A stretch of DNA of 64,000 nt from Frankiaceae bacterium. GTDB lineage: Bacteria; Actinomycetota; Actinomycetes; BP-191. Positions 1 to 64,000 of the stretch are shown one piece after another (positions within the stretch are counted from its first letter, which is position 1; each line of letters starts with the position of its first letter). Both the position numbers and the translations under genes were made by a program. Under the pieces are notes generated by a model, which saw only the letters and a program-made list of their open reading frames with translations, made no database searches and was not told the DNA's origin. The stretch lies in NCBI GenBank assembly GCA_030840645.1, contig JAVEEC010000012.1:42204-106203 (forward strand), written 5' to 3'.

Positions 1-1
1 C

Positions 2-1003
2 GACCTCGGCGGCGTCTACTTCAACGCGCTGTTCATGCTGGCGACGGCGGGCGCGTACTTCGCGACGCGGTTCGAGCCGCTGCTCTTCCTGATCCTCGTG
101 CAGCACGTCGAGATGGCGCACCAGTTCCTGCCGTTCCTGCGCCTCGACGGCTACTACATCGTCGCGGACGCGGTCGGCGTGCCCGACCTGTTCACCCGGA
201 TCGGGCCGATCCTCAAGTCGATGGTGCCGTGGAAGAAGTCCGACCAGCGCGTCACCGACCTCAAGCCGTGGGTACGGCTGTTCGTCACGGCGTGGGTGCT
301 GGTCGTGGTGCCGTTCCTGCTGTTCAACCTCACGCTGCTGCTCGTGCACCTGCCCCGCCTGCTCGGCACCGGCATGGAGTCGGTACGGCAGCAGTGGGCA
401 ACGGCGCACGCCGCGTTCGGCGACGGCAACTGGCTGGTCGGTGTCGGTGGCGGGTTGCAGATGCTGATCCTCGTGCTGCCGTTCGTCGGGATCGTCTACA
501 CGTTCGCGCGGCTCGGCATGCGGATCGGGCGGCGGTCGTGGGCGTGGTCCGCCGACTCGTACGCCAAGCGGGGGCTGGTCCTCGTCGTGGGTACGGGGCT
601 GCTCGGGCTGCTGGTCTGGGCCTGGCTGCCGGGCAAGCAGTACGCGCCGATCGAGCCGGGTGAGCGGGGGACGTTCACCGACTACGTCGCGTCCTCCGAG
701 ACGATCCTGCGCCACGACACGACGCCCGCGCTGGTGCCCACCGGGAGGGCCGGCGCGGTGCCTACGAACGACGCGACGACGGCGCCCGGCGGGTCGCGGC
801 CCGGCGCGCCGCCGCCGAGCGCCGCGCCGAGCGGGACGACGACAGGGGACGGCTCCGCCTCGGCGACACCAGGAACCGCGGGCGGCGGCGCGTCGCCCCA
901 ACCGAGCACGCAGGCGAGCAGCACGCCCTCGGCCGCGCCCAGCGCCTCGCCGACCCCCACCCCGACGCCGACCCCCACTCCGACCGCGACCGTGACGCCC
1001 TGA
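2..1003 (+). CDS. Putative peptide zinc metalloprotease-like (M50-type) multi-pass membrane protein, 5' truncated by window edge; Pro/Thr/Ser-rich C-terminal tail
   Basis: Frame open from base 2; 'FLRLDGYYIVADAVGVPDLF' LDGYY segment typical of M50-like putative peptide zinc metalloproteases; several TM segments; tail ...PTPTPTPTPTPTATVTP. Confidence 0.7.
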   Translation, partial: DLGGVYFNALFMLATAGAYFATRFEPLLFLILVQHVEMAHQFLPFLRLDGYYIVADAVGVPDLFTRIGPILKSMVPWKKSDQRVTDLKPWVRLFVTAWVLVVVPFLLFNLTLLLVHLPRLLGTGMESVRQQWATAHAAFGDGNWLVGVGGGLQMLILVLPFVGIVYTFARLGMRIGRRSWAWSADSYAKRGLVLVVGTGLLGLLVWAWLPGKQYAPIEPGERGTFTDYVASSETILRHDTTPALVPTGRAGAVPTNDATTAPGGSRPGAPPPSAAPSGTTTGDGSASATPGTAGGGASPQPSTQASSTPSAAPSASPTPTPTPTPTPTATVTP

Positions 1004-1013
1004 GGAGCCGAGC

Positions 1014-1736
1014 ATGAGGAGCCGACCGATGCGCCGTCTCGCGGCGCTCGTTCTCGCCGCGGGACTCGCGTTCGTCGCGTTGCCGACGGCGCCGGCCGTC
1101 GCGGACGACGGCAACAACATCGTCAGCGTCGTCAACACCAAGGACGGCGCGGACATCTTCAAGATGGTGTTCGACATCCGCCGGGTGACCGGCGACGTGG
1201 TCGACAACGGCAACGCCGCCATCGCCTACGCCTCCTGCACCGACTGCAAGACGGTCGCCATCGCGATCCAGATCGTGTTCGTCACCGGCAACCCGTCGAC
1301 GGTCGCGCCGGAGAACGTCGCCATCGCCGTCAACGAGAACTGCACCGCCTGCGAGACGCTCGCCTCGGCGTACCAGTTCGTGGTCTCGACGAACGGCCCG
1401 GTGACGTTCACCAAGGACGGGTGGCGGCGCCTCCGCGAGATCCGCAAGGGTCTCGAACGACTGCGCCAGGGGGACCTGCCGATCGCCGAGATCCAGACCC
1501 GGCTGGACGCGTTGATGGACGAGCTGGGGGACGTGCTGCGGACCGAGCTCGTACCCGTCGACCGCCACCGTGACGACGACGACCGCGCGTCGCCGACGTC
1601 GACACCGACCGCGACCATGACGGCGGACCCGGTCGGCTCGCCGGCCACGACGACCATCGAGACCGCGTCGCCGACGGTCTCCCCGTCGTCCAGCGAGGCG
1701 GCGACCACGGCGCCGACGGCGACGGTCACGCCGTGA
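1014..1736 (+). CDS. Secreted protein with two CTxC motifs (CTDC, CTAC) and Thr/Pro/Ser-rich tail
   Basis: Signal peptide MRRLAALVLAAGLAFVALPTAPAVA; ASCTDCKTVAIA and ENCTACETLA; tail ends PTATVTP. Confidence 0.7.
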   Translation: MRSRPMRRLAALVLAAGLAFVALPTAPAVADDGNNIVSVVNTKDGADIFKMVFDIRRVTGDVVDNGNAAIAYASCTDCKTVAIAIQIVFVTGNPSTVAPENVAIAVNENCTACETLASAYQFVVSTNGPVTFTKDGWRRLREIRKGLERLRQGDLPIAEIQTRLDALMDELGDVLRTELVPVDRHRDDDDRASPTSTPTATMTADPVGSPATTTIETASPTVSPSSSEAATTAPTATVTP

Positions 1737-2518
1737 GGCGGGCCGCGCTGCCTGTCGCGGCGTTCGTCCTGCTGACCAGCTGCGCGCAGGCCGGTACGCC
1801 GGTGCAGCGCGCGCTGCACGACACCACCGGCCGCCTGGACCGGATCAAGTCGGCGACCCTCGACCTGAGGATGGCGGCCGAGTCGCCGGGCGCGAAGGGG
1901 CCGGTCGGCTTCGCGATGAAGGGTCCGTTCGCGCTGCCGAGCGAGCCAGGACTGCCGGTCGCGAACCTCGCCGTCACCGAGCTGCGCGGGGCGAAGACGT
2001 ACGAGGCGACGTTCGTGTCGACGGGCCGGCGGGCATACGTCGTCCGCGGCGGCCGTACGGTCGCGCTGCCGGCGGGGACGTCGTTCGACCTCGGCGGCGG
2101 GAACGGTCTCGGCTCGCTGCGCATCGACGGCTGGCTGCGCTCGCCGCGGCTCTCCGACGGCGGTCAGGTCGGCGGTGTCGCGACCGATCGGATCGACGCG
2201 GGGCTGGACGTGGCGGCGGCGTTCGACGACCTCGGCCGGCTCGGCGAACGGCTGGGCACGCCCGCACTCGCGGGGCTGCGCCCGCTGGACGCCGCGGCCA
2301 AGGCGGCGCTCGGCCGGGCCGCGTCCGACTCCTCGATCCGGGTCTGGACCGGCACCAGGGACCGGCTGCTGCGCAGGCTGGTCCTCACGGTGACCCTCGC
2401 GCCGGGCGGCACGCTGCCGGAGGCGTTGCGGAAGATGGTGCCGGTGACGCTGTCGTTCTCGCTCGGCCTCTCGGCCGTCAACGAGCCGGTCCACGTCGAC
2501 CCGCCCGCCGGCGCCTAG
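1733..2518 (+). CDS. Putative lipoprotein (LppX/LprG-like fold possible)
   Basis: Lipobox-like LLTSC; GTG start overlaps preceding stop (GTGA), consistent with an operon. Confidence 0.6.
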   Translation: MRRAALPVAAFVLLTSCAQAGTPVQRALHDTTGRLDRIKSATLDLRMAAESPGAKGPVGFAMKGPFALPSEPGLPVANLAVTELRGAKTYEATFVSTGRRAYVVRGGRTVALPAGTSFDLGGGNGLGSLRIDGWLRSPRLSDGGQVGGVATDRIDAGLDVAAAFDDLGRLGERLGTPALAGLRPLDAAAKAALGRAASDSSIRVWTGTRDRLLRRLVLTVTLAPGGTLPEALRKMVPVTLSFSLGLSAVNEPVHVDPPAGA

Positions 2519-2525
2519 CGGATCC

Positions 2526-3899
2526 CTACTCGCCCGGCGGCAGCGTGACCTCGGCGACCGTGCCGCGGTCCGGGGCGTTGCGCAACGACACCGTCCCGCC
2601 GTGCGCCTCGACGGTCTGCTTCACGATCGCGAGGCCGAGCCCCGAGCCCGGCATCGCGCGCGCCTCGTCGGCCCGGAAGAACCGGCCGAACACGTGCGGC
2701 AGCGCGTCCTCCGGCACGCCGGGGCCGCTGTCGCGGACCGTGAGCCGCCCGTCGCCCGTGAGGCGGACCTCGACAGCGGCGCCGGGCCCCGAGAACTTCG
2801 CGGCGTTGTCGAGCAGGTTGGTGACGGCGCGCTCCAGCCGCCGGGCCACGCCGCGTACGGTGACCGGCTCGGTCTCGACGTCGAACGTCGCGGCGGGCCA
2901 GTACCGGCGCGCGCGGTCGACGGCGTCGTTGACGACCTCGTCGAACGCCACGGCCTCCGGCGCCTCCTCCGGCTCGTCGCCGCGCGCCAGCTCGACCACG
3001 TCGGCGACCAGCGCGGTCAGCTCCTCGACCTGGCCGACGATCGCGGTGACGACCTCCTCGCGAACGTCCGGCGACAGCTCGTCGACGCGGCGCAGCACCT
3101 CGGCGTTGGTGCGCAGGCTGGCGAGCGGGGTCCGCAGCTCGTGGGACGCGTCGGCCACTAGGCGGCGCTGCGCGCCGACCGACTGCTGCAACGCCGCGAG
3201 CATCGTGTTGAACGACGCCGCGAGCCGGCCCAGCTCGTCGCGCCGCGACTCGTCGATCCGCAGCGTCAGGTCGCGGGTCGCCGCGATCTGCTCGGCCGCC
3301 TCGGTGAGCCCGACGACCGGGGTCAACGCCCGACGCGACACGACCCACGCGAGCCCCGCCGCGAGCGCCAGCCCGGCGGCGGCGAGCAGCCCGAACGCCA
3401 CCGCGAGGCGGCGCAGCTGGTTCTGCACGGTCGCCTGCGGCAGCGCCACCTGGACCGCGAAGCCCGGGATCAGCGGCCTGGTGAGCATCCGGAAGCGGGC
3501 GCCGTCGATCGTCACGTCGCGGAGCACCTGGCCGCGGGTGCCGTTGGCGACGGCGAGGTCCGCGGTCCCGACCGGCAGCGCGACAGGCGGGGTCGTGATC
3601 GGCGACGTCTCGCCCTCCGCCGTGAGGACCTGGACGTACCCGCCGACCTCGCCGACCCGGGCGTTGAGGCGGATGCCGAACGGGTTGTTCTGCTGTCGCT
3701 GCGCCTGCGTGCGCAGGGCGGCGCTCTGGCTGCGCAGCTGGCTCTCCAACGGTGCCCGCAGCTCGCGCCGGACCGTGAGGAACGCCACCCCGACCACGCC
3801 ACTCACGGCGACGACGACGGCGAGCACGACGACGGCGACGAGACGGGACCGCAGCGACCGGCCGAGCGCCCACCACGGCGCGGGTGGCACCGGGGTCAT
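2526..3899 (-). CDS. Sensor histidine kinase (HAMP-HisKA-HATPase), MprB-like
   Basis: [19 protein letters not shown]-box, N/G1/G2 boxes; overlaps response regulator by 4 bp. Confidence 0.85.
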
Positions 3900-4588
3900 G
3901 ACGGCTCGCGGGCGGTGTACCCGACCCCGCGCACGGTGTGGATCAGCCGGGGCTCGCCGCCGGCCTCGGTCTTGCGGCGCAGGTAGCCGATGAAGACTTC
4001 GAGGGAGTTCGACGCCGGCTCCAGCTCGTACCCCCAGACCCGGTCGACGATGACCTCGCGCGTCAGGACGCGGCCGGCGTTGCGGAGCAGCAGCTCGAGC
4101 AGCGCGAACTCCGTCCGCGTCAGCTCGACCGCGCGGCTCCCGCGCCGGACCTCGCGGCTCTCCGGGTCGAGGGTGAGGTCCGCGAGGGTCACCGGCGCGG
4201 GGTCGTCCTCCGGGGGCCGGCTGCGGCGGATCAGGGCGCGCAGCCGGGCCCGGAGCTCGTCGAGGGCGAACGGCTTCACGAGGTAGTCGTCCGCGCCCGC
4301 GTCGAGGCCCGCCACCCGGTCGCCGACCTCGTCCCGTGCGGTGAGGACGAGGATCGGCGTCCGGTCGCCCTTGGCGCGCAGCCTCCGGCAGACCTCGAGC
4401 CCCCCGACGTACGGCATCATCACGTCGAGGACGACGACGTCGGGGGCGACGTCGGGAACGGCCTCCAGGGCCTTGAGGCCGTTCGAGACGGCGGTGACGT
4501 CGTACCCGTCGAGCCGCAGCGCCCGCGTCAGCGCCGCCCGGATCTCCGGGTCGTCGTCGACGACGAGCGCGCGTACGGCTTCGGTCAT
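3896..4588 (-). CDS. OmpR-family response regulator, MprA-like
   Basis: Receiver [27 protein letters not shown]-terminal [31 protein letters not shown] resembles MprA. Confidence 0.88.
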
Positions 4589-5793
4589 CCCGCGGCGGCG
4601 TCCGTGAGCTTCACGCTCGCAGTGTGCCGCGAACCGCCCCGCTCGTACGTCACCGTCACCGTCTCGCCGGGCGCGTGCGCCCGGACGGCGGCGATGAGGC
4701 CGTCCGCGTCGGTGACCTGGTGGTCGCCGATCGCGATGATCGTGTCGCCGGTCGCGAGGCCCGCGAGGTCGGCGGGGCCGCCCGCCGTCACGGCCTGGAG
4801 GACGACGCGCGTCGTGCCGTCGGCGTTGGTCGCCTCACCGACCGAGACGCCGATCTGCGCGCGGCTGGCGTGGCCCGTCTCGATCAGCTGGGTCGCGATG
4901 GACTTCGCCTGGTCGATCGGGATGGCGAAGCCGACACCGATGTTCCCGGCCTGGCCGCTGGTGGACCCGGCGGTCGCGATGGCGCTGTTGATGCCGATGA
5001 CCTGCCCGGCGAGGTCGACGAGCGCGCCACCTGAGTTGCCGGGGTTGATCGCCGCGTCGGTCTGGATCGCGTCGATCACTGTCGTCACCGACGACTGGCC
5101 GAACGTGCTGCGGTCGGTGGTGTTCACCGGCCGGTTCAGCGCGGAGACGATGCCGGCGGTCACGGTGCCGGAGAGGCCGAGCGGCGAGCCGACGGCGAGG
5201 ACGTTGTCGCCGACCTTGACGTTCGCCGAACGCCCCAGGGTCGCGGCGGTCAGGCCGGTCTTGTCGACCTTGATGACGGCGAGGTCGGACGCGGCGTCTC
5301 CGCCGACCAGCCGTGCGGTCGCCGAGGTGCCGTCGTTGAACGTCACCCGGAGGCTGGTCGCGTCACCCGCGACGTGGTTGTTGGTGAGGATGTAGCCGTC
5401 GGAGCGGATGACAACGCCGGAGCCGCTGCCGCGGCCGCCGTTGACCGTCACGTCGATCGAGACGACGGAGGGGAGCACCTTGGCCGCGACGGCGACGTAC
5501 GAGCCCGGCACCGCGGCCTGGACGGGTACGGCGGCGTCGCCGTTGCCGATTGTGGTGACCGTCCGGGCGGGGGCCAGCTCGCGGCCGGCGTACACGCCGC
5601 CGACGCCGCCCGCGAGGGCGCACGCGGCCGCGACCGCGGCGACGGCGAGGTAGCCCGGGCGGCGGCGTTCGCGCGGCGCCGGGGCCTCGGGCGGCGCGGG
5701 CGGCGGCTCGACCGGCGGCGGCGCGTCGATGACGACGGTGTCGGAGTCGGGGGACTCGTCGAAGGTGAAGGGCGGGTAGGTGTCGGTGTCCAT
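4585..5793 (-). CDS. Trypsin-like serine protease with PDZ domain (HtrA/DegP/PepD-like), membrane anchored
   Basis: [58 protein letters not shown]-terminal TM. Confidence 0.9.
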
Positions 5794-5814
5794 GCGAGCA
5801 GGTTGCCCGGCCGT

Positions 5815-5832
5815 CCTGAACGGAACCTGAAC
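5815..5832 (-). promoter_or_regulatory. Perfect heptamer direct repeat CCTGAAC-GGAA-CCTGAAC upstream of htrA-RR-HK operon
   Basis: Read directly; 11-bp periodicity as for OmpR-family half-sites; 22 bp upstream of the HtrA start. Confidence 0.5.
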
Positions 5833-5856
5833 GCCTGCTGCGACCCTGCTGAGAGC

Positions 5857-8025
5857 TCAGCCGACCGTTGCCGGCGCCTCGCGCAGGTCGATCTCGTGCG
5901 CCTCGACGTGCACGTCCGGGAGCAGCCGGGCGAGCCATCCGGGCAGCCACCAGTTGCGGTCGCCGAGCAGCTCCATCGTCGCCGGCACGAGCACCATCCG
6001 GACCAGCGTCGCGTCGACGAAGATCGCCGCCGCCATGCCGATCCCGATCATCTTGAGGAACACCACCGGACTGAACACGAACGCCAGGAACACGCTCACC
6101 ATGATCGCGGCCGCGGCCGTGATGACGCGGGCCGTCTTGGCGAGTCCGTCGGCGACGGCGAGGCCGTTGTCGTGGGTGCGGTCGTACTCCTCGCGGATGC
6201 GCGAGAGCAGGAACACCTCGTAGTCCATCGACAGCCCGAAGAGGATCGCGAACATCATCATCGGGATGAAGCTCGGCACCGGCGTCGGGTCGGGGATGCC
6301 GATCAGCCTCCCGAGCGGGCCGCCGTTCACGCAGAGCGCGACGACGCCGTAGGCCGCCCCGATGGAGAGCAGGTTCATCACCGCGGCCTTCACCGCGACG
6401 AGGATCGAACGGAACACCACGAGCAGCAGCAGGAACGACAGCAGCACGACCGCGCCGACGAGGACGGGCAGCCGCTTGCTGATGCCCCGCGTCGAGTCGA
6501 CCCCGCCCGCGACCAGGCCGCTCACCCGGACCTTGAGGTGACTGTCCTTCGTCGCCTCGGGGAGCACGTCGTTGCGCAGCCTGTCGACGAGCTTCTCCGT
6601 CTCCTTCGACTGCGGCGACGTCGTCGGGACGAGCTGGACGATCGCCGTGTCGCCGGCGGGGTTCGGCTGCGGCGGCGACACGCTCTTGACGCCGGGGACC
6701 GTACGCAGCCGCTCGGCGAGCGCGGTCGCGGCCGGCAGGTCGCCGGGTCCGGACAGCTCGACGGTCAGCAGGAACGGACCGTTGAAGCCCTTGCCGAAGC
6801 CCTGCGTGAGCAGGTCGTACGAGCGCCGCGTCGTGAACGACTTCGGGTCGTTCGACGCGTCGGGGAAGCCGAACCGCATCCCGAAGAAGGGCACGGCCAG
6901 CAGCAGCAGGAGGACGAGCCCGCCGATCGCCGCGGGCCACGGCCGGCGCTGGATGAACCGGCTCCACCGGAACCAGAACGAGTGGTCGTACGCCCGCGCG
7001 CGCTTGCCGAAGAAGGGCACGTGCAGGCGTTCGATGTTGCGGCCGGTGAAGCCGAGGACGGCGGGCAGCAACGTGATCGACGCCAGCATGATGATCAGCA
7101 CGGCGAGCACCGCGGAGAACGCCACGCCGGCCGCGAACGGCACGCCCATCACGAGGATGCCGAGCATCGAGATGACGACCGTGCAGCCCGCGAACATCAC
7201 CGCGCGGCCCGCGGTCGCGATCGAGACGATCGTCGCCTGCCGCGGCTCCATGCCGTCGGCGAGGCCGGAGCGGTACCGCGTCACGATGAACAGCGCGTAG
7301 TCCACCCCGACGCCGATGCCGACCATCGCGGCGACCGCCGGCGCCCAGTCCGGCGTGTCCACCACGTGGCGCAGCACCGCGCCGAGCGACATCGCGATGC
7401 CGATGCCGAACGCCGCCGTCATCAGCGGCAGCCCCATCGCGACCAGCGAGCCGAACGTCACGAGCAGGATCAGCGCGGCGGCGGCGAAGCCGATCCCCTC
7501 GGACCCGACCGCGCCCTGCGACGCGACCGCGGCCACCTGGCCGCCGGCCTCGACCTGCACGCCGCTCTTGCCGTCGGCCGCGCGGATCTTGCCGATCATC
7601 GTCTTGGCGTCGGCCACGCCGATGTCCTGGCCCTGCACGTCGAGCTCGACGTCGGCGTAGGCGATGGTGCCGTCGGGCGACACCTGCGCCGCGCCGCGGT
7701 CACTGAACGGCGACACGACGTTGACGACGTGCGGGTCGTCCTTCAGGTCGTTGAGCAGCCCCTCGATCGCGGCCCGCGCGGCGGGTGACCGGACGCCGTC
7801 GGGCGCGCGGAACACCACCTGCACGGTGTCGCCCGCGCGCTGCGGGAACTTCGCCTGGAGCTGGTCGACCGCGGCCTTGGACTCCGAACCCGGCGCGAAG
7901 TAGTCGGCCTTGAAGTCGGCGCCGAACGCCGACGACAGGGCGATGGATCCCGCGAGCGCGAGCACCCAGACGAAGACGACGAGACGGCGGCGCGCGTAGC
8001 ACCAGCTTGCGACCCGAACGAGCAT
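5857..8025 (-). CDS. MMPL/RND family transporter
   Basis: Two repeated MMPL halves, e.g. GIGVGVDYALFIVTRYR and FGLSMDYEVFLLSRIREEYDR. Confidence 0.92.
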   Translation of the reverse strand: MLVRVASWCYARRRLVVFVWVLALAGSIALSSAFGADFKADYFAPGSESKAAVDQLQAKFPQRAGDTVQVVFRAPDGVRSPAARAAIEGLLNDLKDDPHVVNVVSPFSDRGAAQVSPDGTIAYADVELDVQGQDIGVADAKTMIGKIRAADGKSGVQVEAGGQVAAVASQGAVGSEGIGFAAAALILLVTFGSLVAMGLPLMTAAFGIGIAMSLGAVLRHVVDTPDWAPAVAAMVGIGVGVDYALFIVTRYRSGLADGMEPRQATIVSIATAGRAVMFAGCTVVISMLGILVMGVPFAAGVAFSAVLAVLIIMLASITLLPAVLGFTGRNIERLHVPFFGKRARAYDHSFWFRWSRFIQRRPWPAAIGGLVLLLLLAVPFFGMRFGFPDASNDPKSFTTRRSYDLLTQGFGKGFNGPFLLTVELSGPGDLPAATALAERLRTVPGVKSVSPPQPNPAGDTAIVQLVPTTSPQSKETEKLVDRLRNDVLPEATKDSHLKVRVSGLVAGGVDSTRGISKRLPVLVGAVVLLSFLLLLVVFRSILVAVKAAVMNLLSIGAAYGVVALCVNGGPLGRLIGIPDPTPVPSFIPMMMFAILFGLSMDYEVFLLSRIREEYDRTHDNGLAVADGLAKTARVITAAAAIMVSVFLAFVFSPVVFLKMIGIGMAAAIFVDATLVRMVLVPATMELLGDRNWWLPGWLARLLPDVHVEAHEIDLREAPATVG

Positions 8026-8119
8026 GGCGATCCTCCCGTTGCCGCGACCCCTCCACTATCCACCGCGCACGCCGGGAGGGACCCGGCTTTGCGACCCCCG
8101 CGCGCTCCGGTGCCCTCGT

Positions 8120-8137
8120 TCACAGGGACCTCGCAGG
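8120..8137 (+). promoter_or_regulatory. PhoP-box-like direct repeat TCACAGG-N4-TCGCAGG in the divergent MMPL/USP-like intergenic region
   Basis: Resembles the described mycobacterial PhoP box TCACAGC-N4-TCACAGC. Confidence 0.45.
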
Positions 8138-8221
8138 CGGTGTTCAGCGACGGCTCAGATCGCGCGACGAGGGTCGGTCGGGTGGGCCGGGAACCGCCCG
8201 GCGCCGAGCAAGGAGGACCCC

Positions 8222-8677
8222 ATGAGCGTGCAGACCCTCGACCATGTCCCCACCGTCGTCGCCTGCGTCGACGTCAGCGACGTCCGCGACGGGCAGGAGG
8301 TCGCCGAGGCGGCGACCGCGCGGGCGGGGACCGACGGCGCCCGGCTCGTCTTCTACGTCGTCGACGGCAACAGCGCGTTCTCCAGCGTGCGCCCGACCCG
8401 GTGGTCGGCGGACGGCGACAGGTACGGCGACCTGCTCGACCCGTTGCAGCTCGAGCTGCTCGGCGAGCACCACGTCGCGGTCGCCGTGCACCGCGCGCGG
8501 CAGGCCGGCGTGGACGCGTACGGGTGGCTGCCGCTGCGCCGCGGCATCGCCGGCATCGGCCGGTACGCGCGGGAGAACGCCGCCGGCGTCGTCGTGCTCG
8601 CGGCCGCGCATGCCGCCCTCGCCGCGTCGTTGCGCGACTGGGGCAGGGAGAACGACCTCGAGGTCGTCACGGCGTGA
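8222..8677 (+). CDS. Small USP-like alpha/beta protein, paralogue of 43916..44362
   Basis: AAGGAGGA SD before ATG; shares RPxxW..LDPxxLExLGxHxxAxxVxRARxxGxDAYGWLP with second copy. Confidence 0.6.
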   Translation: MSVQTLDHVPTVVACVDVSDVRDGQEVAEAATARAGTDGARLVFYVVDGNSAFSSVRPTRWSADGDRYGDLLDPLQLELLGEHHVAVAVHRARQAGVDAYGWLPLRRGIAGIGRYARENAAGVVVLAAAHAALAASLRDWGRENDLEVVTA

Positions 8678-8707
8678 GAACCGCGTGGCAGGTCGGGGCG
8701 GGGACGC

Positions 8708-8725
8708 TCACAGGAACCTCACCGC
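8708..8725 (+). promoter_or_regulatory. PhoP-box-like direct repeat TCACAGG-N4-TCACCGC upstream of PhoP-like regulator
   Basis: Read directly; 11-bp half-site period, 43 bp before the ATG. Confidence 0.45.
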
Positions 8726-8768
8726 CAGCGGCGATGCGACGCCCAGGTGCGGACCGCACGATGACAGC

Positions 8769-9521
8769 ATGACGATCACCAAGACGACCGAACGAGGACA
8801 GGCGATGACGGGTGCGGGCGCGGCCACGAAGCCGGAGGCGAGGCTGCTCGTCGTCGACGACGAGCCGAACATCCGCGAGCTGCTTTCCGCGAGCCTGCGC
8901 TTCGCGGGGTTCGAGGTCACGACCGCCGCCGACGGCGCCGAGGCGATGACCGCGGCCCGCGCGAGCCGGCCCGACCTGCTCGTCCTCGACGTGATGATGC
9001 CGGGCGTGGACGGCTTCGAGGTCGTCCGCCGGCTGCGCGGCGAGGGGCTGCAGTGCCCGGTGCTGTTCCTCACCGCGCGCGACTCGACCGACGACAAGGT
9101 CACCGGCCTGACCCTCGGCGGCGACGACTACGTGACCAAGCCGTTCAGCCTCGAGGAGGTCATCGCGCGGATCCGCGCCATCCTGCGTCGCCACAGCGGC
9201 GCGAACGCCGCCGACCCGGCGCGGCTGGCGTTCGCCGACCTGGAGCTGGACGACGACACCCACGAGGTCTGGAAGGACGGCGTGCTGGTCGCCCTGTCGC
9301 CGACGGAGTTCAAGCTGCTGCGGTACTTCATGCAGAACGCGGGGCGGGTCCTGTCCAAGGCGCAGATCCTCGACCACGTCTGGAACTACGACTTCGGCGG
9401 CGAGGCGAACGTTGTCGAGTCGTACGTCTCCTACCTGCGGCGCAAGATCGACACGACCGAGCCCCGGCTGCTCCAGACGCTGCGCGGCGTCGGCTACACC
9501 CTGCGGCTGCCACGGACGTGA
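8769..9521 (+). CDS. OmpR-family response regulator, PhoP-like
   Basis: VLDVMMPGVDGFEVVRRLR..LFLTARDSTDDKVTGLTLGGDDYVTKPFSLEEV..ILDHVWNYDFGGEANVVESYVSYLRRKIDT, very close to mycobacterial PhoP. Confidence 0.9.
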   Translation: MTITKTTERGQAMTGAGAATKPEARLLVVDDEPNIRELLSASLRFAGFEVTTAADGAEAMTAARASRPDLLVLDVMMPGVDGFEVVRRLRGEGLQCPVLFLTARDSTDDKVTGLTLGGDDYVTKPFSLEEVIARIRAILRRHSGANAADPARLAFADLELDDDTHEVWKDGVLVALSPTEFKLLRYFMQNAGRVLSKAQILDHVWNYDFGGEANVVESYVSYLRRKIDTTEPRLLQTLRGVGYTLRLPRT

Positions 9522-10936
9522 CCGCCGTCTGGTCGCGGACACCGTTGCGACTCAAGCTGGTCGCGACGCTGGTCGCGCTCGTCACCGCGGCGCTCGGCGT
9601 CGCGGGTTTCGCGACGGCGGCGGCGTTGCGCAGCTACCTGTTCCAGCGGGTCGACAGCCAGCTCGCCGGGACGGCCCACTTCTACGAGGAGGACCACGAC
9701 CGCGGCCCGGACCGCGGCGGTGGCGGCGGCCCGCCGTCGCAGTACTACCACCGGCTCACCGACAGCACCGGTGCTGTCGAGGAGGTGAGCCAGCTCGCGG
9801 CCGGCCAGGCCGGCCCGCGACTGCCCGCGATCTCGCCGGACGACGACCGGCTCCAACGCGCGTTCACCGTCGGCTCGACGGCGGGCGACGCCAAGTGGCG
9901 GGTGCTCGCCGTGTCGCGTCCCGGCGGTGGCGTCGCGACGGTCGCTCGTGACGTCACCGACGAGACGAACACCGTCAACCGGCTCGTCTCCGTCGAGGTC
10001 GTCATCGGGCTCACCGTCGTGCTGCTGCTCGGCGGCATCGGCTCCGTCCTCGTCCGCCGCAACCTGCGCCCGCTCGTCGAGGTCGAGACCACCGCCGCCG
10101 CGATCGCGGCCGGCGACCTGTCACGCCGGGTGCCCGAGAGCGACGAACGCACCGAGGTCGGCCGGCTCGCCGCCGCGCTGAACACCATGCTGCACCAGAT
10201 CGAGTCGGCGTTTCGCGTGCGCGAGGCGTCGGAGGTCGCGGCCAGGAAGTCCGAGGAACGGATGCGGCGGTTCGTCACCGACGCGAGTCACGAGCTGCGG
10301 ACGCCGTTGACGTCGATCCGCGGCTTCGCCGAGCTGTACCGGCAGGGCGCTGCCTCCTCGCCCGACGACCTGGCGCGGCTGATGCGGCGGATCGAGGACG
10401 AGGGCGCGCGGATGGGCCTGCTCGTCGACGACCTGCTGCTGCTCGCGCGGCTCGACCAGGAGCGGCCGCTCGCGCGCGACGTCGTGGACCTCGTACCCAT
10501 CGCCGTCGACGCCGTCCATGACGCGCGCGCTGTCGACCCGGCGCGGCCGGTGACGCTGGACGTGCCGGGCGGCGTGGCGTTCGTCGTCGTCGGCGATGAG
10601 TACCGGCTGCGCCAGGTGCTCGGCAACCTCGTCGGGAACGCGTTGAAGCACACGCCAGCGGGCACGCCGGTGCGCGTCGGGCTGTCGTTGCGCGACGGCG
10701 CGACGGCCGTTCTCGAGGTCGCCGACGAGGGGCCTGGCCTGGCCGGCGCGGACGCGGAACGCGTCTTCGAACGCTTCTACCGCGCGGACCCCTCGCGCGT
10801 CCGGACCGAGGGCGGCGCGGGCCTCGGGCTCGCGATCGTCGCCGCCCTCGCCGCCGCGCACGGCGGCAGCGTCGAGGTCGAGACGTCGCCGGGGGAGGGC
10901 GCGACGTTCCGCGTGGTGTTGCCGCTGGCGCCGTAG
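9518..10936 (+). CDS. Sensor histidine kinase (HAMP-HisKA-HATPase), PhoR-like partner
   Basis: GTG start overlaps RR stop; [39 protein letters not shown]. Confidence 0.9.
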   Translation: MTAVWSRTPLRLKLVATLVALVTAALGVAGFATAAALRSYLFQRVDSQLAGTAHFYEEDHDRGPDRGGGGGPPSQYYHRLTDSTGAVEEVSQLAAGQAGPRLPAISPDDDRLQRAFTVGSTAGDAKWRVLAVSRPGGGVATVARDVTDETNTVNRLVSVEVVIGLTVVLLLGGIGSVLVRRNLRPLVEVETTAAAIAAGDLSRRVPESDERTEVGRLAAALNTMLHQIESAFRVREASEVAARKSEERMRRFVTDASHELRTPLTSIRGFAELYRQGAASSPDDLARLMRRIEDEGARMGLLVDDLLLLARLDQERPLARDVVDLVPIAVDAVHDARAVDPARPVTLDVPGGVAFVVVGDEYRLRQVLGNLVGNALKHTPAGTPVRVGLSLRDGATAVLEVADEGPGLAGADAERVFERFYRADPSRVRTEGGAGLGLAIVAALAAAHGGSVEVETSPGEGATFRVVLPLAP

Positions 10937-10937
10937 C

Positions 10938-10974
10938 GGGTCGGTGTGCCGAGCAGAGCCCGGCACACCGACCC
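10938..10974. terminator. Hairpin terminator-like inverted repeat (13-bp perfect stem)
   Basis: GGGTCGGTGTGCC ... GGCACACCGACCC between convergent genes. Confidence 0.7.
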
Positions 10975-10980
10975 AACCGG

Positions 10981-11391
10981 CTAGCCGGAGACGCAGGCGC
11001 TGGCGACCGGATGCGAGTCGACCGTGAGCTGGCTCTCGGCCTCGACGCAGACCTGGATGCCCGCGACCGGGATCGTGCCGTTGCGCTCGTTGACGATCGT
11101 GACGACCGCGCCCGAGCTGGTTCGCTCGGTGTCGACGTACGTCGTGCCGTTCTTCGTCACCGTGCAGCGCACGCGGGTCCAGATCGCCGCCGGGGAGACG
11201 GCGACGGCGGAGACGTTCGTGGGGCCGTAGTCGGCGGTCCAGCGGTCGGCCACGATGGTGCAGGCCGCGGTGAGGCCGGCACCGCTGCGGGCGGTGACCG
11301 CGTAGACGATGCCGTTGCTGACCTGAGCCGAGGCGAACGCCGGGGTCGCGGTGGTGGCGGCGAGGGCCAGGGCGAGCAGGGTGCGCTTCAT
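10981..11391 (-). CDS. Small secreted protein, unknown function
   Basis: Signal peptide MKRTLLALALAATTATPAFASA; several Cys. Confidence 0.65.
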   Translation of the reverse strand: MKRTLLALALAATTATPAFASAQVSNGIVYAVTARSGAGLTAACTIVADRWTADYGPTNVSAVAVSPAAIWTRVRCTVTKNGTTYVDTERTSSGAVVTIVNERNGTIPVAGIQVCVEAESQLTVDSHPVASACVSG

Positions 11392-11427
11392 GCGGGGGGT
11401 CTCCCTGAGGGTGGGGGCAGGCTGTCC

Positions 11428-11454
11428 GCGGTCGCTTCGCCACGAAGCGACCGC
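11428..11454. terminator. Inverted repeat GCGGTCGCTTCG-CCA-CGAAGCGACCGC (12-bp perfect arms)
   Basis: Directly read; lies between the hsp20 stop and the next minus-strand gene. Confidence 0.6.
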
Positions 11455-11479
11455 AGACCTGCTCGCGCCCACCGGCACG

Positions 11480-12025
11480 TTAGCCCGACGTCGTCGTCGC
11501 CGCGCGCTCGCCCTGCCGCTGCTCGTCCGGGTAGGGCGTACCCTCCGGCAGCTCGGCGGCGTGACCGTTGCCGACGGGGATGCGTTGGCGCCTGCTGGTC
11601 GCGGTCTTCGGCAGCGTGAGCCGTACCACGCCGTCCTCGACGTCGGCCTGGCAGGACTTCGCGTCGACCTCACCCGGCAGCGTCACCCGGTAGTCGAACC
11701 GGCCGGAACGGCGGGCGCGGCGGCGCAGGATGCCGGTGCGCTCGCGCTCGCGAAGCTCGCCGACGATGCGCAGCTCGCGGCCCTGCACGTCGATCGTGAT
11801 GTCGTCGGCCTTCACGCCGGGCAGGTCGGCCTCGACGATGTAGGCGTCCTCGGTCTCCTCGATGTCGACCGGTAGCGACCAGTCGTCGACGATGATGCGC
11901 GCGACGTCCGGGAACGCGCTCGTCAGCAGCCGGCTCATGCCGTCGTACAGCACCTCGACGTCCTGGAACGGGTCTCGGCCCCGTGGCTGGCGCATCAGGG
12001 CGCCGCGGTTCTCGGATCGTGCCAT
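11480..12025 (-). CDS. Hsp20/alpha-crystallin family small heat shock protein
   Basis: ACD domain: WSLPVDIEETEDAYIVEADLPGVKADDITIDVQGRELRIVGE..FDYRVTLPGEVD..VRLTLPK. Confidence 0.9.
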   Translation of the reverse strand: MARSENRGALMRQPRGRDPFQDVEVLYDGMSRLLTSAFPDVARIIVDDWSLPVDIEETEDAYIVEADLPGVKADDITIDVQGRELRIVGELRERERTGILRRRARRSGRFDYRVTLPGEVDAKSCQADVEDGVVRLTLPKTATSRRQRIPVGNGHAAELPEGTPYPDEQRQGERAATTTSG

Positions 12026-12144
12026 GGCGTTCACTCCTCTGTTCGTCGCTCGTGACGGGCCACCGCTACCCCTGCGCCGCTGGGTGAATCGCTCTCCGGA
12101 GCGGGGGTAGTGGTGAGCCAGGTGGCGAGTGAGAGGAGCGGGCG

Positions 12145-12396
12145 ATGGCCCTGAGCACTGCGGAGAAGAACCGTCTGCCGGACAGCGCGTTCGCGTTCCC
12201 GAAGGAACGAAAGGAGCCGCTCGTCGACGCCGATCACGTCCGCAACGCGATCGCCCGCTTCGACCAGGTGGATGGCGTGACCGACGAGGAACGCGACGAG
12301 GCGTGGCGGCGGATCCGGCGCGCGGCGAAGAAGTTCGGCGTCCACGTGTCGGAGCGGGACTGGCGCGAGCTGTTCGAGGACGGCAAGCGCCGCTGA
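12145..12396 (+). CDS. DUF6582-like small protein
   Basis: LPDSAFAFPKERKEPLVDADHVRNAIARFDQV pattern. Confidence 0.65.
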   Translation: MALSTAEKNRLPDSAFAFPKERKEPLVDADHVRNAIARFDQVDGVTDEERDEAWRRIRRAAKKFGVHVSERDWRELFEDGKRR

Positions 12397-12433
12397 CCGT
12401 CTCGGGCCGCCGACCTGCGATCATGCGAGTCCT

Positions 12434-12520
12434 GGAGGGCTCGCCTAGTGGCCGATGGCGGCGGTCTTGAAAACCGCTACAGGTTCACCCCTGTCGAGGG
12501 TTCGAATCCCTCGCCCTCCG
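12434..12520 (+). tRNA. tRNA-Ser (TGA)
   Basis: GGAGGGC/GCCCTCC acceptor, TCTTGAAAA anticodon loop, variable arm, GGTTCGAATCC T-arm; CCA not encoded. Confidence 0.95.
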
Positions 12521-12662
12521 CTCTGACCTGCGGCTTTGCGTTCTTGGCTCGCTCGCAGGCGCCTCGACCGGGTTCCGCTTCCCGAGTCGTCTAGTCGGAT
12601 GCGAGAGAGCAGGTAATGACCGTTCTCCATACCGGACGCGGCCAGCGGCAGAAGCGGATGCC

Positions 12663-13223
12663 TCAGGTCAGTAGCGCTCGGATGTCGACGAGGGTCGTCT
12701 CCAGGCTGTCCGAGGCAATCCACTTCGCGTTTGGTCGAACGGCTCGAAGGGCTTGGATCGATGCGACCAAGCCTTCCGCGTCCGTCGGCCCAACGAGTGT
12801 GTTGTTGATTACGTGCTCCGGCCGCGTTGAGATCTCCGATCTTCGGGCGAGCCGGGTGGCCAGGGCGGGAGCGTCGAGCTCCATGATGACCTCAACGAAG
12901 GTCGCTCCCGAACGTGTGGCCAGGGCTTCGAGTTCCTCGATGAAGTCGGGGCGCGCGAGGTACTGCCCGAGCACCACGTCGGAGCCTTGGGATAGGAGTC
13001 GGGTGATCTCGGCGGCAGCCACGCGACGCGCCTCCAAACCCGCCTCTTGCGGATCGGTGGTCCAGCTCGGCAGTGCATGCTTGATCGCATCAAGGTCCAG
13101 CACTGACATGTGGGGAACCGACTGAGCGAGGGCGGCCGCAGCCGTGGACTTCCCGACGCCCGGAGCGCCGTTGAGAAGTACCAAGTGGCTCACAATCGGA
13201 CCGTACCCACACTCTCTCGGCAC
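12663..13223 (-). CDS. P-loop kinase/AAA_33-like NTPase
   Basis: LLNGAPGVGKSTAAAALA Walker A; kinase-like RLARRSEISTRPEHV. Confidence 0.7.
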   Translation of the reverse strand: MPRECGYGPIVSHLVLLNGAPGVGKSTAAAALAQSVPHMSVLDLDAIKHALPSWTTDPQEAGLEARRVAAAEITRLLSQGSDVVLGQYLARPDFIEELEALATRSGATFVEVIMELDAPALATRLARRSEISTRPEHVINNTLVGPTDAEGLVASIQALRAVRPNAKWIASDSLETTLVDIRALLT

Positions 13224-13427
13224 GTCTGCAACTCAGTACGCCCCCGCCCAGTCCGCGGCAGATCCGGGCGTCTCGGCGACCCGGCCGCAGGTCCTGTGCC
13301 CGATACAGGGCATCGTGCAGCTCGTCGCCGATGCCCTGGGGTCGCTCTTGTCGAGGTCCGCGGAAGCGCGGAGCAGCCGTTCGAACTTGGGACTGCAATC
13401 ACGTCGGACATGCTGCAAACCGTCGCG

Positions 13428-14111
13428 CTACACGGTACGGAGCGCCACCGGGAACGGGGTCGCGGTCTGCCCGAGCACGCCTTCGATCGTCGGCCCCTCG
13501 TCCGTGCACGCGCCGATGCAGACGCGGCTCTCGATGCCGAGGGCCTTTCCGGTCGGGATGTGCACGAGCGGGCCGCCGGAGTCACCGAAGTCCATGGCCC
13601 CGGCGAACCGCCACACCGTGGCGGTGTCGGAGACGAGGACTCCCTTGCGCTGCTCCTGCGTCGGCTTGGTGAAGCTGAACGACGTGCCGTACCCCGACTG
13701 CTGGATCTGGTCACCCGCCGTGGTCTGCGTCGAGACGGTCGAGCCGGTCGGGTACTGCGGCCACCCCTTAACCGCGGGGCTGACCGCGAACCCGGCCCGG
13801 ACCTGGATGAACGCGAAGTCCGTCCCCGTGCTCGCCGCGTTGCCGATGTATGCGACGTCGCCGAACGCCTGGTTGGCGCCGTTGAAGACGTCCTGGCCGA
13901 TCGAGCTGACGCAGTGCGCGGCGGTCGCGAAGTAGACCTTGCCCGCGTTGGCCCCGATGCCGTCGAAGAGGAAGTTCAGCGTGCAGCCGCCGGTGCTGGT
14001 GGAGATGACGTCGCCGGGCTGCATGACGCCGCCGGCTGCGTGCGCGGGCGCTGGCAGCAACGGCAGTACGCCGCCGACGAGCGCCGCGACGAGAGCGAGC
14101 CTGGCCCGCAT
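13428..14111 (-). CDS. Secreted S1-family (trypsin-like) protease, copy 2 of tandem pair
   Basis: Signal peptide; TAAHCV, DFAFI, GDSGGPLVHIPTGKALGI. Confidence 0.85.
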   Translation of the reverse strand: MRARLALVAALVGGVLPLLPAPAHAAGGVMQPGDVISTSTGGCTLNFLFDGIGANAGKVYFATAAHCVSSIGQDVFNGANQAFGDVAYIGNAASTGTDFAFIQVRAGFAVSPAVKGWPQYPTGSTVSTQTTAGDQIQQSGYGTSFSFTKPTQEQRKGVLVSDTATVWRFAGAMDFGDSGGPLVHIPTGKALGIESRVCIGACTDEGPTIEGVLGQTATPFPVALRTV

Positions 14112-14797
14112 CAGACGGTCCGCAGGGTCACGGTGAAGCCGCGGCCGGCGGCCAGCGCCAGCAGGCCCTGGACGGTCGGGCCGGTCTCCGTGCACGCGCC
14201 GGTGCAGAGTCGGCTGACGATGCCGAGGGCCTTGCCCGTCGCGACGTGCACGAGCGGGCCGCCGGAGTCACCGAAGTCGATCGGGCCCGCGACGTTGTGC
14301 GTCGAGGCGTTGTCGCTCGTGAGGACCGCTTCGCGGTTCTCCTCGGTGAGGGTGCTGAAGTCGAAGCCCAGGCCGTAGCCGGAGATCTGGACCAGGTCGC
14401 CCGCGGCCGTCTCGGTCGAGGTCGTGACGCCGGTCGGCATGTTCGGGTGGCCCTTCACGGCTGCGCGGACCCGGCTCACGTGCGCGGCGCGGACCTCGAT
14501 GAACGCGTAGTCGGGCGCAGTGGCGTTGGCGTCGCCGATCAGGGCGACGTCACCCCAGACGACGCCGTTGACGTCGGCGACGTCCTGGCCGACCGAGGTG
14601 ACGCAGTGCGCGGCGGTACCGAGGTACACCTTCCCGGCCAGCGAGCCGGTGCCGTCGTAAACGAAGTTGGTGGTGCAGGCGGCGTTGCCCGCCACCATGT
14701 AGTCGCCGGGCTGGAGGAACCCGTTCGCCGCTGAGGCGGGGGTGCCGGGAATCACGACGGCGGCGGTCACGGCGAGGGTCGCCAGTACGAGCTTCAC
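14111..14797 (-). CDS. Secreted S1-family (trypsin-like) protease, copy 1 of tandem pair
   Basis: GTG start inferred; TAAHCV, DYAFIEV, FGDSGGPLVHVATGKALGI; TGATG coupling to next gene. Confidence 0.85.
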   Translation of the reverse strand: MKLVLATLAVTAAVVIPGTPASAANGFLQPGDYMVAGNAACTTNFVYDGTGSLAGKVYLGTAAHCVTSVGQDVADVNGVVWGDVALIGDANATAPDYAFIEVRAAHVSRVRAAVKGHPNMPTGVTTSTETAAGDLVQISGYGLGFDFSTLTEENREAVLTSDNASTHNVAGPIDFGDSGGPLVHVATGKALGIVSRLCTGACTETGPTVQGLLALAAGRGFTVTLRTV

Positions 14798-14868
14798 GAG
14801 GTTCTCCTGGGTGTCGGGGCTGCCCAGAACGACGCGGCTCGGCCGCAATCCTCGCGCGTGCAGGCGGG

Positions 14869-15345
14869 CTAGTCCTGGCGGCGGCGGCCCAGCAGCTCGC
14901 GGACGTCGGTGTTCAGCAGCTCGGTCAGAGAACGCTGCTTCGGCATCGCGGCGAACGGGTCCGGCCGCGGCGGCGGGGTCATCTCGTCGCGGGGGCAGTT
15001 CTCGAGTGTGAGCCCGGCGTAGCCGAGGGCGTCGTTGCAGATCTTGTCGGTCGTCCAGCCCTGGAGCCGGCCGGCGGCGGTCAGCGTCGCCTTGTAGACG
15101 GTGATCTCGTTGCGCCGCGGGCGGTCGTACACGACGGCGATCGAGCCGACCAGCTCGGCGCTGCCGCGGCTGCCGGACGGGCCGTCCCACGGGCGGTCGT
15201 AGCGCTGCCAGACGCCCGGCGTCGCGTTCCAGAGACCGCGGCGCGACACGTCGAGCTGTTCCAGCGCCGCCACGATCCGGGTCGCCGCCTCGATCGGCAG
15301 CACGGCCGCGGGCCGGATGCTCGCTTCGTGCAGCTGGACGCTCAC
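14869..15345 (-). CDS. Hypothetical protein
   Basis: Open frame in operon orientation, GTG start. Confidence 0.5.
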   Translation of the reverse strand: MSVQLHEASIRPAAVLPIEAATRIVAALEQLDVSRRGLWNATPGVWQRYDRPWDGPSGSRGSAELVGSIAVVYDRPRRNEITVYKATLTAAGRLQGWTTDKICNDALGYAGLTLENCPRDEMTPPPRPDPFAAMPKQRSLTELLNTDVRELLGRRRQD

Positions 15346-15439
15346 TGGTGCTCCATTCGGTCGCCGCGGCCGGTCAGGGGTCTAGTGATCGGCCGTACGG
15401 ACGTACCGTCTGTTGCACCGAATGGGTGACAGCGGCTGC

Positions 15440-15979
15440 TCAGATGCCCGCCTGCGGGTTGCCCGGCGGCTGGGCGCCCGCGTCGCGCTCCTTGATGCGG
15501 GTCACGGCGCTCTCGACCGGCTCGGGGTCGCCCCAGTACGGGACGCGCTCCAGGTCGCGGACCCAGACCGACGCCTCGAGGGCCGCTCCGTTGACCGGGT
15601 CGTCGAAGTAGATCGAGTAGATGATCGTGTGGTCGATGACCGGCGTGACGTCGTACCCGTGCTCGACCAGCCGGGCCCGCAGCGCCAGGAGGTCCTCGAC
15701 CGTGGGGACGTTGAACGACACGTGGTCGAACTCCCGCCCCGGCGCCGGGACGCCCGCGGGTTTCTTCTCGCCCGTGTCGATGCCAGGCCACTCGAAGAAG
15801 GCGAGCGTGTTCGCGTCGCCGATCCGGAAGAAGTAGTGGCGGTAGGGGTAGGGCTCGTTCGGGTCGCCGTTGCCCAGCGTGGCGACCAGTTCCATGCCGA
15901 GCACGTCGTTGTAGAAGCGCACGGTCGCGTCCATGTCGGGCGTGACCATGGCGAGATGGTTGATGCCTGACCAGCGCAT
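15440..15979 (-). CDS. VOC/glyoxalase family protein
   Basis: GINHLAMVTPDMDATVRFYNDVLGMELV..FDHVSFNVP. Confidence 0.88.
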   Translation of the reverse strand: MRWSGINHLAMVTPDMDATVRFYNDVLGMELVATLGNGDPNEPYPYRHYFFRIGDANTLAFFEWPGIDTGEKKPAGVPAPGREFDHVSFNVPTVEDLLALRARLVEHGYDVTPVIDHTIIYSIYFDDPVNGAALEASVWVRDLERVPYWGDPEPVESAVTRIKERDAGAQPPGNPQAGI

Positions 15980-16076
15980 GGCGCGTACCTCCTGTGCGGG
16001 CGTCGGATCTGACGCTACGCCGCCGCGGGGCCGCGTGACCTATCATCTGGCGCTGCGGCCGGGCGACCGGGCGCGA

Positions 16077-16166
16077 GGAGGCTTCGCCTAGTCCGGTCTA
16101 TGGCGCCGCACTGCTAATGCGGTTTGGGGTAACCCCCCATCCCGGGTTCAAATCCCGGAGCCTCCG
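16077..16166 (+). tRNA. tRNA-Ser (GCT)
   Basis: GGAGGCT/AGCCTCC acceptor; ACTGCTAAT anticodon loop; long variable arm; GGTTCAAATCC. Confidence 0.95.
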
Positions 16167-16232
16167 CTCTGACCTGCTACGTCGCGGACGGCGCGGCTAG
16201 TGCTCTGACGTCCCAAGGGGCGCTCGATGACG

Positions 16233-16267
16233 CCCACAGATCGTTGTCAGTGACAACGATCTGTGGG
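16233..16267. promoter_or_regulatory. Perfect 35-bp palindrome (17-bp arms, 1-nt centre), candidate MarR operator
   Basis: CCCACAGATCGTTGTCA-G-TGACAACGATCTGTGGG, 11 bp before the ATG of the MarR-GNAT gene. Confidence 0.75.
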
Positions 16268-16278
16268 ACCGTCGCGCG

Positions 16279-17193
16279 ATGGACCTCGCCGACCAGGTAC
16301 GCGCGTTCAACCGCTTCTATACGAGCGCCATCGGCGTGCTGGCCCCGGACTACCTGAACACGCGGTGGACGGTCACCGAGGCGCGCGTCCTCTTCGAGGT
16401 CGCGACGCGCAGGGAGACGACGGTGGTCGAGCTGCGCAGGTCACTGCGCCTCGACCGCGGGCACCTGAGCCGCGTCCTCGCCAGGCTCGAGAACGCGGGC
16501 GTCGTCGCACGCGAGCGCGACCCCCGTGACGCGCGGCGCCAGGTCGTGCGCGCGACCGGGGCGGGACGACGCGCGTTCGCGGTGCTCGACCGCAGGTCGG
16601 CGAACGCGGTCGCGGCGCTGCTCGCAGAGCACAGCCGGCCGGAGCAGGAGGCGCTGCTCGCGGCGATGGGAACGATCCGGCGCGTCCTCGGCGAGGCCCG
16701 CGATCAGCCGCTGACGCTCGCCGCGCCGGGGCCCGGTGACTACGGCTGGGTCGTCGAACGCCACGGCGCGGTGTACGCCGCGGAGTACGGCTGGGACGCG
16801 TCGTTCGAGGCGCTGGTCGCGCGCATCGTCGCGGACTACCTGGCCGACCACGACGCTGAACGCGAGGCTGTCTGGATCGCGCACGCCGGTGCGGAGCGGG
16901 TCGGCTCGGTGTTCTGCGTCCGCAAGGACGACCGCACGGCGCAGCTGCGGTTGCTGCTGGTCGAGCCGCACGCGCGCGGGCTCGGCGCGGGTTCGGCGCT
17001 CGTCGCGGCGTGCGTCGCGTTCGCCCGCGACCGGGGCTACGAGCGCCTCGTCCTCTGGACGAACGACGTGCTGACCGGCGCGCGGCGCGTGTACGAGCGC
17101 GCCGGCTTCGCGCTCGCCGGCGAGGAGCGGCACGAGAGCTTCGGCGCCTCCCTCGTCGGGCAGCACTGGACGCTCGACCTCACGACGCCGTGA
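16279..17193 (+). CDS. MarR-family wHTH fused to GNAT acetyltransferase
   Basis: N-terminal MarR wHTH (LDRGHLSRVLARLENAGVVARERDPRDARRQVV); C-terminal GNAT (LLLVEPHARGLGAGSALVAACVAFARDRGYERLVLWTND). Confidence 0.88.
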   Translation: MDLADQVRAFNRFYTSAIGVLAPDYLNTRWTVTEARVLFEVATRRETTVVELRRSLRLDRGHLSRVLARLENAGVVARERDPRDARRQVVRATGAGRRAFAVLDRRSANAVAALLAEHSRPEQEALLAAMGTIRRVLGEARDQPLTLAAPGPGDYGWVVERHGAVYAAEYGWDASFEALVARIVADYLADHDAEREAVWIAHAGAERVGSVFCVRKDDRTAQLRLLLVEPHARGLGAGSALVAACVAFARDRGYERLVLWTNDVLTGARRVYERAGFALAGEERHESFGASLVGQHWTLDLTTP

Positions 17194-17219
17194 TCCCTTC
17201 GCGAACGGCCCACGGCCCG

Positions 17220-18779
17220 TCAGTCGACGACGGCCGACGCAACGCCGACGACGCCGAGCTGCATCGCTCGCATCGCCGCGGCGGCACGGCTGGAGACCCC
17301 CAGCTTCGTGTAGATGTGCTCGACGTGGCTGCCCACGGTCTTCGGGCTGATCCCGAGTCGGCGGGCGATCACCTTGTTCGGCAGCCCCTGCGTCAGCAGC
17401 CCGAGCACGTCCGCCTCCCGCGCGGTGAGGCCGCCGGGCCCGCTACTGCGCGGCCGGCTCGCCGCGTGGCCGGCGGCGGTGAGAACGGCCTCCACGGCGG
17501 TCCGGTCCAGCCGGCCGCCGTCGGCGTCCCGCCGCAGCTCGCGGGCGGCGTCGTCGGGGGTGAACGCGTCCCGGTGCGGTCGCGGCTGGGTCATGGCGTG
17601 GTACGCGTCCGCCGCGGCCAGCACCCGGGCGGGCGTCGACAGCAACGCCCCGGTCATGCCGCGGTGGTAACCCGACGAGTCCATCCGCTCGTGGTGCGAC
17701 GCCGCGAGCAGCCCGATCCGGTGTAGCGGCTCGGGGCGGCTGAAGATGCGCTCGACGTAGTACGTGTGCATGCGCATCCGCTCGTGCTCGCTGGTGCTGA
17801 GCGGCCCCGGCTTGTCCCACACGGTGCCGGGAACGCCGAACCGGCCGACGTCGTGCACGAGCGCCGCGCGCCGGGCGAGGGTCGCGTCGGCGTCCGACAG
17901 CCCCACCAGAGGAGCCGCGTCGGCGACGAGCGCCGCGGTGCCGCGGCCGTGCCCCGCAAAGTACGCGCAGCGCATGTCGCAGAAGTCGGCGATCGCCGCG
18001 AGCGCGTGGTCGAGCTGCTCGTCGGTGAGCCGGGGCCGGGTAACGGGCTCGGCGTCGAGTACGTGGTCAACGGTGTCCTCGCCGATGTCGGCGAACAGTG
18101 ACTCAGCGTCGGACGTCACGGCGGCCGCGACCTCGGGGTCGAAGTGGGTGCCGCTACGGGAGCGCACCATTGCGGCGGCCGCGTCGACCCCGGCGGTGCG
18201 CTGGAACACCTCGCACGCCTCCGCGACATGCGAGATGCGCGCCGACAGCGCGAGCCCGGCCCCGGCGAGGCCGGGCACGCCCTTGCCGTCCCACCGCGCG
18301 TACGACTGCTGGATGCCGCTGCGCACGTCGGCGCTCAGCCCGAGCCGGTCCGCCAGCTCGCCCGCCGCCTCGCAGTGCAGGGCCATCAGCTCGACGAGGC
18401 CGCGCCCGCCGGTCGCCATGAAGCCCGCGGCCTGGCGCGCGCGGTGCAGCGCCGAGCCACCCGAGCCGGCGCGGCGCAGCATGAAGACCATCGCGGGGAA
18501 GCCGGTCAGGTCGAGCTCCACGGCGTTGGCGCGGAAGTCGATGTCGTCGCCGAACATCGCCGCGGCCTCGTTGCCGTAGACGGGACACCCGACATAGGTG
18601 AGGACGCTGACGTCGTACAACGTCGCGATCTGCGCGTCGTCGAGGCCGAGGCGCTCGCCGAGCCGCATGCCGATGCGCGCCGCGCGCAGCATGTGCTCGG
18701 CCGGCTGGCCGAAGCCGAGGTCGGTCGCCAGCGACAGCGAGACGAGCAGTTCCGTCAGGCGCACCCCGGTATCCGCCAC
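17220..18779 (-). CDS. HD/HD-GYP-like phosphohydrolase domain with C-terminal LuxR HTH
   Basis: HDVGRFGVP..MHTYYVERIF..ASHHERMDSSGYHRG..ARVLAAADAYHAMTQPRPHR; LTAREADVLGLLTQGLPNKVIARRLGISPKTVGSHVEHIYTKLGVSSRAAAAM. Confidence 0.85.
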   Translation of the reverse strand: MADTGVRLTELLVSLSLATDLGFGQPAEHMLRAARIGMRLGERLGLDDAQIATLYDVSVLTYVGCPVYGNEAAAMFGDDIDFRANAVELDLTGFPAMVFMLRRAGSGGSALHRARQAAGFMATGGRGLVELMALHCEAAGELADRLGLSADVRSGIQQSYARWDGKGVPGLAGAGLALSARISHVAEACEVFQRTAGVDAAAAMVRSRSGTHFDPEVAAAVTSDAESLFADIGEDTVDHVLDAEPVTRPRLTDEQLDHALAAIADFCDMRCAYFAGHGRGTAALVADAAPLVGLSDADATLARRAALVHDVGRFGVPGTVWDKPGPLSTSEHERMRMHTYYVERIFSRPEPLHRIGLLAASHHERMDSSGYHRGMTGALLSTPARVLAAADAYHAMTQPRPHRDAFTPDDAARELRRDADGGRLDRTAVEAVLTAAGHAASRPRSSGPGGLTAREADVLGLLTQGLPNKVIARRLGISPKTVGSHVEHIYTKLGVSSRAAAAMRAMQLGVVGVASAVVD

Positions 18780-18881
18780 GCGCGGATCGTAGCCCCGGCT
18801 CTCGCATCGGGTGAACGCCGCATGACGGCGCGTACGGAGCCGACCCAGACTGCCCGCAGACCCCGAACGAGGAGGCAGGAC

Positions 18882-19154
18882 ATGCCGAAGTACGTGATCG
18901 AACGCGCCATCTCCGGCGCCGGGACGCTCTCACCGGCCGAGCTGCGCGGCATCAGCCGCACCTCGAACGCCGTGCTCGCCGGGATGTCCCCGCGCGTGCA
19001 GTGGCAGCAGAGCTACGTCACCGACGACAAGATCTACTGCGTCTACATCGCCGACGACGTCGACGCCGTGCTGGAGCACGCGCGCCGCGGCGGCTTCCCC
19101 GCGGACAGCGTCGCCCACGTCTCGTCGGTCATCGACCCCACGTCGGGCGACTGA
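18882..19154 (+). CDS. DUF4242 family protein (copy 1)
   Basis: MPKYVIERAISGAGTLSPAELRGISRTSNAVLAGM..QQSYVTDDKIYCVYIADD. Confidence 0.8.
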   Translation: MPKYVIERAISGAGTLSPAELRGISRTSNAVLAGMSPRVQWQQSYVTDDKIYCVYIADDVDAVLEHARRGGFPADSVAHVSSVIDPTSGD

Positions 19155-19249
19155 CCCGCGGCAAAAGATGGGGAATCTGCCCGATGTTCAGATTCGCCCC
19201 CTTCGGCCAGTATCTCCTTCGCAACCACTACACCTCAGGAGGGAACACC

Positions 19250-19525
19250 GTGCACCGCTACCTGATCGAACGAGAGCTGCCGGGCGCCGGCAAGCTCAGC
19301 GCCGAGGAGCTCGCCGGGATCACCAAGACGTCGAACGGCGTCCTCGCCGGCATGGCCGGCCGCGCCCAGTGGATCGAGAGCTACGTCACCGACGACGCCA
19401 TCACCTGCGTCTACCTCGCCGACAGCCCGGAGACGATCCGCGAGCACGCGAACGCCGGGGGCTTCCCGGCAACCGTGATCCGCGAGGTCGTCGAGGTGAT
19501 CGACCCGACCACCGGCCAGTCGTGA
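19250..19525 (+). CDS. DUF4242 family protein (copy 2)
   Basis: GTG start after CAGGAGGG SD; HRYLIERELPGAGKLSAEELAGITKTSNGVLAGM..ESYVTDDAITCVYLADS. Confidence 0.78.
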   Translation: MHRYLIERELPGAGKLSAEELAGITKTSNGVLAGMAGRAQWIESYVTDDAITCVYLADSPETIREHANAGGFPATVIREVVEVIDPTTGQS

Positions 19526-20790
19526 TGCGCCGACTGCTCGTCGCCCTGGTCGCGGTGGCCGCCGTCGCGCCCGCGACGACGGCGACGGCGACGGCGAGCC
19601 CGCCCAACCCCGACGGCACGGTCGTGCGCGCGTGGAACGACCTTGCGTTCGCGACCGTGCGGGACACCAAGGGCGGGGACGCCACCGCCGCGCGGCTCTA
19701 CGCGATGGTCGATGTCGCCGTCTTCGACGCGGTCAACGGCCTGGCCGCCGACCCGCGCGAGCCTGCGCTGGTGCCCGGGTCCGGGCAGGGCGACCCGACT
19801 GCTGCCGCCGCGACCGCGGCACACGACGTGCTCACCGGTCTGTACCCGAGCCGCGCGGCGACGTACGACGCGCGGCTCGCGCAGGACCTCGCGTCGGTGG
19901 ACAGCCCGAGCCGGCGCAACGACGGCAGGGCGTGGGGTGCCCACGTCGCCGCTGCCGTCCTGGCGGCGCGCGCCGACGACGGATCCGCGCCGAACGACAC
20001 GCTGCCCGCGGGGACCGGCCCCGGCCGGTACCGGGCCGCGTGGTCCGGGGCGCAGTTCCGCAACCTGCGACCGTTCGCGATCGATGACCCCGAGCGGTAC
20101 GCCGGCAGCGGCCCGCCCGCGCTGGCCAGCAAGGAGTACGCCCGCGCGTTCGAGGATGTCCGGACCGTGGGCAACGCGGCGACGGCCGACCCCGCCGCGT
20201 CGGCGACGTTCAAGTACTGGAGCCTCGGCGGCGGCACGGACCAGCCGCCGGGCGCGTGGCTCCAGGTGGGCGGCGCCGTCTCGGCGGCGCGGTCGCTGTC
20301 GCTCGCGGAGACCGCACGGCTGTTCGCGCTGGAGAGCATGGCCCTGGCGGACACGGTCGCGCCGACGTACGCCACCAAGTACCGGTTCGCGGCGTGGCGG
20401 CCGGACACCGCGATCCACGAGGCCGACACCGATGGCAACGACGCCACGGCGCCGGACGCCACGTGGACCGCGCGGGGCGGCAGCGCGTCGTCGCCGGAGC
20501 ACTGGTCCGGGCACAGCTCGTTCAGTGCTGCGGGCGCGGCGGTCCTCGCTGGCTTCTTCTGCACCGACCGCGTCCGGTTCACGCTGGCCACGGACTCGGG
20601 GGCGGGGGAGGCGCGGACGTACCCGAGCTTCTCGGCGGCCGCGCTGGAGGCCGGCCGGTCCCGGGTGCTCGGCGGGCTGCACTTCGAGTTCAGCAACCGG
20701 GCCGGTCTCGTGTCCGGTGTGCGCGTCGCCTACGAGGTGCTCACCACCGCGTTGCGACCGACCGGGCAGCGGCGGTCGGACGACTGCTGA
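19525..20790 (+). CDS. Secreted vanadium-dependent haloperoxidase/PAP2-like protein
   Basis: Signal peptide; KYRFAAWRPDTAI..HWSGHSSFSAAGAAVLAGFF..GRSRVLGGLHFEFSNRAG. Confidence 0.8.
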   Translation: MRRLLVALVAVAAVAPATTATATASPPNPDGTVVRAWNDLAFATVRDTKGGDATAARLYAMVDVAVFDAVNGLAADPREPALVPGSGQGDPTAAAATAAHDVLTGLYPSRAATYDARLAQDLASVDSPSRRNDGRAWGAHVAAAVLAARADDGSAPNDTLPAGTGPGRYRAAWSGAQFRNLRPFAIDDPERYAGSGPPALASKEYARAFEDVRTVGNAATADPAASATFKYWSLGGGTDQPPGAWLQVGGAVSAARSLSLAETARLFALESMALADTVAPTYATKYRFAAWRPDTAIHEADTDGNDATAPDATWTARGGSASSPEHWSGHSSFSAAGAAVLAGFFCTDRVRFTLATDSGAGEARTYPSFSAAALEAGRSRVLGGLHFEFSNRAGLVSGVRVAYEVLTTALRPTGQRRSDDC

Positions 20791-20795
20791 GCGGA

Positions 20796-20842
20796 GGGGA
20801 CCCGCACGGCAGACCCGGGGGACCCGCACGGCAGACCCGGCC
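20796..20842. repeat. Tandem direct repeat, 22-bp unit GACCCGCACGGCAGACCCGGGG, about 2 copies
   Basis: Directly read downstream of the haloperoxidase stop. Confidence 0.75.
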
Positions 20843-20854
20843 CTGACACGAAAC

Positions 20855-20901
20855 ACCCGGCGGCCGGCCGTTCCCCGAAGGGAGCGGTCAGGCCGCCGGG
20901 T
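20855..20901. terminator. Nested hairpin, outer stem ACCCGGCGGCC/GGCCGCCGGGT with inner hairpin
   Basis: 11-bp perfect outer stem between convergent genes. Confidence 0.65.
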
Positions 20902-20939
20902 GATCGTTCGACGGGCTGTGTGCGGACTACGCGTGGGAT

Positions 20940-21407
20940 CTAGTGGTGACCGTCGTCGCCGTGACCGTGGTCGTCACCGTGGTCGTGACCGTCGCCGTGG
21001 TCGTCGTCGCAGTCCTTGTCCTTGTGGTGCGGGTCGCACGGATCCTGGTTGCCCGAGACGGGACGGCAGTGCTTGTTCTTCTGGTCGTCCTTGCCCTTGC
21101 CGTCGTCGCAATGGTTGTCGTGGTCACCGTCGTGGTCGCCGTCGTGGTCGCCACCACCGCCCCCGCCACCGCCGTGGTCGCCACCACCGCCCCCGCCACC
21201 GCCGTGGTCGCCGCCCCCACCACCACCGCCACCCTTGGGGCCGCCGTTGTCGGACTGCTGCGAGCCCTGCAGGGTGAGGTCGAGAGCGGTGCTACGCCCG
21301 GTCCCGGGGTCGACGCGTTCGAGGGAGAGCAGGCCGCCGAAGCTCGCGGACCCGATGAGGGCCACGACGACGGACTTCCGGATGCTCAGCCGGGTCACCA
21401 ATGTCAT
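20940..21407 (-). CDS. Secreted/anchored Gly-rich, His-Asp-rich low-complexity protein with C-terminal Cys residues
   Basis: GGGGGGGGDHGGGGGGGGDHGGGGGGGGDHDGDHDGDHDNHCDDGKGKDDQKNKHCRPVSGNQDPCDPHHKDKDCDDDHGDGHDHGDDHGHGDDGHH. Confidence 0.6.
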   Translation of the reverse strand: MTLVTRLSIRKSVVVALIGSASFGGLLSLERVDPGTGRSTALDLTLQGSQQSDNGGPKGGGGGGGGDHGGGGGGGGDHGGGGGGGGDHDGDHDGDHDNHCDDGKGKDDQKNKHCRPVSGNQDPCDPHHKDKDCDDDHGDGHDHGDDHGHGDDGHH

Positions 21408-21508
21408 ACCGGCTTCCTTCCGTCGTTGGAAACGGTCAAACGTCCCGAACCAGGAAACTAGCCGCGTTCGTCGCACCCAGGCAACTCGCAGACGCGAAGG
21501 CCAGCGAT

Positions 21509-23317
21509 CTATGGCGGGGCCAGTACCCCGCTCACTGACAGGCTGTTGTCGAGCGAGTACGTGCCGTCAGGTTTGCGGTCACGCCAGGCCCAGCCGGGCG
21601 GCAGGTGGACTGTCAGGTGCAGCACGTCGCCCGTGTGGCCGGGGGTGGGGACGACCAGCAGCTGGTACCGCCGGTCGCGGCCCTCCGTGACGAGGAGCTG
21701 GGGCACGGTCCAGCCCAGGTCGATGACCGTCGTGGCGCCGGGCTTCGCGGCGCGCAGCCAGCCGGCAGCCGGGTGCCCCGCGAGGTCCGGCTCCGTTGCG
21801 TCCGGCTTGTCCGCGCTGGTCGCGAGCGTGCCGCCTGCCGGACCGTAGATGGTGATGTAGCTCTGCGAGTCGATGTTGAGCGGTCCGGCCGGCGCGGTGT
21901 TCGCGATCGTCACGCGCGTCGTCACCCGCGCCGAGCCGTCGGCCGCGAGGTCGACCGTGTGGTCGACGGTCCGGCGCAGGCCGCGGCCGTTCTTGGCGGC
22001 GTACGCGAACTCGGAGAGCGCGAGGAAGTCCCCGTCGGTCCGGGGGAGGGCGCCGTCCCACCCGCGCGTGGCGAGGGCGCGTTGCACCTCGGGGTCGGTC
22101 GTCCAGACCAGCAGCTCGCGCGCGGCGAGACCGGCGCCCGCGGCCTGGCCGAGCGCGGGCCACTGAGCCCGGGGAGCGTTCACGAGACGCTGCAATGCCA
22201 CCTGCGCCAGCTCGACGACGAACCCCTTGCGCCCGCCCGGCCGCGCGACCGGCTCGCGGTGCGTGTAGTCGTCGGCCAGCCGGATCACGTTGTCCGCCGA
22301 CACGGTGTCCGGGTACGACGGCAGCTTCACCGGCCCGACGACCTTCAGCACCCGCGCGAGGAAGTCCGGGGTCACCGACACCACCCCGTCCACCGGCCGT
22401 TCCCCGCCGCGCCGCCACAGCTCGCGGGCCAGTGCCGCCGAGGTCGGCCAGTCGGGCGACGTGTTGGCGTTCGCGATGCTCTGCTGCGAACGGGGCACCG
22501 CGAACTGCAGCGCGGACGCCGACTGCGCAAGCGGCAGCGCGGCGGCAGGGCGCGGGAGGTACCAGCTCTCGATCGGCGCGTACCGCTCGAGACGGAGCCG
22601 GCCGTTCGTCCCCGCGAGGACGCCGTACGTGCCGATGAACCCGCCCGTCGGCCGTACCTCGTCCGGGTTCTGCGACACGACGAGGTAGCGACGCGGGCCC
22701 GCGCCACCCGCGAACCGGATCATCGCGTTGAGGCCATCCTTGAGCGCGGCGACCCGCCCGCGCGCCTGGGGCAGGCGGCGTTCGACCTCGCGTTGCTGCG
22801 CGGACAGCGGCCAGACCAGGCGGTAGCCGCGCAGCGCCGCGACCTGCGCCTCGGCGCTCGCGAGCACCTGGTCCGCCGTGCCCGCCGCGGCCTGCATCTC
22901 CCGCAGCGCGGCGATCGGGTCACCCCCGCTGCCCCCGAGACCGTCGATCGCTGTCGCGATCTCGCGCCCGCCCGCGGCGACGTCGTGCCCGGCCCGGGTG
23001 AAGCGTTCGACGGCTCTGAGCTGGACGCGCACGAACGGCGTCGCGCGCAGGACGTAGCCGGCCGGTCCCAGGCCGCGTACCGCGGCGTTGGCTCTGTCGA
23101 AGCTGCGCTCCGCGCGCGTCAGGCGGGCCTGCGCCGTCTTCGCGTCGCCGGCGGCGAGCGCGGTCTCCGCGGTACGCAGCGACGCGGCCCCTGACCGCCC
23201 GTCCAGGGCGGCGCGGACGAGCTGGACGGCCGACCAGGCGAGGCAGGCGAGCAGGGCCGCGACGAGGATCCGCCGGGCCGACCGCACGCCACCGCCTGTC
23301 GTACGCACTCGTGCCAC
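21509..23317 (-). CDS. DUF4012 domain-containing protein
   Basis: RRYLVVSQNPDEVRPTGGFIGTYGVL..YPDTVSADNVIRLADDYTHREP; N-terminal TM. Confidence 0.8.
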   Translation of the reverse strand: MARVRTTGGGVRSARRILVAALLACLAWSAVQLVRAALDGRSGAASLRTAETALAAGDAKTAQARLTRAERSFDRANAAVRGLGPAGYVLRATPFVRVQLRAVERFTRAGHDVAAGGREIATAIDGLGGSGGDPIAALREMQAAAGTADQVLASAEAQVAALRGYRLVWPLSAQQREVERRLPQARGRVAALKDGLNAMIRFAGGAGPRRYLVVSQNPDEVRPTGGFIGTYGVLAGTNGRLRLERYAPIESWYLPRPAAALPLAQSASALQFAVPRSQQSIANANTSPDWPTSAALARELWRRGGERPVDGVVSVTPDFLARVLKVVGPVKLPSYPDTVSADNVIRLADDYTHREPVARPGGRKGFVVELAQVALQRLVNAPRAQWPALGQAAGAGLAARELLVWTTDPEVQRALATRGWDGALPRTDGDFLALSEFAYAAKNGRGLRRTVDHTVDLAADGSARVTTRVTIANTAPAGPLNIDSQSYITIYGPAGGTLATSADKPDATEPDLAGHPAAGWLRAAKPGATTVIDLGWTVPQLLVTEGRDRRYQLLVVPTPGHTGDVLHLTVHLPPGWAWRDRKPDGTYSLDNSLSVSGVLAPP

Positions 23318-23393
23318 CCTACGGCGAGCGGCGCCGGACCACCTGATCTGGTTCGGAACGGGGGCCGCGCTCGGCTACCATGACGCGGCACCT

Positions 23394-23466
23394 GCGCTCG
23401 TAGCTCAACGGATAGAGCATCTGACTACGGATCAGAAGGTTGGGGGTTCGAGTCCCTCCGAGCGCG
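23394..23466 (+). tRNA. tRNA-Arg (ACG)
   Basis: GCGCTCG/CGAGCGC acceptor, CTACGGA anticodon loop, GGTTCGAGTCC T-arm. Confidence 0.96.
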
Positions 23467-23470
23467 CTCA
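23425..23470 (+). repeat. attL-like repeat (3' half of tRNA-Arg)
   Basis: Identical to 25991..26036. Confidence 0.9.
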
Positions 23471-23559
23471 TGAAGTCGCAGGTCAGAGGCTTGCTCGGCT
23501 GTCGCTGACCTCGCCTCATAGGGTGGGTCGGTGGCGCGGGTCGCCGCGAAGCGGGGTGA

Positions 23560-25665
23560 GTGCGTTTGAAGGCGTCTGAGGCGCGGCTGCTGGATCTGCT
23601 CGCCAAGGGCAGCCAGTTCGTCATCCCGATTTACCAGCGGACGTACTCCTGGACCGACAGCGAGTGCGAGCAACTGTGGTCGGACATCGTGCGCGCGGGC
23701 AACGACGACCAGCTCGACGCGCATTTCGTCGGGTCGATCGTGCACGTCGAGAAGGGCCTGTCGAACCTCGTCTCGCAGGAACCGAACCTCGTCATCGACG
23801 GCCAGCAACGGCTCACGACGACGACGCTGATCCTGGCCGCTCTCGCGCAGGCGCTGGACACCCTTCCGGAAGAGGGACGCGAGCCGCTCGACGGGTTCTC
23901 GCCGAAGAAGATCCGCAACCGCTACCTGGTGAACAGCGACGAGGACGGCGAGAGGTTCCACAAGCTTCTGCTGTCGCAGGGCGACAAGGAGACGCTCAAG
24001 GCGATCGTCCAGCAGGTGGACTCCCCGCCGCAGCCGTCGGAGCGGGTGGCCGCGAACTTCGAGCTCTTCCGGATGAAGCTCGGCGCGCCCGGGCTCGACC
24101 TCTCTGCGGTGTGCCGGGGGCTGGCAAAGCTCACGGTTGTCGACATCCGGCTCGACCGTACGCACGACAACCCGCAACTGATCTTCGAATCCATGAACAG
24201 CACGGGGCGGCGGCTCTCGCAGGCGGACCTGATCCGCAACTACGTCCTCATGGGGCTCAAGCCGTCGGTTCAGGAGGCGATGTACGCGAAGTACTGGCGC
24301 CCCATGGAGGCGGAGTTCGGGCAGGCGGTCTACGAGGAGCAGTTCGACGAGTTCGTCCGTCACTTCCTGACCGTCCTCACCGGTGAGATCCCGCGGCTAG
24401 GTGACATCTACGAGGCGTTCAAGACGTACGCGCGCTCGGTGCAGTCGGAGGGCGAGACGGTCGAGCCGTTGCTGAGCCAGCTTCGCGACTACTCGCGCCG
24501 GTACTGCGCGGTCGCGCTTGGCCATGAGAGAGACCCTCGGCTCGCGGCTACGTTCCGCGACCTGCGGGAGATCAAGGCGGACGTCGTCTACCCGTTCCTG
24601 CTCGAGCTGTACACCGACTACGAGCTCGGGACGCTGATGGCGGCAGAGCTCGGCGACGTCGTTGACCTGACCGCGTCATACCTGTTCCGGCGCGCCGTCT
24701 GCCGCGTGCCCACCAACTCCCTCAACACGACGTTCGCGACGTTCTCGAAGGCGCTACGGAAGGACCGGTACCTCGACAGCGTCAAGGCGCACTTCCTCGG
24801 GATGAAGAGCTACCGCGCCTTCCCGACCGACGACGAGTTCTTCGCGGCGCTGACGTCGTCGGACCTCTACAACTTCAAGCGGCGGACGTACTTCCTTCGC
24901 CACCTCGAGAACTATGGGCGGAAGGAGCACGTCGTGATCGAGGACTACACGATCGAGCACATCCTCCCCCAGAACGAGAACCTCTCCGAAGCGTGGCGCG
25001 CCGCCCTCGGCTCGGACTGGCAGGAGGACCAGGCGAGGTACCTGCACACCCTCGGCAACCTCACGCTCACCGGCTACAACAGCGAGTACAGCGACCACCC
25101 GTTCGTGAAGAAGCGCGACATGGAGGGTGGCTTCAAGGACAGCCCGCTGCGGCTGAACAGGGGGCTCGGTGCGCTGGAGGAGTGGGGCGCGGTGCAGATC
25201 GCGGAACGCGCGGAGCGCCTGGCGAAGCAGGCTCTTGAGATCTGGCCACGGCCGGTGCTGGACGGCGAGACGCTGGCCCAATTCCAGGAGGTGCGGCCGG
25301 AGACCGGGTTCTCGATCGAGGACCATCCGAATCTGCTCCCGCCGGCACGGCGGGCGCTGTTCGAGAGGTTCCGCGGCGAGGTGCTCGCGCTCAATCCGAC
25401 GGTCACCGAGTACTTCCTCAAGCTCTACGTCGCCTACAAGAGCGAGACGAACTTCGTCGATGTCGTCCCCCAGGTCGCGCGGCTGCGGCTGTCGCTCAAC
25501 CTGCCGTTCGAGGCGCTGCACGACGAGCGCCGGCTCGCGTGGGACGTCACCGGCAAGGGCCACTGGGGGAACGGCAACATTGAGGTCGCGCTGGACGAGT
25601 CGAGCGACTTCGCGTACGTGATGGGGCTCGTCAGGCAGGCGTACGAGTTCCAGCTCGGCGAGTAG
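23560..25665 (+). CDS. GmrSD-like protein: DUF262 + DUF1524 (HNH) + C-terminal DUF5655-like region; putative type IV restriction/anti-phage protein
   Basis: IPIYQRTYSW, VIDGQQRLTTTTLI, IFESMNSTGRRLSQADLIRNYVLM; EHILPQN..YLHTLGNLTLTGYNSEYSDHPF; C-terminal FLKLYVAYKSETNFVDVVPQVARLRLSLNLPF. Confidence 0.93.
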   Translation: MRLKASEARLLDLLAKGSQFVIPIYQRTYSWTDSECEQLWSDIVRAGNDDQLDAHFVGSIVHVEKGLSNLVSQEPNLVIDGQQRLTTTTLILAALAQALDTLPEEGREPLDGFSPKKIRNRYLVNSDEDGERFHKLLLSQGDKETLKAIVQQVDSPPQPSERVAANFELFRMKLGAPGLDLSAVCRGLAKLTVVDIRLDRTHDNPQLIFESMNSTGRRLSQADLIRNYVLMGLKPSVQEAMYAKYWRPMEAEFGQAVYEEQFDEFVRHFLTVLTGEIPRLGDIYEAFKTYARSVQSEGETVEPLLSQLRDYSRRYCAVALGHERDPRLAATFRDLREIKADVVYPFLLELYTDYELGTLMAAELGDVVDLTASYLFRRAVCRVPTNSLNTTFATFSKALRKDRYLDSVKAHFLGMKSYRAFPTDDEFFAALTSSDLYNFKRRTYFLRHLENYGRKEHVVIEDYTIEHILPQNENLSEAWRAALGSDWQEDQARYLHTLGNLTLTGYNSEYSDHPFVKKRDMEGGFKDSPLRLNRGLGALEEWGAVQIAERAERLAKQALEIWPRPVLDGETLAQFQEVRPETGFSIEDHPNLLPPARRALFERFRGEVLALNPTVTEYFLKLYVAYKSETNFVDVVPQVARLRLSLNLPFEALHDERRLAWDVTGKGHWGNGNIEVALDESSDFAYVMGLVRQAYEFQLGE

Positions 25666-25990
25666 CCGCGCGTCAGTTAGGGGGCGCAGGCGGGCGCGGG
25701 TCACGTCGACCAGTCGGCGGACTGCCGCGCGGGAGCGGGCGCCGCGGGTTGCTTCGGCGACGAGGTCGCGGACCGCGGCCGTGCATGGACCGCGTGGCGC
25801 GGTTGTAGGCGTCGAGCGGTACGCACGGTCGGACGCTCGCGGTCGAAGGCCACAACCTTCTAACAGAGTTCTAACGAACGGGTCGATCTGGGGGATCATG
25901 GCCCGGCCGGGACGTCACGGACGGACCGCGCGACCGGCACCACTGAGCACGAGGAAGATCAAAGAGACTGCGGGACGCTCTCGGCGACGG

Positions 25991-26036
25991 CTACGGATCA
26001 GAAGGTTGGGGGTTCGAGTCCCTCCGAGCGCGCTCA
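25991..26036 (+). repeat. attR-like repeat: orphan 3' half of tRNA-Arg
   Basis: Perfect 46-bp copy starting in the anticodon loop; no 5' half. Confidence 0.9.
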
Positions 26037-26214
26037 CAACGTCGCAGGTCAGAGGCTTGCACGGCTGTCTGACCTCGGGGTTGGGACCTCCAGAGGCCCG
26101 ACTTCTAACGAACTTCGAACGGAGCTCTCCCGGTCGCGCGGCGTTCCTGACAAGTCGCCGGGCGTCCGTCACCAAGGCGGTCGCCCCCGAGCCGGGCGTC
26201 GTGCGACCGGGGGG

Positions 26215-26922
26215 TCAGCTGGGCAGCACGAACTCCTCGACGCCGACGAGCCGGTATCCGGCACCGACCTCCGTGAGCAGGTGGACGGGGTTCGCCGGCT
26301 CCGCCTCGATGATCCGGCGGAGGTGGCTGACGTAGAGCCGCAACGAGCTGGCCTCGCTGCCGTGCGACGACCCCCACACCGCGTTGATGAGCTGGTGCCG
26401 GGTGAGGAGCTTGCCCGGGTTGGCGAGGAACGCGTCCAGCAGCGCCCACTCCGTGGCCGTGAGCCGGACGGGCTCGCCGTCCCTGGTGACGGTGCGCGTG
26501 GCGAGGTCCACGACCGCGCGGCCCGCACGGACGACAGGCGGCCGCGGCGCTGCAGCGGTCTCGGCGCGGCGGAACAGCGCGCGCAGCCGCGCGAGTAGTT
26601 CGTCGAGGCTGAACGGCTTGATCACGTAGTCGTCGGCGCCGGCGTCGAGGGCCGCGACCTTGTCGGCGTCGCGGTCCAGCGCGGAGAGGATCAACACGGG
26701 GACGACCGAGAAGGTACGGAGCCGGCGGACGACCTCGGGCCCCTGGATGCCGGGCAGCCCCATGTCGAGGACGACCAGGTCGGGCGCTGCCGTCGCGGCG
26801 ATCTCCAACGCGGTCTCGCCGTCCGCCGCGCCCAGGACGCGGTAGCCCTCGCTGGAGAGCCTGGACGTCAGGGCCGAGAGGATGTGCCGCTCGTCGTCGA
26901 CCACGAGGATCGTCGCGTTCAT
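26215..26922 (-). CDS. OmpR-family response regulator, KdpE-like
   Basis: [84 protein letters not shown]. Confidence 0.85.
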   Translation of the reverse strand: MNATILVVDDERHILSALTSRLSSEGYRVLGAADGETALEIAATAAPDLVVLDMGLPGIQGPEVVRRLRTFSVVPVLILSALDRDADKVAALDAGADDYVIKPFSLDELLARLRALFRRAETAAAPRPPVVRAGRAVVDLATRTVTRDGEPVRLTATEWALLDAFLANPGKLLTRHQLINAVWGSSHGSEASSLRLYVSHLRRIIEAEPANPVHLLTEVGAGYRLVGVEEFVLPS

Positions 26923-28346
26923 CCCGCCTCCACGGCGGGGAGCCGCAGGTCGAACGCCGTCCCCGACTGCATCGGGACGAGGTCGAGCCGGGCATCGTTG
27001 GCGGAGGCGTAGGCGCGGGCGATGGCGAGGCCGAGCCCGGACCCTCTGGACGTGTAGCCCCGGACGAACCGCTCGAACACGGCGTCGGTGTTCTCCGGCG
27101 GGATGCCCGGTCCGCCGTCCGCGACCCGGATCGTGACGTACCGCCCGTCGGCGCGGGCCGTCACAGCGAGCCCGGCCGCCGACGGCGTGTGGACGAGGGT
27201 GTTCTCGACGAGGTTGCCGAGCACCTGGTCGATCTGCGTCGGGTCGACGAGCACTGCCGGCAGGTCGGCGGGGACGCTGACGTCGAGCGTTCGGTCCCCG
27301 AGCCGTGGGCGGATGCGCGTGAGAACGACACCGACGAGCTCGTCCACGGGGACCACCTCGCGGTCGGCCGCCAGCGCGCCGCCTTCGATGCGTCCGAGGT
27401 CGAGAAGGTTGCGGACCATCCGGCCCAGCCGCTCGCCTTCCACGACGATCGACCGGGCGAGCGCCCGGCGTTCGGCTGCCGGCAGCGACGCGTCGTCCAG
27501 CGCGCCCGCGGCGGTCGTCATCGCGGCGAGCGGCGTCCGCAGGTCGTGCGACACCGCCGCCAGGAGTGCGGAGCGCTGCTTGTCGGTCTCCTGGAGCACC
27601 TCGACGTGCCGGCGCTGCCGGTGCTGCTCGACGCGGTCGGCTGCGGCGACGCTGAGCGCCGCGATGGCGTCGAGAAGCGCGCGCTGGCGGTCGTCGACAT
27701 CGTGGCCGGGTGAGGCGAATGCGGCCAGCACCAGGTCGCCGCCCGCCGCGAGCGGGCCACCGGCGAGGGCGGAGGCCTTCCCCGGGTGGTCGACGGCCTC
27801 CCGCAGCGCCGCTTCGTCGCGCGCTCTGAGCACCTCCAGCGCGCCGTCGCGGCGGACAGCGACAGCGACGTGGGCGAGCCCGAGCCTCTGCTCGGCACCG
27901 GCGGCGAGCGCGGCGAGGTCGGCGCCGATCGGCTCGGCGATCATCACGCTGAGGTCGTAGAGCAGCCGGGTGTCCGCCGCCTCCCGCTCGGCGTCCGCGC
28001 GCCGGTGCTCAACCGACGCGAGCATCGCGGACACGACGAGCGCGGTGACCAGGAACCCGCCCAGTACGCCGACGTCTCCCCGTGCGCTCACCGTCAGGGA
28101 GCCGAGCGGCTCGATGAAGTAGAAGTTGAACAGCAGGAACGCCGCGACGCTCGCCGTCGCTCCTGGGCCGACGCCGCCGACTGCCGCCGCGGCGAGCACG
28201 ACGAGCAGGTAGGCGAACGCGACGCTCGTCGCGTTCGGCGGACCGGCGACGCGCAGCAGAGCAGCCGTGAGCAAGGGCGGGCCGACGACGGCGACGACCC
28301 ACCCGGCGGTGCGGCGGCGCGCGAGTCTCACGTCCCCATAGTCCAT
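26919..28346 (-). CDS. KdpD-like sensor kinase lacking the N-terminal KdpD/USP regions (DUF4118 TMs + GAF-like + kinase core)
   Basis: AFLLFNFYFIEPLGSLTVS (DUF4118); AAVSHDLRTPLAAMTTAAGAL; overlaps RR by 4 bp. Confidence 0.85.
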   Translation of the reverse strand: MDYGDVRLARRRTAGWVVAVVGPPLLTAALLRVAGPPNATSVAFAYLLVVLAAAAVGGVGPGATASVAAFLLFNFYFIEPLGSLTVSARGDVGVLGGFLVTALVVSAMLASVEHRRADAEREAADTRLLYDLSVMIAEPIGADLAALAAGAEQRLGLAHVAVAVRRDGALEVLRARDEAALREAVDHPGKASALAGGPLAAGGDLVLAAFASPGHDVDDRQRALLDAIAALSVAAADRVEQHRQRRHVEVLQETDKQRSALLAAVSHDLRTPLAAMTTAAGALDDASLPAAERRALARSIVVEGERLGRMVRNLLDLGRIEGGALAADREVVPVDELVGVVLTRIRPRLGDRTLDVSVPADLPAVLVDPTQIDQVLGNLVENTLVHTPSAAGLAVTARADGRYVTIRVADGGPGIPPENTDAVFERFVRGYTSRGSGLGLAIARAYASANDARLDLVPMQSGTAFDLRLPAVEAG

Positions 28347-28390
28347 CGTCGGCGCAGCGTGCCGCACGGTGGCCCCGCATGCCCGCGACG

Positions 28391-28429
28391 TTTGCGGTCT
28401 CTTTGCGTCACCGCGCGCGATCTTTGCGG
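28391..28429. promoter_or_regulatory. Three phased TTTGCG repeats (11 and 21 bp spacing) in the kdpD-like/kimA-like divergent region
   Basis: TTTGCGG at 28391, TTTGCG at 28402, TTTGCGG at 28423. Confidence 0.5.
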
Positions 28430-28461
28430 GTGCTCTGCACGGCGCGGCGGACCATCGCGCC

Positions 28462-30435
28462 GTGACCGACTTGTTGACGCCGAAGCCGCGCACGGGCATC
28501 GCCAAGCGGCTGCTCGTGGGCCGCCCGATCCACACCGAGGATGCCGGCCACACTCTGCTGCCCAAGCGGCTGGCGCTGCCGGTGTTCTCGAGCGACCCGC
28601 TCTCGTCGGTCGCCTACGCGACGCAGGAGATCCTGCTCGTCCTCAGCCTTGGTGGGCTCGCATACCTGCATCTGACGCCGTACCTCGCCGCCGGCGTCGT
28701 GCTCCTGCTGACCGTGGTGACCATCTCCTACCGCCAGACCGTCCGCGAGTACCCGAGCGGCGGCGGCGCGTACATCGTGGCCCACGAGAACCTCGGTGCT
28801 CCCGCCGGGCTGGTCGCGGCGAGCGCGCTGCTGATCGACTACGTGCTGACCGTCGCCGTGTCGGTCGCGGCGGGCGTCGACGCCATCTCGTCGGCCTACG
28901 AGCCGGCGGCTGCGCACAAGGTCGCGCTGGCGATCGGCTTCGTGGTGTTCATCACGCTGATGAACCTGCGCGGCGTGAAGGAGTCGGGAACGCTGTTCGC
29001 GATCCCGACGTACGGTTTCGTGATCGGCATCTACGCCCTGATCGGCTGGGCGTTCGTCCGCCTCGCCACCGGCGCGACACTCGTCGCGGAGAGCGCCTCG
29101 TGGAAGGTCCACGCCGAGCACACGTTCGCCGGTGTCGCCGTCGGGCTCCTGCTGCTGCGCGCGTTCTCCTCCGGCTGCACCGCGCTCACCGGAGTCGAGG
29201 CGATCTCCAACGGCGTGCCGGCGTTCAAGCCTCCGAAGTCGAAGAACGCGGCGACGACGCTGATGGTGATGGCGTTGTTCTCGATCACCATGTTCATCGG
29301 CATCACCGTGCTCGCTCTCGTCACGGGAGTGCACGTCGCCGAACATGCACGCGACGTCATCCTGCCGAACGGCCAGCCCTTGGCCGACGCCGCGACCTAT
29401 GCACCGCAGAAGACCGTCGTCGCGCAGATCGCGGCCGCGGTCTTCGGCGGCGGGTCGTTCGGGTTCTACTACGTGCAGGCGTTCACCGCCGGCATCCTCA
29501 TCCTCGCCGCGAACACCGCGTACCAGGACTTCCCGCGGCTGGCGTCGATCCTGTCGCACGACAGCTACCTGCCGCGCCAGCTCGCCAATCGCGGCGACCG
29601 CCTCGTCTACAGCAACGGTGTCTTCCTGCTGGCCGGTTTCTCGTGCCTGCTGCTCTGGGTGTTCGACGCGGAGGTCACCCGGCTCATCCAGCTCTACATC
29701 GTCGGCGTCTTCGTGTCCTTCACCCTCAGCCAGGCGGGCATGGTGGTCCACTGGCGGCGCAAGGAAGCCGACGCACCACCGAGCGAACGCGGCACTATCG
29801 CCCGCGGCAAGGCGATCAACGCGTTCGGCGCCTGCTTCACCTTCGTCGTGCTCTGCATCGTGCTCTACAGCAAGTTCTCCCACGGCGCGTACCTCGTCGT
29901 CCTCGCCATGCCGGTGCTCTACGCACTCATGCGCGCCGTGCACGGCCACTACCGAACCGTCGCCGACGAGATTCGCGTAGAGACCGTGCGGCCGGTGCTT
30001 CCCTCACGCAACCACGCCGTCGTCCTCGTCTCGTCGCTGTCCATCCCCACCGTGAGAGCTCTCGACTACGCCCGGTCGATTCGCCCGCACTCGCTCCAAG
30101 CCGTATCCGTCGCGGTCGACCCCGACGCGGCGAACCGGCTAGTCGACGTCTGGGTCCGCAACCGCATCGACATCCCGTTGGTCAGCATCGCCTCGCCCTA
30201 CCGCGACCTCTCCCGGCCGCTGATCGACTACGTACGACGGCTGCGCGGCGACAATGAGAACGACGTCGTCACCGTCGTCATCCCCGAGTTCGTCGTCACC
30301 CGCTGGTGGGAGCAGTTGCTGCATGGCCAGAGCGCGCTCCTGCTCAAGCTCGCCCTCCTCCGTGAGCCCGGCGTCGTCGTCACGAACGTTCCGTGGCACT
30401 TACGCGGGCGACGCCGCGCCAGCAGTCGGTCGTAG
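28462..30435 (+). CDS. APC-superfamily K+ transporter, KimA-like
   Basis: LPVFSSDPLSSVAYATQEILLVLSLGG; about 12 TMs; cytosolic C-terminal domain. Confidence 0.85.
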   Translation: MTDLLTPKPRTGIAKRLLVGRPIHTEDAGHTLLPKRLALPVFSSDPLSSVAYATQEILLVLSLGGLAYLHLTPYLAAGVVLLLTVVTISYRQTVREYPSGGGAYIVAHENLGAPAGLVAASALLIDYVLTVAVSVAAGVDAISSAYEPAAAHKVALAIGFVVFITLMNLRGVKESGTLFAIPTYGFVIGIYALIGWAFVRLATGATLVAESASWKVHAEHTFAGVAVGLLLLRAFSSGCTALTGVEAISNGVPAFKPPKSKNAATTLMVMALFSITMFIGITVLALVTGVHVAEHARDVILPNGQPLADAATYAPQKTVVAQIAAAVFGGGSFGFYYVQAFTAGILILAANTAYQDFPRLASILSHDSYLPRQLANRGDRLVYSNGVFLLAGFSCLLLWVFDAEVTRLIQLYIVGVFVSFTLSQAGMVVHWRRKEADAPPSERGTIARGKAINAFGACFTFVVLCIVLYSKFSHGAYLVVLAMPVLYALMRAVHGHYRTVADEIRVETVRPVLPSRNHAVVLVSSLSIPTVRALDYARSIRPHSLQAVSVAVDPDAANRLVDVWVRNRIDIPLVSIASPYRDLSRPLIDYVRRLRGDNENDVVTVVIPEFVVTRWWEQLLHGQSALLLKLALLREPGVVVTNVPWHLRGRRRASSRS

Positions 30436-30795
30436 CCGGGGCGCTCCTCTGTGCTCGCGGCGACCACGGTGCTCGAAGGATCGATGCGTGAGCACGAGTT
30501 CAACTCAGGGGACGTCACGTACCGGACCGAGCAGCTCGTGATGGACGCCGTCATCCCGACATCGCTCCTGGCTAGCCCCATCAACCAAGGTAAGACTCGC
30601 AGCTTGGGCTAACTACACTTGGTATATCGCCATGACCGCAAGCATCCTGATAAAGTTCAACTTCCAGGCTCTGGAGTTGTTACGAGCTGTGGAGGAGCCA
30701 CCGGTGGGTGGGGATTCTGCGTCCCGACGTATGCCCCGTCTACGCGACCCTCAGTGCATTATGGTACTTCGACTACTACGCGTGAGGTTAACTCG

Positions 30796-31392
30796 ATGAA
30801 CTGTGCTACTAGTTCGCGGTGGCCTCGGGTTTGGCTGTATGCGATGGCAGCAGTGTTGGTCGCGTCGTGCGGGCATTCTGGTGGCGCTGGGTCGCCGGAA
30901 CCATCGCTGTCCAGTCGTTCGGGTGCTCTCCTAGATCCCAGCTCGGTGCCACCGTATGACTGGCACGTTTTCGACGTCAGTCAGTTCGCGATCGGACTCG
31001 ACAGTACTTGTGGTGGCCCGGCGCTGGCGCCTGTTTCCGACCGCGAGACGGTGGGGCTCGAGCGGAGCCCACATCGGGGAGAGATCTCGGTCATAGTAGA
31101 GTATCGGTTCTCGGTTGGTGGGACCAGAGCGAGCGATGTGGTCCGAGACTACGGCGTCATGGCCGACCATTGCGTTGGCGAGCAGCGGGTATCGCTCAGT
31201 GGTGAGCCAAATATAATTGTTTTCAAGTCGAATGCTACGGACGAAGGTAGTGGACCAGTTGTCGGAGGAACCCAGCCGCAGACTTGGACGATCTTGATTC
31301 CTGGGGCAGACAATATTACGTGGTTGGCAACTGTCGGCGGCGCCGAGGCCGAAATCCGCTCTCTCATCCAATTGGTACGTATGAGGTCCTGA
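30796..31392 (+). CDS. Putative lipoprotein in a lower-GC segment
   Basis: Lipobox-like LVASCG after hydrophobic stretch; frame open to 31392; codon usage less GC-biased. Confidence 0.55.
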   Translation: MNCATSSRWPRVWLYAMAAVLVASCGHSGGAGSPEPSLSSRSGALLDPSSVPPYDWHVFDVSQFAIGLDSTCGGPALAPVSDRETVGLERSPHRGEISVIVEYRFSVGGTRASDVVRDYGVMADHCVGEQRVSLSGEPNIIVFKSNATDEGSGPVVGGTQPQTWTILIPGADNITWLATVGGAEAEIRSLIQLVRMRS

Positions 31393-32246
31393 CGGTGCGT
31401 TCGATGATTATGACCGAGTTGGGGCCTGCAGAGACGGACGTGTACGGCGCTGTTGTTCTCGTCAACGTCGCCGACGGCGCGTACCGGATCGCGATGACCG
31501 CCGAGTCGCTCACCTCGGGCGGTTACTGGGAGACCTGCCGGTCGTGCGATGACGGGTCCCGTTGACGACGGACAGCGGCAGGGGTTCGCCGGTCACCGGC
31601 GTGCGGGGGGTCGCCCGGGCCGACCACAACTCGCCGTGCTGGCGCATCGCGACCTGGTGGTCGGGGGCCGTGCGAGGCGGGCAACCACGAGTGTCAGCAC
31701 AGGAGGACCGGCACCAGCGACCTTCTGATCTGTTGCAGATGGCGCGTCACCTCGGGTCGCGACCCCCATCGCCGCGTTCTCGCGCTAACGCCCGCTGACA
31801 TCGTGCGGCGGATGCGGCCCGATGGCGCCGGACGCCCGGCTGACCTGCTGCTTCTTGCTCCGCCTACCTCCCTTGTTCATGTTCAGGCGTGTCCAGATGT
31901 CGTCACCGGACCCGCGGGAACGTCGGGCAAAGGTGCCCCCGCGACGTGACACAACGGTAGAGATCTCAGCCGCGGATGTTAGGGCTGCCTGACCTCCCGA
32001 CGTGCGCGCGATGGGCGGTGCCGGTCGCCACGTACGCGGCACCGCGCCAGATCGCCGATTCCGAACGGCGGTGAGTTGCGGCTCCGACAGACTGAAGGCC
32101 ATGACCATGCGACTCGAGGTGTTCGGTGGCCGGCCGGGCGTCGTTGAGAGGTTGATCGGCCGGGAGGGCTTCCATGGTGACGAGGCGGCCGCGGCGCCGT
32201 TGCGGCTCGGGATGGTGACGGTGGTGGTCGAGCAGCCACCGGCGAC

Positions 32247-33089
32247 GTGAACCGCGCACGGCTGCGCGAGCTGGGCTTCGAGCTCGGCGTTCGCGCCGAG
32301 GCCGGCGTGTCCGACGAGGCGTGGTTCGCCACGGCGCCGGACGGCGCGCCGGTGGTGCTCAAGTGGTTCCCGGACGCGACCGTTGCCGACCGTTACGCGG
32401 TGCTGCTGCCCGGCCTCGACGAGCTCCGGTCACGCGGCGTCCCGGTGCCCGAGTACCCACACGTCCTCGTCATCGACGGCTGGACGCTGTCGGCGCAGCA
32501 GGTTCTGCCGGGTGCGTCGGTGCGCAACCCGTCACCGGCGATGGTGGATCAGGTGGTCGAGTGTGTCGCCGCCATGGTCGGCGTCGAGTGTCCGCTGCCG
32601 GCGCCCGACATGCGCCCGTGGGGCGTGTCCGTCGTGAACACGCTCACCGTCGGCGTGGATGGGTGGGCGATGCACGAGCCGCTGCGCACCGGGGGTCGAC
32701 GCAGCGCGGCGGTGCTCGACCGCGTGGAGGCCGTCGGCGCCGACGCCGACCCGGCGTGGTTCCCCACCGACGGACTCGTGCACCTGGACCTGCACACCGA
32801 CAACGTCCTCGCCGGCGACGACGGCACGCTGACCGGGATCATCGACTGGGAGGGCGCGTGCGCCGGCGATCCCCGCTTCGATCTCGTCAGCTTCGCCTAC
32901 GACCTCGACGGGCACGATCAACCGGTCTGGGGCGTCGTCGAGGCCACCGGCATCGAGCCGCGCGTGCTTCGGGCCTACGTCGCCCACCACGCGCTGCGGT
33001 GGACGTCCTGGCAGATCCACCACCACACCGACGACGTGCCACGCCAGCTCGACCGCGCCGAGCGCGTCCTCGATCGGTACGGGGCCTAG
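32247..33089 (+). CDS. APH-fold phosphotransferase
   Basis: LVHLDLHTDNVLAGDDGTLTGIIDWEGACAGDPRFDLVSF. Confidence 0.88.
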   Translation: MNRARLRELGFELGVRAEAGVSDEAWFATAPDGAPVVLKWFPDATVADRYAVLLPGLDELRSRGVPVPEYPHVLVIDGWTLSAQQVLPGASVRNPSPAMVDQVVECVAAMVGVECPLPAPDMRPWGVSVVNTLTVGVDGWAMHEPLRTGGRRSAAVLDRVEAVGADADPAWFPTDGLVHLDLHTDNVLAGDDGTLTGIIDWEGACAGDPRFDLVSFAYDLDGHDQPVWGVVEATGIEPRVLRAYVAHHALRWTSWQIHHHTDDVPRQLDRAERVLDRYGA

Positions 33090-33182
33090 GAAGTGAGCCA
33101 ACTCGATGGCGCCGGCGGCTCGATCGCCGACCCGAGCGTCGGCTATGACTCGTGAAGCTCAACAGCGGCAGGCGGGCCTACG

Positions 33183-33548
33183 GTGTTCCGTAACCGACGC
33201 GCCGCGATGCTGGGGCCCGCGCTCTGCGTCGTGTTCGGCACGGCGGCGTGGCTCCTGCTCGCAGTCGCACCGGGTCAGGGCCGCTCGCAGGTGAGCGCCG
33301 GGCCGTACATCGTCGCGCTTGTTGTGTGCGGGGCCCTGGTAGGTGTCCTGCTCGGCGGTCACCCGCTCGTGACCGGCGCGGCGCTCGCCGCGCCCGCGCT
33401 ACTGACGGCCGGATGGCTCGCGCCACGTGGCGACGACGACGGCCTGTGGTTGCTGTGGTTCCCGACCATCGCGTTCGCCGCCGCCGCCGCTGCAGGGTCG
33501 CACCCGGTAGGAGTGGCAGCGTGGCGGCGGTTCCAGGCGGCACGCTAG
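33183..33548 (+). CDS. Small hypothetical membrane protein
   Basis: Three or four hydrophobic segments; GTG start. Confidence 0.55.
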   Translation: MFRNRRAAMLGPALCVVFGTAAWLLLAVAPGQGRSQVSAGPYIVALVVCGALVGVLLGGHPLVTGAALAAPALLTAGWLAPRGDDDGLWLLWFPTIAFAAAAAAGSHPVGVAAWRRFQAAR

Positions 33549-33702
33549 ACGACGCGTGGGCAATGGCACGCCGCGCGCCCAGGCGGCGAAACGCCACCGT
33601 TGACGCTGTGTGTCGGCAAAGCGTACGGTCTGGCGCGTTAACGCAGTCGGTCCCCTATTCTCGCCCAACCGCGAGAGCCGCTGCGTGAAGCGGGGAGAGA
33701 CA

Positions 33703-34281
33703 ATGAAGAAGCTTGCCCTCTGCGCGGTTGCCGCTGTGATGATGGCCACCGCGTACGCTGCGCCGTCGAACGCCGCACCGCCGCCCGGCGGCCCCGTCGG
33801 CCGTAAGTGCGGTTTCAACTCGACCACCGATGTCACGCGTGAGGCCGGCTGGCAGATCGGCGACATCAACGCCGGTCCGCTCGTCACCGGCGAGGCCGGC
33901 ACCCTGGTCTGCTCGGTCCACGTCAACAACAACGTGCACTCCGGCGCGGCTGTCACGTCCGCGTCTGCCGCTGCGACCGCGGGCCTCGTCGCCGTCCTGG
34001 CGCCGACGCCGCTGAACTACCCGGCCACCGCGGCGGACGACATCTCGCTGTGCACGACGTGGGTCGGCGCCAGCGGCACGCTGTACTGGGTGAGCGGCAA
34101 CCCCGCCGTCCCGACGGACACCGGTCACTGGGACACCAGCGCCGCCTCCAGCTGTGGCGTGGCGCTCAGCATCGAGCCGAACGACCCGGAGTGCAGCATC
34201 TGGCTCGCCATCGACCAGCGCGCCGGCACCAACATCGCGGAGATCTGGCAGGACTGCGAGGGGTACCAGCCGATCATCTAG
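33703..34281 (+). CDS. Secreted Cys-containing protein, unknown function
   Basis: Signal peptide MKKLALCAVAAVMMATAYAAPSNA; GGGGAGA SD. Confidence 0.7.
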   Translation: MKKLALCAVAAVMMATAYAAPSNAAPPPGGPVGRKCGFNSTTDVTREAGWQIGDINAGPLVTGEAGTLVCSVHVNNNVHSGAAVTSASAAATAGLVAVLAPTPLNYPATAADDISLCTTWVGASGTLYWVSGNPAVPTDTGHWDTSAASSCGVALSIEPNDPECSIWLAIDQRAGTNIAEIWQDCEGYQPII

Positions 34282-34455
34282 CTCCACCCTCGTCCCGTGA
34301 GGGGCGGCCCGTCACGGCCGCCCCACACGGCGGCGTCCGAGTTTGTCCTTTCCGGCCGGCCACCGAATAACGACGCGGCCGGACGGGAAAGGACTCGCCG
34401 CTCGGACGTCGAAATCGTTCCGTGACATCGCCGGCCCAGACATCCGGAGCCTTCC

Positions 34456-35055
34456 ATGCAGTTACGCCGCTTCGCGCTCGCCGTGCTCGTTCTCGGCGTC
34501 GCGCTCCCCACCGTGCCCGCGATCGCGGCGGCCAAGCCGAAGCCGTTGCCGTGCAAGCAGATCAGCGACGATCCGGGAGACGGCAGGATCAACCCGCTCG
34601 GGCTGAGCTCGCCGGCGCTCGACATCCTCTCGGCCGACGTCTCGTCGGGCCGTAACGAGGTGACGGCGACCCTGCGCCTCAAGAGCGCCGCGGTCGAGAA
34701 CGACAACTACCTCCGCGGCGGCGCCATCTGGAACTTCAACGTCACCGTCAGTGGCACCAACTACTCGTTCTACGCCCGCTGGCCGAGCGTGGTCACCGTC
34801 GACCCGCCGGCGCTCTACGGCGGCCTCACCGCCGGGAGCAACCAGTCCAGCCCGGTCGCGACGTTCCGCCGCGTGGGCAATGACTTCGTCTGGACCGTCA
34901 GCCGGGCGGCGATCAACGGGCTGAAGAAGCCGAAGACGTCGATCCTCGTGACCGGCGCGAGCAGCAACGCCGACTCGCTCAGCGCCGACTCGGCGCCCGC
35001 GAAGCCGGACACCAAGTACCTCGACAAGACCCCGACCTGCCTCCCGTCGAAGTAG
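34456..35055 (+). CDS. Secreted protein, unknown function
   Basis: Signal peptide; CKQISDDPGDG..PALDILSADV. Confidence 0.65.
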   Translation: MQLRRFALAVLVLGVALPTVPAIAAAKPKPLPCKQISDDPGDGRINPLGLSSPALDILSADVSSGRNEVTATLRLKSAAVENDNYLRGGAIWNFNVTVSGTNYSFYARWPSVVTVDPPALYGGLTAGSNQSSPVATFRRVGNDFVWTVSRAAINGLKKPKTSILVTGASSNADSLSADSAPAKPDTKYLDKTPTCLPSK

Positions 35056-35080
35056 GCGGCCGACCACCATCTGGAGCCTC

Positions 35081-36352
35081 ATGTCCCGCCGCGTACTGGG
35101 GGTCGCGCTCGTCGGGACGAGCGTGCTGCTCGGCGTACTTCCGTCCTACGGTGACGCCCCGCCGGCGCCGCAGCTGCCCATGGCCACGTGCGACGCGCGG
35201 GTCAACGACGGCCCCAACGACGGCATCGCGACGTACAAGGTCGTCGACGCCAACGGCGTGCCCAACGTCGCCGACCCGCGCGGCAACGTCCCCGGGCTCG
35301 ACATCAAGGCCATCACGCTCCGCGTGACCGCCACCCGCGTGTTCGCGTTCATGTCGATCGCCGACATCCCGGAGACGTTCCGCCAGACCGACTCGGCGTA
35401 CGGCTACGTGATGTGGTTCACCCGCGGCGGGAAGATCGCGCGGTTCGACCAGGTGTACGCCAACCCGGCGCTCGCGCAGCAGGGCCTCGCGCCGACCACC
35501 GGCTACCCGACCGCGTCCGTCGGCAGCACCGCGAGCGGCGGCGCCGCGCTCAGCGGCCTCGGCGGCGGCATCGACACGACGAAGGACGTCGCGTACGTGT
35601 ACGCGGACCGGGCCTCGCTCGAAGCGCAGCTCGGGGAGCCGCTCGCCGACGGCGAGGAGCTGACCGCGATCAACGGCCGCACCGAGCTGTGGGAGACCGA
35701 CGGCAAGACCGCGCCCGGCGTGGTCCGGCGACCGGCCGACGTCACGGACGTCCCTCCCGCGTCGGCGGTCTGGAAGGTCGGCGACGACCGGTGCTTCGGG
35801 CACTCGACGATCGTGGTGACCGGTGCCAGCCCGCAGTACGGCGACCCCGCTACGCTGACCGCGACGGTCAAGGACGAGGCGGGCGCGCCGCTGGCGAGCC
35901 GGAAGGTGACGTTCGCGGTGCCGGGCGAGAGTGCGCCGCGCACGCTGACGACGGACACCACCGGCACGGTGCGCATCGCGCTGGACGCGGCGCCGCCGGC
36001 AGGGACGTACGCCGTCGCGGTCACCTACGGCGGCGACGAGTTCTCCGGCAGCGGGCAGGGCAGCGGCACGTTGACCGTGCGCGCCGAGACGATCCGCGTC
36101 GGCAAGCTCGCCGTAAAGGCGTCGGGGAGCACCCGGACCGTCACAGCGACGCTCACCGAGGACGACCCGCGCCCGTTCGCCAAGCAGCCGGTGGCCTGGT
36201 ACGTCAACGACAAGAAGGTGGCGACGGTCGTCACCGACGCGGCGGGGCGGTCGGTCTTCAAGGGCGCGAAGGCGGGCCAGCGGGTCCAGGCGCGGTACGC
36301 GGGCGTAACCGGCCGCTACGCGGCAGTCGCGTCGAACACGATCGCCGCCTGA
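35081..36352 (+). CDS. Secreted protein with Ig-like (Big-type) repeat
   Basis: Signal peptide; CDARVNDGPNDG..GLDIKAITLRV; ASPQYGDPATLTATVKDEAGAPLASRKVTFAVPG..TYAVAVTYGGDEFSGSGQGSGTLTV. Confidence 0.75.
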   Translation: MSRRVLGVALVGTSVLLGVLPSYGDAPPAPQLPMATCDARVNDGPNDGIATYKVVDANGVPNVADPRGNVPGLDIKAITLRVTATRVFAFMSIADIPETFRQTDSAYGYVMWFTRGGKIARFDQVYANPALAQQGLAPTTGYPTASVGSTASGGAALSGLGGGIDTTKDVAYVYADRASLEAQLGEPLADGEELTAINGRTELWETDGKTAPGVVRRPADVTDVPPASAVWKVGDDRCFGHSTIVVTGASPQYGDPATLTATVKDEAGAPLASRKVTFAVPGESAPRTLTTDTTGTVRIALDAAPPAGTYAVAVTYGGDEFSGSGQGSGTLTVRAETIRVGKLAVKASGSTRTVTATLTEDDPRPFAKQPVAWYVNDKKVATVVTDAAGRSVFKGAKAGQRVQARYAGVTGRYAAVASNTIAA

Positions 36353-36359
36353 CCCGACG

Positions 36360-39035
36360 TCAGCGGCGCGCGGTCGCGCGGCGGAGCGCCTGCTGCGTGC
36401 GGCGCCGCGACGCGTACACCACGGACGCACCGGCGCCGACGAGGAGCGCCGACCCGAGCAGCAGCTGCGCCGCGGCCCGGTCCTCCGCGCTCGGTAGCGC
36501 GCTCATCGCCAGCTCCTCCTCCTCTTGGGTGTCGGTCTCGGCGGCGTCCTGGCCGACGGTGGCGAGCTGGAACTGCTTCTCCTCCTCCTGGGAGAGGCCG
36601 GCGTTCGGGTTGATGTTGTTCGGCGGCAGGTTCGGGACCGGCGGCGGCTCCACCAGGATGGCGGGCGCGACCCGCACCGGCTTCGGCAGCGGCAGCTCGG
36701 GTACGGCGTCCGCCTGCGGGTCGGGCGGCGGCACCTGCACGGCCAGCACCTTGGGCGCGCGGCAGTGCACGACGACCTCGTCGGCCACCAGCGTCTCGCC
36801 GCGGACCGACCCGTAGAGCCGTACCGGCAGGTCCTGACCGTCCTGCTCCGGGGAGCAGGTGACGTGCACCGTGTATGGCTGGTGGTTCTCGCGCTTGAGG
36901 TCGACGATCCCTGACAGGCTTCCGTCCACCCGCGCGACGACGTGGTGCGGGTCGACGACCTCGGACGCCATCGTCCCGGGATCCTTGATGTTGAGCAGCA
37001 ACGCGACGATGGCCGGCTCGATGGCGGGCGCCTGGTTCTCGGTCTCGCAGACCAGCGGCGCGCCCGGGCCGACGTCGGGACCGCCGATGCCGTCGCAGTC
37101 GACTCCCCACTCGGGCGCGACCGTGTGCGTGCCCTGGACGACGGCGGTGACGTCGGCGAGCGCCTTGGTGAAGCTGTTGCTGGTGTGGACGACGATGCCG
37201 ACCACCTTGGTGTCGTGGTACGCGTTCAGGGTCCGGACGGTGTCCTTGATGGTGGGGAACGTGGAGCCGCTGACGGTGCCGTGCATGAAGCCCGCGTCGG
37301 TGATGAGCACGATGACGCGGGTCGGTGCGGTGAAGTGCGCGTCCTGGCCGGGCAGCACGGCGGGCGGCTCTGCCTGGCCCTTCCCGGTGACCGCCTGGGT
37401 CAGCGCGATCGTCTGCGCTTCGCGCTCGTCGGCGTTGCCGCCGCCCTCGGTCAGCTTGTCGACCCCGCGTTGCAGCTCGTCGAGGTCGCAGGTGATCTGC
37501 TGGACCAGCGTGTACGGCGCCAGCGTCGTGGCGCCCGTGGAGTGCACGACCGACTCGTCCTTGACGTCGCCGACACCGAAGCAGGCGGAGCCGTGCGTGC
37601 GCGCCTTGAGGTTGCGCGCGATCTGCTTGACACCCTTCTTCAAGCCCTCGATCGCGGTGCCCATGCTGTCGGTCGTGTCCATCAGGAAGAACACGTCGAG
37701 CGGCACCGGGCTCGGTGGCACGCCGAAGTCCACGCGGTCCGGCGCCGTCCTCGCCGGCGCGACGGTGACGTCGTGGTGCTGGACCCGGATGGTCGGCTTC
37801 GCGATGGAGCCATCACCGTTGACCTCGACGTCGTCGCCGCCGTTCGTCATCGGCGGCGTGAGGAACGCGTCGCCGGCGAACAGGTCGAGCCGGTAGAGGT
37901 CGCCGCCGGACTGGCCGAGCAGGATCCCGGCGGCGGCGCTCGTGCCGAACGTCACCCGCTCGAACGGCCTGACCCCGCGCGGGTGGATCGGGACCCACCG
38001 CTTCTGGTTGACGTCCCAGCCGTAGGTGCCGCGCGCACCGGCGACCGCGTGCACGCCGTACCGCCGCGCGTGCGCGGCCGTCGCCGCGACGACCGGGACC
38101 GGGCGGGTACCGGTGACGGCGAGCGTGTCGTCGACGAACGTCAGCCGGCCGTCCTCGCCCTCGCGCGTGAAGACCGCGGCCCGGCCTGTGCCGTCGACGT
38201 CGACCGCGGTGACGGGCCCGTTGGCGCGCCGTACGCGCCAGTGGTCGCCGCGGTCGGCGGACACGGCGTAGGACGACCCGGCCCAGGCCCAGATCACCGA
38301 GCTGTCGGCCGGCGAGACGACGAGGCCGGCCGGGGTCGTGACCTCCGCAGGCAGCGTGAGCTCGGCCCAGCTCTGGCTCGGGAGCTTGGTGTCCTTGAGC
38401 GTCAGGTCGACGCTGCTGCGGAACACCTGCCGTCGCGCAGTGGTGGTGCCGTGCCCGACATCGGGGGTCGTGTCGATCAGGAGGTACGCCTGGTCGGCGT
38501 TGACCGGCGACACCGCCAACCGCACCGGGCGACCGACGGCGGGCAGGCCGTTGTCGAACGACTGGAACGCCTTCGCCGTCCTGTTGCCGGCCGCCGGCGC
38601 CGCGTCCGGGCTCCGCTCGACGTGCGGGTGCGCGGCGCCGCCGGCGTCGTCGTAGCTCGCGACCCAGAGCACGTGCGCACTCGGCGCGACGAGCTGGGTG
38701 ACCACGCGCGGCCGCGGTGCCGCCGCCACCGCGTCGGTCTGGGCCGGCGCCGGGTAGATGTGGTCCCACTTGCAGCCCGCCGACGTCGAGAGCTGCACGA
38801 CGGAGCCGTTGGTCATGTAGATCCAGCCGCGCTGCGCGGGCGGCACCGCGAACGCGGTGACCTTGCGGTCGCCCTCGGTGGCGGCGTACTGCGGCGACCT
38901 GATCCGGGCCCACGTGTCCGCGCGGAGCTGGACCTGCTGCGGCGTTGCGCAGGCGCGCAGGTCGTCGCCGGTCGGGGCGCCGGCGCCGGCCCCTAGCAGC
39001 GGCAGCGCCGTCAGTGCCAGCGCCGCCGCGAGCAT
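36360..39035 (-). CDS. Surface-anchored VWA protein with N-terminal BNR/Asp-box propeller-like region
   Basis: Signal peptide; YAVSADRGDHW Asp-box; LDVFFLMDTTDSMGTAIEGLKKGVKQ (VWA); C-terminal TM + RRRTQQALRRATARR. Confidence 0.8.
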   Translation of the reverse strand: MLAAALALTALPLLGAGAGAPTGDDLRACATPQQVQLRADTWARIRSPQYAATEGDRKVTAFAVPPAQRGWIYMTNGSVVQLSTSAGCKWDHIYPAPAQTDAVAAAPRPRVVTQLVAPSAHVLWVASYDDAGGAAHPHVERSPDAAPAAGNRTAKAFQSFDNGLPAVGRPVRLAVSPVNADQAYLLIDTTPDVGHGTTTARRQVFRSSVDLTLKDTKLPSQSWAELTLPAEVTTPAGLVVSPADSSVIWAWAGSSYAVSADRGDHWRVRRANGPVTAVDVDGTGRAAVFTREGEDGRLTFVDDTLAVTGTRPVPVVAATAAHARRYGVHAVAGARGTYGWDVNQKRWVPIHPRGVRPFERVTFGTSAAAGILLGQSGGDLYRLDLFAGDAFLTPPMTNGGDDVEVNGDGSIAKPTIRVQHHDVTVAPARTAPDRVDFGVPPSPVPLDVFFLMDTTDSMGTAIEGLKKGVKQIARNLKARTHGSACFGVGDVKDESVVHSTGATTLAPYTLVQQITCDLDELQRGVDKLTEGGGNADEREAQTIALTQAVTGKGQAEPPAVLPGQDAHFTAPTRVIVLITDAGFMHGTVSGSTFPTIKDTVRTLNAYHDTKVVGIVVHTSNSFTKALADVTAVVQGTHTVAPEWGVDCDGIGGPDVGPGAPLVCETENQAPAIEPAIVALLLNIKDPGTMASEVVDPHHVVARVDGSLSGIVDLKRENHQPYTVHVTCSPEQDGQDLPVRLYGSVRGETLVADEVVVHCRAPKVLAVQVPPPDPQADAVPELPLPKPVRVAPAILVEPPPVPNLPPNNINPNAGLSQEEEKQFQLATVGQDAAETDTQEEEELAMSALPSAEDRAAAQLLLGSALLVGAGASVVYASRRRTQQALRRATARR

Positions 39036-39316
39036 GCCTCGCCCGTGCCGCGCAGAACGGCGTCGCCGAAACGACGCGGTCGTCGCTGTTATGACGGGGC
39101 TCCCTCGTTGAGAACGCGGCGTCTCCGTCGATGACCGGAAGCGTCAGACCTGCCGGCGCCGCGTGCGACGAGGTTAGCGGAAGGCCACCCCCCGCGAAAG
39201 GGGCACCGGTGGACCGCCGCGGGATCGCCGTCACGTTCCTTTCGTCGTTCGTGTCGCAGGCGGTCCGTGCCCGACTTACGCTGCTGGGCGTATCCGGAGC
39301 CGATCAGGGAGTGACG

Positions 39317-39703
39317 ATGACGGGGGACAGCACGGTCGGCGGGTCCAACGCCGAGGTCGTCCGCGCGCTGTGGCGGGCGCACCGCGAGGGCCGGATCGAG
39401 GACGTCCTCGCGCTGGTGCACCGCGAGGTCGTGTGGGAGCCGTTGACCCCGAACCGCACCCTGTACGTCGGCCGCGCGGGCACCCGGGCGTTGTTCGAGG
39501 ACATCAGGCACGCGCTGGGCGACTTCCGGATCGACCTCGACGAGGTCGCGGAGCTGCCGGACGGCCGGGTCGTGTCACGCGGGCACATCGTCGGCCTGAC
39601 GCCGGACGGCGAGGTCGTCGGGCCGCCCATCGCCACCGTGGCCACGGTGCAGGACGGGCTGATCATCGGCTTCGCGAGCCTGGATCTCCGAGGACCTCGG
39701 TGA
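39317..39703 (+). CDS. SnoaL-like/ketosteroid isomerase-like protein
   Basis: VVRALWRAHREGRIEDVLALVHREVVWEPLTPNRTLYVGRAGTRALFED. Confidence 0.75.
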   Translation: MTGDSTVGGSNAEVVRALWRAHREGRIEDVLALVHREVVWEPLTPNRTLYVGRAGTRALFEDIRHALGDFRIDLDEVAELPDGRVVSRGHIVGLTPDGEVVGPPIATVATVQDGLIIGFASLDLRGPR

Positions 39704-40580
39704 TCGTGTGCCGGGCGGTCCGCACCATCTCTGGGTTGGTCTCGAGGTAGTACGGCATGGCGATCAGGGCGACGGACAGCGCCCAGCCGCGGCCGCGCGC
39801 CCACATTGCGTCGTCGACCTGTAGCGCCTCGCGGAACACGTCGCGGGCGTCGGCGGGCAGCAGGCTCCACGCGACGATCAGGTCGCACGCGGGGTCGCCC
39901 ACGCCGAGCCCGCCGAAGTCGATGACGGCACCGAGCCGGCCGTCGACGGCGAGCAGGTTGCCGGCCGAGAGGTCGCCGTGGATCCAGACCGGCGGGCCGT
40001 CCCACGCCGGCGCCCGCATGCCGGCGTCCCACGCGGCGGTCACGGCCTCGGTGTCGACGAGGCGCCCCAAGTCCGCGATCGCGGACCTGGTGACGTCGTC
40101 GCGCACCGCGAGGGGTACGCCGCGGCCGAAGTTGTGCGGACCGGGCGCCGGTCCGCCGGCGGGGTCGACTCGCCGCAGGGCCGAGACGAACGCGGCCAGG
40201 TCGGCGGCGAGGCGGCGCGGGTCGTCGACGCGGTCGAGGGTGGCGTTCTCGCCGTCGAGCCACGGGCAGACGGACCAGTGCCACGGGAAGCCCTCGGCGG
40301 GCTCGCCCTTCGCGAGCGGGACAGGGACGGCGAAGGGCAGGTGCGGCGCGAGGTACGGCAGCCACCGGTGCTCCTTCGCGACCTGGCGGGCAGCCGAGGG
40401 GTACCGCGGCAGCCGGACGGCGAGGTCGTCGCCGAGCCGGTAGAGAGCGTTGTCCGTCCCGGCGGAGGGGACCGGCTCGATCGGCAGGCCGGCCCACCGC
40501 GGGAACTGCGTGGCAAGGAGCCGGCGCACGAGCGCGGGGTCGGTGTCGACCTCGTCGGCATGCATCTTCACCGGCGTCAT
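39663..40580 (-). CDS. APH-fold phosphotransferase
   Basis: VWIHGDLSAGNLLAVDGRLGAVIDFGGLGVGDPACDLIVAW; 41-bp convergent overlap with 39317..39703. Confidence 0.88.
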   Translation of the reverse strand: MTPVKMHADEVDTDPALVRRLLATQFPRWAGLPIEPVPSAGTDNALYRLGDDLAVRLPRYPSAARQVAKEHRWLPYLAPHLPFAVPVPLAKGEPAEGFPWHWSVCPWLDGENATLDRVDDPRRLAADLAAFVSALRRVDPAGGPAPGPHNFGRGVPLAVRDDVTRSAIADLGRLVDTEAVTAAWDAGMRAPAWDGPPVWIHGDLSAGNLLAVDGRLGAVIDFGGLGVGDPACDLIVAWSLLPADARDVFREALQVDDAMWARGRGWALSVALIAMPYYLETNPEMVRTARHTITEVLGDPGSRSR

Positions 40581-40657
40581 CCCACGGTGCGCGGTGCCGC
40601 CTGTCCACGTATTTAGGCGGCGCTGCCCGGGTAGGTTTCCCGCCCGCGTGGTAGGAC

Positions 40658-41194
40658 ATGGGCATGGCCGACTTCCTGACCGACGTCAAGACGCTGCGCC
40701 AGCGCGCCCGCGAGCAGATCGAGCAGGGCCCGATCACGTCGGCGTACGGCGCCGACCGGGTCCGCGTCGTCGAGGTGCTGAACGAGGCCCTCGCGACGGA
40801 GCTGGTCTGCTACCTGCGCTACACGCGCCACTACTACGCCGCCACCGGGCTGGCGGCCGCCGCCGTCGCGGCCGAGTTCCTCGAGCACGCGGGGCAGGAG
40901 CTCGACCACGCGAACCGGATCGCGGCGCGGATCACGCAGCTGCAGGGGCTGCCGGACTTCAACCCGGACATCCTCACGTCGCGCAGCCACGCGGAGTACG
41001 TCGAGGGCAACTCCCTGCTGGAGATGGTGCGCGAGGACCTGGTGGCCGAGCGCGTAGCCATCGCGTCGTACGCCGAGATCGCGCAGTGGCTCGGCGACAA
41101 CGACCCGACGACCAGGAACCTGATGGAGTCGATCCTCGCCGTCGAGGAGGAGCACGCGGACGACCTGCTGTCGATCCTGCAAGAGATGGTCTGA
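40658..41194 (+). CDS. Ferritin-like/bacterioferritin-like protein
   Basis: LNEALATELVCYLRYTRHYY..EFLEHAGQELDHANRIAARI..EHADDLLSILQ. Confidence 0.85.
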   Translation: MGMADFLTDVKTLRQRAREQIEQGPITSAYGADRVRVVEVLNEALATELVCYLRYTRHYYAATGLAAAAVAAEFLEHAGQELDHANRIAARITQLQGLPDFNPDILTSRSHAEYVEGNSLLEMVREDLVAERVAIASYAEIAQWLGDNDPTTRNLMESILAVEEEHADDLLSILQEMV

Positions 41195-41349
41195 CGCGAG
41201 TCCGCATTGTTCCCCAGTTTTGCCGAAACCGGGCATCTGCGCGCCTAATGGCGCGCGGAGGCCAGCAAACTCGGTAAATGGGCGATTTTGTCGCGGGAGT
41301 GGGGGGCTGAACGACAGACGATCGCCGCCGGACCTATGGGACGGCGGGC

Positions 41350-41733
41350 GTGGGCAGTATCGAGATCGACGACCGGACGCACGCGATGGTGCGCTTTGCC
41401 GCGCGCGTCGCGGGCACCACGGAGGCGGTCGTCGTCGCGCGGGCCGTGCACGCGTACTGCGAGGTCCTGCCGAACGACTCCTCCGACGACGCGTGGACGG
41501 CCGTCGCGGTCGTCGCGCGGTACCGCGGCCGGCGGATCGAGGGGCTGTTCCTCCCGGCGACGCGGCGGCTCACCGTGACCACGGAACCGTTGGCGGGCAA
41601 GCACTTCAAGAGTCCCAGCGGCGCGGCGACCGCCGTCGTCCGCGCCCTGAACCCCGAGCGCGGCACCGCCGACACCAATGGATGGATGTTCTGGCGGCTC
41701 GACAACGGCGACCTGCTGGAGACCCTGCGCTGA
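41350..41733 (+). CDS. Small protein with RAMA-like C-terminal domain
   Basis: GKHFKSPSGAATAVVRALNPERGTADTNGWMFWRL; N-terminal helical DNA-binding-like region. Confidence 0.6.
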   Translation: MGSIEIDDRTHAMVRFAARVAGTTEAVVVARAVHAYCEVLPNDSSDDAWTAVAVVARYRGRRIEGLFLPATRRLTVTTEPLAGKHFKSPSGAATAVVRALNPERGTADTNGWMFWRLDNGDLLETLR

Positions 41734-41805
41734 CCCTGGGGTGACCGGGGGTTGTACGAATTGTCTTGTTCGATTTCGAAATCAGACAGTCCCGGTATCA
41801 GATGC

Positions 41806-42624
41806 CTATTTCCGGCTAACTCCGTTGGCCGCACGGCGCACCCGGAGGTCGCCACTGACCGTACGGCCGCGGATATCCACGAGCGGACCTTCGCCGGCTC
41901 CGGTGGGGGAGTCGTCCAGGGCGACGTCGGAACGCAGGTCGCCGCTCACGGTCGTCACGTCGACGTGCAGCCGTGACCCCTCGTTGATGCCGATCGTCAC
42001 GTCGCCGGAGACCGTACGGACGTCGACGTCGCCCTCGCGGACGGCGCCGAGGTCGATGTCGCCGGAGACCGCGCTCGCGGAGCCGCCGCGCTCGGCGGCG
42101 CCGACGTTCAGGTCGCCGGAGACGGTGCTGGCGCTCATCGCGCCGCCCACGCGGCCGAGCGTGACGTCACCGGACGCCGACTTCACGGCGGCCTCGCCGC
42201 GGACGTCGCCGATCCGCAGGTCGCCGCTCGCGGTCTCGACGCGTACCTCGGCCGCCTCGGCGACGGTCACGTCCCCCGACGCCGTCTTGCCGCGGACCTC
42301 GGCGAAGCGCCCCGTCGCCGTCACGTCGGCCGACGCCGTCGCGAACGCCAGGCTGCTCTCGTGCGGCACGGTGACGTCGATCCGGATCCGCGCCTCCCGG
42401 CCGAAGAACGAGCCCTGCCGCTTCGGCACCTCGATCACCAGCTCGCGGCCGTCGCGGCGCAGCTCGACCGTGGTCTCGGCGGCGGCGTCGCGGGTCGCGT
42501 CGTCGTTCTTGAGGGCGACGACGTCGACCCGGGCGGTCGGGCCGTCGTGCGTGTCGGCGCGAACCTCGCCGACGGGGCAGTGGACGGTGACGAGCACCGG
42601 TCCCGGTGTGTCGAAGGTCTGCAT
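41806..42624 (-). CDS. DUF4097 beta-strand repeat protein
   Basis: Repeated SGDVTV/ASGDLRIG/SGDVTLG/VSGDLNVG pattern. Confidence 0.88.
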   Translation of the reverse strand: MQTFDTPGPVLVTVHCPVGEVRADTHDGPTARVDVVALKNDDATRDAAAETTVELRRDGRELVIEVPKRQGSFFGREARIRIDVTVPHESSLAFATASADVTATGRFAEVRGKTASGDVTVAEAAEVRVETASGDLRIGDVRGEAAVKSASGDVTLGRVGGAMSASTVSGDLNVGAAERGGSASAVSGDIDLGAVREGDVDVRTVSGDVTIGINEGSRLHVDVTTVSGDLRSDVALDDSPTGAGEGPLVDIRGRTVSGDLRVRRAANGVSRK

Positions 42625-42639
42625 GGGGTCTCCTCGGGT

Positions 42640-43089
42640 TCAGCTCTGGCCGTAGCCGGACAGGCGCCGGCCGACGGCGCGGCGTGGGGGCTGGCCGCCG
42701 CGGGCGATCGTGCGGACCAGCCAGGTGTTCACGGACACGCCCTCGGCCGCGGCCCAGGTCTCGACCTGCGCCTTCAGCCCCTCAGGCAGGCGCAGCGTGA
42801 TGCGGGCGGCGTAGGCGTCGTCCCCGGTGGCCGCAGGGGCAGGCTCGGGGTCGGCGACGTAGACCAGGTCCGGGTCCCGGCCCGCGAGGCGGACCTCGAC
42901 GTGACCCTCGGGGAGCTGGTCGTTGAGCTGCCCGGCCGCCTGGGTGGCGGCGTCGAGCAGCCAGAGGTGGGCGGCCGCCTCGAGGGACGAGGCGAGGCGC
43001 TCGACGACCGCCGCCGTCGCGGGGTCGTCCGACGCGACCGCGGCCGCGATCTCGCGGCGCAGCGCGTCCAGGAACGGTGCAGTCTGCAT
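42640..43089 (-). CDS. RHH/HicB-antitoxin-like DNA-binding protein
   Basis: ARITLRLPEGLKAQVETWAAAEGVSVNTWLVRTI RHH. Confidence 0.75.
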   Translation of the reverse strand: MQTAPFLDALRREIAAAVASDDPATAAVVERLASSLEAAAHLWLLDAATQAAGQLNDQLPEGHVEVRLAGRDPDLVYVADPEPAPAATGDDAYAARITLRLPEGLKAQVETWAAAEGVSVNTWLVRTIARGGQPPRRAVGRRLSGYGQS

Positions 43090-43107
43090 GACATCATCAT
43101 GATGTCA
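43089..43107. promoter_or_regulatory. Inverted repeat TGACATCA-TCA-TGATGTCA abutting the start codon of the RHH gene
   Basis: 8-bp perfect arms, read directly. Confidence 0.6.
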
Positions 43108-43169
43108 CCGTGACGCACCTGTCAAGAGAGGGGGTGCCTGCGCTGCGCAGAACGAGGACGCCAGCACGG

Positions 43170-43877
43170 TTAGAGCGGGCTGCGCCCGCGCAGCCAGATC
43201 GCGGCGGCACCGCCGAGGGCGGCGATGGCGACGACCAGCCCGGCGACGATCGCGAGCCCGGTCCGCGGCTTGTTCGGCGCCGGGTCGAGAACGAGCGGTG
43301 CGGTGGACGTCGGCGTCTCGCTCGGCGTGGGTGCGGGAACGGTCGTCGCGGGCGCGGTGGTCGTGGGCGGCGGGCTGGTCGTGGGCGGGGTGCTCGGGGG
43401 CTTGGTGGTCGTCGGGGCGGCCGTGGTGGGGGTGGCTGTCCGCGACGGGGTCGGCGTACGGGTGGCCGGGGGCGTCGTCGGCGGGCGCGTGGTCTTGGTC
43501 GGGCTCGGCGTCGCCTGCTGCTTCACGACGATGGAGCCGTGCATGCTGCTGTGGATCTTGCATTTGTACGTGAACGGCGTGCTCGATGCCGTCGTGAACT
43601 TGAACGTGAACACGTGATCGGGCTGGCTGCACGTGGGCGGGCATGAGGGCTCGGGGTTCGAGTCGAAGAGGCCCGTGTCGGACGTGACGGAGTGGTTGCC
43701 GCTTCGCCAGCACCAGGTGACAGTCGTGCCGGGGGTGACGTTCAGCGACGCTGGTGTGAAGCTGAAGTCCTCCACGAGGACCTTCCCGCTGCAGGCGGCG
43801 GACGCCGGAACGGCCGGGAGCAGCGCGGTCGAGGGCGCGACGAGGGCGAGGACGGCAAGCGGGCGCCAGAGGTTCAC
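43170..43877 (-). CDS. Membrane-anchored cupredoxin (type 1 copper)
   Basis: GNHSVTSD and YKCKIHSSMHGSIVV copper ligands; Thr/Pro stalk; C-terminal TM. Confidence 0.85.
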   Translation of the reverse strand: MNLWRPLAVLALVAPSTALLPAVPASAACSGKVLVEDFSFTPASLNVTPGTTVTWCWRSGNHSVTSDTGLFDSNPEPSCPPTCSQPDHVFTFKFTTASSTPFTYKCKIHSSMHGSIVVKQQATPSPTKTTRPPTTPPATRTPTPSRTATPTTAAPTTTKPPSTPPTTSPPPTTTAPATTVPAPTPSETPTSTAPLVLDPAPNKPRTGLAIVAGLVVAIAALGGAAAIWLRGRSPL

Positions 43878-43915
43878 GCGTAGGGGTTACGGCGCGGGGG
43901 CGCCGAGGGATTGCG

Positions 43916-44362
43916 TCAAACCCGTTCGACCTGGACGCCGGGGTGCTCGTGCTCGAAGTACTCGGTGATGCCCGGGTCGTCGAGGTCCTGCGGGATCAGC
44001 ACCAGGTCGGCGTGCTCCTGGGCGGCATACGCGGCGAGCGCGTCGCCGCCGGCCTTGTCGGGGAGCCAGCCGTACGCGTCGATGCCGCGTTCGCGGGCGC
44101 GCTGCACCTGCAGGGCGAGGCCGTGGCGGCCGAGCTTCTCCAGGGCGACGGGGTCGAGGGGGCGGTCGTACTGCTCGCGTTCGCCCTCGCCGGCCCACTC
44201 GTTCGGACGCGGGTTGGAGAACGGCGACCCGGCGGCCTCGACGTCGTAGAGGATCACGCAGGCTCCCTCGGCGTCGGCGCGGTCGAGCGCCCTCTGGACG
44301 GCGGTGTCGTACCGGCCGCTCTCGTCCGTGCACACGACGAACACGCGCGCGCGATCGTCCAC
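43916..44362 (-). CDS. Small USP-like alpha/beta protein, paralogue of 8222..8677
   Basis: SPFSNPRPNEWAGEG..RPLDPVALEKLGRHGLALQVQRARERGIDAYGWLPD. Confidence 0.6.
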   Translation of the reverse strand: MDDRARVFVVCTDESGRYDTAVQRALDRADAEGACVILYDVEAAGSPFSNPRPNEWAGEGEREQYDRPLDPVALEKLGRHGLALQVQRARERGIDAYGWLPDKAGGDALAAYAAQEHADLVLIPQDLDDPGITEYFEHEHPGVQVERV

Positions 44363-44458
44363 GAAGCACCTCCACGACGTACTGTCAGGTCAGGGGTCCC
44401 CCGCGCGGGGGTGAGCCAACCCTCGCGCGGGAACGAACACCTCCGCGAGGAGGAACGG

Positions 44459-45235
44459 ATGCGGGCGCACATCGCGGGTGACGGGCCGGCAGTCGTGCTG
44501 CTGCACGGCCAGCCGGGGAGCCACCGCGACTGGCGCCGGGTGACCACGCGGCTGAGCCGGACGCACCGGGTGTTCGCCGTCGACCGTTCGGGGTACGGCG
44601 ACGCGGCGCGCGAGGAGCCCGGTGGGTTCGCCGCGAACGCCGACGACCTGGTCCGCCTCCTGGACGAGCACGGCATCGACCGGGCGACCGTCGTCGGGCA
44701 CTCGTGGGGAGGGGGCGCGGCGCTGTCGTTCGCGCAACGGCACCCGGAGCGCGTCGCCGCCCTGGTGCTCGTCGCGGCGGCGGGCACGAGCGACGCGCTG
44801 TCGGTGGGGGACGCGTTCCTCGGGCTGCCGGTGGTCGGGCCGCTGGTGGCGTTGGGGATGTTCAGGTACGTGGCCCCGCGGTTCGCGCGGACCTGGCTGC
44901 GGCTCTCGGGGAGCCGGCTCAGCCCGGCGCACTCGGCGGAGTCGGCGGCGGAGGTCCGGGCCTGGCGGGGGCGGCCGATGTGGCGGACGTTCCTCGCCGA
45001 GCAGCGCGCGATGCTGCGCGAGGCGGCGGGCGTGGCGGAGCACCTCGGCGACGTGACCGCGCCGACGACGGTCGTGATCGGCGACCGGGACCGGGTCGTC
45101 CGGCCGCGCGTCGGCGAGAGCCTCGCCGCGGCCATCCCAGGGGCGCACGTCCGGCACGTTCCCGGCGGCGGGCACCTGCTGCCGTTGGAGCACCCCGACG
45201 CGCTCGCCGAGGCAATCCGCGCGGCCCTGCGTTAG
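44459..45235 (+). CDS. Alpha/beta hydrolase
   Basis: VVLLHGQPGSHRDWR..VVGHSWGGGAAL..GGGHLLPLEHP; AGGAGGA SD. Confidence 0.9.
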   Translation: MRAHIAGDGPAVVLLHGQPGSHRDWRRVTTRLSRTHRVFAVDRSGYGDAAREEPGGFAANADDLVRLLDEHGIDRATVVGHSWGGGAALSFAQRHPERVAALVLVAAAGTSDALSVGDAFLGLPVVGPLVALGMFRYVAPRFARTWLRLSGSRLSPAHSAESAAEVRAWRGRPMWRTFLAEQRAMLREAAGVAEHLGDVTAPTTVVIGDRDRVVRPRVGESLAAAIPGAHVRHVPGGGHLLPLEHPDALAEAIRAALR

Positions 45236-46105
45236 GTGCGGGTCCCCGACGACCTGGCCCGTACGGTCGCCGCCTGGGCCGGTCCCGCGGGCGCGGCCTG
45301 GCTCGCGGCGCTGCCGGACCTGGTGACGGTCTTGGCGCAGCGCTGGTCGCTGGCGGTCGGGGCGGCGTACCAGCCGAGCGGGTACACGTCGCTCGCACTG
45401 CGCGCGGTCCGCGCCGACGGGACGCCGTGCGTTCTGAAGTTGCGGTGCCCGGCGCCGGACCCGGCGCCCGAGGCGGCCGGGCTGCGGGCGTTCGGCGGCC
45501 GGGCGGCTGTGGCGCTGCTCGCCGAGGACGTCGACCGTGGCGCGCTGCTGCTCGAACGCTGCGAGCCAGGGACGCCGTTGCTCGGCCGCGTCGGGGACGA
45601 CGAGGCGACCCGCGTGATCTGCGGGCTGCTCCCGGATCTCTGGCTGCCGGGCGGCGACGATTTCGTCTCGACGGCCGAGGTTGCGAACCGTTGGGCCGCA
45701 ACGCTTTCCGGTGCGGTGACCGTCGCCGCGCGACTGCGCGACGAGGCGCTGGACCTGCTGGCCGGGCTGGCGGCGTACGGCGGCCAGCCGGTCGTCCTGC
45801 ACGGCGACCTGCACGCCGCCAACGTCCTGCGCGCGACCCGCCGCCCCTGGCTCGCGATCGACCCGAAGCCGCTCGCGGGCGATCCGGCGTTCGACGTCGC
45901 GGCGGTGCTCCGCGACCGCGCGTCGCCGGCGAACGTTGCGCAGCGGCTCGCGATCGCCGCTGACGTCGTCGACCGGGCCCGGGCGCGCGGCTGGGCGCTG
46001 GCGCAGGCGGTGGAGGGCGCGGTCTGGTCCTACGACGTAGGGGACGCGCGGTCGGGTGACGCGTTTGTCCTCGCGGCCGAGGCCCTGGCCGCTACTGCGC
46101 ACTAG
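45236..46105 (+). CDS. APH-fold kinase (aminoglycoside/hydroxyurea antibiotic resistance kinase-like)
   Basis: VVLHGDLHAANVLRATRRPWLAIDPKPLAGDPAFDVAAVLRD. Confidence 0.85.
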   Translation: MRVPDDLARTVAAWAGPAGAAWLAALPDLVTVLAQRWSLAVGAAYQPSGYTSLALRAVRADGTPCVLKLRCPAPDPAPEAAGLRAFGGRAAVALLAEDVDRGALLLERCEPGTPLLGRVGDDEATRVICGLLPDLWLPGGDDFVSTAEVANRWAATLSGAVTVAARLRDEALDLLAGLAAYGGQPVVLHGDLHAANVLRATRRPWLAIDPKPLAGDPAFDVAAVLRDRASPANVAQRLAIAADVVDRARARGWALAQAVEGAVWSYDVGDARSGDAFVLAAEALAATAH

Positions 46106-46115
46106 GGTCGGCGAC

Positions 46116-47072
46116 GTGCAGGCGATCGTGCTCGACGGGTTCGGCGGGCCCGAGGTGATGCGGCTCGCCGACGTCCCCGACCCGGTCGCCGGGCCTGGCG
46201 AGGTGCTGATCGACGTCGCCGCGACGGCGGTGAACCGCGCGGACCTGATGCAGCGCGAGGGCTACTACCCGCCGCCGCCGGGCGCGTCCGAGGTGCCGGG
46301 GATGGAGTGCGCGGGCACGGTCGCCGCGCTGGGCGACGGCGTGACGGGGTGGCAGGTCGGCGACGAGGTCTGCGCGCTGCTCGCGGGCGGCGGGTACGCG
46401 ACCCGTGCCACCGCCCCGGCCGTCCAGTGCCTGCCGGTGCCGCGCGGCGTCGACGTCGTGAGCGCGGCGGCGTTGCCGGAGGCGGCGTGCACGGTCTGGA
46501 GCAACGTGTTCACGGTCGGCCGGCTCGCGGCCGGCGAGACGCTGCTGGTGCACGGCGGGGCGAGCGGGATCGGGACGTTCGCGACCCAGCTCGCGAGCCG
46601 GCTCGGCGCGCACGTCGTCGTCACGGCCCGGGCCGCGAAGCACGCGCGCTGCCTGGAGCTCGGCGCGGTCCGCGCGATCGACTACGACACCGAGGACTTC
46701 GCCGCGCTGGTCACCGCCGACGTGATCCTCGACATCATCGGGGCGAAGTACCTGGGCCGGAACGTCACGGCGCTGGCGACCAACGGCCGCCTCGTCGTGA
46801 TCGGCCTGCAGGGCGGCACGAAGGGCGAGCTCGACCTCGGCGCGCTGCTGGCGAAGCGCGGGTCCGTACACGCCACGTCGTTGCGCGGCCGCCCGGTCCG
46901 GGAGAAGGCGGTGATCGTCGCGGAGGTCCTGGCGAACGTCTGGCCGCTGGTAGAGGCGGGCGACGTACGTCCGGTGGTAGACCGGGTGCTGCCGCTCGCG
47001 GAGGCGGCCGAGGCGCACCGGATCGTGGCCGCCGGCGAGCACGTCGGCAAGGTCGTGCTCAGGTGCCGGTGA
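46116..47072 (+). CDS. NAD(P)H quinone oxidoreductase (MDR family)
   Basis: VNRADLMQREGYYPPPPGASEVPGMECAGTV..VHGGASGIGTFATQLA. Confidence 0.92.
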   Translation: MQAIVLDGFGGPEVMRLADVPDPVAGPGEVLIDVAATAVNRADLMQREGYYPPPPGASEVPGMECAGTVAALGDGVTGWQVGDEVCALLAGGGYATRATAPAVQCLPVPRGVDVVSAAALPEAACTVWSNVFTVGRLAAGETLLVHGGASGIGTFATQLASRLGAHVVVTARAAKHARCLELGAVRAIDYDTEDFAALVTADVILDIIGAKYLGRNVTALATNGRLVVIGLQGGTKGELDLGALLAKRGSVHATSLRGRPVREKAVIVAEVLANVWPLVEAGDVRPVVDRVLPLAEAAEAHRIVAAGEHVGKVVLRCR

Positions 47073-47991
47073 ACGTCCGCTCGTAGCAGTCGTACCGCTG
47101 GCCGGCGCGCATGCCGAGGCGTTCGTACAGCGCCATCGCGCCGCTGGAGTTCGCGCTGTCCACGCCGAGCCCGACCCGGCGGAACCCGTCCGCGCGGAAC
47201 GCGTGGAACGCCGTGAGCAGCAGCGCCGTACCCACGCCCCGGCCGCGGGCCGACGGTAGCGTGCCGAGGCTCTTGACCCAGCCGTCGTCCTCGTGCCGCT
47301 GGCCGATCAGCAGCCCGACCGGCCGGCCGTCGAGCTCGGCCAGCCACCAGTACTCCGGCCGGTACATCTCGGTGTCGACGTACGCGCTGCGCCACGCGTC
47401 GTACGTGCTCGGCGCGAAGTCGAAGTGGTCCGCGAACGACTCCTGGTTCAGCGTCCAGCAGGCCCGCAGGTCCTCGCGTTCCGGCCGGCGGATGCTGACG
47501 CCGGGCAGGGTCGGCAGCGCCGGGGGAGCGGGGTCGAGGTCGGCGGCCATCCGGCGGAAGACCCGCACCATCGAGTAGCCGGCGCAGGTGAGGGCGGCGG
47601 CGCGGCGGGTGTTGGGCTCGCTGTTGAACACGTGCGCCCGCGTCCGCCCGGCCTCCGCCGCATGCTCGGCGGCCCGCAGCGACACCGCGTCGACCAGCCA
47701 CGGGTACAGGTCAGGGCCGCCCGGCGCGGCGAAGGCCTCCGCCTGCAGCAGCGCCTGCGGCTGCTCCTCCCGCGCGATGGCGTACCCGACGACGTTCGCG
47801 TCGCTGTCCTCCACCACCCACGTGTCGCGGGCGATGTCGAACCCGGCGCGGCCCCACGCGTCGCGGATGTCCGCCTCCTCGTAGTCCGGCTCGCCGTACT
47901 CCTCCACGTCCACCGCGATGACGAGCGCGCAGACTGCCGCGACGTCATCGGGGGTAGCAGGGCGGGCGGCGTACCCGTCGGGGAGGTCCAC
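47059..47991 (-). CDS. GNAT acetyltransferase, tandem GNAT (mycothiol synthase-like architecture)
   Basis: Two GNAT segments; GTLPSARGRGVGTALLLTAFHAFRADGFRRVGLGVDSANSSGAMALYERLGM. Confidence 0.82.
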   Translation of the reverse strand: MDLPDGYAARPATPDDVAAVCALVIAVDVEEYGEPDYEEADIRDAWGRAGFDIARDTWVVEDSDANVVGYAIAREEQPQALLQAEAFAAPGGPDLYPWLVDAVSLRAAEHAAEAGRTRAHVFNSEPNTRRAAALTCAGYSMVRVFRRMAADLDPAPPALPTLPGVSIRRPEREDLRACWTLNQESFADHFDFAPSTYDAWRSAYVDTEMYRPEYWWLAELDGRPVGLLIGQRHEDDGWVKSLGTLPSARGRGVGTALLLTAFHAFRADGFRRVGLGVDSANSSGAMALYERLGMRAGQRYDCYERTFTGT

Positions 47992-48051
47992 CGGGCCAGC
48001 CTGCCGGAGGGCTCCGGCGCACGGCAACGCGTTATCGAGGAGGATCGGCCC

Positions 48052-48546
48052 ATGACCGAGCAGACCCAGCCCGACGTCGTCGTCCTCGCCCCCGGCGAGG
48101 GCCCGCCCGCGGTGGGCGACGACGGGGGGACGCGGATGAGCGACCTCGTCGAGCAGCCGGCGAAGGTCATGCGGATCGGCACGATGGTGAAGCAGCTGCT
48201 GGAGGAGGTGCGCGCGGCACCGCTGGACGACGCCAGCCGCGCCCGGCTGCGGGACATCCACCAACGGTCGATCGCCGAGCTGGAGGAGGGTCTCGCGCCC
48301 GAGCTGCGGGCCGAGCTGGAACGCCTCTCCCTGCCGTTCGCCGACGGCGTGCCGAGCGACGCGGAGCTGCGGATCGCGCAGGCGCAGCTCGTCGGCTGGC
48401 TGGAGGGGCTGTTCCACGGCATCCAGACAGCGTTGTTCGCGCAGCAGATGGCGGCGCGCGCCCAGCTGGACGAGATGCGCAGCCGCGCGGCCCTGCCGCC
48501 GGGCCAGCCGCCGATGCAGGCCGGGCAGTCGGGGCCGTACCTGTAA
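48052..48546 (+). CDS. bpa: Bacterial proteasome activator-like protein (Bpa/DUF2587)
   Basis: IGTMVKQLLEEVRAAPLDDASRARLRDIHQRSIAELEEGLAPELRAELERLSLPF..GWLEGLFHGIQTALFAQQMAARAQLDEM; C-terminal GPYL. Confidence 0.88.
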   Translation: MTEQTQPDVVVLAPGEGPPAVGDDGGTRMSDLVEQPAKVMRIGTMVKQLLEEVRAAPLDDASRARLRDIHQRSIAELEEGLAPELRAELERLSLPFADGVPSDAELRIAQAQLVGWLEGLFHGIQTALFAQQMAARAQLDEMRSRAALPPGQPPMQAGQSGPYL

Positions 48547-48552
48547 GGACCG

Positions 48553-49113
48553 TCACGCGGAGGCTGCCACCTCCTCGAAGCCGTGGCGCGCCGCAAGGTC
48601 GGCCAGCAGGTCGTGGTACATCCCGGCCACCGTCCGGCCCTGCGTGACCACGTCGGCGAACCGGGCAGGCATCGCCGGCAGCCCGGCGACCTCGGTGAGG
48701 ATCGTCGTGACCGGGTCCTGGTCGTCCGGCCCCAGGAAGTCCGACAGGGTGCTCAGCCTGTCCCGGAGGTGGCGCGCCGCGGTCAGTGCCTCGTCGTGCA
48801 GCATCCGCAGCTCGTCCGCCCGCGACCGGGACAGGACCAGCCGTACCGTGCCGACCTGGAACGAGCGGGCGCCGTACCCGTCCTGCAGGACGTGCGTCTC
48901 GAACTCGTCCAGCGCGTGCTCGAAGAACAGCACCGAACGGCGCGCGCCGTACCACGCGGCCCGGAACGCCTCCCGGCGGTTGCGCTGCAGCAGGCCGGTC
49001 TGCCGCCGCGTCTCGATGAACGACGCGCCCGTGACCATCGCGGCGAAGAGCGTGATGCCGATGCTGAACGGGTCCGGGTCGACCTGGTCGTCGTGCGTGA
49101 GTGGATGTGTCAT
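48553..49113 (-). CDS. Hypothetical protein
   Basis: Complete ORF with GC-biased codons. Confidence 0.55.
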   Translation of the reverse strand: MTHPLTHDDQVDPDPFSIGITLFAAMVTGASFIETRRQTGLLQRNRREAFRAAWYGARRSVLFFEHALDEFETHVLQDGYGARSFQVGTVRLVLSRSRADELRMLHDEALTAARHLRDRLSTLSDFLGPDDQDPVTTILTEVAGLPAMPARFADVVTQGRTVAGMYHDLLADLAARHGFEEVAASA

Positions 49114-49178
49114 GGCTCGACGTTAGGGGAGATCCGAGCCCTGAAAAGGACGCGATCTGCATCTGTGGACAGGTGGCG

Positions 49179-49601
49179 TCAGCGCGCCGCCGGGGGCTGT
49201 GGACGAACGAGCCGGACACCCGTTTCGTGGGCCCAGCCGGTCTCCGCGCCGCGTACCCGGACCAGGTACCACGGCGGCTCGTAGCCGAGGACGAGGACGG
49301 GCGCGGGGAGACGGCGTTCGCCGGGCTCGGTCAGCGATGACCGTACGACGACCTCGGTGCCGGCCGACGGCATCAGCGACCGCGCGACGTCGGCGCCGGG
49401 GACCGTGACCCGCTCGCGGCAGCGCGGGCAGGCGTTGGTGCGCCCGCACCGCGCGCGCAGCCGGGCCGCGCACCGCGGGCAGCGCAGGTCGAGCGTCGAC
49501 CCGTCGTCGAGCGCCTTGCGGCGGCCCGGAGACGGGCGCCGGCCGAGCAGCCGCCGGCCGAACGCCGCCAGCGGCGGGACGAACTCCGGCTCCTCCGGCA
49601 T
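49179..49601 (-). CDS. Small protein with zinc-ribbon-like CxxC pairs and SH3-like C-terminus
   Basis: LRCPRCAARLRARCGRTNACPRCRERV; overlaps serS stop (TGATG). Confidence 0.65.
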   Translation of the reverse strand: MPEEPEFVPPLAAFGRRLLGRRPSPGRRKALDDGSTLDLRCPRCAARLRARCGRTNACPRCRERVTVPGADVARSLMPSAGTEVVVRSSLTEPGERRLPAPVLVLGYEPPWYLVRVRGAETGWAHETGVRLVRPQPPAAR

Positions 49602-50857
49602 CAGAGCGTCTCTCGGCCCCCGAGGTAGGGCCGCAGCGCGGCCGGGACGACGACGGAGCCGTCGGCCTGCTGGTGGTTCTCCAGCAGCGCAACGATCGTC
49701 CGCGCGACGGCGACGAGGGTGCCGTTCAACGTGTGCACGTGCGCCGGCTTGCCGCTCTCGTCGCGCGACCTGATCGAGAGGCGGCGCGCCTGGAAGTCGG
49801 TGCAGTTGGACGTGGAGGTCAGCTCCAGCCAGCGGGACTGCGACGGCAGCCACGCCTCGCAGTCGAACTTCCGCGCGGCCGACGTGCCGAGGTCGCCGCC
49901 GGCGATGTCGACGACGCGGTACGGCAGCTCCAGCGCGGCGAGCATGTCCTCCTCCCACGCGAGCAGTCGCTGGTGCTCGGCGGCCGACTCCGATGGCGGG
50001 CAGAACGAGAACATCTCCACCTTGTCGAACCAGTGCACGCGGATGATGCCCTTGGTGTCCTTGCCATAGGAGCCCGCCTCGCGCCGGAAGCACGACGAGA
50101 ACCCTGCGTAACGGCGCGGCCCGGCGGAAAGGTCGAGGATCTCGCCCATGTGCATCGCGGCGAGCGGGACCTCGCTCGTGCCGACGAGGTAGAGGTCGTC
50201 GCCGGCGAGCTTGTAGACCTCGGCCGCGTGCTCGCCGAGGAAGCCGGTGCCCTCCATCGCCTCCGGCTTGACCAGCGCGGGCGCGATGACCGGCGTGAAG
50301 CCGTTCGCGCCGGCGCGGTCCATCGCGAGGTTGACGAGCGCGAGCTCGAGCAACGCCCCGACGCCGGTCAGGAAGTAGAAGCGCGGGCCCGACACCTTGC
50401 CTGCGCGCTCGGTGTCGATGGCGCCGAGCGCCGCGCCGATCTCGGTGTGGTCGCGGACCGGGAAGTCGAACGTGCGCGGCGTACCGACCTCGCGCAGCAC
50501 GACGTAGTCGTCCTCGCCGCCGGCGGGGGCGCCGTCCTGCACGACGTTCGGGATGCGGCGCATGGCGGCGTCGTACGCCGCCTGGGCGTCGTTCTCCGCG
50601 GCCTCCGCGGCTTTGACCTCGGCCGCGAGGTCGGAGAGCTTGGCGAGCAGCGCCGCCCGCTCGTCCGGCGCGGCGGTCGCGACGCCCTTGCCCATCGCCT
50701 TCTGTTCCGCCCGCAGGTCGTCGGCGCGCGAGACGGCCTCGCGGCGCGCGGCCTCGGCGGCGAGCGCGGTGTCCACGACGGACTCGTCGTCGCCGCGCGT
50801 GCGCTGGGAACGGCGTACGCGCTCCGGGTCTTCGCGCAGGACTCGGGGATCGATCAC
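49601..50857 (-). CDS. serS: Seryl-tRNA synthetase
   Basis: [65 protein letters not shown]. Confidence 0.97.
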
Positions 50858-50879
50858 CCGGGCGACTTTACCGGCGGGG

Positions 50880-51707
50880 CTACGCCTTGCGCGCAGGCAT
50901 TCCGACGACGACGAGCCGCGCGGGCACGTCGGAGACGCCCGCGCCCGCGCCGGTCAGCCGCCACTCGGTGCCGCCGGGGGACGCCGCCGCGGGCGGGTAC
51001 ATGTCGGCGGGGCAGGTCGAGACGACGTCTGTGGCGTCCCCGGTCAGCAGGACAGCGCCGGTGCCGGCCGTCCCATAGCCCAGGGTCCGGCAGGGCGGGT
51101 GCCCGATCGCGATGCTGCCGTCCGGGCCGCCGGCGGACCTGGCGTCGTTGAACGCCGCCGCACCGGTCCCGAGCGGCCCGTCGGCGGAGGTCAGGTCCGC
51201 GGCGGCCACGACCCGGGTCGTTCCGGCCCACCGGCGTACCCGCCAGCCGGGGCTGGCGTCGCGGCCCAGGTCCATGCTGCGGCCGGTGCCGCGGATGACG
51301 ACCAGGACCCGGTTGAACGTCGGCTTGGTCCACGAGACCGCGAAGGCGATGCCGCCGCCCGCCAAGCCCTCGGTGCAGGAGGTTCCCCCACTGGGCAGGC
51401 CGTCGCAACGGAACCCACCCGCCGGCGACCGCACGACCACGCCGCTCTCGGTCGTGACGCCGAAGAACAGCGCGCCCTCGGCGCTCGCGAACCGCCCGTC
51501 CTTCCCGACGGTCGCGCTCGCGACGGCGGCGAACGCGTAGTCGTGGATATGGGCGCCGGACCAGCCGCGTACGACCAGGCCCTGCGTCGCGGCGGGCGAG
51601 ATGCGCTCGACCACCCAGGTGGTGACCGGCTCGGGCGCCGGGGCCGCCGTCGCGGCGGTGAGTGGGAGCGCCGTGAGAACGGCGAGAGCGAGGGCGAGTC
51701 GGCGCAC
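50880..51707 (-). CDS. Secreted hypothetical protein
   Basis: Signal peptide [25 protein letters not shown]. Confidence 0.6.
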
Positions 51708-51776
51708 GGTGGCCTCCTGGGTAGGGCTCGTACCCGCTGGAGAGTCCCGGATGGCGACTCCGGTTCAACCTGGCGC

Positions 51777-52709
51777 CTAACGCCCGTCGCGGATCGCCGC
51801 GAGCCACGCCGCCGCGTCGCGGAACGCCGCGTCGCTGACGCCGCGCGGCGGGTTCGTCGTGGCGCCGTCGGCGCGCGGGTACGACCCGAGGAACCGCAGG
51901 TCCGCGCAGGCGCGGCGCAGCGCGGACAGCGCCTCGCCGACCCGCGCGTCGGCGACGTGCCCCTCGCAGTCGATGGAGAAGCAGTACCGCCCGAGCCCGG
52001 CGCCGGTCGGCCGCGACTCGATGCGGGTGAGGTTGACGCCGCGCACCGCGAACTCCGTGAGCAGCTCGAGCAACGCGCCCGGGTGGTCGTCGGCGATGAA
52101 CGCCACCACCGTCGTCCGGTCCGCGCCCGTCGGCGGCGCGGGCGCCGCGGGGCGGGCGGCGAGGACGAAGCGGGTGACGGCCGACGCGTTGTCGCCGACG
52201 GAGCGCGCGGCCGCGACCAGGCCGTACCGTTCGGCGGCCAGCGGCGACGCGATGGCGGCGTCGTACGTCCCGGCTTCGACGCCGGCCGCCGCGTCGGCCG
52301 TCGACGCCGCTGGGTGGACGACCGCGTCCGGCAGCGTCGCGCGCAGCCAGCCGCGGCACTGCGCCTCGGCGTGCGGGTGCGTCGCGACGCGGCGTACGTC
52401 GGCGAGGGAGACGCCGGGCCGGACCAGCAGGTCGAACGTCACCGGCAGCAGCACCTCCGCCGTGACGTGCAACGGCTCGCCGGTCGCGAGCTCGTCCAGG
52501 GTCGTGGAGACCGAGCCCTCGACGGAGTTCTCGAACGGCACCAGCGCCGCGCCGACGTCGCCGCGGCGGACCGCGTCGAGCGCGTCGGGGACGGAGACGT
52601 AGGGCTCGAGCTCGCCGCGCGCGGCGACGGGCAGGGTCCGCAGGGCCGCCTCGCAGAACGTGCCCGGCGGCCCGAGGTAGCCGAACCGCGCGGGCGGCAC
52701 GCCCGGCAC
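51777..52709 (-). CDS. pheA: Prephenate dehydratase
   Basis: FGYLGPPGTFCEAAL..VPFENSVEGSVSTTLDEL..ESRPTGAGLGRYCFSIDCEGH (ACT domain). Confidence 0.95.
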   Translation of the reverse strand: MPGVPPARFGYLGPPGTFCEAALRTLPVAARGELEPYVSVPDALDAVRRGDVGAALVPFENSVEGSVSTTLDELATGEPLHVTAEVLLPVTFDLLVRPGVSLADVRRVATHPHAEAQCRGWLRATLPDAVVHPAASTADAAAGVEAGTYDAAIASPLAAERYGLVAAARSVGDNASAVTRFVLAARPAAPAPPTGADRTTVVAFIADDHPGALLELLTEFAVRGVNLTRIESRPTGAGLGRYCFSIDCEGHVADARVGEALSALRRACADLRFLGSYPRADGATTNPPRGVSDAAFRDAAAWLAAIRDGR

Positions 52710-52711
52710 CG

Positions 52712-53203
52712 CTACGACCTCGACCGCGAGGCGAAGGCGATCGCCTGGTCCTCCTCGGGCGAGAGCTGGTGCTCGCTCACGCCCGCCTTGACGCCCTTGG
52801 CATAGGTGCGGGTCTCGGTCCGGCCGTTGATGCTGGTGAGGACGAGACCGTCGCCGCCGTCGTCCAGCAGCGCGGCGGAGAACGACAGCCGCCCGCCCAT
52901 GTCGGGGAACGCGTCGTAGCGCACGACGGCGACGTGCCGCAGCGCGTCCGCGAGGTCGTCGCGGACGCGGGCCACCGAGTCCTGCACGCCGGCGACCTCG
53001 GAACGTAGGTCGCCCACCGCGCCGACGTGCCGGTTGACCGCCGTCACGAAGTCGTCGCGGCGGCCGCCGCCCTGGAGGACGCCGTACGCCTTCCGCATCC
53101 GGACGAGCTGGATGCTCGCGACGGCGCCGAGGCCGACGCCGAGCGCGCCGAGCCCGGCCCCCACGAGGGCGACGACGTCGGCGGTCTGGCGGTCGAGCAG
53201 CAT
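52712..53203 (-). CDS. DUF4446 family protein
   Basis: [45 protein letters not shown]. Confidence 0.9.
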
Positions 53204-53229
53204 CGCGGCAGCGTATAACTGGACCGGTC

Positions 53230-53997
53230 ATGGACCGGAACGAGCTGCGCACCCTGCTGGCCGCGGTCGCGGCCGGCGAGGCGGGCGTCGACGAGGCGGT
53301 CGGTCGGATCGCGGCGCTGCCCTCGACCGGTTTCCGCGACCTCGGCTTCGCGCGCGTCGACGCCCACCGGGGCGTGCGGACCGGCGACCCCGAGGTCGTG
53401 TACGGCGCCGGCAAGACCCCCGAGCAGGTCGTCGCGATCCTCCGCGCGCTCGTGGGTGCCCGGCCGGCGCTGGTGACGCGCGCGAGTGCGGAGACCGTCG
53501 CCGCCGTCACGGACGAGTGGCCGGACGCGCACGTCGACGGCGGCTGCGTCGCGGTCGGCGCGCTGCCCAGGCCGCGAGGAACGGTGACCGTCGTCACCGC
53601 CGGCACGAGCGACCTGCCGGTGGCCGACGAGGCGGCGTTCGTCGCGCGGGTGTTCGGCGCGGGCGTCGAGCGCGTCACCGACGTCGGGGTCGCCGGCATC
53701 CACCGGCTGCTCGCGGCGCAGTCGCAGCTCGACGCCGCCGACTGCCTCGTCGTCGTCGCGGGCATGGAGGGCGCGCTGCCCTCCGCCGTCGGCGGCCTGG
53801 TCGGCGTGCCCGTCGTCGCGGTGCCGACGAGCGTCGGCTACGGCGCGTCGTTCGAGGGGCTCGCGGCGCTGCTCGCGATGCTCAACTCCTGCGCTCCCGG
53901 CGTCGCCGTCTGCAACATCGACAACGGCTTCGGCGCCGGCGTCTTCGCGTCGCGGGTCGCGCGCCGCGCCAGCGCCGCGCGCGAGGCGTCGGCATGA
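53230..53997 (+). CDS. larB: Nickel pincer cofactor biosynthesis protein LarB
   Basis: [68 protein letters not shown]. Confidence 0.92.
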
Positions 53998-55187
53998 CGA
54001 GGATCGGCTGGTTCCACTGTCTCGCAGGCGCTTCCGGGGACATGATGCTCGGCGCCCTGGTCGATGCCGGGGTGCCGTTGAGCGTCTTCCAGGAGGCCGT
54101 CGACGCCCTCGGCGTCGAACGCGTCGAGGTCACCGCAGACACGGTCACGCGGCACGGCCTCGGCGCGGTCAAGGTCAACGTCCGCGTCACGCGTTCGACG
54201 GTCGTCCGCACCTGGCCGCACGTCCGGCAGCTGCTCGACGCGGCGCCGTTGGCGCTGCCGGTCCGGGCGCGGGCGCTCGCGGTGTTCGAACGCCTCGCGC
54301 TCGCGGAGGCGACCGTGCATCGGACCTCGCCCGACCTCGTGCACTTCCACGAGATCGGCGGGCTCGACGCGTTCGCCGACATCGTCGGGACCGCCGCCGG
54401 GCTGCACCACCTCGGCCTCGACGCCGTCAGCGCGTCGCCGGTCGCGACCGGCATGGGCATGACGCGCGGCGAGCACGGCCTGATCCCGGTGCCGACGCCG
54501 GCGGTGCTGGAGCTGCTCAAGGGCGCGCCGGTCTACAGCGGCGGGGTGCCGTTCGAGCTCTGCACGCCGACCGGCGCGGCGCTGCTCGCGGGCACCGTCA
54601 CCGAGTGGGGCGACATGCCGGAGATGGTCGTCACGGCCGTCGGCTCCGGCGCAGGCGACCGCGACCTGGACGAGGTCCCGAACATCCTCCGCCTCGTCGT
54701 CGGCGACGCCGCCGAGCGGCGCGGGGGCGGCGACGTCGGCATCGTTCTGGAGGCCAACGTCGACGACCTCGACCCGCGCCTGTGGCCCGGCGTCATCGCC
54801 GCGCTGCTCGACGCGGGCGCGTCCGACGCGTGGCTCACGCCGATCCACATGAAGAAGGGCCGCCCGGCCGTCACCGTGGCCGTGCTGACGCCCCCCGCGC
54901 ACGTCGACGCGCTGCGCCGCGTGCTGTTCCGCGAGACGTCGACGATCGGGCTGCGCGAACGCGAGGTGGCCAAGCGTTCGCTCGAACGTTCCGTCGAGAC
55001 CGTGACGCTCGCCGACGGCTCCCCGATCCGGGTCAAGGTCGCCCGCCTCGACGGCGAGGTCGTCAACGCCGTCCCCGAGTTCGACGACGTCGCGACTGTC
55101 GCGGCGAAGCAGGACCGTCCGGTCAAGGCCGTGCTCGCCGAGGCGACGGCGCTGGCGACCGCGCTGCACGGCGACGACGGCACGTAG
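53994..55187 (+). CDS. larC: Nickel pincer cofactor biosynthesis protein LarC, single uninterrupted frame
   Basis: [51 protein letters not shown]-type [25 protein letters not shown]. Confidence 0.93.
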
Positions 55188-55197
55188 GCTCTCGTTC

Positions 55198-55944
55198 GTG
55201 GTCAGGCTCGCGGGCGCGCTCCTCGTCGTCGTACTCGCCGTCCCGGCCTGCGACAGCGGCGCCAAGCCGGTCGCCGTGCCGTCGCCGACGCAGAGCGCCG
55301 AGCCGACCCACGCGGTGATCGTGCCGCCGCCGCCGACGAAGGCGCCGACCCTACGGCCGGGCCCGACGCGCTCGCCCGCGCCGATCGCCACGACGAGGCC
55401 GCCGGGGACGGTCGCCACGGGCGACTACGTGTTCCCGATCAGCGGCTGCCGGGCGTCGTACGGCCGCAGCCACCACGACTACCCGGCGACCGACGTGTTC
55501 GCGGCGAGGGGGTGCGCGTTCGTCGCGCCGGTCGCGGGCCGGGTGGACGAGGTGACGTACACCGACACGTGGCGGAGCACGACCAACAGGGGCGCGGACC
55601 GCGGCGGGCTGTCGGTGTCGGTCGTCGGGGTCGACGGCGTCCGCTACTACGGATCGCACCTGTCCACGATCGCGCCCGGGATCAAGCCGGGCGTCGCCGT
55701 CGCGGCCGGCACCCGGCTCGGCTCGGTCGGCAACACCGGCTCGGCGCGTGGCATCGCCACGCACCTGCACTTCGGCCTGTCCTGGCCGACCCGGCCGAAC
55801 ATCTGGTGGGTGCGCCGCGGCGAGGTCTACCCGTGGCCGTACCTCGACTCGTGGCGCTCGGGCGGCAACAAGTCCCCGGCCGGCGCCGTCGCGGCAAAGC
55901 ACGCGGCCAGCGGCGACGTGCCGCGCTGCTCGGCGTACTGCTGA
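55198..55944 (+). CDS. M23-family peptidase, putative lipoprotein
   Basis: VPACDS lipobox; SHHDYPATDVFAARG, THLHFGLSWP. Confidence 0.88.
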   Translation: MVRLAGALLVVVLAVPACDSGAKPVAVPSPTQSAEPTHAVIVPPPPTKAPTLRPGPTRSPAPIATTRPPGTVATGDYVFPISGCRASYGRSHHDYPATDVFAARGCAFVAPVAGRVDEVTYTDTWRSTTNRGADRGGLSVSVVGVDGVRYYGSHLSTIAPGIKPGVAVAAGTRLGSVGNTGSARGIATHLHFGLSWPTRPNIWWVRRGEVYPWPYLDSWRSGGNKSPAGAVAAKHAASGDVPRCSAYC

Positions 55945-57041
55945 TGAACGTCGCGGCGTTCGTCGCGGGCTTCGTCATCGTCGTCGGGACGTGGGCCAGC
56001 GTGCTGCGCACCCTGGTGATCCCGCGCGGCCTCTCGTCGCGGCTCACCGCGGCGGTGAGCACCGTCATCCGGGTCGCGTTCAACTTCGTCGCTGCCCGCT
56101 TCGACGCGTACGAGACGAAGGACGCGATCCTCGTCGGGCAGGGGCCGACCATCCTGCTGGCGCTGCTGGTCGCCTGGGTGGGGCTGTTCCTGATCGGGTT
56201 CGGGCTGATGTTCGAGGCCGCGAACGGCGCCGGCTTCTACGCCGCCATGCGCGAGAGCGCGTCGTGGGTCTACACGCTCGGCAGCGACCTCACGGTCCGC
56301 CCGATGTCGACGGTGGTCGGCTTCTTCGCGGCCGCGACCGGCCTCGTCGTCGTCGCCCTCCAGGTCGGGTACCTGCCGACGCTGTACGGCGCGTTCAACC
56401 GCCGCGAGACGCTGGTCACCCTGCTGCAGAGCCGCGCGGGCGAGCCGGCGTGGGGCCCGGAGATCCTCGCCAGGCACCACATCGTGGCGACGCTGGACAA
56501 GCTGCCCGCGTTCTACGCCGACTGGGAGCGGTGGGCCGCGGACGTCTCGGAGAGCCACAGCAACTACCCGGTGCTGATCACGTTCCGCTCGCCGCACCCG
56601 GCGCGGTCGTGGGTCGTCGGGCTGCTTGCGGTCCTCGACTCGGCGGCGTTGCACCTCGCCTTGAACCCGTCCGCCCGGGGGAGCGAGGCGCGGCTCTGCC
56701 TGCGGATGGGGTTCACCTGCATGCGCGACATCTGCCGCGCGCTCGGCATCGCGTACGACCCGGACCCGCGGCCGGACACGGCGCTGCGGCTGACGTACGA
56801 GGAGTTCCTCGCCGGCGTCGCGCGGCTCGAAGCCGTCGGGTACCCGATCGAGCGCTCGCCCGAGGAGGCGTGGCCGCACTTCCGGGGCTGGCGGGTCAAC
56901 TACGAGCAGCAGTGCTACGCCGTGGCGCGGGCCGTCGAGGCGGTGCCCGCGATCTGGTCGGGCCCGCGCAGCCACACGGCCGCGTTCATGCTGCCGGTCA
57001 CCCCGCCGAACCGCACCCCCGGCGCCCCCGACCGCGGCTGA
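55944..57041 (+). CDS. Conserved membrane protein, unknown function
   Basis: N-terminal TMs and long cytosolic C-terminal region; TGATG coupling with M23 gene. Confidence 0.65.
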   Translation: MNVAAFVAGFVIVVGTWASVLRTLVIPRGLSSRLTAAVSTVIRVAFNFVAARFDAYETKDAILVGQGPTILLALLVAWVGLFLIGFGLMFEAANGAGFYAAMRESASWVYTLGSDLTVRPMSTVVGFFAAATGLVVVALQVGYLPTLYGAFNRRETLVTLLQSRAGEPAWGPEILARHHIVATLDKLPAFYADWERWAADVSESHSNYPVLITFRSPHPARSWVVGLLAVLDSAALHLALNPSARGSEARLCLRMGFTCMRDICRALGIAYDPDPRPDTALRLTYEEFLAGVARLEAVGYPIERSPEEAWPHFRGWRVNYEQQCYAVARAVEAVPAIWSGPRSHTAAFMLPVTPPNRTPGAPDRG

Positions 57042-57090
57042 CGGTCGGGCGGCGTGACGCCCCCGCACATAACGCGGTGGGTGAGCGGCC

Positions 57091-57582
57091 TCAGACCGAG
57101 GCGAGGAACGACACCGCGCCGACCGGGTTCCTGTCGGTGTCGTGGATCGGCGCCGCGACGGCGTCGAGCATCAGCCGCGCGCCGTCGGGGCGGCGGACGC
57201 GCATCATGCCGCGGCTCAGGGCGTTCTCCCGGACCGCGATCAACGGCGGGATGCGGCGGTCGGCCCCGCGCGCCTCGTGCGCGCTGTCCGTGAAGTCGAC
57301 GAGGTGCAGCACCTCGTCCAGCGACCGCCCGACGACCGAGTCGGCGAGCGTGCCCAGCAGGTCCGCGGCCGTGGAGGAGAGTGCGGAGACCGTGCCCTCG
57401 CCGTCGACCACGAGGCACGCGTCGAGCGAACGCGAGGCCGCGGAGACCCAGTGCGCGAGCGCGTCGTCGCAGGCCGGGGCCTCGACCGCGGCAGGCGACG
57501 ACGAACCGCCCTCCGCGGCGACCGCCACGATGGGCACGACGATGTAGCGCACACGTTTCCTTTGGGTCCCCCGAGCGGACAA
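57091..57582 (-). CDS. PAS-domain protein (start uncertain)
   Basis: RSLDACLVVDGEGTVSALSSTAADLLGTLADSVVGRSLDEVLH..APIHDTDRNPVGAVSFLASV. Confidence 0.7.
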   Translation of the reverse strand: MSARGTQRKRVRYIVVPIVAVAAEGGSSSPAAVEAPACDDALAHWVSAASRSLDACLVVDGEGTVSALSSTAADLLGTLADSVVGRSLDEVLHLVDFTDSAHEARGADRRIPPLIAVRENALSRGMMRVRRPDGARLMLDAVAAPIHDTDRNPVGAVSFLASV

Positions 57583-57654
57583 CGCTGCCTGTCCGGTGGA
57601 CGGCAGCCTACCCAGACTTCGCCTTAGGTCCCGGATTCCCTTCCGCCGAACGGC

Positions 57655-58173
57655 CTAACCGGGCTGCTCCTCCGCGTCGAACGTGCTCAGCAGCGCAGTC
57701 GCGAGGTTCGGGACCAGGTCGGGTGCGGAGAGCACGGCGTCCTCCCGGTCCGCGTCGCCGCGGATGCGGATGGTCGCGGCCTTCTCGCCGGAACGCAGCA
57801 CGCCGACGACGATCCGTACGTCCCGCTGGTCCGGGTGCTGCTGCGCCCACTCGACCTCGTCCGTGCCCTCCGGGCGCGCGGCCACCGCGCCGTCGGGGAG
57901 CATCAGCACCTCGTCCACGACGGCGGCGCCGAGCACGGTGTCCGGCCACTCGATCCTGGGCAGCAGGTCGGCGACGCGTCCCTCCACCGGGTCCTGCTCG
58001 ACCGGCGTGAGGCCGTCGGGGTCGTTGTCCGCGAGCATGTCCGCGAGGCTCGGCTCGCCGGCGCGGAGCTCGCCGGTGTTGACGAGCGCGTAGAGCCGCG
58101 GCGCCTGGTCCCAGCCGGTCTCGGCGAGGTGGCTCTCGATCTCGGTGACCAGGGCGGCCAGGTCGGTCGGCAT
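57655..58173 (-). CDS. PPA1309 family protein
   Basis: LAETGWDQAPRLYALVNTGEL..VEWAQQHPDQRDVRIVVGVLRSGEKAATIRIR. Confidence 0.82.
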   Translation of the reverse strand: MPTDLAALVTEIESHLAETGWDQAPRLYALVNTGELRAGEPSLADMLADNDPDGLTPVEQDPVEGRVADLLPRIEWPDTVLGAAVVDEVLMLPDGAVAARPEGTDEVEWAQQHPDQRDVRIVVGVLRSGEKAATIRIRGDADREDAVLSAPDLVPNLATALLSTFDAEEQPG

Positions 58174-58203
58174 GGTTCCCAGTCTGCCGGACATGATGGG
58201 CGG

Positions 58204-58782
58204 ATGCGGCTGGCGGTAGTGCTCACGGCGTTCGCCCTCGTCTTCCCCGCGGAGCTGCCGGACAAGACCACCCTGGCCTCGATCGTCCTCGCGACGCGGT
58301 ACCGGCCGCTGCCGGTCTGGCTCGGCGCGATGGCGGCGTTCGCGGTGCAGTGCGCGCTCGCCGTGACGGCCGGCCGGCTGCTGGCGTTGCTGCCGCACCG
58401 CGCCGTCGTCGCGGCCGCGGCGGTGCTGTTCGCTCTCGGTGCCGTCCTGGCGCTGCGCTCCGGTGCCGCGGACGAGGTCGTGGACGAGCTGCCCCCGGCG
58501 AGGTCGTCACCGCGGATCGCGGCGACGGCGTTCGGCGTGCTGCTGCTCGCGGAGTTCGGCGACTTCACGCAGCTCGCGACGGCGTCGCTGGCGAGCCGGT
58601 ACGACGCGCCGTTCAGCGTGTTCCTCGGCGCCTGGCTGGCGCTGGTCTGCGTCTCCGGGCTCGCCGTCGTGACGGGGCGCGGGCTGCTGCGCGTGGTGCC
58701 GTTGCGCGCCGTGCGGATCGTCGCGGCATCGTTGTTCGCCGTCGTCGCGGTGCTCTCAGCCGTCGAGGCGGTCCGGGGCTAG
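58204..58782 (+). CDS. TMEM165/GDT1 family (UPF0016) transporter
   Basis: ELPDKTTLASIVLATRY and EFGDFTQLATASLASRY paired motifs. Confidence 0.88.
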   Translation: MRLAVVLTAFALVFPAELPDKTTLASIVLATRYRPLPVWLGAMAAFAVQCALAVTAGRLLALLPHRAVVAAAAVLFALGAVLALRSGAADEVVDELPPARSSPRIAATAFGVLLLAEFGDFTQLATASLASRYDAPFSVFLGAWLALVCVSGLAVVTGRGLLRVVPLRAVRIVAASLFAVVAVLSAVEAVRG

Positions 58783-59508
58783 CTCGGCCTCGACCCACGC
58801 GCGCATCGCGCGGTTGCGGTCGTACAGCCCGGCCTGCCACATCGCGGCGAACCCGGGCTCGCCGGCCGCCGCCCGCGTGCGCACCATCGCGAGCCCCCAG
58901 TCGAGCCGGTGCAGCAACGCCGTGACGACAGGCGGCGCCGCAACGCCGTACGTCGCGCAGGCGAGCCGGGCGCGCGCGACCCGGTCGCCGGGCAGCGCGA
59001 GCACCCAGTGCCGGAGCACGCCCGCCATCTCCCAGGCCGCGGACGACGGCCCCGCGAAGTCGAAGTCGATCAACGCCGCCGCCCGGCCGCCCGCGAACAC
59101 GACGTTCTCCCGGCAGACGTCGTTGTGCCCGACCAGCGCGGTCCGGTACGCGGCCGGCGGCGGCCAGGCCCACCGCGCGCCGGGCGGCGCGACGAACCCG
59201 GCTGCGGCCTCGTGCAGCCGGCGGACCAGCGTCACGACCGAGACGAGGGCGTCCTCGGTGAGGCACCACGCGGGCGGCTCCTCGTGCGCCGCCACGTCGC
59301 CGGGCACGAACGTCAGCACCTCGCGCCCGCCCTCGTCGTAGCCGAGGTGGCACGGCGCGCCGTCGAACCCGCGCGCGGCAAGGTGCGCCAGGAACGCCTG
59401 CGTCGCAGGCGTGTGCGGCCCGGCGGGCCGCCGAACGGTGTCGCCGACGCGGACCACCGCGCCGGCGTTGCCGACCCCGCCGGGCATCGGCTGCTCGGGC
59501 AGCGACAC
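58756..59508 (-). CDS. APH-fold phosphotransferase
   Basis: LVGHNDVCRENVVFAGGRAAALIDFDFAGPSSAAWEMAGVLRHW; overlaps GDT1 3' end by 27 bp. Confidence 0.85.
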   Translation of the reverse strand: MSLPEQPMPGGVGNAGAVVRVGDTVRRPAGPHTPATQAFLAHLAARGFDGAPCHLGYDEGGREVLTFVPGDVAAHEEPPAWCLTEDALVSVVTLVRRLHEAAAGFVAPPGARWAWPPPAAYRTALVGHNDVCRENVVFAGGRAAALIDFDFAGPSSAAWEMAGVLRHWVLALPGDRVARARLACATYGVAAPPVVTALLHRLDWGLAMVRTRAAAGEPGFAAMWQAGLYDRNRAMRAWVEAELAPDRLDG

Positions 59509-59517
59509 GGCCGCCGG

Positions 59518-60411
59518 TCAGCCCCGCTGCGTCATCGTGTACCGCAGCCTGGCCATGCCGTTAGTCGCCTCCTTGGCGATCGGGAACCCCTCGAACAGGC
59601 TGTCCACCCGCTCCGCGAGGTCGCTCGGCTCCCAGCGGCCGGCGTCGTTCACGATCTCGCCGAACGACGTCCACGGCTGGTACAGCTCGACCACGTTGCC
59701 CTGCACGCCGAACACCTTGCCGCTGATGTGGCTCGACGCGTCGCTCGACAGGTACACGACGAGCGGCGCGACGTTGTCCGGGTGCCAGAAGTCGAACCCC
59801 TCGCCGGCGTCGATGGAGCCGTACGCGCCCTCGGTCATCCGGGTGCGCGCGGCGGGCGCGATGGCGTTGACGGTGACGTTGTACCGCCACATCTCCATCG
59901 CCGCGATCGTGGCGAACGCCGCGATGCCGGCCTTCGCGGCGCCGTAGTTGGCCTGGCCGAAGTTGCCGAGCAGGCCGCTGGTGCTCGCGGTGCAGACGAC
60001 GTGGCCCGGGCGGCCCTGCTCCTTCCACCACGCGCAGGCGTGGTGCGTCGGCGCGTAGTGGCCGCGCAGGTGCACCTGGATGACCGCGTCCCACTCCTCG
60101 GGCGTCATCTTGACCAGCGTCCGGTCGCGCACGATGCCGGCGTTGTTGACGAGCGCGTCCAGCCCGCCGAACGTCTCCACGGCCTGCTCTACCAGCCGCC
60201 GCGCGCCGTCGTCGTCGGAGCAGTCGTCGGTGTTCAACGCCGCCTCGCCGCCGTTGCCCGCGATCTCGTCGACGACGGCCCGGCCGGTCTCGGCGTCGAG
60301 CTCGTTCACGACGACGCGCGCGCCTTCGCGGGCGAGGAGCAGCGCCTCGCCGCGGCCGATGCCGCGCCCCGCGCCCGTGACGATCGCGACCTTGCCGTCC
60401 ATGAGTCCCAT
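59518..60411 (-). CDS. SDR family oxidoreductase
   Basis: TGAGRGIGRGEALLLAREGARVVVNE..NNAGIVRDRTLVKMTPEEWDAVIQVHLRGHY..YGAAKAGI. Confidence 0.92.
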   Translation of the reverse strand: MGLMDGKVAIVTGAGRGIGRGEALLLAREGARVVVNELDAETGRAVVDEIAGNGGEAALNTDDCSDDDGARRLVEQAVETFGGLDALVNNAGIVRDRTLVKMTPEEWDAVIQVHLRGHYAPTHHACAWWKEQGRPGHVVCTASTSGLLGNFGQANYGAAKAGIAAFATIAAMEMWRYNVTVNAIAPAARTRMTEGAYGSIDAGEGFDFWHPDNVAPLVVYLSSDASSHISGKVFGVQGNVVELYQPWTSFGEIVNDAGRWEPSDLAERVDSLFEGFPIAKEATNGMARLRYTMTQRG

Positions 60412-60465
60412 TGGCGCACCCTAACGGTCTGTTTTCCGTCGCTTCGCATCGGGCAGTACGTCGCC

Positions 60466-61389
60466 ATGACGCCACTGCACGAGCGCCTGGACCGCGCGCT
60501 CACCACCGGCATCTTCGCCGGACTCGACGCACCAGTGGACCGGCGCGACCGGTTCCTCACGCTGCTGCGGATCTACGACCTCCGCCTGGGCGACGTCGCC
60601 GCGCTCGGTTCCGCCGCGCGCTACGCCAACCATCCCGCGATCGCGACCCTCGCCTGGGCCCTCGAACAGCCCTGGCTCGCCGATCTCGAACGCCTCCACG
60701 ACCCGCTGGTCGACGGCGACCTCGTCGCCGGGATGCGCGCGCTGGCCGCGCGCGACCGCCTGCCGGAGGCGTACGAGTGGCTGGCCACGCAGGCGACCTG
60801 GCCGGAGACCGTACGGTTCCTCGCCCTGGAGGGCGGGCCCGACGGCGGCTTCGACGACCTGGTGGCGCTCTGCCAGGTCGGCCTCTCCGGCGAGGCGAAG
60901 GTGGAGCTGGCGCGCAACTACTGGGACGAGCTGGGCAACGGCTCGTTGAGCGCCGTGCACACGATCCTGCACGACCGGCTGGTGGCGGCCGTCGACATGC
61001 GGCGCGTGCCGCTGGCCGAGCAGCCCGTCGAGGCGCTGGAACGCGCGGCGCTCGGTGGCCTGCTTTCCACCAACCACTGGCTCCAGCCCGAGATGCTCGG
61101 CGCGCTGGGGCTGATCGAGCTGCAGGCGGGGCCGCGGTGCCGCAAGGTGCTCCAGGCGTTCGACCGGCTCGGCGCGCCCGCGGAGGCGTACCCGTTCTAC
61201 GTCGAGCACGCCGAGGTCGACCCGCGGCACGGCAAGGACTGGATGGACAACGCCGTCGTCCCGACCGCCGAGGCGCACCCCGACTGGGCGCCCCGCATCC
61301 TGCGCGGCGCGCTCTGGCGCTCGAAGGTCAACGCGGCGTTCTTCACCGCGCTGTGGCGCGCGCTGTCCGCCGAGTCCGCCGCGGCGTGA
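60466..61389 (+). CDS. Iron-containing redox enzyme family (haem-oxygenase-like) protein
   Basis: ELARNYWDELGNGSLSAVHTILHDRLVAAVDM..FYVEHAEVDPRHGKDWMDNAV. Confidence 0.75.
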   Translation: MTPLHERLDRALTTGIFAGLDAPVDRRDRFLTLLRIYDLRLGDVAALGSAARYANHPAIATLAWALEQPWLADLERLHDPLVDGDLVAGMRALAARDRLPEAYEWLATQATWPETVRFLALEGGPDGGFDDLVALCQVGLSGEAKVELARNYWDELGNGSLSAVHTILHDRLVAAVDMRRVPLAEQPVEALERAALGGLLSTNHWLQPEMLGALGLIELQAGPRCRKVLQAFDRLGAPAEAYPFYVEHAEVDPRHGKDWMDNAVVPTAEAHPDWAPRILRGALWRSKVNAAFFTALWRALSAESAAA

Positions 61390-61410
61390 CCGGGCCGCGG
61401 GCGTTCCGCG

Positions 61411-61479
61411 GCTACCGGTGAGTAGCGATGTCGGGAGTCACCGGTTCGTGCTCAGCCGGAGTCGGTACTCACCGGTAGC
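61411..61479. terminator. Long-range inverted repeat GCTACCGGTGAGTA/TACTCACCGGTAGC between convergent genes
   Basis: 14-bp perfect arms, 41-nt spacer containing a further GTCACCGGT. Confidence 0.6.
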
Positions 61480-61484
61480 AACGG

Positions 61485-62933
61485 CTACAGCGGGATGTTG
61501 CCGTGGTTGCCGCGCCGCGCCGGGGCGTGGGCGATCTCGGCGGCGATGACGCGGCGGGTCTGCGCGCGCGGGATCACCGCGTCGATGACGCCGTACGCGC
61601 CCGCGTTGCCGACACCCGCCGCGATGGACCGGTGCTCCGCCGCGAGCTGCGCGGTGAGCACGCCGCGCTGACCCTCGGGCGCGGCCGCGAGCTGGCGCCG
61701 GTGCAGGATGCCGACCGCCGCCTCGGGCCCCATGACGGCCAGCTCCGCGTCCGGCCAGGCGTAGACCGCGGTCGCGCCGAGCGACCGGGAGTTCATGGCG
61801 ATGTACGCGCCGCCGTACGCCTTCCGCGTCACGATCGTCACCCGCGGCACGACGGCCTCGGCGAACGCGTGCAGCAGCTTCGCGCCACGCCGGACGACGC
61901 CGTCCCACTCCTGGTCCACGCCCGGCAGGTAGCCGGGCACGTCTACGAGCACCGCGAGGGGAACGCCGAGCGCGTCGCAGAGCCGCACGAACCGCGCGGC
62001 CTTCTCCGCGGACGTGGTGTCGAGGCAGCCGCCGAGGCGCAGCGGGTTGTTCGCGAGGACGCCGACGGTCCGCCCGCCGAGGCGGCCGAGGGTGGTCGTG
62101 ATGTTCGGCGCCCAGCCGCTGTGCAGCTCCAGCGCCGTGCCCGGGTCGAGCAGCCGTGAGACGACGGGGCGGACGTCGTACGCCCGCCGCGGCGAGTCGG
62201 GCAGCAGGTCGTCCAGCTCGATGTCGCCGCTCGCCGCCGCGAGGTCGAGCGACCCCTGGCCGCCGAGCAACGACACCAGCTCCTGCGCGGTCGCGAGCGC
62301 GTGCGCCTCCGAGTCCGCGACGACGGCGACGACGCCGGAACGCCGCCCGTGCGGGTCGGGGCCGCCGAGCCGCACCATGTCGACGGACTCGCCGGTGACC
62401 TGCTTGATGACGTCCGGGCCGGTCACGAAGACGCGCCCCTCGGGCGCCATGACGACGATGTCCGTCAGCGCGGGACCGTACGCCGCGCCACCCGCGCACG
62501 GCCCGAGCACCACGGAGATCTGCGGCACCTTGCCGGACGCGCGGGTCATCGCCGCGAACACGTAGCCGACCCCGTCGAGCGACGCGACGCCCTCCTGGAG
62601 CCGCGCGCCGCCGGAGTGCCAGAGACCGACGACGGGGATGCCCCGCTCGACGGCGAGGTCGATGATCTCGGCGATGCGCAGGCAGCCGCGCGCGCCGAGC
62701 GCACCGCCCATGACGGCCGCGTCGGTCGCGAACGCCGCGACCGGCAGCCCGCCGATCAGGCCGATGCCGGCGACGACGCCGTCGCCCTCGACCGGCGCCT
62801 TGCCCGGCGTCGGGATGCCGGTCCGCAGCGAGCCGCGTTCGACGAACGAGCCGTTGTCCAGCAGCGCCGCGACCCGCGCGTCGGCGGACGCGGGAACGGG
62901 CTTCTTCGGGGTGGTGCCGACGGTGACCGTCAT
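61485..62933 (-). CDS. Acyl-CoA carboxylase beta (carboxyltransferase) subunit
   Basis: LWHSGGARLQEGVASLDGVGYVFAAMTRASGKVPQISVVLGPCAGGAAYGPALTDIVVMA..VDVPGYLPGVDQEWDGVVRRGAKLLHAFAEAVVPRVTIVTRKAYGGAYIAMNSR. Confidence 0.95.
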   Translation of the reverse strand: MTVTVGTTPKKPVPASADARVAALLDNGSFVERGSLRTGIPTPGKAPVEGDGVVAGIGLIGGLPVAAFATDAAVMGGALGARGCLRIAEIIDLAVERGIPVVGLWHSGGARLQEGVASLDGVGYVFAAMTRASGKVPQISVVLGPCAGGAAYGPALTDIVVMAPEGRVFVTGPDVIKQVTGESVDMVRLGGPDPHGRRSGVVAVVADSEAHALATAQELVSLLGGQGSLDLAAASGDIELDDLLPDSPRRAYDVRPVVSRLLDPGTALELHSGWAPNITTTLGRLGGRTVGVLANNPLRLGGCLDTTSAEKAARFVRLCDALGVPLAVLVDVPGYLPGVDQEWDGVVRRGAKLLHAFAEAVVPRVTIVTRKAYGGAYIAMNSRSLGATAVYAWPDAELAVMGPEAAVGILHRRQLAAAPEGQRGVLTAQLAAEHRSIAAGVGNAGAYGVIDAVIPRAQTRRVIAAEIAHAPARRGNHGNIPL

Positions 62934-63649
62934 GCGGTGAGGCTCCATCCGCCGTCGAGGACGAGCGTGTGCCCGGTGACCATCGCGGCCTCCGGGGAGA
63001 CCAGCCAGGCGACGGCGTTCGCGACGTCCTCGGGCGTGACCAGGCGCCCTGCGGGCGTGCGCTTCTCCGCGTCGGCGAGCATCCCCTCGCGGTCCGGGAA
63101 GTGCGTCAGCGCGCGGGTGTCGACGACGCCGGCGCTGATGGCGTTCACCCGCGTCGAAGGCGCCAGCTCGACCGCGAGGTAGCGGACCAGCGACTCGAGC
63201 GCGGCCTTGCTGGCGCCGACCACGGCGTACGCGGGCAGCACCCGCGTCGACCCCGGCGACGACATCGCGACGGCCGCCCTCGGCCGCAGCTTCGCGACGA
63301 GCATGAGCAGCGGCCGGGCGTTGATGCCCATCGACCAGTCGAACGCCCGCTCGTCCAGCTCGCCGACCGGCTTGAGGACACCGGAGGCGGCGTTCGAGAT
63401 GACGACGTCGACCGTGCCGCACGCCTCGATCGCGGCCTCCGCCAGCGCGTCCGCGGCGCCGGCCTTGCCGAGGTGCGAACGCAGCACGACGGCCTGGCGC
63501 CCCTCCGCGCGGACCTTGTCGGCGACCTCCTCGGCCGACTCGACGTTGCGGAACGTCGTCAGCGCGACGTCGTAGCCGTCCCGCGCGAGGCGCAGGCAGG
63601 TGGCGCGACCGATGTCGCCGGACCCGCCGGTGACGAGTGCCCAGGGCAT
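62930..63649 (-). CDS. FabL-like enoyl-ACP reductase candidate (SDR family)
   Basis: ASGVLKPVGELDERAFDWSMGINARPLLML..YAVVGASKAALESLVRYLAVELAPSTRVNAISAGVVDTRALTHFPDREGMLADAEKRTPAGRL; Tyr-x6-Lys. Confidence 0.78.
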   Translation of the reverse strand: MPWALVTGGSGDIGRATCLRLARDGYDVALTTFRNVESAEEVADKVRAEGRQAVVLRSHLGKAGAADALAEAAIEACGTVDVVISNAASGVLKPVGELDERAFDWSMGINARPLLMLVAKLRPRAAVAMSSPGSTRVLPAYAVVGASKAALESLVRYLAVELAPSTRVNAISAGVVDTRALTHFPDREGMLADAEKRTPAGRLVTPEDVANAVAWLVSPEAAMVTGHTLVLDGGWSLTA

Positions 63650-63653
63650 GGTG

Positions 63654-64000
63654 TTACACCTTCCGGATCGCGAGGCAGACGTTGTGCCCGCCGAAGCCGA
63701 ACGAGTTGGACAGCGCCGCCTCGACGGCGACCTGGCGAGGTCCCTCAGGAACACAGTCGACGTCGCACTGCTCGTCGGGCTTCTCGTAGTTGCGGGTGGG
63801 GTGCAGGACGCCGTCGCGGACCGACAGGGCCGTGACCATCGCCTCGACCGCACCGGCCGCGCCGAGCAGGTGTCCGGTCATCGACTTGGTCGCCGAGACG
63901 GGGACCGCCCCGAGGACGGAACGGATGGCGTTCGCCTCGGCGATGTCGCCGATCGGCGTCGACGTCGCGTGGCCGTTGACGTAGCCGATCTGCTCGGGCG
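63654..64000 (-). CDS. Beta-ketoacyl-ACP synthase II (FabF-type), C-terminal part; truncated by window edge
   Basis: YVNGHATSTPIGD..SATKSMTGHLLGAAGAVEAM..NSFGFGGHNVCLAIRKV. Confidence 0.92.
   Translation of the reverse strand, partial: PEQIGYVNGHATSTPIGDIAEANAIRSVLGAVPVSATKSMTGHLLGAAGAVEAMVTALSVRDGVLHPTRNYEKPDEQCDVDCVPEGPRQVAVEAALSNSFGFGGHNVCLAIRKV

What the first reader, a model, noticed from the sequence alone, without database searches (positions are those of the whole stretch)
23394..26078. Minimal tRNA-Arg island carrying a single GmrSD-like anti-phage gene and no integrase
Seen directly: intact tRNA-Arg(ACG), then one 701-aa DUF262/DUF1524/DUF5655-like gene, then an orphan perfect 46-bp copy of the tRNA 3' half (25991..26036) starting in the anticodon loop. 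Known: tyrosine integrases often use tRNA anticodon or T-loop sequences as att cores, and DUF262/DUF1524 proteins include GmrSD type IV restriction and related defence proteins. Inferred: a roughly 2.6 kb cargo-only element that has lost its integrase, or is mobilised in trans, leaving a one-gene defence insertion.
Basis: partly seen in the sequence, partly recalled or inferred. Interest (0 to 1): 0.75.

Follow-up and report, generated by a model that had tools for sequence, protein, structure and literature searches.

The report
Decayed one-gene tRNA-Arg defence island
A single phage-defence-like gene sits between a tRNA-Arg gene and a copied half of that tRNA, and it looks like the leftover of integrase-driven mobile elements that once stacked up at this site and have since lost their integrase, which is a known kind of relic rather than a new class of mobile DNA.

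Summary
tRNA-Arg(ACG) at 23394-23467 is followed by one intact 701-aa GmrSD-family gene (23560-25665) and a perfect 46-bp copy of the tRNA 3' half (25991-26036). The similarity runs on to 79 nt at 95%. No integrase lies between the copies. Two same-genus genomes lack the gene. One (G001) carries a 10.4-kb island at the same tRNA, bounded by the identical core, with a tyrosine integrase and different defence-like cargo. The other (G002) has one core and a short scar of such an element. So this tRNA is a real, variable integration site.

New here: the orphan copy is not a plain element end. The pair TTCTAAC-N4-TTCNAAC occurs only twice in the 3.5-Mb genome, at -133 and +70 around the orphan core, the distances at which related elements and viral contigs carry P and P' arm-like repeats. 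The tRNA-proximal core has none. The orphan therefore looks like a P-core-P' junction between two tandemly integrated elements, and the island like a decayed remnant resembling a cis-mobilisable element (CIME). Self-mobility is unlikely; mobilisation in trans is unproven. Integrase-less att-flanked cargo islands of 1-13 kb are already described.

The parts
23394..23467 (+). tRNA-Arg(ACG), intact; integration target
   Evidence: ARAGORN
23425..23470 (+). tRNA-proximal att core (tRNA 3' half from the anticodon loop plus 3 nt)
   Evidence: exact 46-bp match to 25991-26036; identical core bounds an integrase island in G001
23471..23515 (+). post-core stretch R1 with CGCAGGTCAGAGG motif and a hairpin; probably element-derived
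   Evidence: repeat of 26037-26076; RNA fold z about -2; the same motif follows another element's tRNA-Arg half (L069), follows tRNA-Asn in L157, and occurs at integrase loci on other contigs
23560..25665 (+). 701-aa single-chain GmrSD-family protein (DUF262 + DUF1524 HNH + DUF5655), sole cargo
   Evidence: Pfam, PADLOC, DGQQR and EHI(L/M)PQ...GNLTLT motifs conserved in the 10-sequence alignment
25858..25875 (+). P-arm-like direct repeat pair TTCTAAC-N4-TTCTAAC, 133 bp before the orphan core
   Evidence: pair pattern found only twice in the 3.5-Mb genome; position matches distal arms of other tRNA-Arg elements
25991..26036 (+). orphan att core (tRNA-Arg 3' half)
26037..26076 (+). post-core stretch R2, similar to R1, hairpin
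26103..26120 (+). P'-arm-like pair TTCTAACGAACTTCGAAC, 70 bp after the 43-bp orphan core, outside the supposed island
   Evidence: position matches P' arms (+40 to +75) of other elements
26215..26922 (-). KdpE-like response regulator (named from its sequence, no family search run); first recognisable chromosomal gene to the right
   Evidence: DNA from 26229 on is 87% identical to G001 contig C22 over 4.2 kb, where it is not next to tRNA-Arg

Best explanation
The segment is a decayed, CIME-like remnant of tyrosine-integrase elements that insert into the 3' half of tRNA-Arg(ACG). Each insertion rebuilds the tRNA with an element-borne 3' half and leaves a second half-copy at the far end. Two elements of the same arm specificity probably stood in tandem, so the orphan core is the P-core-P' junction between them. 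One deletion then removed the integrase end (P' arm and int) of the first element, leaving only its distal cargo gene. A second removed the body of the second element and joined the site to the KdpDE-like genes. The surviving gene is a single-chain GmrSD-type enzyme that most likely restricts modified foreign DNA: an NTP-binding DGQQR domain plus an HNH nuclease. Shown by sequence: the duplication, the gene and its motifs, absence of an integrase, alternative cargo with an integrase at the same core in a congener, and the unique repeat pairs on both sides of the orphan core. Inferred: that the pairs are integrase arm sites, the tandem stage, the two deletions, immobility, and restriction activity.
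For: G001 has tRNA-Arg, a convergent integrase (PF00589 1.9e-22, Arm-DNA-bind_4), Replic_Relax, WhiB, CAP12-PCTIR_TIR and AAA-like genes, and the identical core 10.4 kb away. G002 has one core plus a 79-bp fragment, 82% like the sequence after the tRNA core in G001 (integrase 3' end and arms), then the G001 right flank. In other Actinomycetes islands at this tRNA a repeat pair lies +40 to +75 after the tRNA core, and for several the same repeat lies -105 to -138 before the orphan core. Viral contigs L141, L149 and L152 show P-core-P' around one core. In G000 the pattern TTCTAACNNNNTTCNAAC occurs exactly twice in 3.5 Mb, both beside the orphan core (0.00 expected in the window). A tandem with a second P' arm and integrase match after the orphan core exists in L106. 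GC of the segment is 66.5% against 72.6% for the window. The left flank keeps the tRNA-Ser(TGA), tRNA-Ser(GCT), tRNA-Arg order of G002. CIMEs of 1.2-13 kb derived by deletion are described (PMC7563491), and integrase-less islands at ssrA in Dehalococcoides (PMC3146451).
Against: No integrase or element with TTCTAAC arms was found in 395 class genomes or IMG/VR, so arm identity is by position and repetition only. Random 60-70-nt stretches show some 7-mer pair at period 11/12 in about 4% of cases. The P'-like pair has period 11, not 12, and one mismatch. No second-element remnant is recognisable between 26121 and 26214. Codon usage of the gene is not unusual (distance 0.092 against 0.07-0.12 for neighbours). 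The right synteny break could have another cause, including assembly.
Confidence: 0.62

Rival explanations
1. A single element inserted at tRNA-Arg, then lost its integrase and P' arm by deletion. The TTCTAAC pair outside the orphan core is host sequence or coincidence. It is still a deletion relic, but not a tandem one.
For: Minimal number of steps; one core at each end; the distal P-arm pair is in the right place; cargo at the distal end, as in G001.
Against: The outer pair repeats the same TTCTAAC word at the P' distance, and the pattern occurs nowhere else in 3.5 Mb. The outer side also carries the R motif that follows cores in other elements.
Confidence: 0.2
2. Cargo-only cassette mobilised in trans: a 2.57-kb circle of GmrSD with P arm and core, but no P' arm or integrase, was integrated by the integrase of an element already resident at tRNA-Arg. 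That resident was later deleted except for its P' side.
For: Compact unit between two perfect cores; P arm of the same word as the neighbouring P' pair; GmrSD relatives sit next to tRNAs elsewhere, for example 232 bp after tRNA-Met at the edge of a phage-like contig (L165).
Against: No second copy of the cassette at any tRNA-Arg island examined, no GmrSD in the congeners, and no other TTCTAAC-armed site in this assembly that would mark a helper. In-place deletion explains the same sequence.
Confidence: 0.1
3. Assembly artefact: the draft genome (152 contigs, 7% contamination) misjoined at the 46-bp repeat or at the right edge.
For: Fragmented draft assembly; the right flank is not syntenic with G001 or G002.
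Against: Both flanks belong to this genus (left: tRNA order as in G002; right: 87% to G001). The TTCTAAC pairs on both sides of the orphan core tie that junction together. The two 79-nt copies differ at several positions.
Confidence: 0.06

Closest known systems
CIME (cis-mobilisable element; decayed ICE/IME that kept att sites), PMC7563491; integrase-less ssrA islands of Dehalococcoides, PMC3146451
   Same: Cargo between duplicated att cores, no recombination module, small size (classical CIMEs 1.2-13 kb), arises by deletion and tandem accretion.
   Different: Here one end lacks the arm-like repeat and the other looks like a junction rather than an attR. Conjugative ancestry and mobilisation are not shown.
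Tyrosine-integrase elements in tRNA-Arg(ACG) of Actinomycetes (G001 island, L103-L110)
   Same: Same or near-identical 43-bp core, distal orphan copy, paired arm-like repeats, integrase convergent with the tRNA in most.
   Different: Those mostly keep the integrase and the tRNA-proximal P' pair; this one has neither.
GmrSD family type IV restriction enzymes (Eco94GmrSD, BrxU)
   Same: DUF262-DUF1524 single chain, DGQQR motif, (I/L/V)(E/D)HIxPQ and LGNLxL motifs as listed in PMC4619093.
   Different: Extra C-terminal DUF5655; no activity data. BrxU is not among the sequence or fold matches to solved structures.
DndI (PDB 9jfl), phosphorothioation-sensing DUF262 protein
   Same: Best solved-structure match by sequence (8.2e-10) and by fold (3.7e-8, low TM 0.35).
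   Different: No DndC homologue (TIGR03183) in this genome, so phosphorothioate sensing has no support here.

Membership tests
CIME | flanking att core repeats retained | tested here: met
   46-bp exact cores at 23425 and 25991
CIME | no integrase and no transfer module | tested here: met
   only one gene between the cores; no integrase hit in window 15000-40000
CIME | derived by deletion from an ICE or IME | tested here: inconclusive
   G001 element at the same core has Int and Replic_Relax but no conjugation gene recognised among the ten genes tested; no ancestor with TTCTAAC arms found
CIME | functional attL/attR and cis-mobilisation after accretion | not testable with these tools
   tRNA-proximal end lacks the P' pair; no excision assay possible
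GmrSD family | DUF262 (GmrS) with DGQQR motif | tested here: met
   Pfam 1.2e-32; VIDGQQRLTT at residues 78-87
GmrSD family | DUF1524 (GmrD) with HNH-type motif | tested here: met
   Pfam 1.7e-26; IEHILPQ and LGNLTLTGYN
GmrSD family | modification-dependent, NTP-stimulated DNA cleavage | not testable with these tools
   needs biochemistry
DndI/SspE phosphorothioate-sensing systems | host phosphorothioation genes (dndC) present | tested here: not met
   TIGR03183: no match in G000, G001 or G002; SspD not tested with its own model

The most novel reading that the evidence does not exclude
A minimal cargo-only cassette (one defence gene, one core, one arm) that is moved in trans by integrases of co-resident tRNA-Arg elements: a satellite of integrative elements that encodes no mobility gene of its own.
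Probability: 0.1. Interest if true: 0.6.

Novelty: new member of a known kind. Interest (0 to 1): 0.33.

Why it matters
It shows how a defence gene can be left fixed at a tRNA site after the element that brought it has gone. It also gives a simple reading rule: the paired arm repeats beside a tRNA half-copy help distinguish a clean element end from a tandem junction, so integrase-less islands can be read as relics or as possibly mobile units. The same tRNA-Arg site in one genus is seen in three states: full element, scar, and one-gene relic.

Tried and rejected
Integrase remnant between the cores: none by tblastn with the G001 integrase and nothing obvious in six-frame reading. GmrSD in other tRNA-Arg islands: none. 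Donor element with TTCTAAC arms: none in IMG/VR or 395 class genomes. GmrSD relatives as a conserved cassette: the eight of their loci checked for repeats show no long flanking direct repeats apart from a 27-nt family in L073 and a 53-nt pair in L082 (not followed up), none of the 14 has a G001-type integrase within about 8 kb, and only L077 has a tRNA. Clean empty site in G002: rejected, it keeps a scar of an element's P' side. Phosphorothioate-sensing role: no dndC. The AlphaFold model was weak (pLDDT 65), so little weight is put on fold matches.

Full report
Observation. tRNA-Arg(ACG) lies at 23394-23467 on the + strand. A perfect 46-bp copy of its 3' half, starting in the anticodon loop, lies at 25991-26036; with mismatches the repeat runs to 79 nt at 95%. 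Between them is one gene, 23560-25665, encoding 701 aa with GmrSD_N, GmrSD_C and DUF5655 domains, all above their cut-offs. No integrase was found between the copies or elsewhere in window 15000-40000. The segment has 66.5% GC against 72.6% for the window, but its codon usage is ordinary.

The tRNA is a real and variable integration site. Two genomes of the same genus were compared. G001 has the same tRNA, the same core repeated 10.4 kb downstream, and in between a tyrosine integrase whose 3' end faces the tRNA, a possible Xis-like gene, Replic_Relax, WhiB, a CAP12-PCTIR_TIR protein, an AAA-like ATPase and DUF6932. It lacks the GmrSD gene. G002 has a single core followed by a 79-bp piece that is 82% like the sequence after the tRNA core in G001 (integrase 3' end), then the sequence that in G001 follows the orphan core: a scar, not a virgin site. 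Across 297 Actinomycetes genomes, 89 carry the 43-bp core with up to 3 mismatches, several of them twice. Most of the two-core loci fetched have an integrase match just after the tRNA.

A reading rule for the ends. Around these cores, exact repeat pairs of 7-9 bp recur: +40 to +75 after the tRNA-proximal core with period 12 in most integrase-bearing loci, and -105 to -138 before the orphan core with period 11 or 12. In several islands (G001, L104, L106, L107, L108) the same word is used on both sides, as expected for P' and P arms of one integrase. Viral contigs L141, L149 and L152 show both pairs around one core. Random 60-70-nt stretches show some such pair in about 4% of cases, so single cases are weak but the series is not. 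In some islands the scan found no pair on one side (for example L103 and L105), so the rule is not universal.

Applying it to the window. TTCTAAC-N4-TTCTAAC stands at 25858-25875, 133 bp before the orphan core, and TTCTAACGAACTTCGAAC at 26103-26120, 70 bp after the 43-bp orphan core. The pattern occurs nowhere else in the 3.5-Mb genome. The tRNA-proximal core has no pair. So the orphan copy has the geometry of a complete P-core-P' site and the tRNA side has lost its arm. Both cores are followed by the CGCAGGTCAGAGG motif, which also follows another element's tRNA-Arg half (L069) and tRNA-Asn in L157, and occurs at integrase loci on other contigs. The simplest history is two elements in tandem, where the junction is P-core-P', followed by loss of the integrase end of the first and of nearly all of the second. 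L106 shows such a tandem with a second integrase match still present. This history is inferred; no intermediate was found.

Flanks. To the left, the order tRNA-Ser(TGA), tRNA-Ser(GCT), tRNA-Arg is the same as in G002, so the tRNA is probably in its ancestral place. To the right, DNA from 26229 is 87% identical to G001, but there it lies on another contig away from tRNA-Arg. A deletion or rearrangement ended near 26121-26228. A misassembly cannot be excluded without reads.

The gene. Its closest relatives in reference genomes are 56-72% identical over nearly the full length, in Phytoactinopolyspora, Promicromonospora, Nocardia, Nocardioides, an alphaproteobacterium and others; relatives also occur on plasmids, in a few phage records and on IMG/VR contigs. 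On an Arthrobacter and a Sulfitobacter plasmid it stands among unrelated genes, in Sulfitobacter near a type I RM system. The motifs that define GmrSD in PMC4619093 are intact. The best solved relative is DndI, but no dndC is present, so a type IV-like action on modified foreign DNA is the more likely role. That activity is inferred from family membership only.

Verdict. The 'minimal mobile island' reading is better replaced by a decayed remnant of stacked elements, a CIME-like relic of a kind already described (PMC7563491; PMC3146451). Trans-mobilisation remains possible but has no positive evidence.

Noticed in passing
L038:5399-15870 (G001 contig C12): 10.4-kb tRNA-Arg element with integrase, Replic_Relax, WhiB and a CAP12-PCTIR_TIR defence-like protein beside an AAA-like ATPase and a small unannotated protein.
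   Followed up: partly
L103:6066-8398 (G209): A 2.3-kb unit between two tRNA-Arg half copies with an integrase match and room for little else; an integrase-only counterpart to the cargo-only relic.
   Followed up: no
L111:1190-2206 (G121): Two orphan tRNA-Arg half copies 974 bp apart, with arm-like pairs of different words; an apparent att remnant without clear cargo.
   Followed up: no
L165:47-2460 (IMG/VR 3300039159_000367): A solitary GmrSD relative 232 bp after tRNA-Met at the edge of a phage-like contig (my reading from ORFs), with an ACATCAACG pair at period 11 in between.
   Followed up: partly
L157:1424-1520 (G038): The motif GTCGCAGGTCAGAGGCTTG directly follows tRNA-Asn(GTT); it may mark element ends at several tRNAs in Actinomycetes.
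   Followed up: no
window 20940-21476: Low-complexity Gly/His/Asp-rich ORF (HDDHG-type repeats) on the - strand, not examined.
   Followed up: no
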